From positions 1 through 32,278 of IMG/VR virus record IMGVR_UViG_3300047510_000541: a stretch of 32,278 bases of DNA; one strand, given 5' to 3'. This DNA comes from a virus. The position numbers and the translations under genes are program-made. This document shows, one piece after another, positions 1-32,278 of the stretch (the stretch's first letter is position 1; every line of letters begins with the position of its first letter). A model generated the notes under the pieces. The model saw only the letters and a list, made by a program, of their open reading frames with translations. It was not told the origin of the DNA and made no database searches.

Positions 1-255
1 TCAACAGATGTACTTATTGCTACATACGACAATATTTCAGGCGTCGGCGCGGCAGAATTTCAAGTTCAAAACTTTACCGGCACTGGGTCACAAACCGTAT
101 TTACTTTAAGTTCTGCATCCCTTGGCGAAAACTTCACGTTTGTGTATATCAATGGCGTGTACCAGCAGAAAAACACATATACCGTGTCGGGCACAACGCT
201 GACATTTTCACAAGCGCCGCCCATCACTTCAACCATTGAAGTCATGTTTAATTAA
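1..255 (+). CDS. Tail fibre/appendage protein, C-terminal part (5' truncated)
   Basis: The window opens inside a reading frame that runs from base 1 to a TAA at 253-255, giving 84 residues of C-terminus. It contains the pattern of a widespread phage appendage module: FTGTGSQTVFTLSS, then FVYINGVYQQ, a YTVSGTTLTF segment, and an end in IEVMFN. These short beta repeats are known from tail fibres and other virion surface proteins, where they form or attach the distal receptor-binding part. The gene sits directly before two more fibre/spike genes. The N-terminus, and so the attachment domain, lies outside the window. The fibre assignment is a family-pattern inference. Confidence 0.7.
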   Translation, partial: STDVLIATYDNISGVGAAEFQVQNFTGTGSQTVFTLSSASLGENFTFVYINGVYQQKNTYTVSGTTLTFSQAPPITSTIEVMFN

Positions 256-264
256 GGAACCATC

Positions 265-897
265 ATGGCCGACACCAAAATTTCCGCATTACCCGCGTCC
301 ACTGTTCCGCTTGCAGGCACCGAAGTTCTGCCTATTGTTCAAAGCAGCACGACCAAACAAGTATCTGTTGCTAACTTGACTGCTGGCCGATCAGTCAGCA
401 TGGCTGACGCAACACTGACTACAGGTAACCTTGTTATTGGCACATCGGGCAAAGGCATTGACTTTTCTGCCACATCACATCCTGCTGGCATGACCAGCGA
501 ATTGCTTGCTGACTACGAAGAAGGTACTTGGACAGCAACAATTGAAGGAACAACTACTGCGGGAACAGCTTCTTACACATCACAAACTGGTTCATATACA
601 AAAATTGGCAATATTGTTGCGATAACTTTGTATATTGATTGGAATACTGGCACTGGAACTGGGTCGTTAGCAATTGCAGGACTGCCCTACACATCTGTGG
701 CTAGTAGGTATCAAGCTATGACAATTGGGCAACTTGAAAACGTTACAAAAACTGCATTAACCACAGTTGTAGCACAAATAAATCCAAGTGTGACAATAAT
801 TCGATTTGTTGAAATTCCATCAGTAGGTGGTGCAAATGTAGGTTTGGCCTATGATGCCGCAGGAAATATTTTTATTAGCGGAACATATTTTGTTTAA
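265..897 (+). CDS. Tail fibre-like structural protein
   Basis: 210 residues, preceded by AAGGAACCATC just before the ATG. The N-terminus (MADTKISALPAS, then LAGTEVLPIVQ and TTKQVSVANL) is a motif I recognise from many phage tail-fibre and neck-appendage proteins, where it forms a short trimeric attachment region. The middle (GKGIDFSATSHPAG, then DYEEGTWTATIEG) resembles the C-terminal receptor-binding modules that often follow it. The rest is rich in Thr, Ser, Gly and Ile, as expected of beta structure. No enzyme motif is seen. It probably makes part of the host-recognition apparatus with the flanking genes. Which of the fibre genes contacts the receptor cannot be told from sequence. Confidence 0.7.
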   Translation: MADTKISALPASTVPLAGTEVLPIVQSSTTKQVSVANLTAGRSVSMADATLTTGNLVIGTSGKGIDFSATSHPAGMTSELLADYEEGTWTATIEGTTTAGTASYTSQTGSYTKIGNIVAITLYIDWNTGTGTGSLAIAGLPYTSVASRYQAMTIGQLENVTKTALTTVVAQINPSVTIIRFVEIPSVGGANVGLAYDAAGNIFISGTYFV

Positions 898-906
898 AGG
901 TTAAAA

Positions 907-2307
907 ATGGCACTTACTAAAGTTTCATATTCAATGATTACTGGCGCTGTCGCCAATATCTTGGATTACGGCGCAGTAGCAGACTACAACACCTCAACAG
1001 GCGCAGGAACAAATAACGCAACTGCCATCCAAGCTGCTATCACTGCGGTTAATGCGGCGGGCGGCGGTGCAATATTTATCCCAACAGGAAAATATCGCAT
1101 TGATTCAGCTTTAACAATTCCCTTTGGTGTGTCCATATTTGGTGAAGGCGGTTCTGTATCTACTTTATACCCAAGGTCTTGCAATGGCTTAAATTTTACA
1201 TCTGCGTCATACGACAACGGGTGCATGTTCTACCAAGATTTTGGACTTCAAGGTGCAGTTGGCTCAACAGCAAATTGGGCTGCGGTAGAGTCTATATTGC
1301 CCCCAGGTGGGACTGTCGGCGTTGACTCAAGAGATGGTTTAAATTTCAGCAGATTACGCATTAGGGATTTCAACCAAGGTTTTATAATTAACAACACTTG
1401 GCAATGCAGTTTTAGAGACTTGCAAATATCCAAAATAAACAATCCATTTAACTTTGGAGTATATGCGTTAAATCACAATGTATGCAACAACACAATAATT
1501 TTTGAAGGCGGCGATTCGTTTAGCGGTTCAGCCGATGAATATGGCGTGTTTATGGACGGCACTGGCTGCGAAGGCATCCATGTAATTGGTAATTTGATAT
1601 ACGGATTTAATAGCGATATTTTTATCGGCTCCGCCATTTTTGTAAACATTCTTGACAATGATTTGGAATCAACTGTTAATGGCATTAGATATGGTTCGGT
1701 AAGCAACATATTTAATATAAAAAATAATTACATTCAAGTTGACAGCGCTGGCGCAGGGGACGCTTGCATCTACGGATTGGGTCTTGCGTCACCTATACAG
1801 TCACAAATAAATATTGAAGGGAATGTCTGCATAGCAACTGGGACAGTACCTGCGGGCATTCGTATCAATGCCGCCGCAAACACAAATCAATATCACAACA
1901 GGCTCACAGGAAATCATATCGTTGGAATGACTACCAACGACATTCAATTAAATAGCCCTGGTCAATGTTTTGTTGAAAACAATCGGTGCATATCTTCGGT
2001 TCCAGGTAACAGCATTTTTGTTGGAAGTGTACTTGAAGCACCTGTCTACATTGGGTATAACTATTTTGCCAAAGCCCTTTTTGTAGATATTGCCGCAAAT
2101 TACACTGGCGGCTTATTAATACTTGAAAACAACGCAGAGAGCGGTGTGTATCTACCTAGAAAACAATCAGCAGTGCCCACAACTGGCACTTGGCGGGTGA
2201 CAGACGTTGTGATGAACTCTGCGCCAGCCACGGGGCAACCCGCTGGCTGGGTCTGCACCGTTGCGGGAACCCCTGGCACTTGGAAACCAATGGCAAACTT
2301 GGCTTAA
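907..2307 (+). CDS. Tailspike with pectate-lyase-like beta-helix
   Basis: 466 residues. Residues about 18-80 match the start of the pectate-lyase superfamily 3 fold used by phage tailspikes: ILDYGAVADYN, an acidic stretch, NATAIQAAITAVNAAGGGAIFIPTGKY in two steps, then VSIFGEGG. The body repeats short Asn-rich turns (IHVIGNLIYGF, VNILDNDLES, NIKNNYIQV), the signature of a right-handed parallel beta-helix. The C-terminus ends in a short WRVTDVVMNSAP / GWVCTVAGTPGTW cap common in phage appendages. Such spikes bind and often cleave surface polysaccharide. Catalytic residues cannot be assigned by eye, so enzymatic activity is likely but unproven. The leader AAAGGTTAAAA before ATG is a weak ribosome site. 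Confidence 0.8.
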   Translation: MALTKVSYSMITGAVANILDYGAVADYNTSTGAGTNNATAIQAAITAVNAAGGGAIFIPTGKYRIDSALTIPFGVSIFGEGGSVSTLYPRSCNGLNFTSASYDNGCMFYQDFGLQGAVGSTANWAAVESILPPGGTVGVDSRDGLNFSRLRIRDFNQGFIINNTWQCSFRDLQISKINNPFNFGVYALNHNVCNNTIIFEGGDSFSGSADEYGVFMDGTGCEGIHVIGNLIYGFNSDIFIGSAIFVNILDNDLESTVNGIRYGSVSNIFNIKNNYIQVDSAGAGDACIYGLGLASPIQSQINIEGNVCIATGTVPAGIRINAAANTNQYHNRLTGNHIVGMTTNDIQLNSPGQCFVENNRCISSVPGNSIFVGSVLEAPVYIGYNYFAKALFVDIAANYTGGLLILENNAESGVYLPRKQSAVPTTGTWRVTDVVMNSAPATGQPAGWVCTVAGTPGTWKPMANLA

Positions 2308-2317
2308 AGGAAAAATC

Positions 2318-2572
2318 ATGGCACTTGAAAAAACAACGACCACACCTCACGGATTTTCGGCATCTAACGCATATCACCGCGTTGAAGGCGCACAGGTCAG
2401 CAAAGACGCAATGACTTTTCAGGTCAGGTCTTACAAAAACAATTCTGAACTTCCGCACTTTGCTGATGCGTCTTTTGGTTGTGCTTACAACATTGCAGGT
2501 GACAACCCAATTGCCCAAGCCTACGCACATTTAAAAACCCTGCCAGAATTTGCTGGCGCAACCGACTGCTAA
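2318..2572 (+). CDS. Small conserved phage protein downstream of tailspike
   Basis: 84 residues starting MALEKTTTTPHGF. The upstream in-frame start at 2261 lies inside the tailspike gene. The ATG at 2318 has AAAGGAAAAATC directly before it, so I chose it. The sequence (HGFSASNAYHRVEG, FQVRSYKNN, then NPIAQAYAHLKTLPEFAGA) resembles a small protein family often found beside phage tail-fibre genes. Its role is not established as far as I know. An assembly or structural accessory role is suggested only by position. No transmembrane segment or enzyme motif is seen. Confidence 0.75.
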   Translation: MALEKTTTTPHGFSASNAYHRVEGAQVSKDAMTFQVRSYKNNSELPHFADASFGCAYNIAGDNPIAQAYAHLKTLPEFAGATDC

Positions 2573-2584
2573 AAAGGAAATATC

Positions 2585-2824
2585 ATGTTGGAAAAAATTA
2601 TCTCTGTCGATTTGATTGAAATTGTTGAGAACGGATGTGTGCAAGTCCGCACCAAGACCGCCGTCATGGAAGATGGCAATCAAATTAGCAGCACGTTTCA
2701 CCGCCATGTAGTTGCCCCAGGGGATAATTACAGTGCAGAAGATGCCAAGGTTCAAGCCATTTGCGCTGCGGTGCATACGGCTGATGTAATTGCCGCTTAC
2801 CAAGCGGCCCAAATTCCAGCATAA
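2585..2824 (+). CDS. Small hypothetical protein, tail-gene neighbour
   Basis: 79 residues, ATG preceded by AAAAAGGAAATATC. The sequence has a VQVRTKTAVMEDGNQIS strand pair followed by FHRHVVAPGDN and an Ala-rich helix (KVQAICAAVHTADVIAAYQ). Similar small proteins follow the previous family in other phages, which suggests the pair act together near the tail genes. The function is unknown. The stop codon overlaps by one base a possible ATG at 2824 of the scaffold frame, but that start has no ribosome site. Confidence 0.7.
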   Translation: MLEKIISVDLIEIVENGCVQVRTKTAVMEDGNQISSTFHRHVVAPGDNYSAEDAKVQAICAAVHTADVIAAYQAAQIPA

Positions 2825-2877
2825 TGCTGACAAACCTTACCGGTGAGGTTCACCGGGGAATCTTAGGATTCATTGAC

Positions 2878-3660
2878 ATGACTGAAGAAGTCCAAAACCT
2901 AGCGGAAGTTGACTCCGCGCCAGCAACGGAAGTGACGGCCACTCCTGAGACTGTAGAAAATGCGCCGGTAGTCGCTGATGAGCAGAAAGAACCTTCAAGG
3001 GTTTTTACCCAAGAAGAACTGGATGCAGCCATCGGTAAGCGGCTTGCGAGAGAACAGCGTAAGTGGGAAAGAGAGCAGACTCAAAGGCAAGCGGAAACGC
3101 AGGCATTGAGAGCGCCAGCAGACATCCCGCCGGTTGATCAGTTTGACAGTCCTGAAGCCTATGCAGACGCATTGGCCTACAAAAAGGCTGAAGAGCTGCT
3201 TGCCCAGCGTGAACATGCCCGGCAGCAATCTGAAATTCTTGAGACTTATCACGAAAAGGAAGAAGAAGCTCGGAACAAATACGATGACTTTGAACAGGTC
3301 GCGTACAACCCGAAACTTCCAATCACGACCGTGATGGCTCAGTCGATTCAAGCCTCGGACGTTGGCCCTGAAGTAGCTTACTACCTCGGTGCAAACCCCA
3401 AGGAAGCAGATCGAATCTCCCGTCTTGCACCTATCTTGCAGGCCAAGGAAATTGGAAGGATTGAGGCCAAGTTGGCCAGCGATCCACCAGTGAAGAAAAC
3501 GACATCCGCGCCAGCACCGATTTCGCCCGTGACGGCTCGCTCCTCTGGAGCGCCGGCTTATGACACGACTGACCCACGGTCTACCAAGACCATGAGTGCT
3601 TCAGAGTGGATTGATGCCGAACGAGCCCGACAGTTGAAAAAGATGCAGGCAAACCGCTAA
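2878..3660 (+). CDS. Capsid scaffolding protein
   Basis: 260 residues from the ATG at 2878, which has AGGA nine bases upstream; the frame is open from an ATG at 2824 that lacks a ribosome site. The N-terminus is acidic and rich in Ala, Thr and Val, followed by FTQEELDAAIGKRLAREQRKWERE, a long charged coiled coil (about residues 55-150), and a basic C-terminal helix (SEWIDAERARQLKKMQ). Placement immediately before the coat gene, the charge layout and the basic tail match phage scaffolds. In P22 the scaffold's basic C-terminal helices bind coat. It would direct procapsid assembly and then leave. P22 scaffold is somewhat longer (about 300 residues). Confidence 0.75.
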   Translation: MTEEVQNLAEVDSAPATEVTATPETVENAPVVADEQKEPSRVFTQEELDAAIGKRLAREQRKWEREQTQRQAETQALRAPADIPPVDQFDSPEAYADALAYKKAEELLAQREHARQQSEILETYHEKEEEARNKYDDFEQVAYNPKLPITTVMAQSIQASDVGPEVAYYLGANPKEADRISRLAPILQAKEIGRIEAKLASDPPVKKTTSAPAPISPVTARSSGAPAYDTTDPRSTKTMSASEWIDAERARQLKKMQANR

Positions 3661-3680
3661 ATTTTTAAAGGACTTTTTCC

Positions 3681-4880
3681 ATGGCTAACAGTATCTTAAC
3701 CATCGACATGATCACGCGCAAAGCGCTTGAGATTCTCGAAAACAACCTTGTGTTGACCCGTAACGTGAACCGTCAGTACGACGACAGCTTTGCTGTTGAA
3801 GGTGCCAAGATTGGTTCGACCCTGCGTATTCGCCTGCCTGATCGCGCTTTGGTGACCGACGGTGCCGCCTTGCAAGTTCAAGACGACAACGAACAGTTCA
3901 CCACCTTGACCGTGGCCAGCCAAAAGCACATTGGTGTCAACTTCACATCTGCTGAATTGACCATGCAATTGGATGACTTCGCAGAGCGTGTGTTGAAGCC
4001 TCGTATCAGCCAGTTGGCCAGCTCCATCGATGCCGACGTTGCCAATGCTTACAAGAGCATCGGTAACACCGTGGGCACGCCTGGCACCACTCCTTCGACC
4101 TCTTTGGTGCTGTTGCAAGCCCAGCAGAAGCTGAACGAGAACGCCGCTGTGATGAGCCCCCGTTATGCCACCGTCAACCCCGCCGCTAACGCTGGTTTGG
4201 TTGAAGGCATGAAGGGTCTGTTCAACCCCACCGATACCATCAGCCGCCAGTTCAAGAATGGCATGATGGGCATGGGTGTGTTGGGCTTTGACGAGATCAA
4301 CATGTCTCAGTCGATCAAGCAGCACTCCACTGGCACCCGCGCCGCTACCGGCACCGTCACTGCTGCCGCCGTGACCGCTGAAGGCTCTGCGACGCTGACG
4401 CTGACTGTTGGCTCTGGTGAAACCATCGCCGTTGGTGACGTGTTTACCATTGCTGACTGCTACGCCGTGAACCCACAGACCCGTGAGTCCACCGGCTCGC
4501 TGTTCCAGTTTGTGGCTTTGGCCTCCTCGACCAGCACCACAACCGCCACTGTGACCGTTGCGCCGATGTACTCGGCCAGCCACGCTCTGGCTACCATGCT
4601 GACCTTGCCTGGTAACAACAAAGCTGTGGTGTTTGTGGGCGCTGCTTCAACTCAGTACCCCCAGAACTTGGTCTACCACAAGGACGCCATCACGTTCGCC
4701 ACCGCTGACTTGTTGCTGCCCCAAGGCGTCGACATGGCTGCGCGCGCCGTCCACAATGGCATCAGCTTGCGTGTGGTTCGCCAGTACGACATCAACAACG
4801 ACCGTATGCCTTGCCGTATCGACGTGTTGTATGGCTTCTCCACCATTCGTCCTCAGATGGCCTGCCGCATTTGGGGTTGA
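3681..4880 (+). CDS. Major capsid (coat) protein, P22 gp5-like
   Basis: 399 residues, starting MANSILTIDMITRKALEILENNL and preceded by AAAGGACTTTTTCC. The opening matches the P22 coat family (HK97 fold): NRQYDDSFAV, then IGSTLRIRLPDR, VGVNFTSAELTM-like text, and FNPTDTISRQFKNGMMGMG. From about residue 217 to 312 there is a Thr/Ala/Val-rich insertion consistent with the extra I-domain of P22-type coats. The length is slightly below P22 coat (430). It forms the icosahedral shell with the scaffold gene upstream. Codon use is more biased to C- and G-ending codons than in neighbouring genes, as expected for a highly expressed protein, and this creates long antisense frames that are not genes. Confidence 0.92.
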   Translation: MANSILTIDMITRKALEILENNLVLTRNVNRQYDDSFAVEGAKIGSTLRIRLPDRALVTDGAALQVQDDNEQFTTLTVASQKHIGVNFTSAELTMQLDDFAERVLKPRISQLASSIDADVANAYKSIGNTVGTPGTTPSTSLVLLQAQQKLNENAAVMSPRYATVNPAANAGLVEGMKGLFNPTDTISRQFKNGMMGMGVLGFDEINMSQSIKQHSTGTRAATGTVTAAAVTAEGSATLTLTVGSGETIAVGDVFTIADCYAVNPQTRESTGSLFQFVALASSTSTTTATVTVAPMYSASHALATMLTLPGNNKAVVFVGAASTQYPQNLVYHKDAITFATADLLLPQGVDMAARAVHNGISLRVVRQYDINNDRMPCRIDVLYGFSTIRPQMACRIWG

Positions 4881-4888
4881 TCTTGAAT

Positions 4889-4902
4889 GCCCCTTCGGGG
4901 GC
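4889..4902 (+). terminator. Hairpin after coat gene (UUCG loop)
   Basis: The bases GCCCC, loop TTCG, GGGGC form a 5-bp stem with a very stable UUCG-type loop, nine bases after the coat stop. The following T content (TTCATTTCGTAACTTTTTT) is interrupted, so it is more likely a leaky terminator or an mRNA-stabilising 3' end than a full stop. Confidence 0.5.
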
Positions 4903-4934
4903 TTCATTTCGTAACTTTTTTAAAGGAAATTATC

Positions 4935-5342
4935 ATGGCATTACCTAACGGCGCAGGCGGTTACCAAGTTGGTGACGGCAATCTGACTGAAGCTCAACTC
5001 ACCGTACAAACCATCCCCGCAACTTTGACCGGCGACACCACTTTGACCGCCGCTCAAGTGGCGGTTGGTTTGGTTGTTTGTGCAAAAGCCTCGGACGCTA
5101 CATTGACAGTTACGTTGCCCACCGCAGCGTTGCTTGATGCAGCTATTCCTAGCGCAAAAGTTGGTTCAGCTTTTGAATTGACCATTTGCAACAACAACAA
5201 CACCGGCTCATCGTCTACCGTTCCTGTTACCACAGGCACTGGTATTACGATCTTTGGCTCTGTGACTGTCCCACGTTTTGGTGCGCACACGTACCGTTTC
5301 GTGCGTACTGGTGACGCAGCCTATTCGGCGTTTTTGAAGTAA
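4935..5342 (+). CDS. Capsid-associated beta-rich protein (candidate decoration protein)
   Basis: 135 residues from the ATG at 4935, which has AAAGGAAATTATC upstream. An earlier in-frame ATG at 4887 lies within the coat 3' hairpin and is unlikely. The sequence is a run of beta strands: ATLTVTLPTAALLDA, FELTICNNNNTGSS, TGITIFGSVTVPRFG and HTYRFVRTGDAAYSAF. The pattern resembles trimeric decoration or fibre caps on phage heads and tails. It lies between the coat and a head-fibre-like gene, flanked by hairpins on both sides. The role in the capsid is inferred from order and composition. No catalytic motif is visible. Confidence 0.6.
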   Translation: MALPNGAGGYQVGDGNLTEAQLTVQTIPATLTGDTTLTAAQVAVGLVVCAKASDATLTVTLPTAALLDAAIPSAKVGSAFELTICNNNNTGSSSTVPVTTGTGITIFGSVTVPRFGAHTYRFVRTGDAAYSAFLK

Positions 5343-5351
5343 ACCTAATGG

Positions 5352-5372
5352 GGGCTTCGGCCCCTGTTTTTA
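5352..5372 (+). terminator. Intrinsic terminator with UUCG loop
   Basis: GGGGC (5352-5356), loop TTCG, GCCCC (5361-5365), then TG and five T residues (5368-5372). This is a compact intrinsic terminator between the decoration-like gene and the next ORF, 10 bases before the next ribosome site. Read-through is needed for downstream virion genes, so it probably acts as an attenuator. Confidence 0.7.
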
Positions 5373-5382
5373 AGGAACAATC

Positions 5383-5604
5383 ATGCCTACAAACACTAAA
5401 CCTGTTGGTGTTGCGTACGAAGACCCGCAACTTGACGGTGCAATCATTGGCACTGCCGGCGGCACTGCTGGCTTTTATGGCACTACGCCTGTTGCCCAAG
5501 CTGCTGCCATCACAGCCGTCACCAATACCGCCACCGGTACTGAACTGGCGACTGCAATTAACGCGCTTCGTGTGGCGTTGAAAAACATTGGCATAACTGC
5601 CTAA
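5383..5604 (+). CDS. Head-fibre-like small structural protein
   Basis: 73 residues, ATG preceded by TAAGGAACAATC. Residues about 23-73 read GTAGGTAGFYGTTPVAQ, then a Thr/Ala linker and INALRVALKNIGI. This GFYG-x-PVAQ plus ALR-x-ALK ending is a small module I know from phage head-fibre and tail-appendage C-termini, where it trimerises. Here it stands almost alone, with only a 20-residue lead (PTNTKPVGVAYEDPQLDGAI). It lies after the decoration-like gene, so a capsid surface role is reasonable. Confidence in the reading frame is high and in the exact role moderate. Confidence 0.65.
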   Translation: MPTNTKPVGVAYEDPQLDGAIIGTAGGTAGFYGTTPVAQAAAITAVTNTATGTELATAINALRVALKNIGITA

Positions 5605-5611
5605 ACCAACC

Positions 5612-5637
5612 AGGGGGCTAATCACCCCCTTCTTTTT
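5612..5637 (+). terminator. Intrinsic terminator
   Basis: AGGGGG (5612-5617), a seven-base loop CTAATCA, CCCCCT (5625-5630), then TCTTTTT. This is a convincing rho-independent terminator. The ATG of the next ORF begins directly after the T run at 5638. Confidence 0.7.
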
Positions 5638-5835
5638 ATGCCCATCATTTACATGTCTCACCCTGTCCACGGCGCAAAGATTGCATCGATGGAACTTGAA
5701 GCCGAGAACGATGAAAGAAATGGCTGGACACGCTATACTCTTGACACGCCGATTGTTGTTGAAGAGGCGGCTCCACAGGAAGTAAAACGTAGACGTGGCC
5801 GCCCGGCTGTTGAGGCGGTCGAACAAGGAGCGTAA
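5638..5835 (+). CDS. Small hypothetical protein
   Basis: 65 residues: MPIIYMSHPVHGAKIASME, a middle with GWTRYTLDTP, and a basic segment KRRRGRPA near the end. The HPVHGAKIA...GW pattern is familiar from small proteins in podovirus structural operons; I know of no assigned function. The start is odd: it directly follows a terminator T run and has no Shine-Dalgarno sequence, so translation would rely on read-through transcripts and a weak start. A second ATG at 5653 is possible but is no better. The KRRRGRP run could bind nucleic acid (inference). Confidence 0.65.
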   Translation: MPIIYMSHPVHGAKIASMELEAENDERNGWTRYTLDTPIVVEEAAPQEVKRRRGRPAVEAVEQGA

Positions 5836-5837
5836 AT

Positions 5838-6569
5838 ATGGCGACCTACACCGCTGCCGATCAGATCAACCGGGCGCTGCGGCTGCTGGGTGTGCTGGCC
5901 GAAGGTGAAACCCCTTCTGCATCGGTGTCTCAAGACGCTTTAATGGCGCTCAACCAGATGATTGACTCTTGGAACACCGAGCGTCTGTCTGTCTTCTGTA
6001 CCATCGACCAGATTGTCAATTGGCCGGTCGGCTCTATTGAAGAAACCCTTGGCCCCACCGGTTCTCTAGTGCGCCTAAACGGCACCGCCGTGCGACCTGT
6101 TTTGGTAGACGACGCCACCTATTTTAAAGACCCCGGCACTGGGGTGTCGTATGGCATTAAGCTGATCAATCAGCAGCAGTACAACGGCATCGCGGTCAAG
6201 ACCGTAACCTCAACCTTTCCCCAAGTCATGTTCGTCAACATGACCTACCCAGATGTCACGATCAACATCTACCCACGCCCCACACGTCTGCTTGAGTTCC
6301 ACTTTGTCAGCGTGCAAGAGCTAAGTCAGCCTGCCAATTTGGCAACCGACATTTTGTTCCCGCCTGGGTATCTACGGGCTTTTGTGTACAACCTGGCCAT
6401 GGAGTTTGCGCCTGAGTTTGGCGTTGAGCCCAGCCCCCAAGTGCAGCGCATCGCCATGACGTCCAAGCGCAACTTGAAGCGCATCAACAATCCTGATGAC
6501 ATCATGTCTATGCCGTACTCGTTGATTGCGACTCGCCAGCGCTTTAACATCTACGCCGGCAATTATTGA
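5838..6569 (+). CDS. Head completion / tail accessory factor gp4 (P22-like)
   Basis: 243 residues, start preceded by AAGGAGCGTAAAT. The N-terminus (TAADQINRALRLLGVLAEGE, then ALMALNQMIDSWNTERLSVFC) and the later text (FPPGYLRAFVYNLAMEFAPEFG) match the P22 gp4 tail accessory factor family, which binds below the portal ring and helps keep DNA in the head. P22 gp4 is about 166 residues; this longer form is usual for P22-like phages of other hosts. The next gene is a gp10 homologue, as in P22 (gp4-gp10-gp26 order), which supports the call. Some gp4 proteins have muralytic activity; no such motif can be judged here. Confidence 0.85.
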   Translation: MATYTAADQINRALRLLGVLAEGETPSASVSQDALMALNQMIDSWNTERLSVFCTIDQIVNWPVGSIEETLGPTGSLVRLNGTAVRPVLVDDATYFKDPGTGVSYGIKLINQQQYNGIAVKTVTSTFPQVMFVNMTYPDVTINIYPRPTRLLEFHFVSVQELSQPANLATDILFPPGYLRAFVYNLAMEFAPEFGVEPSPQVQRIAMTSKRNLKRINNPDDIMSMPYSLIATRQRFNIYAGNY

Positions 6570-8008
6570 TGAAAACGCCTATCCTTGGCTCGACCTACGT
6601 GACCCGCAGCGTCAACGCTGCGGATGCTCGCATGGTCAATCTGTTTCCAGAAGTCATCCCCGAAGGCGGTAAAGAGCCGGCATTCTTGCAGCGTTGCCCA
6701 GGGTTGACGCTTTTGTCAACAGTGGGCACTGGCCCGGTTCGGGGCTTGTGGGCGTTTTCACCCAACGATGGCGTGGGCTTTGTGGTGTCAGGCACCGAGC
6801 TTTACAAGATCAACAACGCCTACGTGCCCACGCTGATTGGCACCGTAGCGGGTTCTGGGCCGGTCAGCATGGCCGACAACGGCACGCAACTGTTCATCGC
6901 AGCCAACGGCCCCAGCTACATCTACAACAACACCACAAACGCTTTTGGCCAGATCACTGACCCCGACTTTCCCGGCGCGGTGACGGTCTGCTATTTGGAC
7001 GGCTATTTCGTGTTCAACGAACCCAATAGCCAAAAGATGTGGGTCACGACCCTTTTGGACGGCACGTCCATTGACCCGCTTGAGTTTGCCAGCACCGAAG
7101 GGTCGCCCGATGGCTTGCTGGCCGTGGTATCCAACTTCCGCGAAGTCTGGGCCTTTGGCACCAATTCCATTGAGGTCTGGTACGACTCAGGCGCCACAGA
7201 CTTCCCCCTGCAACGCATCCAAGGCGCGTTCAATGAGCTTGGCTGCGCGGCCCCTTACTCCATCGCCAAGATGGACAACGGCCTGTTTTGGCTGGGCCGG
7301 GATCGCCGGGGGCAAGGTATTGTCTACCGGGCTAACGGTTACCAAGGCCAGCGCATCTCGACCCATGCGGTTGAATGGCAAATCCAGCAGTACAGCGATA
7401 TGTCGGACGCCATTGCGTACACTTATCAACAGGATGGCCACAGCTTTTACGTGCTGATTTTCCCCACGGCCAACACCACTTGGGTGTATGACGCTGCCAC
7501 CCAAGCCTGGCATGAGCGTGCCGGCTTTGTTGACGGCGCGTTTACCCGGCACCGCAGCAACTGCCAGATGGCGTTCAACAACGAGGTTGTCGTTGGCGAT
7601 TTTGAAAACGGCAACATCTACGCCTTTGATCTTGACGTGTACGCCGACAATGGACAGATTCAAAAGTGGCTGCGCACCTGGCGGGCGCTGCCCACGGGTC
7701 AGAACAACTTGAAGCGCACGGCCCACCACAGCCTGCAATTAGACTGTGAGACAGGCGTAGGGTTAAATACTGGCCAAGGCTCATACCCCGAAGCCATGCT
7801 GCGTTGGTCAGATGACGGCGGGCACACTTGGTCAAATGAGCATTGGTCGCCGCTTGGCAGAATCGGTGCGTATGGCCACCGGACGTTTTGGAGGCGGCTG
7901 GGCATGACGCTTAAGCTGCGGGATCGCGTCTATGAGCTATCCATGACTGACCCGGTCAAAGTGGCCATCATGGGGGCCGAATTGATTATCAGCCCGACCA
8001 ATGCCTAG
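6569..8008 (+). CDS. Packaged DNA stabilisation / tail hub protein gp10 (P22-like)
   Basis: 479 residues from the ATG at 6569, which overlaps the gp4 stop (TGATG). A TTG one codon earlier is possible but less likely. The opening MKTPILGSTYVTRSVNAADARMVNLFPE in two steps, followed by GLWAFSPNDGVGFVVSG and many short YxF/WxF beta repeats, matches P22 gp10 (472 residues), a beta-propeller-like ring below gp4 that carries the tail needle and spikes. The WVYDAATQAWHER and SDDGGHTWS segments are propeller-blade-like turns. Tight translational coupling to gp4 fits their direct contact in the tail. Confidence 0.87.
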   Translation: MKTPILGSTYVTRSVNAADARMVNLFPEVIPEGGKEPAFLQRCPGLTLLSTVGTGPVRGLWAFSPNDGVGFVVSGTELYKINNAYVPTLIGTVAGSGPVSMADNGTQLFIAANGPSYIYNNTTNAFGQITDPDFPGAVTVCYLDGYFVFNEPNSQKMWVTTLLDGTSIDPLEFASTEGSPDGLLAVVSNFREVWAFGTNSIEVWYDSGATDFPLQRIQGAFNELGCAAPYSIAKMDNGLFWLGRDRRGQGIVYRANGYQGQRISTHAVEWQIQQYSDMSDAIAYTYQQDGHSFYVLIFPTANTTWVYDAATQAWHERAGFVDGAFTRHRSNCQMAFNNEVVVGDFENGNIYAFDLDVYADNGQIQKWLRTWRALPTGQNNLKRTAHHSLQLDCETGVGLNTGQGSYPEAMLRWSDDGGHTWSNEHWSPLGRIGAYGHRTFWRRLGMTLKLRDRVYELSMTDPVKVAIMGAELIISPTNA

Positions 8009-9371
8009 CCCAAACGCAAACCCGACGCCCATCACGCCCCCCAGGGTGCCGTTGATTGACCCACGCACCGGGTTGATTGACCGAGCGTGGTACTTGTTCT
8101 TTTTGTCGCTCAATGAAGTTGCCACGGGGGTTATTGACGATTCGGGGCTTACGTTTAGTTCCGAGTCGCTGCTTGCGTCCTATGACGCCGCGCTTCGTGC
8201 GGTCAATCAAGAATTGCAGACGTTGCCGCCTGCAATTGATTATTCTGAAGATATCCTCAAGATCAGGCATGAAGGCGATTTACAGCCGTCGGCTGAAGTG
8301 GGCGAGTTGCAAGCGCTGATCAACCAAGTGCGTCAGCAACTTGAAACGCTGCCACGTCAAGATTTAGGCACGCTGTCGGCAGTTAACATTGATTGGGTTC
8401 CTTACCTTGGCTTTGACACCGCGCCACCTTGGATCGGCACGACTGCGGGCCAATTCTGGTTTGATTCGGCTACGGGCTCATTCAACGCCAAGATGGGCAA
8501 CAACAACATCACTCAGCAAGTGGGCGAAGAAATTTTTGTTTACGGCAAAGCGTCTGCCGCTGTTACCGATTCACCCTTGCAAATTATCTATCACACAGGC
8601 GTTGTAGGGGCCAGCGGCGTTATTACGTTTGCGCCCACGATTGCGGGGATTACAGACGCCAATGCAATTGTCGGCGTAGCTACTGAATCCTTGGCTCTTA
8701 ATGATTTTGGGCGGGCTACTGTTTTTGGAACAGTGCGCGGCATTACAACCAACGGCACTGCTTTTGGTGAAGTTTGGGCTGATGACGACCCAATTTGGTA
8801 CAACCCAGTAACAGGCAACCCGACCAAAGTTGAGCCTGTTGCCCCTAACATTAAGATACAAGTTGGGTATGTAATTAAAGCGGGGGCAGGCGGTTCTGGG
8901 TCTTTTCACGTTGAAATCATCCGAGGCTCAAAACTTGGCGGCACTGACTCAAATGTTGAGTTTGGCACGTTGGCCAACGGCGACTTGATTCAGTACAGCA
9001 CTTCATTGGGCTATTGGACAAACGTCACGCCAGCGTCTGTGTTGGCGGCGGCGTCAGGAGCGCCGGTCACCAAAACCGCCAACTTTACGGTTGCCAACGG
9101 TGAAACTTGGTTTATCAACAATAAGACCGGGTCAACTTGCACCGTGACTTTGCCCGCCGCATCGTCATGGACTGGCCGCACCTTGACTTTTAAGAACATG
9201 CAAGCGCAGACTTTGGTGTCTGCGTCAAGCAACGTTGTGCCCATTGACAGCACGTCTGCTGGCACAGCAATCCTCTTGGCAGTTGCAGGCAATTGGGCGA
9301 CAATGGTGTCTGACGGCACCAATTGGGTCATCATGCAACAAGCCGCTAATAACTGCCTCTTATTGGAGTAA
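8001..9371 (+). CDS. Large virion protein, probable tail/needle or fibre-hub component
   Basis: 456 residues, overlapping the gp10 gene by eight bases. The N-terminus PTPITPPRVPLIDPRTGLI then RAWYLFFLSLNEV is a motif I recognise from podovirus tail proteins that follow gp10. A helical, possibly coiled-coil segment follows (about residues 60-120, with EVGELQALINQVRQQLETL). The rest is beta-rich (residues 140-450), ending in a C-terminal cap with TCTVTLPAASSWTGRTLTFKN. The layout of attachment head, coiled coil and beta tip fits a fibre or tail needle. P22 has gp26 in this genome position, but I do not see clear gp26 sequence identity. Confidence 0.6.
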   Translation: MPSPNANPTPITPPRVPLIDPRTGLIDRAWYLFFLSLNEVATGVIDDSGLTFSSESLLASYDAALRAVNQELQTLPPAIDYSEDILKIRHEGDLQPSAEVGELQALINQVRQQLETLPRQDLGTLSAVNIDWVPYLGFDTAPPWIGTTAGQFWFDSATGSFNAKMGNNNITQQVGEEIFVYGKASAAVTDSPLQIIYHTGVVGASGVITFAPTIAGITDANAIVGVATESLALNDFGRATVFGTVRGITTNGTAFGEVWADDDPIWYNPVTGNPTKVEPVAPNIKIQVGYVIKAGAGGSGSFHVEIIRGSKLGGTDSNVEFGTLANGDLIQYSTSLGYWTNVTPASVLAAASGAPVTKTANFTVANGETWFINNKTGSTCTVTLPAASSWTGRTLTFKNMQAQTLVSASSNVVPIDSTSAGTAILLAVAGNWATMVSDGTNWVIMQQAANNCLLLE

Positions 9372-9374
9372 ACC

Positions 9375-9710
9375 ATGACAGTCACCGTCAAAGTCCTTGT
9401 ACCCGCCAAGAACGTTGAGAACAGCCAGACCACCCAGTACACCGCTACTGGCGTCACGGCCATCATCGATAAATTCACCGCAACCAACTACAGCGGCAGC
9501 GCTGCGACCATCAGCGTCAACTTGGTCACTGCGGCTGGGTCTGCCGGCAACGCCAACTTGATCACCAAGACCAAAACGCTCCAAGCATCTGAGGTCTATA
9601 CTTTCCCCGAGTTGGTGGGCCAAGTGCTGGGCATAGGCGACTTCATCAGCACCATTGCAGGCACTGCCACAGCTATCAACATGCGCGTCAGTGGCCGTGA
9701 GGTGACATGA
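9375..9710 (+). CDS. Small beta-rich virion-associated protein
   Basis: 111 residues, preceded by GGAGTAAACC. It has alternating hydrophobic strands: MTVTVKVLVPAKNVE, KFTATNYSGSAATISVNLV, then LITKTKTLQASEVYTFPELVG and an AINMRVSGREVT end. No enzyme motif or membrane segment is seen. It resembles small structural proteins found between tail and ejection genes in similar phages. The stop overlaps the start of the cupin gene by four bases, so the two are translationally coupled. The function is unknown. Confidence 0.65.
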   Translation: MTVTVKVLVPAKNVENSQTTQYTATGVTAIIDKFTATNYSGSAATISVNLVTAAGSAGNANLITKTKTLQASEVYTFPELVGQVLGIGDFISTIAGTATAINMRVSGREVT

Positions 9711-10222
9711 ACGAGATCGCCAATTCTTCCGATAAAGTCAGGTTTCGACAAGACATTCTTGTCGTGCAAGATGGCTTGCAAAAACTCATCGCGCAGGGCG
9801 CGCTGGAGTCTACGCTGGAAGACTGCACGTTGAAGCACTATTTTTCACCCAAAGATGAAAAATACGGCTGCTGCACATACGCGCGCGAGATGATGATTCC
9901 CAAAGGCACATTGATCATTGGCAAAATTCACCGGCATCAACACCTAAACTTTATTTCCAAGGGTAAAGTTGTAGTGTTTACCGAGTTTGGCGAAAAGCAT
10001 TTGGAAGCGCCTTGCACGTTTATTTCCGAAGTTGGGCTTAAACGCGCGGTCTACGCCGAAGAGGACACGCTTTGGACTACGGTTCACATGACTGAGTTTG
10101 AGTCTGAGGCTGAACTAGATAAAATCGAACAAGAAGTTATTGCACCATCGTATGACGAAATGGGCTTGATTGCATCTGTTGACGCATTGCCGGAATTAAC
10201 GGCGCAAGGAGAAACACTATGA
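9707..10222 (+). CDS. Cupin-fold protein in the virion operon
   Basis: 171 residues, ribosome site GAGGTGAC. Residues about 60-125 show a cupin core: IPKGTLIIGKIHRHQHLNFISKG in two steps, then KVVVFTEFG, APCTFISEVG and AVYAEEDTLWTTVH. The HRHQH cluster and the later H are candidate metal ligands. The N-terminus is predicted helical. Stand-alone cupins with this layout occur in tailed phages beside tail or ejection genes, but their role is unknown; sugar or small-ligand binding is one idea. It overlaps both neighbours by four bases, so it is made together with virion proteins. Confidence 0.7.
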   Translation: MNEIANSSDKVRFRQDILVVQDGLQKLIAQGALESTLEDCTLKHYFSPKDEKYGCCTYAREMMIPKGTLIIGKIHRHQHLNFISKGKVVVFTEFGEKHLEAPCTFISEVGLKRAVYAEEDTLWTTVHMTEFESEAELDKIEQEVIAPSYDEMGLIASVDALPELTAQGETL

Positions 10223-10911
10223 CATGGGGAATGGTTGCCGTAGGCGGCGCGCTGGCATACAGCGCATACACAGGTAAACAAGCGGCCAGTCAAGCTGCGG
10301 ACGCGCAAGTGCGGGGAACAGAGCAAGCCTCTGCTGCTCAACAAGACATTTTTAACAAACAAGTTGAACTTCAAGCGCCGTTTCGCGAAGCGGGGTTGAC
10401 GGGTCAAAATAGGCTGATGGATTTGCTAGGCTTGAGCGGGCGCACGGGCGCGCAAGGCTATGGCAGCGCGGCAAAACCCTTTGGCGAAGCTGAGTTTAGA
10501 ACCGACCCAGGATATGCGTTCCGATTGTCAGAAGGCCAAAAGGCGCTGGATCGAAGTGCGGCAGCGCGGGGCGGTTTGATCTCTGGCGGGGCCATGAAAG
10601 CTGCGCAACGATATGGTCAAGATGTAGCAAGCCAAGAGTACGGAAATGCTTTTAACCGGTATCAAGCTGAACGCGCAGCGTTAATTAACCCGCTTCAAAG
10701 TTTAGCTGGCCAAGCGCAAAGTTCTGCCAATACATTGACTGGCGCGGCGGGCAATCTAGGTGCTCAATTAGGCGAAAATATTTTGGGCGGCGCAAATGCG
10801 CGGGCGTCTGGGTATCTGGGCGAATCAAATGCGTTGACTAGCGCAATAGGTTCGGGGATAAACTTCTACGGTGGCCAGCAGTATCTTAACCGCCTACCTA
10901 TTCGTTCATAA
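10219..10911 (+). CDS. DNA ejection/transfer protein (gp7-like, internal head protein)
   Basis: 230 residues, start preceded by AAGGAGAAACACT. The N-terminus is Ala/Gly-rich and hydrophobic (MVAVGGALAYSAYTG), followed by a helical AAQQDIFNKQVELQAPFREAG stretch and the recognisable block FRTDPGYAFRLSEGQKALDR, SAAARGGLISGGAMKAAQRYG, NAFNRYQAERAALINPLQSLAG. This block is common in podovirus proteins annotated as DNA transfer or injection proteins. These leave the virion with the genome and help it cross the cell envelope. The gene lies at the head of three consecutive large Ala-rich genes, matching the P22 gp7-gp20-gp16 arrangement in position. Confidence 0.75.
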   Translation: MTWGMVAVGGALAYSAYTGKQAASQAADAQVRGTEQASAAQQDIFNKQVELQAPFREAGLTGQNRLMDLLGLSGRTGAQGYGSAAKPFGEAEFRTDPGYAFRLSEGQKALDRSAAARGGLISGGAMKAAQRYGQDVASQEYGNAFNRYQAERAALINPLQSLAGQAQSSANTLTGAAGNLGAQLGENILGGANARASGYLGESNALTSAIGSGINFYGGQQYLNRLPIRS

Positions 10912-10920
10912 GGACAGATC

Positions 10921-12267
10921 ATGCCGATCAACCCAAACATTGCGATGAGCGGTCGCCCTCTTCAGCTTGACAACCCTTTGGCTCAATACGCGCAATTCTC
11001 GCAGATTCAAAACGCGCAAAAGCAAAATGAATTGGCAGCGTTGCAAGTAGAAGCCGCAAAACGCGGGGCTGAAGAAGAGGTTGCGGTTAAAAACTTTTTT
11101 GCCTCAAACCCCGATTTAGCATCGCCAGAAGCGCGAAATAAACTGACGGGGTTTGGCAAAACCGGGTTGGCGTATTCCAAACTGTTGTCGGAACAGGAGA
11201 CCGCAAACCTAACGCGCGACGAATTGCGGCAAAAAATCTACAAACAAAAACGTGATTTTGGTACGCAAGCGCTGCGGGATTTGTCGCTAAACCCTTCGGA
11301 TGAAAACATCATTGCGTTTGGCCAAGATGCAGTTATCCAGAAGCTGATGACGCCCGAAGAATCTGCGGCTAAAACCAAGCAATTGTTAAGTATGCCCGTG
11401 CCCGAGCGCCAAGCCTATATGGCCGCGCAAGGCGCTCAGTCCAAAGAGTTGATGGCCTTGTTTGAGTCTAAGCCTGTCGAGCGATCTGACGGCCAACGCA
11501 AATGGCTTGAAGAAAGCAACCCACGCCTACCAAGTTTTGGCCAAGTCGTGCGCGCGCCTATCCAAATGCAAGCCACGCCAAGCGACGTTCTTAGCGCTAC
11601 AACTGCAAGACGGGGCCAAGACATTACCTTGCGGGGCCAAGACCTTGTTAATGCGCGCGCAATGGAAAATCTTAAGATACAACAAGAAGACCAACGCCGC
11701 GCGGCAGACCCCGTGTTCCAAACGCAAATAGCGCAGGCTAAGGCGACGGGCGCGGCAATATCCAAAGATCAAGCCCTTGCGCAACAAGTGTTACCAAAGG
11801 TTTTAGACACTGCTGAAACCACATTGAACTTGATTGACTCCTTAGTTGGTAAGCAAGAGGTGCGCGACAAAACCGGTAACGTTATCGCGGCAGGCACTAA
11901 ACCACACCCCGGCTTTGAAACCGCTGTTGGCGCTAGTTGGCTGCCTGGCGCTCGCTTTGTCCCGGGAACCCCCGCGTCTGATTTTCAATCACGTTTTGAC
12001 CAAGTCAAAGGCGGCGCGTTTTTGCAAGCGTTTGAAACGCTTAAGGGCGGCGGTTCTATCACCAACATTGAAGGTGAAAAAGGTACCGCAGCGCTTAACC
12101 GCATGGGCTTGGCCCAAAGCGAAAAAGAGTTTGTTACTGCAGCTCGCGAATTCCAAGACATTGTGCGCAAAGGCGTAGAACGCGCTAAGACGCGGGTTGG
12201 TGGGGGCGTATCGACCGTAGGCAAAGATAATACGGTTGATACATCTAACCCTTTGTTAAAACCATAA
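10921..12267 (+). CDS. Internal virion / DNA ejection protein (second of three)
   Basis: 448 residues, start preceded by AAGGACAGATC. It is almost entirely helical and Gln/Ala/Lys-rich in the first 250 residues (LAQYAQFSQIQNAQKQNELAAL, read in two steps). A more ordered C-terminal part contains GASWLPGARFVPGTPAS and GSITNIEGEKGTAALNRM, then QSEKEFVTAAREFQDIV. That C-terminal motif is found in several phage internal proteins. Position between the gp7-like and the 714-residue protein suggests the gp20 slot of P22. The assignment is by context and composition. Confidence 0.65.
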   Translation: MPINPNIAMSGRPLQLDNPLAQYAQFSQIQNAQKQNELAALQVEAAKRGAEEEVAVKNFFASNPDLASPEARNKLTGFGKTGLAYSKLLSEQETANLTRDELRQKIYKQKRDFGTQALRDLSLNPSDENIIAFGQDAVIQKLMTPEESAAKTKQLLSMPVPERQAYMAAQGAQSKELMALFESKPVERSDGQRKWLEESNPRLPSFGQVVRAPIQMQATPSDVLSATTARRGQDITLRGQDLVNARAMENLKIQQEDQRRAADPVFQTQIAQAKATGAAISKDQALAQQVLPKVLDTAETTLNLIDSLVGKQEVRDKTGNVIAAGTKPHPGFETAVGASWLPGARFVPGTPASDFQSRFDQVKGGAFLQAFETLKGGGSITNIEGEKGTAALNRMGLAQSEKEFVTAAREFQDIVRKGVERAKTRVGGGVSTVGKDNTVDTSNPLLKP

Positions 12268-12276
12268 AGGATTGAT

Positions 12277-14421
12277 ATGGCCGATCTAGCGTCAATTCTT
12301 GCCGACCCTAATTTTGTCAACGCCAATCCTGCTACTAAGCAGGCTATTTTTGACAAATGGGCACCGCAAGACCCTAACTTTGCAAATGCTAACCTTGCAA
12401 CGCAATCAGCCATTAAACAAAAATTTGGCCTTACTGCTATTGCGCTTGAAATGCCTAAGCCCGCAGAAGGTATGCCGGCTGCGCGGCAAGAGCCGACTAC
12501 ATACGAAAAAGTTCGTGGATTTGTTGCTCCTACTGTTGAAGCATTGGGCGCGGCTGGCGGCGCGGCGTTAGGTACGCCGTTGGGCCCGTTAGGTATTGTG
12601 GGCGGCGCAGGCTTGGGCTACGGCATGGCCAAAGAAGCGCTTAACTTGGCCGACATATACATAGGCGGCAAAGCACCACGCACCGGAGCTGAAGCGGTTG
12701 TAGAGCCGGTTAGGAATGTTCTTGAAGGCGCAACGTATGAGGCCGGCGGGCGCGTTGCGGGGAATTTGATTTCGGCAGGCGTAGGTAAAGTTGCTGATTT
12801 GCGCCAGTTGGCGCAGCAGAAAGCAGCCAAGCTGGCGCAAGCCGCCATAGGCAATGACTTACCCCAAGTAGTCAATGCATTGCGAACGGCGTCGCCAACA
12901 AGTAGCGTCGCTGAGTTGACCGCTAAAATTGAAAACCCCACTTGGCAAGCGTTGATTCAAGATGCACTGCAAAAAGACCCGCAGTTCTTGCGCAAAATGC
13001 GTTTGATGGGCGAAGCGGAATCCACCAATGTGTTAGCGCAGTTGGCCGGTGGCACGACCGCTACGGCGACCAGAGGCACCACAGAAGCTGCCAAGAATGC
13101 GCTTACCACAATTACCGGCCCAGCCCGTGAAGCGGCGTTGGCGCGCGGAAACCTAGGTAAAACAGTAGCCGCGTATGAAACTGAAGCTGAACGATTGGCG
13201 CGCGCTGCGGCAGATAAAGTTGAAGAAGTACGGTTTCTTGAGCGGGCTAAAGGCGTGGCCGAGCAGGCCGCAGGCCGCGTGCCGGTTCGTGCGCCCAGCG
13301 GCGAGCGCATTGGCCAACCCCTTATGCCTGGACGATACAGCTATCCCGCTGACTTGGCCAAGCAGGCAGAAAATTGGTCTTCTCAAGCGGCTACTGGTTC
13401 GCTTGATCTGGGCCAAGGCGCGCGCTTTGCGCAAGGCGCTGCGGACGCCATGCGGGCGGTTGGAATTAAACCGCTAGAAGCAAAGCCATTGATTAAACAA
13501 ATCACCGCCGTGTTGTCTGACCCTAAATCGGGTATCCCCGGCAACGACGTGCTTGAAGGTGCGGTTAAAAATGTGGCGAATGACATCACCAAGTGGACTA
13601 ACAGCGCCGGCATAGTTGACATGTACGCGCTAGAAGCAATCCGCAAAAATTCGGTTAACGCAGCCATTCAGCAACTGCGCCCTGGCGCAGACGCTACAAC
13701 TCAGCGTAATTTGGCGGCGAGTGTTTTGGCCAAGATTCGCCCCTTAATTGACGACGCTATTGAGTCGTCAGGCGGCGTGGGGTGGAAACAATACAACGCT
13801 GACTACACCAAAGGCATGCAAAGAATCGCCGAGAAAAAATTGGCCGGTGAAGCGCTTCAAATGTGGAAGACCAACAAAGACGCATTTGTGCGCTTGGTGC
13901 AAAACGAATCGCCTGAAACAGTTGAAAAAATCCTTGGCAAAGGAAATTACAACATCGCTACTGAAGTGGCCGATAGCACGTTAAAACTGCTAGAAATGCA
14001 AGCGCAAAAACATCTGACGCAAATGTCGGTAAAAGAACAAGCCACTGAAGGTCAAAAGGCGTTGACGCAATTGGTTTCCCAACAGACGTCAAACTTCAGA
14101 TTTCCCTCTTGGCTTAATTTCTGGACTACGGCGGGCAATCAAGCCATCAGCGAGTTGGAAAAGAAAATTGGCGCTAAGAGCATGAAGGTGCTGACCGAAG
14201 CTGCCAAAAACCCTCAAACCATGGCCGACTTGTTGGAAAGATTGCCCGGCGCGGAACGTAATCGTGTTGCGCAATTGTTGTCCAACCCTCAAGGGTTGAC
14301 GCAGAAACTGACTGCACCTGCGGCCATTGGCGTTACCAATGCTTTGGCCTCTGACAACCAAAACGCATTAAACGAACCATTTCGCGTAGAAATTCGCGGT
14401 ATCGGATCAACTGGACGATGA
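12277..14421 (+). CDS. Large internal virion / DNA ejection protein (gp16 slot)
   Basis: 714 residues, ribosome site AAAGGATTGAT. The N-terminus has two copies of a short helical repeat (DPNFVNANPATKQAIFDKW, then DPNFANANLATQSAIKQKF). Residues about 80-115 are glycine/alanine-rich and hydrophobic (EALGAAGGAALGTPLG, IVGGAGLGYGMAKEAL), consistent with membrane insertion during ejection. The remainder is long helices, with a WKQYNADYTKGMQRIAE-like segment. Size, order and composition match the third ejection protein of P22-like phages. No lysozyme or transglycosylase motif was found. Confidence 0.65.
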   Translation: MADLASILADPNFVNANPATKQAIFDKWAPQDPNFANANLATQSAIKQKFGLTAIALEMPKPAEGMPAARQEPTTYEKVRGFVAPTVEALGAAGGAALGTPLGPLGIVGGAGLGYGMAKEALNLADIYIGGKAPRTGAEAVVEPVRNVLEGATYEAGGRVAGNLISAGVGKVADLRQLAQQKAAKLAQAAIGNDLPQVVNALRTASPTSSVAELTAKIENPTWQALIQDALQKDPQFLRKMRLMGEAESTNVLAQLAGGTTATATRGTTEAAKNALTTITGPAREAALARGNLGKTVAAYETEAERLARAAADKVEEVRFLERAKGVAEQAAGRVPVRAPSGERIGQPLMPGRYSYPADLAKQAENWSSQAATGSLDLGQGARFAQGAADAMRAVGIKPLEAKPLIKQITAVLSDPKSGIPGNDVLEGAVKNVANDITKWTNSAGIVDMYALEAIRKNSVNAAIQQLRPGADATTQRNLAASVLAKIRPLIDDAIESSGGVGWKQYNADYTKGMQRIAEKKLAGEALQMWKTNKDAFVRLVQNESPETVEKILGKGNYNIATEVADSTLKLLEMQAQKHLTQMSVKEQATEGQKALTQLVSQQTSNFRFPSWLNFWTTAGNQAISELEKKIGAKSMKVLTEAAKNPQTMADLLERLPGAERNRVAQLLSNPQGLTQKLTAPAAIGVTNALASDNQNALNEPFRVEIRGIGSTGR

Positions 14422-14642
14422 TGGATTACCAAGTACTTTTCAACATCGCCGTGGCCATCGCCGGGTTTTTCGGCGGGTGGACGCTCAACCGCATCTACAT
14501 CGCCATCGACCGGCTGGATAGCGACGTGCGCAGCATGCCCCACGACTACGTGAGCCGCGACGACTACAAGGCCGACATCCGCGAGATGCGCGACTTGCTG
14601 GGCAAGATTTTCGACAAGCTCGACAACAAAGCCGACAAATGA
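14421..14642 (+). CDS. Small membrane protein of lysis block (holin- or spanin-like)
   Basis: 73 residues. Two adjacent ATGs exist (14418 and 14421); I prefer 14421, which has GGA five bases upstream and overlaps the previous stop by one base. An N-terminal hydrophobic helix (VLFNIAVAIAGFFGGWTL) is followed by a charged helical part (DRLDSDVRSMP, then DYKADIREMRDLLGKIFDKLDN) with heptad character. One transmembrane helix plus a coiled coil fits a pinholin, an antiholin or an inner-membrane spanin-type subunit. It stands two genes before a recognisable holin. Its exact role is inferred from position. Confidence 0.6.
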   Translation: MDYQVLFNIAVAIAGFFGGWTLNRIYIAIDRLDSDVRSMPHDYVSRDDYKADIREMRDLLGKIFDKLDNKADK

Positions 14643-15094
14643 TCGACCTCACCAAAGCCATTGGAGCAGTTGCCGCAAGCGTTGCCGCACTGGGCGGCAG
14701 TTACACGCTGGCCGACAAGTTTGGTTGGTTCGACCGCACAATCATTGAATGGTCACCAGAGCATTTCAAAATCGTGGCAGAAGCTGGGCAACCCATCAAC
14801 GTCACCGTTGCGCGGATCAAGAAGCGCGATGACTGTTCTGTTGAAAGTTTTACGCCAAGCATTCGGGACGCAGCGGGCATGGTGCATGAAGCAACCACCA
14901 CCGCAAGCCGATTCAGCGGCCCAGCAGGCCCAGAGATTGACACGTTTACGTACCAGTTGACAATGGTACGAAAAGAAAAGATTGCTGAAGGCAAGGCCAC
15001 CTTGCTGGCGACCATCAAATACAAATGCCCTGAAGGGGAGCGCGTTGTGCAGTACCCGCGCCACCCCAATTTAAGTTTCGACCTGAAAGGTTAA
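14639..15094 (+). CDS. Membrane-anchored hypothetical protein of lysis block
   Basis: 151 residues, start overlapping the previous stop by four bases. A hydrophobic N-terminal helix (AIGAVAASVAALGGSYTLA) could be a signal anchor. It is followed by a mostly beta domain with VTVARIKKRDDCSVESF and TFTYQLTMVRKEKI, and two cysteines (C74-like and C137-like positions) that could form a disulphide outside the cytoplasm. No enzyme motif is recognised. It lies between a small membrane protein and the holin, which suggests a lysis or superinfection role, but that is inference. Confidence 0.6.
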   Translation: MIDLTKAIGAVAASVAALGGSYTLADKFGWFDRTIIEWSPEHFKIVAEAGQPINVTVARIKKRDDCSVESFTPSIRDAAGMVHEATTTASRFSGPAGPEIDTFTYQLTMVRKEKIAEGKATLLATIKYKCPEGERVVQYPRHPNLSFDLKG

Positions 15095-15096
15095 AC

Positions 15097-15600
15097 ATGC
15101 TAACCCTGTTCTCCAGCCTAATCAGCTTCCTGATGGGCGGCCTGCCCAAAATCCTTGAGCTATTCCAAGACCGCGCCGATAAGAAGCATGAGCTTGCCTT
15201 GGCCGCCATGCAAACCGAGCGCGAGCTGACCCTCAAGAAAGCTGGCCTGGAAGCACAAGAGCGCATCGAGCACATCCAGACCGAACAGATTCAGATCAAC
15301 GCCGAGGTCACCAACAACCAGACGGCCATGCAGGAGCGCCAGGCGCTCTATGCGCACGATATTGCGCTGGGCCAAGGCGCGGCTCAATGGGTGACCAACA
15401 TGCGCGCTGCGACCCGCTCAGTGATTACCTATGGCATGTTTGCCATGTTCATGTTTGTTGAAATCTTTGGCTTTTATTACGCATGGCACACAGACGTCGC
15501 CTTTGATGTGGCGCTCAATCACCTGTGGGACGATGAAACCCAGATCATCTGGGCGTGTATCGTGAGCTTCTGGTTTGGCGGGCAGGCGTTCAAAAAATGA
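15097..15600 (+). CDS. Holin of the 3-TM (GTA-type) family
   Basis: 167 residues. An N-terminal hydrophobic segment (LFSSLISFLMGGLPKILEL) precedes a charged coiled coil (about residues 28-85, KKHELALAAMQTERELTL). Two more transmembrane helices follow, SVITYGMFAMFMFVEIFGFYYA (in two parts) and IIWACIVSFWFGGQAF. This order, with the WVTNMRAATRSVITYGMF region, matches the three-TM holin family named for gene-transfer-agent release. It would make the inner-membrane lesion that lets the lysozyme out. Its TGA overlaps the ATG of the lysozyme gene by four bases. Confidence 0.8.
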   Translation: MLTLFSSLISFLMGGLPKILELFQDRADKKHELALAAMQTERELTLKKAGLEAQERIEHIQTEQIQINAEVTNNQTAMQERQALYAHDIALGQGAAQWVTNMRAATRSVITYGMFAMFMFVEIFGFYYAWHTDVAFDVALNHLWDDETQIIWACIVSFWFGGQAFKK

Positions 15601-16073
15601 ACGTCAGCGCTGATGCGATCAAGATGATCCAGCACCATGAGGGCATCAGGTACAAGGCGTATCGGTGCCCAGCACAGCTTTGGACAATAGGAGTCGGACA
15701 TGTACTTTACCCTGATCAAGCAAAAATTCCAATGGATCAAAGAGGCGCTTACCCGCTTCGGCCAAAAGACAATCGCACGTTTTCAAAAGACGAAGTAGAT
15801 GGAATTCTCAGAAACGATCTCCAGCGCTTTGAGCGCGGTGTGGGCCAACTCATTCCTGTCAGACTTACCCAAGGCCAATTCGATGCTTGCGTCAGCTTTG
15901 CTTTTAACGTTGGTTTGGGAACGCTACAGCGCAGCACCTTCCGTCAGAAGGTTATTCGCGGGGAAAAAGACGCGGCCATAGCGTCGCTGTTGCAGTATTG
16001 CAAAGCCGGCGGCAAGGTGCTCAGAGGTCTTGAGAACCGCCGCAAAGACGAAGCCGCGCTGTTCATGTCTTAA
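15597..16073 (+). CDS. Endolysin, GH24 (T4-type) lysozyme
   Basis: 158 residues from the ATG at 15597; the longer frame starting at 15555 lies inside the holin. The GH24 layout is clear: H14-E15-G16 with catalytic Glu15, Y22-R-C24-P, then L28-W-T30-I-G-V-G-H35. The C-terminal part has FDACVSFAFNVGLG and GLENRRKDEAALF. It cuts peptidoglycan. The T4 triad is Glu-Asp-Thr; here the Asp position is Cys24 in a CPA motif, a variant seen in many lambdoid-type lysozymes. No signal-anchor segment is present, so release depends on the holin. The 3' end overlaps by 11 bases a gene on the opposite strand. Confidence 0.9.
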   Translation: MNVSADAIKMIQHHEGIRYKAYRCPAQLWTIGVGHVLYPDQAKIPMDQRGAYPLRPKDNRTFSKDEVDGILRNDLQRFERGVGQLIPVRLTQGQFDACVSFAFNVGLGTLQRSTFRQKVIRGEKDAAIASLLQYCKAGGKVLRGLENRRKDEAALFMS

Positions 16074-16236
16074 ATTTCTTCCTAAAAAAATACTTGATTA
16101 CCTCGTAGTCCACGCCAAAGCGCTTGGCAATTTCCTTCTTGGTGACGCCATCGTTCCACAGCGTTATGGCCCTGGACTCGCTGATGGGTGTGGGCTTGCG
16201 CCCGCTGCCTGGCCTGGCGCCGCCCTTAGTCTTCAT
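16063..16236 (-). CDS. Small helix-turn-helix DNA-binding protein
   Basis: 57 residues: MKTKGGARPGSGRKPTPISE, then SRAITLWNDGVTKKEIAKRFG and VDYEVIKYFFRKK. The GARPGSGRKP opening is a basic, flexible DNA-contact motif common at the start of phage DNA-binding proteins. Residues about 24-52 form a helix-turn-helix (GVTKKEIAKRFGV as helix 2-turn). It is the last gene of the leftward operon that begins at 20054. Its start overlaps the preceding micro-gene by 11 bases, and its stop lies inside the lysozyme gene, which converges from the other side. A regulator of early-to-late switching is possible (inference). Confidence 0.7.
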   Translation of the reverse strand: MKTKGGARPGSGRKPTPISESRAITLWNDGVTKKEIAKRFGVDYEVIKYFFRKKFKT

Positions 16237-16330
16237 TGAGCGCCATCCAGACCATCAGACAGATCACGCCAATGCCCACCGCGATGCCAAGGAATCCAAC
16301 CGCAAATACGGCAAGTATGGTTTCGATCAC
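16226..16330 (-). CDS. 34-residue single-pass membrane peptide
   Basis: GTG start with GAGAGGTG a few bases upstream. The translation is MIETILAVFAVGFLGIAVGI then GVICLMVWMALNED: almost one transmembrane helix with short polar ends. The start overlaps the upstream 50-residue gene by four bases (ATGTGA), and the stop overlaps the downstream gene by 11. This tight overlap, the ribosome site and the hydrophobic pattern argue that it is real despite its size. Its function is unknown; membrane micropeptides of phage early operons often modify host membrane proteins or exclude other phages (established for some, not for this one). Confidence 0.55.
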   Translation of the reverse strand: MIETILAVFAVGFLGIAVGIGVICLMVWMALNED

Positions 16331-16479
16331 ATTACACCTCTCATTTCCCAGCCTGCAAGGAAATAGTTCCATCTGCCCTGCATAGCCGGATTGGTGTACT
16401 TGTCTCCATCCATTGCAAGATCAGATTCTGTATAGCCTTTAGAGGCCATCAGTGCGTGGAATACTTTTCGTGCTTTCAT
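16327..16479 (-). CDS. Small hypothetical protein (50 residues)
   Basis: Strong ribosome site AAAGGAGAACAC before the ATG. The translation begins MKARKVFHALMASKGYTESD, continues with LAMDGDKYTNPAMQGRWNYF and ends LAGWEMRGVM. The RWNYFLAGWEMR ending is a motif I know from small phage/plasmid hypothetical proteins, where an aromatic helix of the type WxxFLxGWE recurs. The stop overlaps the next GTG start, and its own start overlaps the preceding stop (ATGA). The function is unknown. Confidence 0.7.
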   Translation of the reverse strand: MKARKVFHALMASKGYTESDLAMDGDKYTNPAMQGRWNYFLAGWEMRGVM

Positions 16480-17138
16480 GTGTTCTCCTTTAATTGATAA
16501 TCTTTAAAAACAGACCCTTTGCTTGCATCGCCTTTCCAGCACTCTTTGACCCATCCTTTTGCGCCCGATTTATAGGTGCGCCAATGCCCTCTGACTTGAT
16601 GCCTTCTTGGACTTGCGTGTGTGCCACCTTGGGGGTCGTTCTTAACTTTTGGCGGCTCAATCTCAATCGTGTGCCAATCAAATGTCAATGCTGATTTGCC
16701 TTTTGCCTGCCGCTTTTGATTTAGAAATGTGCGCTTTGGTGTTGCCCTATAACCTTGCGCTTGTGCATTGATTTTGACCAACACAGCAAGCACCATACGA
16801 TGTACAGGCTTTACATCATCAATCGTTATTTCTTTGTCTTTTTGGTAAATCTTAAACCCGTCATCAGTTGCCATGTAAGCATAAGGCGGGAAGTATTTTC
16901 CATGCCACATTGAACAGCCTCCAACGGTCACAGAACCTTCGCCCTTAAGCAACCATAGGGCAAAATCTTTCCCCGCTGTATCAAGGCCAACAATCCCCGT
17001 TCTTTTGGATGGAAGGTGCATTAAGAAATCTGCTGGCACTTTCATTTCAAGAGTGCTTTGCATTTGACCAACATCAAACCAAAGTGCGGTTTCTGGTTCT
17101 GGCGCAAATCTGACAGCTTTTTGCACAAGCGGTGTCAT
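16476..17138 (-). CDS. Conserved phage hypothetical protein (220 residues)
   Basis: Start preceded by GGAGAAGAACGC. Residues 1-120 look like a mixed alpha/beta domain (ALWFDVGQMQSTLEMKVPAD, then LPSKRTGIVGLDTAGKDFAL). The C-terminal part has ASPRRHQVRGHWRTYKSG followed by KGWVKECWKG and a VFKDY end. The RGHWR...SGxxxWV motif is a small basic module found at the C-terminus of various phage and plasmid proteins. The function is not known to me; the basic module suggests nucleic-acid contact. It overlaps both neighbours by four bases. Confidence 0.75.
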   Translation of the reverse strand: MTPLVQKAVRFAPEPETALWFDVGQMQSTLEMKVPADFLMHLPSKRTGIVGLDTAGKDFALWLLKGEGSVTVGGCSMWHGKYFPPYAYMATDDGFKIYQKDKEITIDDVKPVHRMVLAVLVKINAQAQGYRATPKRTFLNQKRQAKGKSALTFDWHTIEIEPPKVKNDPQGGTHASPRRHQVRGHWRTYKSGAKGWVKECWKGDASKGSVFKDYQLKENT

Positions 17139-17617
17139 GCGTTCTTCTCCATAAGTTTTGCTTGCACTGCTAACGCAAATTCTTCATCTCCGGTATAGGC
17201 TAAGTTACAAAGGTAATCAAGGTCTTGCTCAGTCAGCCCCACCCATGTGCGCTGTGCTGGCTGCTCTGTGCGCTGTGGTGGGCTTCTGTGGCTTATTGGC
17301 TCTCCATCTTCATCAAAATACACTTCACGCAAACTCCATTTGCCAATCACCGGCTCCTGATCTGGCTGTGCTTTGCATTGGTCACAATCGTGATTCACAC
17401 AACCAATCTTTGGCTCTTGCTCAATCTCTTGCCCAAGCCTCTGCACTTCGCTCATGGCATGGTCTGCCAATGCTTGTTTGATTTCAATTATGGTGTTCCA
17501 CACCTTTTCTTCCGCGTAAAGCCTTTGCCCATTTCTTAACAATCGGAATGTTTCGCTTTGCACTTCCCTTAATGTTGACAGCGCCAGCTTCATGGCCTTT
17601 AGTTGTTGTAGTGTCAT
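17135..17617 (-). CDS. Hypothetical protein with small CxxC-type motif
   Basis: 160 residues, ribosome site AAGGAGACAAGC. The N-terminal half is helical (LKAMKLALSTLREVQSETF, VWNTIIEIKQALADHAM). Around residue 73 is GCVNHDCDQCKAQP, a possible metal-binding cluster (C-x4-C-x2-C). The C-terminus reads TWVGLTEQDLDYLCNLA then EEFALAVQAKLMEKN, a segment I recall from many phage and prophage proteins of Burkholderiales. That segment is one basis for the host guess. The function is unknown. It overlaps the next gene by four bases. Confidence 0.75.
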   Translation of the reverse strand: MTLQQLKAMKLALSTLREVQSETFRLLRNGQRLYAEEKVWNTIIEIKQALADHAMSEVQRLGQEIEQEPKIGCVNHDCDQCKAQPDQEPVIGKWSLREVYFDEDGEPISHRSPPQRTEQPAQRTWVGLTEQDLDYLCNLAYTGDEEFALAVQAKLMEKNA

Positions 17618-17793
17618 GCTTGTCTCCTTGCTCGGATGGCGGCGGCGCAGTCACTGCGATCAGCATTGGGCAACAGTTCTTCAACTGCTCTTTCACACGC
17701 CTCACGCTCTGCGGCAACTGCTTCGTCAATCGCCATTTGCATCATGCCCCACAGGTCTGTGGCAAATTTATTGGGTGTAATTGGTTTGTTCAT
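17614..17793 (-). CDS. Small hypothetical protein (59 residues)
   Basis: The ATG at 17793 has GGGAG eight bases upstream and overlaps the preceding stop by four bases. The frame is open further upstream to 17922, but that lies inside the neighbour. The sequence begins MNKPITPNKFATDLWGMMQ and continues with an acidic/Ala-rich helix (AIDEAVAAEREACERAVEEL) and AAAIRARRQA. The AAEREACA-type helix is common in small phage proteins of this type. No function is known. Confidence 0.7.
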   Translation of the reverse strand: MNKPITPNKFATDLWGMMQMAIDEAVAAEREACERAVEELLPNADRSDCAAAIRARRQA

Positions 17794-17939
17794 TTGATCA
17801 ACTCCCGGTATGCGTTGATGGCGGTTTTCAAATCGTTTTGCAACTGCTGAATGCGGTCGTCTTGCTCTTGCATCTTGGCGTAAGCCTCTGCGGCAAATTT
17901 GGCCAAGTTCTCTTGGCTCCATGTGTCAAATGCTGGCAT
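17790..17939 (-). CDS. Small coiled-coil protein (49 residues)
   Basis: The ATG at 17939 has GAGGTAAGCC directly upstream. The sequence begins MPAFDTWSQENLAKFAAEAY, continues with AKMQEQDDRIQQLQNDLKTA and ends INAYRELIK. Residues 20-45 have heptad-like spacing of Leu/Ile, so a short coiled coil is likely. Its TGA overlaps the next ATG by four bases. The function is unknown. I include it because it fills the gap exactly between two coupled genes. Confidence 0.65.
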   Translation of the reverse strand: MPAFDTWSQENLAKFAAEAYAKMQEQDDRIQQLQNDLKTAINAYRELIK

Positions 17940-17942
17940 GGC

Positions 17943-18143
17943 TTACCTCACTCGGCGCAGTGGCTTGGGTTCGATAAACTTCTCCGGCGGGGGCGTGGGC
18001 AGGCTCGCGCTGGGCGGTACCCAGCCTTGCTTGCGCCAAGTTTCTTGCACGTCAGCGCCGGTTGTCCACTTGTAGCGCGGGTGATCGACGTTAATCCAAG
18101 GTTTGGTGATCTTGGTGCCGGGTGGGGGTGTCCAATTGCTCAT
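17943..18143 (-). CDS. Small proline-rich hypothetical protein
   Basis: 66 residues, ribosome site AGGAGG ten bases before the ATG. The translation reads MSNWTPPPGTKITKPWINVD, HPRYKWTTGADVQETWRKQG, WVPPSASLPTPP and a basic end (PKPLRRVR). The Trp/Pro content and the GADVQETWRKQGWVPPS segment are familiar from phage early operons, but no role is assigned. The start overlaps the preceding gene by four bases. Confidence 0.72.
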   Translation of the reverse strand: MSNWTPPPGTKITKPWINVDHPRYKWTTGADVQETWRKQGWVPPSASLPTPPPEKFIEPKPLRRVR

Positions 18144-18331
18144 GGTCGTCTTGCCTCCTGTAGGATTTCAATACGCTCGCGGGATGCCCGCAAGGCCGTG
18201 TAGCGCTGGTGCAGCCGCTCCAGCACAGACACTCGTTTGCCTGACTCGCGTTCATGGGTCAGCATCTCAAGCACCTTGGCTTCGTCCAGGGTCTTGAGTT
18301 CAGCGTTCAGTTTTCGCCAGGTGATTTCCAA
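18140..18331 (-). CDS. Small helical protein, TTG start
   Basis: 63 residues beginning at TTG (18331), with GGAG seven bases upstream. The next ATG in frame lies deep in the protein. The sequence is almost wholly helical and charged: EITWRKLNAELKTLDEAKVL, EMLTHERESGKRVSVLERLH and QRYTALRASRERIEILQEA. The EAKVLEMLTHERxxGKRVSVLERLHQRY pattern resembles a phage family of unknown function. The start lies 32 bases inside the preceding gene, an unusually deep overlap for this operon. Confidence 0.65.
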   Translation of the reverse strand: MEITWRKLNAELKTLDEAKVLEMLTHERESGKRVSVLERLHQRYTALRASRERIEILQEARRP

Positions 18332-18467
18332 TTTTTGTCTCCAGTTTATATATCAAGTCAAGTGTGCGTCGTAACGTCCGCGCGGCAGCGTTGAAGTCCT
18401 TGCGGTGAATTTTCAGTATGGATCGCGCCGCTTTGAGTTGCGCCTTCCACAGGTCTAGTCTGGTCAT
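18300..18467 (-). CDS. Small basic helical protein (55 residues)
   Basis: The ATG at 18467 overlaps the helicase stop by four bases; ribosome site AGGAACTTAA. The sequence begins MTRLDLWKAQLKAARSILKI, continues HRKDFNAAARTLRRTLDLIY and ends KLETKIGNHLAKTER. It is basic (many Lys/Arg) and helical, consistent with a nucleic-acid or coiled-coil partner protein. Position directly after the helicase suggests a small cofactor, but no family is recognised. Confidence 0.65.
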   Translation of the reverse strand: MTRLDLWKAQLKAARSILKIHRKDFNAAARTLRRTLDLIYKLETKIGNHLAKTER

Positions 18468-19804
18468 TTAAGTTCCTCCATTGCAATATCCGACACCGCC
18501 CGCTTGTCATGCAAGGCGGCAAAAATTTTCTCGTCAACCGTTTTGTTGGTGATCATCACGTAGCACCACACAGCGTGTGCTTGGCCTGAGCGGTGCAAAC
18601 GACCAATGGTCTGTTCGTACAACTCCAGACTCCACGGCAGGGACAGAAACACCATGTGACACCCGCCGTGCTGGAGGTTGAGCCCGTGCCCGGCTGACTT
18701 TGGATGGACGGCCAGTAGCCTGACTTGTCCAGCATTCCATCGCTCAATGGCTCGGTCGTCGTCAAGAGTCGTGGGGTTGAACCGGCGCTTGAGTTCGGCA
18801 AGCTCTTCTTGGTACTGGTAAACAATGATGGTATTTGCGTGCTGGTTCTCATCGAGCAACTCCTCCAAGCGATCAAATTTGTGTGGGCTAAACCACACCG
18901 GCGTCTGTGTGACAATGAATTTGCCGGGTACGTCAGACGCCGTCTTTCGCGTGTCGTACACGAACCCACTGGCCATTTGTTGCAGCTTGCCGGTCACCAC
19001 GCCGCCGTTGGCCGCAATCGCCTTAGCGTCAGGGAACTTCACCACGAAGTCGGCCTTCATCTTTTCATACGGCTTGCGGTCAATCAAGTCGCAGCGCACC
19101 TCGACAACGTGCAGCGGGGGCAGCTTGTCCTTGTACTCGCCTGGCTCCAATACAAACGTCGCCGGCTTGATCTTGTCCATGACTTTGGCCAGCGAACCAA
19201 CCCGTGGCGCCCACTCGCCAAACTCCTTGTTGATCAGCACGAAGTACTGCTGCATGAACGCGCCCTTGGAGCGGCCCAGCAGGCTTAGGTCAATGATCTT
19301 GCACTGGCCGAAGACGTCTTCCAGGCCGTTGCTGGTGAAGCTGCCGGTCAAGCCCCAGCGAATGGGCACGCTCTTGATGATTTTGTCGAACGCTTTGAAG
19401 CGCGCGCCTGATGGGTTCTTGAGTTTGGTCAGCTCATCAAACACCAGCCCGTCTACGGGCAGGCTGTCGCACACATCGGCCAACCATTGCAGGTTGTCGT
19501 AGTTGATGACGATGACGTTGGCGTCGCTGTTAAACGCATCGTTGCGCTGCTTGGGCGTGCCGACTGCAATGGCCAACTTCAAGTGCTTGCTCCACTTGAG
19601 CGCTTCGACGGGCCACACGTCGGTGCAGACGCGCTTGGGCGCCACCACCAACCAGCGCTTGACGTGGCCGTCTTTGATCATGGCGTCCATGGCCGTGAGC
19701 GTGATCGCTGTCTTGCCAGCACCCACAGGCGCCAGCACCATGGCGCGGTCGCTCTCGTACAAGAAGTCAGCGGCCTGCTCTTGATACGGTCGTAACGAAA
19801 CCAT
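18464..19804 (-). CDS. SNF2-type DEAD-like helicase/translocase
   Basis: 446 residues from the ATG at 19804, which has AAGGAG seven bases upstream; the frame is open to 19834 but without a better site. Helicase motifs are clear: Q-motif region LRPYQEQAADFL (4-15), Walker A PVGAGKT (26-32), motif Ia VVAPKRV, motif II FDELTK with Asp123-Glu124, motif III LTGSF, and motif VI QTIGRLHRSGQ (398-408). The GRLHRSGQ form is typical of the SNF2/Swi2 branch. It would be an ATP-driven dsDNA translocase, likely in replication or recombination. It overlaps the VRR-NUC nuclease gene by 38 bases; SNF2 plus VRR-NUC is a recurring phage pair. Confidence 0.88.
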   Translation of the reverse strand: MVSLRPYQEQAADFLYESDRAMVLAPVGAGKTAITLTAMDAMIKDGHVKRWLVVAPKRVCTDVWPVEALKWSKHLKLAIAVGTPKQRNDAFNSDANVIVINYDNLQWLADVCDSLPVDGLVFDELTKLKNPSGARFKAFDKIIKSVPIRWGLTGSFTSNGLEDVFGQCKIIDLSLLGRSKGAFMQQYFVLINKEFGEWAPRVGSLAKVMDKIKPATFVLEPGEYKDKLPPLHVVEVRCDLIDRKPYEKMKADFVVKFPDAKAIAANGGVVTGKLQQMASGFVYDTRKTASDVPGKFIVTQTPVWFSPHKFDRLEELLDENQHANTIIVYQYQEELAELKRRFNPTTLDDDRAIERWNAGQVRLLAVHPKSAGHGLNLQHGGCHMVFLSLPWSLELYEQTIGRLHRSGQAHAVWCYVMITNKTVDEKIFAALHDKRAVSDIAMEELK

Positions 19805-20054
19805 CAATCTGCTCCTTAGTCCACAAACACGCATAGCGCTGGTTCAGTAGCGCCATGTCCGACATGAAAATCTTCTGCAACTCACTCAGCCTGCCGCCTT
19901 TTGTTTTCAACTCCACAAACCATGTCGTGCCATCAGGCAAACAAGCGATCCGGTCAGCCACACCGCGCCGCCCTGGCGAGGTGAACTTCCACGTCTTGCC
20001 ACCCATGCGCTCCACAGTCCAGACAAAATATTTTTCGACTTCAGATTCTTTCAT
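19767..20054 (-). CDS. VRR-NUC domain nuclease
   Basis: 95 residues, the first gene of the leftward operon. The VRR-NUC core of the PD-(D/E)XK fold is visible: G28-R-R-G31-V-A-D34 (catalytic Asp), then W45-F-V-E48-L-K50 (ExK) and Q60 in LSELQ. The length fits stand-alone phage VRR-NUC proteins. Some members cleave branched DNA such as Holliday junctions, so resolution of replication or packaging intermediates is likely (inference). The 3' end lies 38 bases inside the helicase gene. Confidence 0.85.
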   Translation of the reverse strand: MKESEVEKYFVWTVERMGGKTWKFTSPGRRGVADRIACLPDGTTWFVELKTKGGRLSELQKIFMSDMALLNQRYACLWTKEQIDGFVTTVSRAGR

Positions 20055-20123
20055 GTCAAAAAGTTTAGCACACTTTTATTTTTTGTGCTACAGTCAAGGC
20101 TCATTAACTAAAGGAGAGTCCAC
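20055..20123. promoter_or_regulatory. Divergent early control region with inverted repeat
   Basis: 69 bases between the leftward nuclease/helicase operon and the rightward replication operon. An inverted repeat TAGCACA (20066-20072) and TGTGCTA (20084-20090) is separated by 11 AT-rich bases, a good size for a dimeric repressor operator. On the plus strand TTGTGC (20083-20088) and TAACTA (20105-20110), 16 bases apart, could be a weak -35/-10 pair. On the minus strand TTGACT (20097-20092) is a good -35 but lacks a clear -10. Strong ribosome sites follow on the plus side (AAAGGAGAG). Confidence 0.6.
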
Positions 20124-20282
20124 ATGGAACTAAAAATCACCACCACCGAAGCAGAGAAAATTCTCTTGGAATGGGCGCAAGCCAGATTCCCAGATGCCTT
20201 CAACACCGTAGAAATCAAAACCTACAGCTACAGCGGCGAAATCAAATTCACTAAAGAGGAAACACCAGATGCAGCACAGTAA
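20124..20282 (+). CDS. Small hypothetical protein, first gene of replication operon
   Basis: 52 residues, strong ribosome site AAAGGAGAGTCCAC. The sequence begins MELKITTTEAEKILLEWAQA, continues RFPDAFNTVEIKTYSYSGE and ends with IKFTKEETPDAAQ. The N-terminal helix followed by an INTVxxxSY/G strand pair resembles small proteins placed before DUF2800 genes in other phages. It overlaps the next gene by 14 bases, consistent with coupled translation. The function is unknown. Confidence 0.7.
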   Translation: MELKITTTEAEKILLEWAQARFPDAFNTVEIKTYSYSGEIKFTKEETPDAAQ

Positions 20283-21396
20283 CATCGTCGGCGGCTCGAC
20301 CGCCAAGCGCGTCATCAACTGCCCAGGCTCTGTGGCCTTGGTGCAAAAAATGCCGCCCCAACCCAGCAACAAATACGCCGATGAGGGCACGCTCCTTCAC
20401 AACGTCATCGCCGACATCGTGATGACCGACAACCCACCCGAGCACTACCTGGGCACCAAGTACGAAGACCAAGTGCTCACGCAAGAGTTGATCGACAACA
20501 AACTCAAGGTGGCGCTGGCCGCGCTTGATGAGATCGACCCAAATAAGGAGATGGAAATTGAAGCTGAAACTCGCGTTGGTTTTGGTGATTTGCTTCCTGG
20601 TGTGTTTGGGTCTACTGACCTTATCGGTCGGGTTGGCAATCGGGCTGTCGTACTTGATTGGAAGTTTGGCGACGGTGTTATGGTTGACGTAGAAGAGAAC
20701 CCACAACTGATGTTCTACGCCGCTGCGTCCATGCGCACTGAAGCCGCCAAGTGGGCCTTTGATGGCGTTGATGAGATCGAATGCGTGATCGTGCAGCCGC
20801 CCCAAGTCAAGCGTTGGGTGACCACACCAAAGCGCATTGCTGAGTTTGAGTTGCAGTTGGTGCAGGCCGTCAAGCTGGCGCAAAAGCCAGACGCTGAGCT
20901 CAAGACCGGCGACCACTGCCGCTGGTGCGCAGCCAAGCCCATCTGCCCACAGATGACCGGCGCTGTTGACCGGGCCTTGAAGACGTCCATCGAGAGCCTG
21001 GACGCGCCCCAGATCAGCGCGTATCTGAAGAACGCCGATATGCTGGAGCAGTGGATCGCTGACCTGCGCGCGCTGGCCCTTCAGATGCTGGACAGCGGTG
21101 CTAAACTGCCCGATTACAAGTTGGTGGCCAAGCGTGCCATCCGCCAATGGACTGACGAAGACAAGGCCAAAGTCGCCCTGTTTGCGTTCGGTCTCACAGA
21201 ATCTGAAGTGATGGAGACATCAATCATTTCACCGGCCAAGGCTGAGAAGGCGCTCAAAAAGCGCAAGCAAGCCCTGCCCGATGATCTGGTCGTCGCCGTC
21301 TCTTCGGGTACCACCATCGCGTCTGAGAGTGATCCCAGGCCGGCGGTGATTCAAATCGGGAAGCAACTCACTGCTGCCCTTTCTAAACTTCAATAA
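20269..21396 (+). CDS. Cas4/RecB-like nuclease, DUF2800 family
   Basis: 375 residues, start preceded by GAGGAAACACCAG. The PD-(D/E)XK core is visible: G114-S-T-D117-L-I, then V128-L-D130-W-K132-F-G-D-G and the Q146 region NPQLMFYAA. Four cysteines in Cas4/AddB order (C18 in INCPGS, and C217-x2-C220-x5-C226) are set to bind an iron-sulphur cluster. This is the DUF2800 phage family. The family fold predicts a 5'-3' single-strand exonuclease used in replication-linked recombination. It leads the replication genes and lies opposite the VRR-NUC/SNF2 operon. Confidence 0.85.
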   Translation: MQHSNIVGGSTAKRVINCPGSVALVQKMPPQPSNKYADEGTLLHNVIADIVMTDNPPEHYLGTKYEDQVLTQELIDNKLKVALAALDEIDPNKEMEIEAETRVGFGDLLPGVFGSTDLIGRVGNRAVVLDWKFGDGVMVDVEENPQLMFYAAASMRTEAAKWAFDGVDEIECVIVQPPQVKRWVTTPKRIAEFELQLVQAVKLAQKPDAELKTGDHCRWCAAKPICPQMTGAVDRALKTSIESLDAPQISAYLKNADMLEQWIADLRALALQMLDSGAKLPDYKLVAKRAIRQWTDEDKAKVALFAFGLTESEVMETSIISPAKAEKALKKRKQALPDDLVVAVSSGTTIASESDPRPAVIQIGKQLTAALSKLQ

Positions 21397-21405
21397 GGAA
21401 CAGAA

Positions 21406-22041
21406 ATGTCCAATTTAGTAGCGTTCTCTCAAGCGGGCTTGCCCGCAGTCTCCACCCTCTCAACCGCTTTGCGCGCGATCCAAGCAGACGTGGGCCCAGC
21501 CGGTACAGTCATCCTCAAAATGGACAAGACTGGTCATTGGGTTTTCGGTGCCGATCAGACCGAAGTGGAAGACGACTCCTCCTGGGCCATCAATCCTTTC
21601 AGCTTTGTCCACGGCTTCATCGCCTGGGGCGATGGTGAAGTGCTGGCCGAGAAGATGGCGTCGGTGTCCCAACCGCTGCCCGAGCTTGACGAAGCGCCCC
21701 CCGGCGCCAAAAAAGGCTGGGAGACACAAGTGGGCATGTCTTTGAAATGTATATCAGGAGAAGACAAGGGCATGGAAGCGCGGTACACCACCACGTCAGT
21801 GGGCGGTAAGCGCTCTGTGCAGACCTTGGCTGTGGCGTTGGCAGAGCAGGTTGAAAAAGACCAAGCAAAGCCGGTGGCAATTGTGAAACTCAAAAAGGAT
21901 CACTACGCCCACAAGAGCTACGGCAAAATCTACACCCCGGTTTTCGAGGTGCAAGAGTGGGTCAGCATGGACGGCGAGCCTGAGGTTGCTGTTGAAGCGC
22001 CCGCGCCTGCCCCCGCTGGCCGTCGTCGTCGGTCTGCCTAA
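21406..22041 (+). CDS. Conserved phage protein, candidate single-strand DNA-binding/recombination factor
   Basis: 211 residues, ribosome site AAGGAACAGAA. Motifs seen: GTVILKMDKTGHWVFGADQ, SWAINPFSFVHGFIAWGDG and ETQVGMSLKCISGEDKG, with a GKIYTPVFEVQEWVSM beta pair near residue 175. The C-terminus is a Pro/Ala linker followed by a basic RRRRSA tail, unlike the acidic tails of classical SSB proteins. I recognise it as a family that travels with DUF2800 nucleases and phage polymerases. A DNA-binding replication role is inferred from that context only. Confidence 0.65.
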   Translation: MSNLVAFSQAGLPAVSTLSTALRAIQADVGPAGTVILKMDKTGHWVFGADQTEVEDDSSWAINPFSFVHGFIAWGDGEVLAEKMASVSQPLPELDEAPPGAKKGWETQVGMSLKCISGEDKGMEARYTTTSVGGKRSVQTLAVALAEQVEKDQAKPVAIVKLKKDHYAHKSYGKIYTPVFEVQEWVSMDGEPEVAVEAPAPAPAGRRRRSA

Positions 22042-22051
22042 GTGAGATGGT

Positions 22052-22070
22052 GGGGCTTCGGCCCTGCCTT
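22052..22070 (+). terminator. Hairpin between replication genes (UUCG loop)
   Basis: GGGGC (22052-22056), loop TTCG, GCCCT (22061-22065, with one G-T pair), followed by GCCTTTTCC. The stem is strong but the T run is short, and the methyltransferase ATG follows at 22075. It probably acts as a partial terminator or masks weak start signals, since no Shine-Dalgarno sequence precedes that ATG. Confidence 0.5.
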
Positions 22071-22074
22071 TTCC

Positions 22075-22662
22075 ATGAAGATTTTAAATTTGTACGCCGG
22101 TATCGGCGGTAACCGTAGCCTATGGGGGGGGTGTGAAGTGACGGCAGTCGAATACTCACCCGAGATCGCCAAGGTCTACGCGCAGTTATACCCACAGGAT
22201 ACTGTTGTGGTCGGCGACGCAGTTGCGTATTTGGAAGCGCACTATGCGGAGTTTGACTTTATATGGGCCAGCCCGCCTTGCCCAAGCCATGGCCAGTACC
22301 GGCACAACGTCGGCGTGATCGGCAAAGGCTTTGCACCCATCATGCCTGACATGACGCTGTACGCGCAGATCGTGTTTTTGCAACACTACGCCAAGGGCAA
22401 ATGGGTTGTCGAAAACGTCAAGCCATACTATGAGCCTCTGGTCAGGCCCACGTTTGAAATGCAACGCCATCTTTTCTGGTCAAACTTTGAAGTAGCGCCG
22501 CGCAGGTTTGATAAGGCTGACATCCGACACAAGAACAAGATTTCAGACTTTGACGGCCATGAGATAGTCGCCGCCAGCAAGATACCAAACAAAAGGCAAG
22601 CGCTGCGCAACTGCGTTGATGCTGAGTTGGGCTTGCATATTTTGACGGCGGCAACGGCATGA
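22075..22662 (+). CDS. Miniature cytosine-C5-type DNA methyltransferase
   Basis: 195 residues from the ATG at 22075; the frame is open to 22042 but that part is hairpin. C5-methyltransferase motifs: motif I NLYAGIGGN (5-13), motif IV SPPCPSH with the catalytic Cys69, motif VI VVENV (111-115), and a motif X-like end LRNCVDAELGLHIL. The target-recognition region between motifs VI and X is very short, so this is a compact phage form. It could protect phage DNA from host restriction. Codons 17-19 contain a run of eight G, a possible slippage site. The start lacks a ribosome site. The stop overlaps the polymerase start by four bases. Confidence 0.82.
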   Translation: MKILNLYAGIGGNRSLWGGCEVTAVEYSPEIAKVYAQLYPQDTVVVGDAVAYLEAHYAEFDFIWASPPCPSHGQYRHNVGVIGKGFAPIMPDMTLYAQIVFLQHYAKGKWVVENVKPYYEPLVRPTFEMQRHLFWSNFEVAPRRFDKADIRHKNKISDFDGHEIVAASKIPNKRQALRNCVDAELGLHILTAATA

Positions 22663-24578
22663 CACTCTGGGTTGACTTTGAAACCCGTAGCGCCTGCGAC
22701 CTAAAAGTTGCGGGCGTTTACAACTACGCTCAAGACCCATCGACTGACGTGCTGTGCATGTCGTGGGCTTTTGATGATGAAGACGTCCAAACATGGACGC
22801 CTGCCCAACCATTCCCCGAGCGCGTGCGCAACCATAAGGGTTTGATCTACGCCCACAACGCCGCTTTTGAGCGCTTAATTTTTTGGTACGTGTTGCAGAT
22901 CAATTTCAAGCTGGAGCAGTTCGTCTGCACCGCCACCCAGGCTCGCGCCAACTGTGCGCCGGGCTCGCTTGAAGACGTGGGGCGCTTTGCTGGCGCGTCC
23001 ATGAAGAAGGATCACCGGGGTTCGCAGTTGATCCGCTTGCTGTGCATCCCGCCATTTCGCAACGACCCCGAGCTCATGGCCGAGATGGTGGCCTATTGTG
23101 AGCAAGACGTCCGTGCCATGCGCTCGATCAGCAAGGCGCTTCGGCCATTGTCCGCAGATGAGCTGCTCGACTACCACGTCAACGAGCGCATCAACGACCG
23201 GGGCGTCTTGGTCGATGTACCCTTGTGCAAGGCCGCTATCAAGTACGCCAGCGATGAGTTGGTCGAGATTGAGCAGATCGTGGCCGAGGTCACCGAAGGC
23301 GCGATCACCAGCGTGCGCTCCCCCAAGATGCGCCAGTGGGTGATCGAGCGCGTGGGGCCGCAGGCTTTGAAGCTCATGGAGACCTACAAAGACGGCGAAA
23401 TGAAGTATTCGATTGACAAGACTGTGCGGGCCAACCTGCTCGCGATGGAGAATCCAGATGAGGTACCGCCCGCTGTTGCCGAAGTCATTCAGTGCGCCGA
23501 CGATCTCTGGGCGTCGTCAGTTGCGAAGTTCAGCCGCCTTGCAAGCCTGGCAGATGTCGAGGACAACCGAGTACGAGGCGCGTTTGTATTCGCAGGTGGC
23601 AGTGCCACAGGCCGAGCTTCAAGCTATGGAGCCCAGGTTCACAATTTCACTCGCAAGTGCGCCGAATCGCCCGAGGACGTTAGAACTGCAATGGTCAGAG
23701 GCCATTCAATTGTTCCTCGATTTGGAAAGCGCGTTACTGATGTCCTCAAGGGGATGCTCAGGCCCGCACTGATCCCAGCGCCCGGTAAATTTTTGGTGGT
23801 GGCTGACTGGGCTGCGATAGAGGCCCGCGCTAACCCGTGGCTCTCAGGCCGTGGGGATGACAAGCTGGCCATCTTTGCCAAGGGCGAGGACGTGTACAAG
23901 GTCAACGCCGCAGCGACCTTTGGCGCCGCCGTCGCTGATGTAACGAAAGACCAACGCCAGATCGGCAAGGTGCAAGAGCTTGCCTGCGGCTTTGCCGGCG
24001 GCGTCGGTGCCTTTGCGGCCATGGGCCGGGCCTACGGCGTGCAGCTAACTGAATTCGAATCCAAGCGCATGGTGGACGCATGGCGCAGGGCAAACCCTTG
24101 GTCTGTGCCTTACTGGCAGCAGCTTGAAGAAGCCTACACCCGCGCCATGCGCAACAAGGGCCATGAGTTCAGCGTGGGCCGGGTAACTTACCTGTTCGAC
24201 GGCCAGCATCTCTGGTACGCTCTGCCCTCCGCGCGGGTGCTGTGCTATCCGTTTGCCAAGCTGGACGCCGATGGCGTGACCTACGCCAAGGCCGCTTGGA
24301 AACCAGCAGCAGACGCAAAAGAATGGCCGCGTGCAAGGTTATGGAAGGGTCTAGCGTGTGAGAATATCACGCAGGCAACGGCCAATGATTTGTTGCGCCA
24401 TGCCCTGCGCCAGCTTGATGATGTGGTGCTCCACGTCCATGACGAGGTGGTCATTGAGACCGACCGGCCAGAAGAGATGGCCGTGCGATTGAAAGAGGTG
24501 ATGTGTACGCCGCCCGAGTGGGCCAAGGGCTTGCCCCTTGACGCAGAGGTAAACATAATGGAAAGGTACGGTAAATGA
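22659..24578 (+). CDS. DNA polymerase, family A (with 3'-5' exonuclease domain)
   Basis: 639 residues. The exonuclease domain has motif I V5-D6-F-E8-T, motif II AHNAAFE (65-71) and motif III YCEQDVRA (Y146, D150). The polymerase domain has motif A VVADWAAIEARA with catalytic Asp383, motif B R433-Q-I-G-K437-V-Q-E-L, and motif C VHDEVV with His594-Asp595-Glu596. All catalytic acids seen are present, so it is probably active. There is no 5'-3' exonuclease domain, as is usual for phage pol A. It is the replicative enzyme of the phage, coupled to the methyltransferase and to the next small gene by four-base overlaps. Confidence 0.92.
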   Translation: MTLWVDFETRSACDLKVAGVYNYAQDPSTDVLCMSWAFDDEDVQTWTPAQPFPERVRNHKGLIYAHNAAFERLIFWYVLQINFKLEQFVCTATQARANCAPGSLEDVGRFAGASMKKDHRGSQLIRLLCIPPFRNDPELMAEMVAYCEQDVRAMRSISKALRPLSADELLDYHVNERINDRGVLVDVPLCKAAIKYASDELVEIEQIVAEVTEGAITSVRSPKMRQWVIERVGPQALKLMETYKDGEMKYSIDKTVRANLLAMENPDEVPPAVAEVIQCADDLWASSVAKFSRLASLADVEDNRVRGAFVFAGGSATGRASSYGAQVHNFTRKCAESPEDVRTAMVRGHSIVPRFGKRVTDVLKGMLRPALIPAPGKFLVVADWAAIEARANPWLSGRGDDKLAIFAKGEDVYKVNAAATFGAAVADVTKDQRQIGKVQELACGFAGGVGAFAAMGRAYGVQLTEFESKRMVDAWRRANPWSVPYWQQLEEAYTRAMRNKGHEFSVGRVTYLFDGQHLWYALPSARVLCYPFAKLDADGVTYAKAAWKPAADAKEWPRARLWKGLACENITQATANDLLRHALRQLDDVVLHVHDEVVIETDRPEEMAVRLKEVMCTPPEWAKGLPLDAEVNIMERYGK

Positions 24579-24916
24579 ACGACCCAAAGTACAAATTCGG
24601 CGACACTGATCGCCTTTATCACCGGGGGGGGGAATACTTCATCGACGAAAACGAGCCCGTCATGGTGCTACGGGGCAAAGACGTGACGTGTCTGGCTGCG
24701 GTTTGCGCATACGTGCAAGCGTTGCTTGACATGAGCGAAAACGAAGTGGTCAATAGTCACTTGGACTCAAGCCTAGAACGCCTGCGGGTGTTTTATGAGT
24801 ATCAGACTACCAGTGGGGTGGCAGGCGTGGGTTGCTCACAAAAGCATCATTCAGGATCAGAGCAATATATTGCAAAGACCGAAGCGCTTTTACGTGAGCT
24901 TCGCATAATCAGTTAA
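24575..24916 (+). CDS. Small hypothetical protein between polymerase and primase
   Basis: 113 residues, start overlapping the polymerase stop by four bases. It begins MNDPKYKFGDTDRLYHRGG and has EPVMVLRGKDVTCLAAVCA, then YVQALLDMSENEVVNSH. The short motif of a strand pair with MVLRGKD followed by an A-rich helix is seen in small phage proteins, but no function is assigned. Codons about 17-19 carry a run of nine G, the longest homopolymer I noticed in the window, which could cause slippage or sequencing error. Ser/His-rich text follows (CSQKHHSGSEQYI). Confidence 0.65.
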   Translation: MNDPKYKFGDTDRLYHRGGEYFIDENEPVMVLRGKDVTCLAAVCAYVQALLDMSENEVVNSHLDSSLERLRVFYEYQTTSGVAGVGCSQKHHSGSEQYIAKTEALLRELRIIS

Positions 24917-24921
24917 ATAAA

Positions 24922-24941
24922 AAGCCCGCTTGCAGGCGGGC
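24922..24941 (-). terminator. Strong hairpin before primase gene, U-run on the leftward side
   Basis: AGCCCGC (24922-24928), six-base loop, GCGGGCT (24935-24941). On the plus strand an A-rich run precedes it (AAATAAAA) and no T run follows, so as an intrinsic terminator it points leftward. Five bases later comes the AAAGGAG ribosome site of the primase. It may block antisense transcription or shape the primase mRNA 5' end. Confidence 0.5.
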
Positions 24942-24959
24942 TCTTAAAGGAGAAGCGTT

Positions 24960-27230
24960 TTGGAATTTCTGGAATTTATCACAAAATTAGCCCCAAATGG
25001 CGAGACAGCGCTGATTGTCAGACAAAAACCACAGTTGAAAGACGGCGAGATACAACTCCACGCCGATGGGGCGGTCAAATGTACATGGCCGGCATTCTTG
25101 CCGAGCAAAGGCACCCGAGAAGGTCAAGCCTGGTACGCCAACACCGCCAGCTTTGTCATCGACCGATTCACCGAGGGCCGCGTGTCAGCGTCCGCTGCCA
25201 ACTGCGAATACATCTTGGTGATGATGCTGGACGACATCGGCACCAAGTCCAAGACGCCGCCGCTTGAGCCGACCTGGATCATGGAGACGTCCCCCGGTTC
25301 ATTCCAGTGGGGCTACGCCTTCAGCGATCAGCCGACCAAGGCCGAGTTCAGCGCGGCCATCAAAGCCATCGCCGAGGCGGGCTACACCGACCCCGGTGCC
25401 TGCAACCCGGTGCGCAACTTCCGACTGCCTGGGTCGATCAACCTAAAGCCGGGCCGCGACAACTTCGCCGCGCGCCTGGTGTGTTTTAATCCAGAACGCG
25501 AATACACACTAGGTGACATTTGCGCCGCCTTGGACGTCACGCCGGTCGAACCCGACTCGCTCACCCTGCGCCCTATCCGACTGTCGGATGATGGCGCGGA
25601 CGATGTGATGGCGTGGCTCTCCGGTCAGGGTCTGCTCTTGTCCAAACCCAACAACGAAGGCTGGGCGGGCGTCATCTGCCCCAATGGTGCCGAGCACACA
25701 GACGGCAACCCAGAGGGGCGCTATATGCCCGCCAACCGGGCGTATTGCTGCCTGCACTCGCATTGCGTTGACTTTGATTCCCGCGCCTTTTTGACGTGGG
25801 TGGCCGACCAAGGTGGCCCCGCCCACAATCCGGGCTTGCGTGAGGAACTGCTCACCCAAGCCATGGAGTCGGCGCTCTCCAAGCTCGCCCCCACCGCCGA
25901 TTACCCCGATGAGGCCGCCCGCGTCATCGCCGAGGTGGAGCGCAAAGAGCTTGGCCGGGTTGAGAAAAACGAGTGGTTTGAGCGTTTTGCCTACGTCCAA
26001 ACCGATGATGCCTTTTTCGACATGACCGACCGCCGAGAGGTGTCGCGCAACACCTTCAACGCCCTTTACCGGCACATTGACTGCAAGTCGATTCACAACG
26101 CCAAGCGCCGCATTGAGGCCGCAACGTCCTTTGATGAGAACCGCCAAGGCAAGGGCGCCAAGTCTTTGGTGGGCATCACCTACGCCGCCGGGGCGTCCGT
26201 GCTGGTGGCCCGTGAGGGCCAGGTCTATGGCAACCGCTGGCGTGACGCCCGCCCCACGCCGGTGGCCGGTGACCCGGCTTTGTGGCTGGCGCACGTTGAG
26301 CGCATGGTGCCCGAGCGTTTCGAGCGCGAGCACTTGCTAAACGCCTTGGCCCACAAAGTCCAATTTCCAGGCCACAAGATCAACCATGCCATCCTTTTGG
26401 GTGGCAACCATGGCAGCGGCAAAGATACCCTGTTCGCCCCCTTCTTTTGGGCCATTGGTGGGCCGTCCAAGCACAATTGCTCATTGGTCAAAAATGAAGA
26501 GCTCACAAGCCAATGGGGCTACGCGCTCGAGTGCGAAGTGATGGAGATCGCCGAGTTACGCCAGGCCGAGGCCAAAGACCGCCGAGCGCTTGAGAACACC
26601 CTTAAGCCCATCATCGCCGCGCCCCCTGAGCTGCTCATGGTCAACCGCAAGGGGCTCCACCCCTACATGGCCTTGAACCGGGTCTTCGTAATCGCGTTTT
26701 CAAATGAGCGCGTGGCCATCTCGATCCCCAGCGAAGACCGCCGGTGGTTTGTCCTGTGGGCTGACGCCCCCAAGCTCCCAGAAGCTCAGGCGGTGAGCCT
26801 GTGGAATTGGTACCAACACCGGGGCGGCTTTGAGGCCGTGGCCCACTACCTCCACACCCGTGACGTGAGCGCTTGGAACCCGAACGCAGCGCCCCCCATG
26901 ACTGAGGCTAAGTCCATCATGGTCGAGCACGGCATGAGCGGCGCTGAGTCGTTTCTGGTTGACCTCATGCGCCGGCGTGCGGGTGAGTTCTCCCGTGGGG
27001 TCTGTGGTGGCCCCTTTTATGGCCTTTGCGACCGCTTGCAGGGCATCGCCCCGGGTAACGTTAAGGTCGTCCAGGCCGCGCTATTGCACGCCTTCAAGGA
27101 GGCTGGCTGGATCGACATGGGCCGCATCAAGTCCAGAGACCATGACACCAAAAAGCACGTTTTCTGCGCCCCTGAGTTGAGCGAGTATTCGCGCAGCGAT
27201 TTAAGGCGCATGGTCGAGCCTTCGGCATAA
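24960..27230 (+). CDS. Primase-helicase (RepB-like/AEP primase plus SF3-type helicase)
   Basis: 756 residues from a TTG at 24960, with AAAGGAG nine bases upstream. The N-terminal third has MMLDDIGTKS (88-97) and RNFRLPGSINLKP (152-164), as in RepB/AEP-type primases that act without the TOPRIM fold. A Cys/His-containing region (ANRAYCCLHSHCVDFDSRAF) may bind metal. The helicase has Walker A GGNHGSGKDT (481-490, Lys488), a Walker B-like VMEIAEL (527-533) and a sensor/arginine region SIPSEDRRWFVLW, as in the DUF5906/NrS-1-type helicase family. It would prime and unwind at the fork for the family A polymerase next door. Confidence 0.85.
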   Translation: MEFLEFITKLAPNGETALIVRQKPQLKDGEIQLHADGAVKCTWPAFLPSKGTREGQAWYANTASFVIDRFTEGRVSASAANCEYILVMMLDDIGTKSKTPPLEPTWIMETSPGSFQWGYAFSDQPTKAEFSAAIKAIAEAGYTDPGACNPVRNFRLPGSINLKPGRDNFAARLVCFNPEREYTLGDICAALDVTPVEPDSLTLRPIRLSDDGADDVMAWLSGQGLLLSKPNNEGWAGVICPNGAEHTDGNPEGRYMPANRAYCCLHSHCVDFDSRAFLTWVADQGGPAHNPGLREELLTQAMESALSKLAPTADYPDEAARVIAEVERKELGRVEKNEWFERFAYVQTDDAFFDMTDRREVSRNTFNALYRHIDCKSIHNAKRRIEAATSFDENRQGKGAKSLVGITYAAGASVLVAREGQVYGNRWRDARPTPVAGDPALWLAHVERMVPERFEREHLLNALAHKVQFPGHKINHAILLGGNHGSGKDTLFAPFFWAIGGPSKHNCSLVKNEELTSQWGYALECEVMEIAELRQAEAKDRRALENTLKPIIAAPPELLMVNRKGLHPYMALNRVFVIAFSNERVAISIPSEDRRWFVLWADAPKLPEAQAVSLWNWYQHRGGFEAVAHYLHTRDVSAWNPNAAPPMTEAKSIMVEHGMSGAESFLVDLMRRRAGEFSRGVCGGPFYGLCDRLQGIAPGNVKVVQAALLHAFKEAGWIDMGRIKSRDHDTKKHVFCAPELSEYSRSDLRRMVEPSA

Positions 27231-27257
27231 AAAAGGGTTCCGCCTACGGCGTGGACA

Positions 27258-27284
27258 TAAAAAAAGGGCCCCGCGAGGGGCCCT
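27258..27284 (-). terminator. Strong intrinsic terminator for the leftward small-gene operon
   Basis: Read on the minus strand: AGGGGCCCC-type arm (27284-27277), loop TCGC, matching arm (27272-27265), then seven T. On the plus strand it reads AGGGCCCC, GCGA, GGGGCCCT. The 8-bp GC stem plus T run is a textbook terminator, placed 18 bases past the last small leftward ORF and close to the end of the rightward replication operon, so it separates two converging operons. Confidence 0.8.
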
Positions 27285-27301
27285 GTGAGGGTTGGCAACT
27301 G

Positions 27302-27361
27302 CTAGAGATCCAGCAGCAGCGCCAGTATAGCGGCCAGAATGACCGCGCAGATCAACGCCAT
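27302..27361 (-). CDS. Possible 19-residue membrane micropeptide
   Basis: ATG at 27361, overlapping the end of the upstream 73-residue gene by ten bases, with a purine-rich GGTGGC nearby. The peptide is MALICAVILAAILALLLDL, almost a pure transmembrane helix, ending just before the operon terminator. A hydrophobic peptide in exactly this spot could be a coincidence of GC-rich codons, so I keep this low. A membrane micropeptide also occurs elsewhere in this operon and in the other leftward operon. Confidence 0.3.
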   Translation of the reverse strand: MALICAVILAAILALLLDL

Positions 27362-27573
27362 GCCGCCACCAATGGCGCGGCATCATAAGTAGGCGCCGGG
27401 CATGCCACCGTAAAAAGCCCCGCGCCCCGCTTGATGCGCCCCCAGGCGTCTTTTCTGTTTTGGTTTACGAGCTCGCCCCGCTTGACCGCCCCATAGACTT
27501 GATCGCGCGTGAACCCTTCCGCTTCGATCTCCACCATGGTGCGCGGTGTCTCGCAAAAATCAATTAAGGTCAT
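27352..27573 (-). CDS. Small winged-helix-like protein
   Basis: 73 residues. It begins MTLIDFCETPRTMVEIEAEG, then FTRDQVYGAVKRGELVNQNR and a WGRIKRGAGLF segment. The LIDFC...PRTMxEI...GFTRDQVYxAVKRGELVN pattern fits a short helix-turn-helix with a beta wing (about residues 10-50), as in small DNA-binding proteins found in phages. It may regulate the operon or bind host DNA. Its ATG overlaps the stop of the tiny ORF before it by four bases. Confidence 0.65.
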   Translation of the reverse strand: MTLIDFCETPRTMVEIEAEGFTRDQVYGAVKRGELVNQNRKDAWGRIKRGAGLFTVACPAPTYDAAPLVAAWR

Positions 27574-27653
27574 GGCGCGTCCCCCTTGGGTGGCGGTGCC
27601 GGCGGTGGCGCGTATCGGCGCAAAATGTCTTCAAATATCGGATGCAGCATCAT
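27570..27653 (-). CDS. Possible 27-residue peptide
   Basis: Two adjacent ATGs (27653 and 27650). The translation is MMLHPIFEDILRRYA then PPPAPPPKGDAP. It lies between two better-supported genes: its start is 23 bases inside the end of the 96-residue gene, and its TGA overlaps the next ATG by four bases, as elsewhere in this operon. The helix plus proline-rich tail is unlike random frames, but the small size keeps confidence low. Confidence 0.35.
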   Translation of the reverse strand: MMLHPIFEDILRRYAPPPAPPPKGDAP

Positions 27654-27921
27654 CGGCCTCCCATCCCCAGGGTATACCATCGGCCACAGTTAACGTGGTG
27701 CTCAGGGGCCGCCAGTCCCACTTAGTGAGCCCCTTGTTTAAGGTCTCATACGCGGCCACATATTCGGCGGTGCTCATGCTGGCCCCATGGGGCGGATAGA
27801 ACCGCTTAACGGTGCCCTTGGATTTCATGGGCTTATGCTTACCGGTGCACTTGGCGTGGTGCGCGAAAATGTCAACGCGATCGGTTTTGTAGGTGGTTTT
27901 TCCAATTTTTACGGTTTGCAT
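27631..27921 (-). CDS. Small hypothetical protein (96 residues)
   Basis: ATG preceded by GGAGAATAAACC. The sequence begins MQTVKIGKTTYKTDRVDIFA, has a HHAKCTGKHKPMKSKGTVKR basic stretch and then a FYPPHGASMSTAEYVAAYE helix, ending in IPWGWEADDAA. The basic middle could bind nucleic acid. No family is recognised. It is a mid-operon gene with its own ribosome site. The following tiny ORF overlaps its end. Confidence 0.65.
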   Translation of the reverse strand: MQTVKIGKTTYKTDRVDIFAHHAKCTGKHKPMKSKGTVKRFYPPHGASMSTAEYVAAYETLNKGLTKWDWRPLSTTLTVADGIPWGWEADDAASDI

Positions 27922-27938
27922 GGTTTATTCTCCAAAAT

Positions 27939-28226
27939 TTAATAAGGGCGAAACACGGCAATGAGCCAAGCACTATCGGGAAACCCGTAGGACTCATGCC
28001 GCAGGTGCGCAGGGGGCTTATCAGTGCCCAAGGGGAATTTATACATTTCAACAAAGGCCAAACCTAAGTTTTTCAGAGTGTGGCTTAACTCTGAAAACTT
28101 ACCCTTAGCAACGGCAACGCATAAGAGGCCGGAACCGCCAGTGCCATGCGTCTCGCATTGCAGGGTATCGAGCACGCCATAAACCTCGAACCGCTTTTCA
28201 TAGGTTAATTCATAGAATGATTGCAT
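27939..28226 (-). CDS. Small hypothetical protein (95 residues)
   Basis: ATG preceded by AAGGAAATAAACC. It reads MQSFYELTYEKRFEVYGVLD, TLQCETHGTGGSGLLCVAVA, then KGKFSELSHTLKNLGLAFV and an aromatic end (PDSAWLIAVFRPY). Alternating strands and one helix suggest a small alpha/beta protein. The family is not recognised. The start lies 17 bases inside the preceding gene. Confidence 0.65.
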   Translation of the reverse strand: MQSFYELTYEKRFEVYGVLDTLQCETHGTGGSGLLCVAVAKGKFSELSHTLKNLGLAFVEMYKFPLGTDKPPAHLRHESYGFPDSAWLIAVFRPY

Positions 28227-28401
28227 GGTTTATTTCCTTGATGTTGAAGGGGCTGCAGTTAAGCTCCATTTGTTGACAATAGTCCGCGTGATCGGCATAA
28301 CCCGCGTCCGCGCAGAATTCGTCCAGCACGTCATTCAGTGACTCACTGCTAGACTCAAAAATTGTTGAGATACCGTTATCTGTCCAAATTTCATACTTCA
28401 T
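28210..28401 (-). CDS. Small acidic hypothetical protein
   Basis: 63 residues. It begins MKYEIWTDNGISTIFESSSE and continues SLNDVLDEFCADAGYADHAD then YCQQMELNCSPFN. It is strongly acidic with three Cys and an FCADAGYADHADYC motif. Acidic proteins of this kind from phage early operons can mimic DNA or bind host nucleases (known in other phages), but nothing here proves that. The start overlaps the previous stop by four bases. Confidence 0.65.
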   Translation of the reverse strand: MKYEIWTDNGISTIFESSSESLNDVLDEFCADAGYADHADYCQQMELNCSPFNIKEINHAIIL

Positions 28402-28571
28402 GCTGTCACCTCTTCAATTTCAGACGTTTCCCATTCGCCATATTGCGTGCATTCGCCACTGTTAGCGTCTACACGTTGCCACGCCATGGCCTCCGCCGCC
28501 TCTTCGCTTTCGGCCTCTATTTCATAGTGCACATAAGCGGTGTAAACCAGTGTTATTTGATAGGTTTTCAT
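28398..28571 (-). CDS. Small acidic protein, DpnD/PcfM-like pattern
   Basis: 57 residues from the ATG at 28571, whose start overlaps the upstream micro-gene stop by four bases; the frame is open to 28616. It reads MKTYQITLVYTAYVHYEIEA then ESEEAAEAMAWQRVD and ends TSEIEEVTA. The pattern of a beta strand, then YEIEAESEEAAxxxA, is shared by small proteins of the DpnD/PcfM type found in phages and plasmids. The acidic surface again invites a DNA-mimic idea, not proven. The stop overlaps the next start by four bases. Confidence 0.65.
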   Translation of the reverse strand: MKTYQITLVYTAYVHYEIEAESEEAAEAMAWQRVDANSGECTQYGEWETSEIEEVTA

Positions 28572-28657
28572 GGTGTCATATTCCAAAAATAAAGGGCAAA
28601 GGGCAGGCCAATGCAAAACGCAAAAGCCAAGGCATCAAAAAATTGTCGAATGGTCAT
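28568..28657 (-). CDS. 29-residue membrane micropeptide
   Basis: ATG at 28657 with GGGGAA upstream (spacing three bases). It reads MTIRQFFDALAFAFCIGLPF then ALYFWNMTP, a single predicted transmembrane helix with an N-terminal basic residue. Four-base ATGA overlaps tie it to both neighbours (starts 28657/stop 28654, and stop 28568/start 28571). The coupling supports translation. The function is unknown. Confidence 0.5.
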   Translation of the reverse strand: MTIRQFFDALAFAFCIGLPFALYFWNMTP

Positions 28658-28809
28658 AAGTTCCCCAGAAAAAAATGATCAAAATCAAACACAGCAACAT
28701 AGAACCCTTTGGGCCCAGCGTGCACCTCGTAAAGCCATGCATCATCATCCTGCGCGGCTAACGTGTCAGCGAGAGCCTGCGCGGCTCCCTTGGTGGTGTA
28801 GTAAGTCAT
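28654..28809 (-). CDS. Small hypothetical protein (51 residues)
   Basis: I chose the ATG at 28809 because it overlaps the preceding stop by four bases (ATGA), the rule in this operon; an ATG at 28845 in frame lies inside the neighbour. The sequence begins MTYYTTKGAAQALADTLAAQ, continues DDDAWLYEVHAGPKGFYVAV and ends FDFDHFFLGNL. A helix followed by two strands with an aromatic end suggests a small compact domain. No family is recognised. Confidence 0.65.
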   Translation of the reverse strand: MTYYTTKGAAQALADTLAAQDDDAWLYEVHAGPKGFYVAVFDFDHFFLGNL

Positions 28810-29078
28810 GCGTTGCAACACCCGCAACATGGCGCATCTTCGCACCGGCCGTTTTTATTCCGATAGTATTCCCGGCCCCCTGAATTCCATATGTGCGAAA
28901 CCCCATGGGACTGTGCGAGATATTGACCCGTGCGGGTTTCATATTCACAGTCGCCCGGTTCGGCGGTTATCCATGCCTGCCGGGTGATAGTGCAATATTG
29001 GATCTCATCGCCCGGATAGATCGGCGCGCCGGTGCGCGCGTCTTTGCCCTTAAATTTTGCCTTCATGGTTTTAATCAT
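28806..29078 (-). CDS. Small Cys-rich hypothetical protein (90 residues)
   Basis: ATG at 29078 with GAAGGGTAAACC upstream. A second ATG four codons later has no ribosome site. The text KAKFKGKDARTGAPIYPGDEI is a motif I know from small phage and bacterial proteins with a treble-clef-like or SH3-like start. The C-terminus CEDAPCCGCCNA holds a dense Cys cluster (C-x4-CC-x-CC) likely to bind zinc or iron. The function is unknown. Confidence 0.65.
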   Translation of the reverse strand: MIKTMKAKFKGKDARTGAPIYPGDEIQYCTITRQAWITAEPGDCEYETRTGQYLAQSHGVSHIWNSGGREYYRNKNGRCEDAPCCGCCNA

Positions 29079-29127
29079 GGTTTACCCTTCGATTAGTTGA
29101 TGACGTGCACCAATGCGCGCCCCAATA

Positions 29128-29145
29128 CGAGCCCCGTAGGGCTCG
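29128..29145. other. Intergenic hairpin after gp88
   Basis: CGAGCCC (29128-29134), loop CGTA, GGGCTCG (29139-29145): a perfect 7-bp stem between the Gp88-family gene and the next leftward gene. No T run follows on either strand, so it is more likely an RNA processing or stability element, or a factor-dependent pause site, than an intrinsic terminator. Confidence 0.45.
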
Positions 29146-29163
29146 CATAAGGTCAGGCACTGA

Positions 29164-29934
29164 TTAGGCGTAATGAACCCCTTTGATCTGAGTAAACCCG
29201 GTTAAATCGCGTTTTGCTTTGCCCTTGGCATATAAGGCGACAACAACTGACTTTGGTTCAATGTGGCGCACGTCGGTGTCATCTCCATCAACAACAACCC
29301 AGCCCCTAAAATTCTCAGGGATATCGGCGCGTTTTTGGAAAACCACAGCAACCCTAGAATTATTGGGATTTTGCAAGCCCTTGATGCTAATGGGCTTGGG
29401 TGTTATCGCACTAAATGAATAGGTGAGATCATAATTTCCCGATGTTTTCCCGGTCAAATTACGGGCTGGGTGTTTTGTATAGTCATAAAATTGGACATCG
29501 GGAAATAACTCAAAGATGTTTTTACCGTCATGCACAATGAGATTCTCGTACGGGATATCACTTGTGCCATTGGGGCGCACCAAAGGGGTAAACCCTAATT
29601 TTCTAGCCTTGTTTCTTAGTGTCCATACATCGGCAGCAAAGGACAACAAAAAGCTTTGTTGATGATCATAGTAGAACCGCGTTTTCGCTATGCGTGCCAA
29701 TTGCACGCTATTAAACGCGCCCCGGCCTGCAGACTCTAAACACCCAGCCATGCACCCAGCCAATTGAGCCATAGCGCAAATTGTGTGGTCGGGCTTGAGA
29801 TACACAATACCGGTTAAGTAACCGATCTTCTCGCCTTTGATTGTCTTAGCACTAGATTCACCTAAAATTGTTTTGTAGGTTAAACCTAGGCTCTTGAGAA
29901 TGCGTTTATAGGGATTTGTGGGCAAATTGGACAT
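29164..29934 (-). CDS. Gp88-family phage protein (function unknown)
   Basis: 256 residues from the ATG at 29934 (GAGAGGT eight bases upstream); the frame is open to 30024 without a ribosome site. Features match the Gene product 88 family: YLTGIVYLKPDH (39-50), a Cys cluster C53, C61 and C65 in AGCMAGCLESAGRGAF, LARIAKTRFY, then VRPNGTSDIPYE (119-130) and FPDVQFYDYTK. The Cys spacing (x7 and x3) is not that of classical radical-SAM proteins. It is the first gene of the leftward operon next to the candidate origin. The family is widespread in phages and mycobacteriophages, and I know of no settled function. Confidence 0.8.
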   Translation of the reverse strand: MSNLPTNPYKRILKSLGLTYKTILGESSAKTIKGEKIGYLTGIVYLKPDHTICAMAQLAGCMAGCLESAGRGAFNSVQLARIAKTRFYYDHQQSFLLSFAADVWTLRNKARKLGFTPLVRPNGTSDIPYENLIVHDGKNIFELFPDVQFYDYTKHPARNLTGKTSGNYDLTYSFSAITPKPISIKGLQNPNNSRVAVVFQKRADIPENFRGWVVVDGDDTDVRHIEPKSVVVALYAKGKAKRDLTGFTQIKGVHYA

Positions 29935-29965
29935 GGTGTTGACCTCTCGTTTACTGTAGTTTATG

Positions 29966-29985
29966 CCGACGCGGTTTTGCGTCGG
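29966..29985. other. Hairpin in the gp88 leader
   Basis: CCGACGC (29966-29972), six-base loop GGTTTT, GCGTCGG (29979-29985). It lies 32 bases upstream of the gp88 start, in the expected 5' leader. Outer bases ATGC/GCAT can extend the stem with a bulge. It may be an attenuator or mRNA 5' protector. No T run for termination is seen. Confidence 0.4.
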
Positions 29986-30061
29986 TTCTGCATAGTAAGA
30001 CAATCCCGAACATAACGCACGCACTATATTTTTTGCCCTTCAATTATGTGGGGTTATTGTG

Positions 30062-30168
30062 TGTGGATAGTGTGGGCGCGATTGTGGGCGCATGGGGGGC
30101 TATTGTGGACAATGTGCTATTGACCTAATGCAAGAGCGAAAAAGCCTATTTGTGGACAATGTGGACTA
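30062..30168 (+). repeat. 9-bp repeat array, forward orientation (DnaA-box-like)
   Basis: Units of consensus TGTGG(A/G)CAA: TGTGGATAG (30062-30070) joined directly to TGTGGGCGC (30071-30079), TGTGGGCGC (30083-30091), exact TGTGGACAA (30104-30112) joined to a decayed unit at 30113, exact TGTGGACAA (30151-30159) joined to TGTGGACTA (30160-30168). The reverse complement, TTGTCCACA, fits the relaxed DnaA-box pattern TTNTNCACA. Units are in back-to-back pairs with a 9-bp period, like iterons. Confidence 0.7.
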
Positions 30169-30222
30169 CTTTAAATGATACGCTAGATGATAGATATTTT
30201 TGTAATACTATATAGCTATACA
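30169..30222. other. AT-rich core between the repeat arrays
   Basis: A stretch dominated by A and T (TTTAAATGATA, then TAGATATTTTTGTAATACTA and TATAGCTATA, a perfect 10-bp palindrome at 30211-30220, followed by CA). It lies between the forward array ending at 30168 and the reverse array starting at 30290, where a DNA unwinding element would be expected. TATACA at 30217-30222 could also be a promoter -10, but no good -35 is visible. Confidence 0.5.
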
Positions 30223-30289
30223 GTAGGTGTATGGCTCACGAATGCTCACAAGCCCCCGTTTCAGACGCAAAAAAAAATGCGTGGGTACA

Positions 30290-30316
30290 TTGTCCACATT
30301 GTCCACAAATGCCCAC
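30290..30316 (-). repeat. 9-bp repeat array, reverse orientation
   Basis: Two exact back-to-back copies of TTGTCCACA (30290-30298 and 30299-30307), the inverse of the forward array, followed by a degenerate third copy (ATGCCCACC, 30309-30317). With the forward array they form opposed sets around an AT-rich core. Confidence 0.7.
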
Positions 30317-30361
30317 CTGGTGCGCTACCTGGTGCGCTACCTGGTGCGCTACCTGGTGCGC
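30315..30361 (+). repeat. 12-bp tandem repeat
   Basis: ACCTGGTGCGCT occurs at 30315-30326, 30327-30338 and 30339-30350, followed by a partial fourth copy ACCTGGTGCGC (30351-30361). The perfect copies suggest recent expansion or selection. In frame the unit encodes Leu-Val-Arg-Tyr, but I see no gene here. Confidence 0.85.
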
Positions 30362-30391
30362 GATGACCCCCGCCAGCGAGCGAGCGGGTTG

Positions 30392-30408
30392 TGTGGACAC
30401 TGCCCACA
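30392..30408. repeat. Opposed pair of 9-bp repeat units
   Basis: TGTGGACAC (30392-30400, one change from consensus) faces CTGCCCACA (30400-30408, two changes from the inverse consensus), forming a near-palindrome TGTGGACACTGCCCACA. It lies between the reverse array at 30290 and the third array at 30546. Confidence 0.5.
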
Positions 30409-30509
30409 TTGCCCCCCACTAAAGTACTACAAATTGCAATCTGGTGGCCGCGTGCCGGTGGCCGGTTGCTTTTGCTTGAGGGCCCCCGGGTAGGGCCGAG
30501 CGCCGAAGG

Positions 30510-30546
30510 TCACGGCAGCGGAGGGGCCGTGAACAAAATTTTTTAT
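30510..30546 (+). terminator. Intrinsic terminator before terS promoter
   Basis: TCACGGC (30510-30516), nine-base loop AGCGGAGGG, GCCGTGA (30526-30532), then ACAAAATTTTTTAT. The stem and T run make a good rightward terminator that would stop transcripts entering from the repeat region before terS. Confidence 0.6.
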
Positions 30547-30572
30547 AGCCCACATTGCCCACACGACCCACA
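30546..30572 (-). repeat. 9-bp repeat array beside terS promoter
   Basis: Three back-to-back 9-mers in reverse orientation: TAGCCCACA (30546-30554), TTGCCCACA (30555-30563) and CGACCCACA (30564-30572), all ending CCCACA. The middle copy is one change from the exact repeat. The array lies at the -35 side of the terS promoter, so the same binding protein could control terS. Confidence 0.6.
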
Positions 30573-30588
30573 AATTTTTAAAAATTTT

Positions 30589-30597
30589 TGTTATATT
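30589..30597 (+). promoter_or_regulatory. Extended -10 promoter for terS
   Basis: TGTTATATT at 30589-30597 is an extended -10 element (TGn plus TATATT), preceded by an AT-rich stretch (AAATTTTTAAAAATTTTTG). Transcription would start about 30603-30604, at or next to the terS ATG. No clear -35 is visible, as is common for extended -10 promoters. Confidence 0.5.
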
Positions 30598-30603
30598 CGG
30601 CAC

Positions 30604-31047
30604 ATGTTTGAAAGCCTACCTTTTGCACCGCGCAAGGTCGAAGCGACTGAGGCGCGTTTGCACCGCATCTACGAAGCTGCCAAGTTGGGGCTGAAAGGCG
30701 ACTCGTTGGCGTTGGCCTCCGGCATGCTACCCGCCGAGTACCGGCAACTGGTGCAACTTGACCCCATCGCGGAGATGGCAGCGCAAAAAGGCAAGGCAGA
30801 CGCTGAGATGGAGATGTCCCAGTGCTTGCACAAGGCAGCGCGAGAAGGCGACTCCAAGGCGGCGTTGGCCATACTCCAGAACGTCCACGGTTGGGTGGCC
30901 AAGCAATCTATCACTATTGATGTTGACCAGCGCATCTCGGTTACCCAGGCGCTGCGCGACGCTGAGTCCAGGGTCATTGACGTCATCGCCCACGCACCCA
31001 GCCCTAAATTGGATCTAACGCATGCAGAGCACCAAGTACAGCGCTGA
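30604..31047 (+). CDS. Terminase small subunit
   Basis: 147 residues from the ATG at 30604; the frame is open upstream to 30391 but through repeat and terminator sequence. The N-terminus MFESLPFAPRKVEATEARLH, then IYEAAKLGLKGDSLALASGM, is a helix-turn-helix as in small terminases (GDSLALASGM as helix 2-turn). The rest is a helical oligomerisation region (MSQCLHKAAREGDSKAALAI, VHGWVAKQSITID) with a QRISVTQALRDAESRVIDV end. It recognises the packaging site and regulates the large subunit. No Shine-Dalgarno sequence precedes it, and the predicted transcript start is at the ATG, so leaderless translation is possible. It overlaps terL by 26 bases. Confidence 0.75.
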   Translation: MFESLPFAPRKVEATEARLHRIYEAAKLGLKGDSLALASGMLPAEYRQLVQLDPIAEMAAQKGKADAEMEMSQCLHKAAREGDSKAALAILQNVHGWVAKQSITIDVDQRISVTQALRDAESRVIDVIAHAPSPKLDLTHAEHQVQR

Positions 31048-32278
31048 AGACGAACAAGAGCTGATGGCCCGGCTGTGGAGCCCGGCAATCAAGGACAACC
31101 CGTTGGCGTTTGTAATGTTTGCTTTTCCCTGGAGCGTCAAGGGCACGCCACTGGAACACTTTACTGGACCCCGCAAATGGCAGCGCGAGGTGCTGCTGGA
31201 CATTGCCGAGCACATCAAACTGAACCAAGGCAAGGCTGACTTCGATGTGCTGCAAGAAGCTATTTCGTCTGGCCGGGGTATTGGCAAGTCGGCGCTGGTC
31301 TCATGGATCACGATCTGGATGCTGGCCACCAGAATTGGTTCGACGACCATTATTTCAGCCAACTCCGAGTCCCAGCTCAGGTCAATTACCTGGGCCGAGA
31401 TCACCAAATGGCTGGCCATGGCCATCAACTCGCACTGGTTTGAGGTGTCAGCAACCCGCGTTATGCCGGCCAAGTGGCTGACTGAACTGGTCGAGCGCGA
31501 TTTGAAGAAAGGCACGCGCTACTGGGGCGTGGAAGGGCGGCTGTGGTCAGCCGAGAATCCCGACGCTTACGCGGGTGTACACAACTTTGACGGTGTGCTG
31601 GTGGTTTTTGACGAAGCGTCTGGTATCGACGACTCAATCTGGGCGGTGACCGGCGGTTTTTTCACAGAAAACACGCCAAATCGTTTTTGGTTGGCGTTTT
31701 CTAACCCGCGACGCAACACCGGGTACTTTTACGAAGCGTTTAACAGCAAACGGGCATTCTGGCGTACCCGAATTGTGGACGCCAGGACGGTTGAGGGCAC
31801 CGACAAAGCGGTTTACAACCGAATCATTGACGAATATGGGCCTGACTCATCACAAGCGCACGTCGAGGTCTACGGCATGTTTCCAAGTGCTGGGGATGAC
31901 CAGTTTATCGGGGCCGACATTGTGGACGACGCCATGGCCCGGCCTAAGTACAAAGACGCCAGCGCTCCAATTGTGATTGGCGTAGACCCGGCGCGGTTTG
32001 GAGCGGACGCAACGGTGATCGCGGTCAGGCAAGGGCGCGATATTGTCAAGATCATGCGCCACAGGGGCGACGACACCATGACGGTGGTGGGGTATGTGAT
32101 CGAGGCGATTGAGGAATTTAAGCCCGCGCTGGTCGTGATCGACGAAGGCGGGCTGGGTGCGGGTATTGTTGATCGATTAAAAGAGCAGCGGTACAAGGTT
32201 AAGGGCATAAACTTTGGAAATAAAGCCAAAAACCCGATCATGTACGGTAATATGCGCGCGCAGATGTGGGGAGATATG
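31022..32278 (+). CDS. Terminase large subunit (3' truncated by window end)
   Basis: The frame runs from the ATG at 31022, 26 bases before the terS stop, to the window edge: 419 residues without stop. ATPase motifs: Walker A SGRGIGKS (83-90, Lys89), Walker B LVVFDE with Asp197-Glu198, and a coupling-type motif AFSNPRRNTG (225-234). The nuclease starts with VIGVDPARFG (Asp322) and VVIDEGGLG (Asp374); the third acid would lie outside the window. It pumps DNA into the head and cuts it. A usual length is 470-500 residues, so little is missing. The portal gene, not in this window, would normally follow. Confidence 0.9.
   Translation, partial: MQSTKYSAEDEQELMARLWSPAIKDNPLAFVMFAFPWSVKGTPLEHFTGPRKWQREVLLDIAEHIKLNQGKADFDVLQEAISSGRGIGKSALVSWITIWMLATRIGSTTIISANSESQLRSITWAEITKWLAMAINSHWFEVSATRVMPAKWLTELVERDLKKGTRYWGVEGRLWSAENPDAYAGVHNFDGVLVVFDEASGIDDSIWAVTGGFFTENTPNRFWLAFSNPRRNTGYFYEAFNSKRAFWRTRIVDARTVEGTDKAVYNRIIDEYGPDSSQAHVEVYGMFPSAGDDQFIGADIVDDAMARPKYKDASAPIVIGVDPARFGADATVIAVRQGRDIVKIMRHRGDDTMTVVGYVIEAIEEFKPALVVIDEGGLGAGIVDRLKEQRYKVKGINFGNKAKNPIMYGNMRAQMWGDM

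Follow-up and report, generated by a model that had tools for sequence, protein, structure and literature searches.

The chain of very short ORFs next to the primase gene of this virus raises the question of whether frames of such size are genes at all and, if so, what kind of function they would serve together. The window (the whole analysed stretch of DNA, IMG/VR virus record IMGVR_UViG_3300047510_000541, 32,278 bases) carries head genes of P22-like podovirus families (scaffold, major head protein, head closure) and a replication block with an exonuclease, a DNA polymerase, and a 756-aa primase-type protein with DUF5906. The ORFs form a leftward operon, with a Gp88-family gene on one side and the convergent primase on the other. 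No tRNA and no Rfam match was found within the window. The closest named relatives, DSL-LC05 from a lake and Podoviridae ctNMl277 from a spring, were both assembled from metagenomes, and the host of DSL-LC05 is a prediction only (PMC10611076). The whole dataset is comparative, and many of the contigs are fragments.

The first-pass annotation had proposed a chain of ten leftward ORFs of 19–96 residues, and all of them were located on the minus strand (Table 1), with lengths of 90, 51, 29, 57, 63, 95, 96, 27, 73 and 19 aa in order. The ATGA links that it described are exact at five junctions (90/51, 51/29, 29/57, 57/63 and 27/73); elsewhere, 73/19 overlap by 10 nt, 63/95 overlap by 17 nt, and 95/96 are separated by 17 nt. 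H27 had been listed mechanically as 36 aa; since homology sets in at an internal ATGATG, we moved its start to that point, which gives 27 or 26 aa. The TAAACC-ATG leader does precede three genes of the block (at 29076, 28224 and 27919), but it also precedes a rightward gene at 9369. In relatives, TAAACC is located behind AAGGG or GGAG and the signal is mild; the leader looks like an ordinary initiation context.

Table 1. Features of the leftward operon and its 3′ end (window coordinates).
Feature	Position	Strand	Description	Homologues and pN/pS
A90	28806..29078	-	90 aa, core gene	78 homologues in fetched loci, pN/pS 0.10-0.43
B51	28654..28809	-	51-aa predicted soluble protein	27 homologues, pN/pS 0.08-0.25
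C29	28568..28657	-	29-aa predicted single-TM micropeptide	38 distinct homologues, pN/pS 0.12-0.41
D57	28398..28571	-	acidic 57-aa protein, apparent cargo	9 homologues, pN/pS 0.12-0.74
E63	28210..28401	-	acidic 63-aa protein, apparent cargo	2 homologues, 75-77% identity, pN/pS 0.16
F95	27939..28226	-	95-aa protein, apparent cargo	3 homologues, 82-86% identity, pN/pS 0.16-0.19
G96	27631..27921	-	96-aa basic protein, core gene	29 homologues, pN/pS 0.19-0.51
H27	27570..27653	-	26/27-aa Pro-rich micropeptide (M)MLHPIFEDILRRYAPPP...	38 distinct matches
I73	27352..27573	-	73 aa	pN/pS 0.02-0.22 in close relatives
J19	27302..27361	-	19-codon predicted membrane micropeptide MALICAVILAAILALLLDL, last operon gene	76 viral contigs
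GCTATACT	27324..27331	-	nucleotide-invariant segment in J19 codons 11-13 (TATAAT/TATACT)	
Putative RNA hairpin	27294..27316	-	CTGCT..AGCAG over J19 stop codon, then conserved TTGCC	
Intrinsic terminator	27258..27284	-	8-bp stem and T tract, end of operon	

Homologues of each of the ten ORFs were gathered from viral contigs, and pN/pS was computed between the codons of the window and those of each homologue. Every ORF had homologues that differed mostly by synonymous changes, with pN/pS mostly 0.0–0.5 (0–0.14 for H27 in close relatives). The earlier annotation had named a dN/dS near 1 across relatives as the result that would speak against these genes; all ten displayed a synonymous excess instead, which argues that the ORFs are real genes under purifying selection. 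Even the shortest frame, J19, differed from its counterpart in L084 by 10 synonymous and no non-synonymous changes, and seven loci encoding the identical peptide differed from the window at 4–10 synonymous and no non-synonymous sites. Between the two main sub-groups of J19, pN/pS reached up to 0.9 relative to the window because exchanges among I, L, V and A count as non-synonymous, and the counts are tiny. Most of the ten had no match in Pfam, NCBIfam or PADLOC, and none could be assigned to a family of known function in these collections, which agrees with the suggestion that several may be undescribed.

The composition of the block was compared over 93 distinct J19 contexts. A90 was present in 65 of them, B51 in 68, G96 in 66, I73 in 54, and H27 in 34; the rarer genes were D57 (8), Gp88 (4), E63 (2) and F95 (1). 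The conserved order is A90-B51-(TM micropeptide)-insert slot-G96-H27-I73-J19, and the series A90-B51-G96-H27-I73-J19 is broken by one exception. The distance between B51 and G96 was 73–96 nt in 45 of 55 loci as against 736 nt in the window, which marks D57, E63 and F95, judged by this spacing, as insertions and swapped-in cargo. The short version of the gap holds a single gene. The homologues of F95 reside in loci without the remainder of the block. The Gp88-family gene adjoins the block in the window, as had been reported, but is not a fixed neighbour elsewhere. If the locus were ordinary cargo of a hypervariable phage region, a collection of small ORFs with no special logic, the gain and loss of D57, E63, F95 and Gp88 would be expected; the conserved order, the mutual exclusion of TM types in one slot and the near-universal terminal microgene would not. 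We regard that reading as most improbable, and for the core genes it is largely excluded already. The idea of an accessory block, put forward in the first-pass annotation, thus fits the mosaic part of the locus (D57, E63, F95 and the TM types) but not its core, since A90, B51, G96 and J19 behave more like a backbone operon than like optional cargo.

Two of the ORFs, C29 and J19, had been described as nearly pure TM helices, and both are indeed predicted membrane micropeptides. C29 occupies a position coupled to B51. The B51 stop overlapped the downstream start as ATGA in 76 of 76 distinct B51 loci, and the coupled frame encoded a single-TM micropeptide of 23–29 residues in 75 of them. Three types were observed in this slot: the C29 type in 22 loci, a 27-residue type (MRDIFAALIIAAALTVCALAYFDVLIK) in 30, and a third type of 23–28 residues ending in LDLFIWR in 23 (22 loci and a variant in L330). 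Each is under purifying selection, with pN/pS of 0.24, 0.21 and 0.11, respectively. The types are mutually exclusive, as exactly one was found in 85 of the 93 J19 contexts and two never occurred together. Compared by eye, they could not be aligned in any obvious way, sharing only hydrophobicity and an aromatic C-terminal part; they may be strongly diverged alleles or else replacements of non-homologous origin. The slot amounts to a natural positional-replacement experiment.

J19 was searched with a pattern derived from the peptide, with the wobble bases left free, which returned 76 stretches in viral contigs. In 67 distinct loci the ORF had exactly 19 codons, and an intrinsic terminator came after it in every contig that reached that far. 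To avoid ascertainment by J19 itself, we also took the primase as the starting point. Among 80 loci linked to it, 71 had at least 83% primase identity and enough sequence, and all 71 carried J19, 34–83 nt from the primase stop, always last before the terminator and convergent with the primase. Seventy of these had been found by the pattern, and the remaining one was L306 (MLTICAALIAVILAVLLGL). Among seven relatives with primases at 72–75% identity, L332 and L336 carried a recognisable J19 relative, L330 had a different TM micropeptide at the same position, and four had none. A second pattern, excluding the ATA codon, identified 11 contigs of a second clade, all with 20-codon ORFs of the type VLIVLAALVAAILAILLDLD, whose stop abuts the terminator; they are convergent with a primase 70–82% identical, and their pN/pS was 0.19. 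On these comparisons, no other gene of the block is as constant as J19, even though 19 codons lie below the usual minimum length of gene callers; the case illustrates that frames this short can hide conserved phage functions.

The family appears to be known from metagenomes only, judged from the searches of isolated phages and genomes. Neither J19 nor a relative of the primase was found in the GTDB bacterial genome set, a DNA search of isolated phage records with the J19 3′ end gave chance matches only, and no J19-like annotation was found beside the primase of DSL-LC05. Fremin et al. 2022 (cited in PMC11188072) reportedly predicted small phage genes and provided comparative evidence for very short ones; what is described here is an arrangement, with two TM positions, a terminal microgene, and an RNA overlap.

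The junction upstream of J19 is equally regular. In 79 of 93 contexts the preceding gene, whatever its identity, runs 10 nt into J19 before it stops, with last residues that are usually ..WR. Its TRA stop is built from J19 codons 3–4, and for this reason codon 3 is NTR in 64 of 64 unique coding sequences. Where H27 directly precedes J19, a good AAGGGGG Shine-Dalgarno sequence is located just upstream. This layout is that expected of termination-reinitiation coupling.

Conserved wobble bases show that something besides the peptide preserves part of the J19 DNA. In the main clade, codons 10–12 are nearly always GCC GCT ATA (GCT and ATA each in 63 of 64 unique coding sequences), whereas ATA accounts for about 10.5% of the Ile codons of the phage and Ala codon 14 uses all four codons. 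Further downstream, CTGCT of codons 16–17 pairs with an AGCAG that either overlaps the stop codon or comes after it; in the five-pair core, 99% of the cells were paired. How far the stem extends is set by codon 17 together with the choice of stop codon, and the two co-occur. In an alignment confined to sequences with AGCAGTTGCC, three extra stem pairs were present in 48 of 81 sequences; 5000 shuffles within residue-18 classes gave 26 on average and 39 at most. Relatedness inflates such tests, and we take the result as moderate evidence for the hairpin. Another candidate helix, between codons 6–7 and 10–11, was 93% paired, but mostly because the Ala codons force it, and was rejected.

These features could mean that the conserved product of the 3′ end is an RNA of ~60 nt, structured (hairpin, TTGCC and terminator) and headed by TATAAT/TATACT as a −10 box or motif, with the ORF as a passenger. 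GCTATAMT and AGCAGTTGCC are nearly invariant while adjacent wobble bases vary, TATAMT lies seven nt from the start of the hairpin, and the stem extension covaries. Nevertheless, L133 and L278 keep the peptide with both motif parts lost, and in the second clade the motif parts are never present; the peptide is thus independent of the RNA, and the RNA element would be an addition of the main clade. Moreover, the length is fixed at 19–20 codons with the constraint at the amino-acid level, and TATAMT lacks a suitably spaced −35 box and was not picked up by a promoter scan, so we rejected it as a promoter. Outside J19, the motif GCTATAMT...GCAGTTGCC gave dozens of chance matches, and a stricter pattern returned one sequence type only, about the number expected by chance. 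This type has a hairpin and terminator after the scaffold gene (L192, L207 and L242), and we consider it a coincidence. An RNA with a passenger ORF is in our view quite improbable. Somewhat better placed, though still unlikely, is a dual role, in which J19 acts as a peptide and its 3′ half as a structured RNA (possibly a short transcript) regulating the primase, with the slot exchanging unrelated micropeptides that do the same job.

The neighbourhood of the terminator bears on two other readings. A T run followed J19 in 89 of 89 loci, and an opposite-strand T run was found in only 7 of 89. J19 might be a regulatory leader or arrest-type peptide, such that ribosomes at its stop codon set termination and antisense transcription into the primase. 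In both clades, 0–20 nt separate the J19 stop from the terminator that follows it, the primase stop is close by, and the rightward T run is absent in 82 of 89 loci; a length of 19–20 codons also fits within the exit tunnel. There is, however, no downstream gene on the same strand to control, and the constraint is that of a membrane helix, unlike the typical residues of arrest peptides, which it does not follow. We find such a role quite improbable.

The missing rightward terminator would also allow antisense cover of J19, and J19 (or C29) could then be a type-I-toxin-like peptide kept in check by antisense pairing with the tail that read-through adds to the convergent primase mRNA. IbsC of E. 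coli, a type I toxin that consists of a single helix of 19 residues and is controlled by an antisense RNA, demonstrates that a peptide this size can act in the bacterial inner membrane (PMC8309996). By sequence and conservation, J19 matches the Ibs family in size and shape, being a hydrophobic, almost chargeless single helix in the range of 18–19 residues. It differs from Ibs in that it ends a translationally coupled phage operon and has an Ala stripe, and no dedicated antisense RNA was found, for which reason we did not class it as an Ibs-like toxin; its toxicity is putative. The promoter scan detected no dedicated antisense promoter near J19 either, and translational coupling to a preceding gene sets J19 apart from type I toxin mRNAs. 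A toxin is, on balance, a very unlikely identity.

The peptide itself offers a different clue. In 39 distinct J19 peptides, Ala was invariant at positions 6, 10 and 11 (10 and 11 in part imposed by the search pattern) and occupied position 14 in 38 and position 2 in 31. Position 18 was G, N or D, and the others mainly swapped I, L, V, A, C and M. The periodicity of side-chain volume peaked at 90°, i.e. 4 residues (P 0.0075, maximised over angle), with P 0.07 at a fixed 100°. Peptides of the second clade showed the same pattern without the RNA motif. In membrane helices, small-xxx-small patterns form packing faces, and the Ala stripe looks like such a face, although it could be a composition effect of a short hydrophobic helix. 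Pinholins and antiholins are also short TM peptides with small-residue packing motifs. J19 differs from pinholins in having 19 residues and one helix away from recognised lysis genes. Whereas a holin or pinholin would be located with endolysin or spanin genes, J19 belongs to a leftward block beside the primase and Gp88, and a lysis-type lipoprotein gene (phrog_462) is at 14418–14642 in the rightward block.

The reading that we favour, and hold to be probable, is that of an accessory operon with coupled translation, belonging to a podovirus whose head genes are P22-like and carrying two membrane micropeptides, of which J19 acts by helix packing. The stretch would be the body of one leftward, mosaic operon with a cargo slot, and its two TM positions would place single-TM micropeptides in the host inner membrane. 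J19 would be made by termination-reinitiation from whichever gene precedes it, and would enter the membrane only after release, because the finished 19-mer would still be inside the ribosome. Its action would be not catalytic but through helix-helix packing via the Ala2/6/10/14 stripe, the partner being a second copy of J19 or else a membrane protein of the host or phage. B51 probably works as a pair with its membrane partner, and I73 with J19. J19 makes a clean test case, since its length is fixed, natural variants are many and the packing stripe is obvious.

Such soluble-plus-membrane coupled pairs, together with the mosaic cargo slot, would make membrane-level host modulation (exclusion, lysis timing or defence) the most likely class of function. 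Bacterial small membrane proteins such as YohP and predicted intergenic microproteins likewise consist of a short single helix without a catalytic domain and are thought to work by binding other proteins (PMC12719787, PMC11188072). Unlike these, J19 and the slot peptides are phage-borne and sit at fixed operon positions, at one of which types are exchanged. Anti-defence or host takeover, as suggested by the earlier annotation, is a plausible putative role of the block. The cassette proteins matched no defence-related family (PADLOC, NCBIfam and Pfam above cut-off), where PADLOC covers defence families and not all anti-defence ones, and J19 is too short for these scans. The early host-takeover cassettes of T4, T7 and SPO1 are also tightly packed sets of tiny genes, variable among relatives; the present block resembles them in both respects, but its core genes and their order are conserved, and no known takeover factor was matched.

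The remaining proteins gave few functional clues. The dense Cys cluster noticed at the end of one ORF is the C-terminal CEDAPCCGCC of A90, the C-terminal part of which matched phrog_5664 (E 5e-8) and phrog_2656, both of unknown function. The two proteins described as strongly acidic are D57 and E63; D57 resembles DpnD/PcfM weakly, with a Pfam PF14207 score of 16.6 bits, below the cut-off of 25. G96 has a conserved core, HAKCTGKHKxxKSKG, in the alignment, and its structure was predicted with low confidence (pLDDT 47). The proposed winged helix was borne out for I73 by an AlphaFold2 model with the order H-H-H-E-E (pLDDT 83) and elements H13-19, H23-31, E35-41 and E47-56. Its best PDB look-alikes were the winged helices of PadR, TFE and MarR, all with E > 0.1, and a sequence search of the PDB gave no match; I73 is thus only predicted to be a winged-helix protein. 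We also note that the H27 segment HPIFxxxLxPY/WxPP opens longer proteins in relatives (L084, L102, L190 and others), a behaviour like that of short binding motifs.

On the + strand at 27230-27450, no rightward terminator was found between the primase stop and J19, the 19-codon membrane micropeptide gene that closes the leftward operon. The closest candidate, a weak one, lay at 27433-27450 (+ strand), within the gene of the predicted winged-helix protein I73, so the primase mRNA may continue antisense across J19.

In the related locus L330, a different TM micropeptide, MWYALAAYALQLILGRRKK, lay between operon and primase in the position that J19 holds elsewhere. We also observed the arrangement GCTATAAT-N7-CTGCT..AGCAGTTGCC plus terminator 3′ of a scaffold gene in an unrelated phage (L192:1618-1690, L207 and L242). 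This element, a single sequence type, has the layout of the J19 RNA motif but lacks the peptide, and the likeness is probably coincidental.

The (M)xHPIFxxxLxPY/WxPP segment of H27, the Pro-rich micropeptide (27570-27653), also occurred upstream of J19 in L084, L102, L190 and L253. It formed either a 26-27-residue peptide alone or the N-terminus of differing longer proteins, distributed as a portable short motif would be.

Copies of the Gp88-family gene with up to 95% identity were present in phages without the remaining block, which shows independent exchange of this gene; its true start is probably an internal ATG near 29934. The PF00145 match of the 206-aa protein covered only the first 112 positions of the family; the protein may be a truncated or split methyltransferase.

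Features discussed, with their coordinates
Feature	Position	Strand	Remark
206-aa protein	22042-22662		match to C-5 cytosine DNA methylase (PF00145)
Gp88-family gene	29164-30024		
TM micropeptide MWYALAAYALQLILGRRKK	L330, about 5036-5170	minus	immediately downstream of primase end
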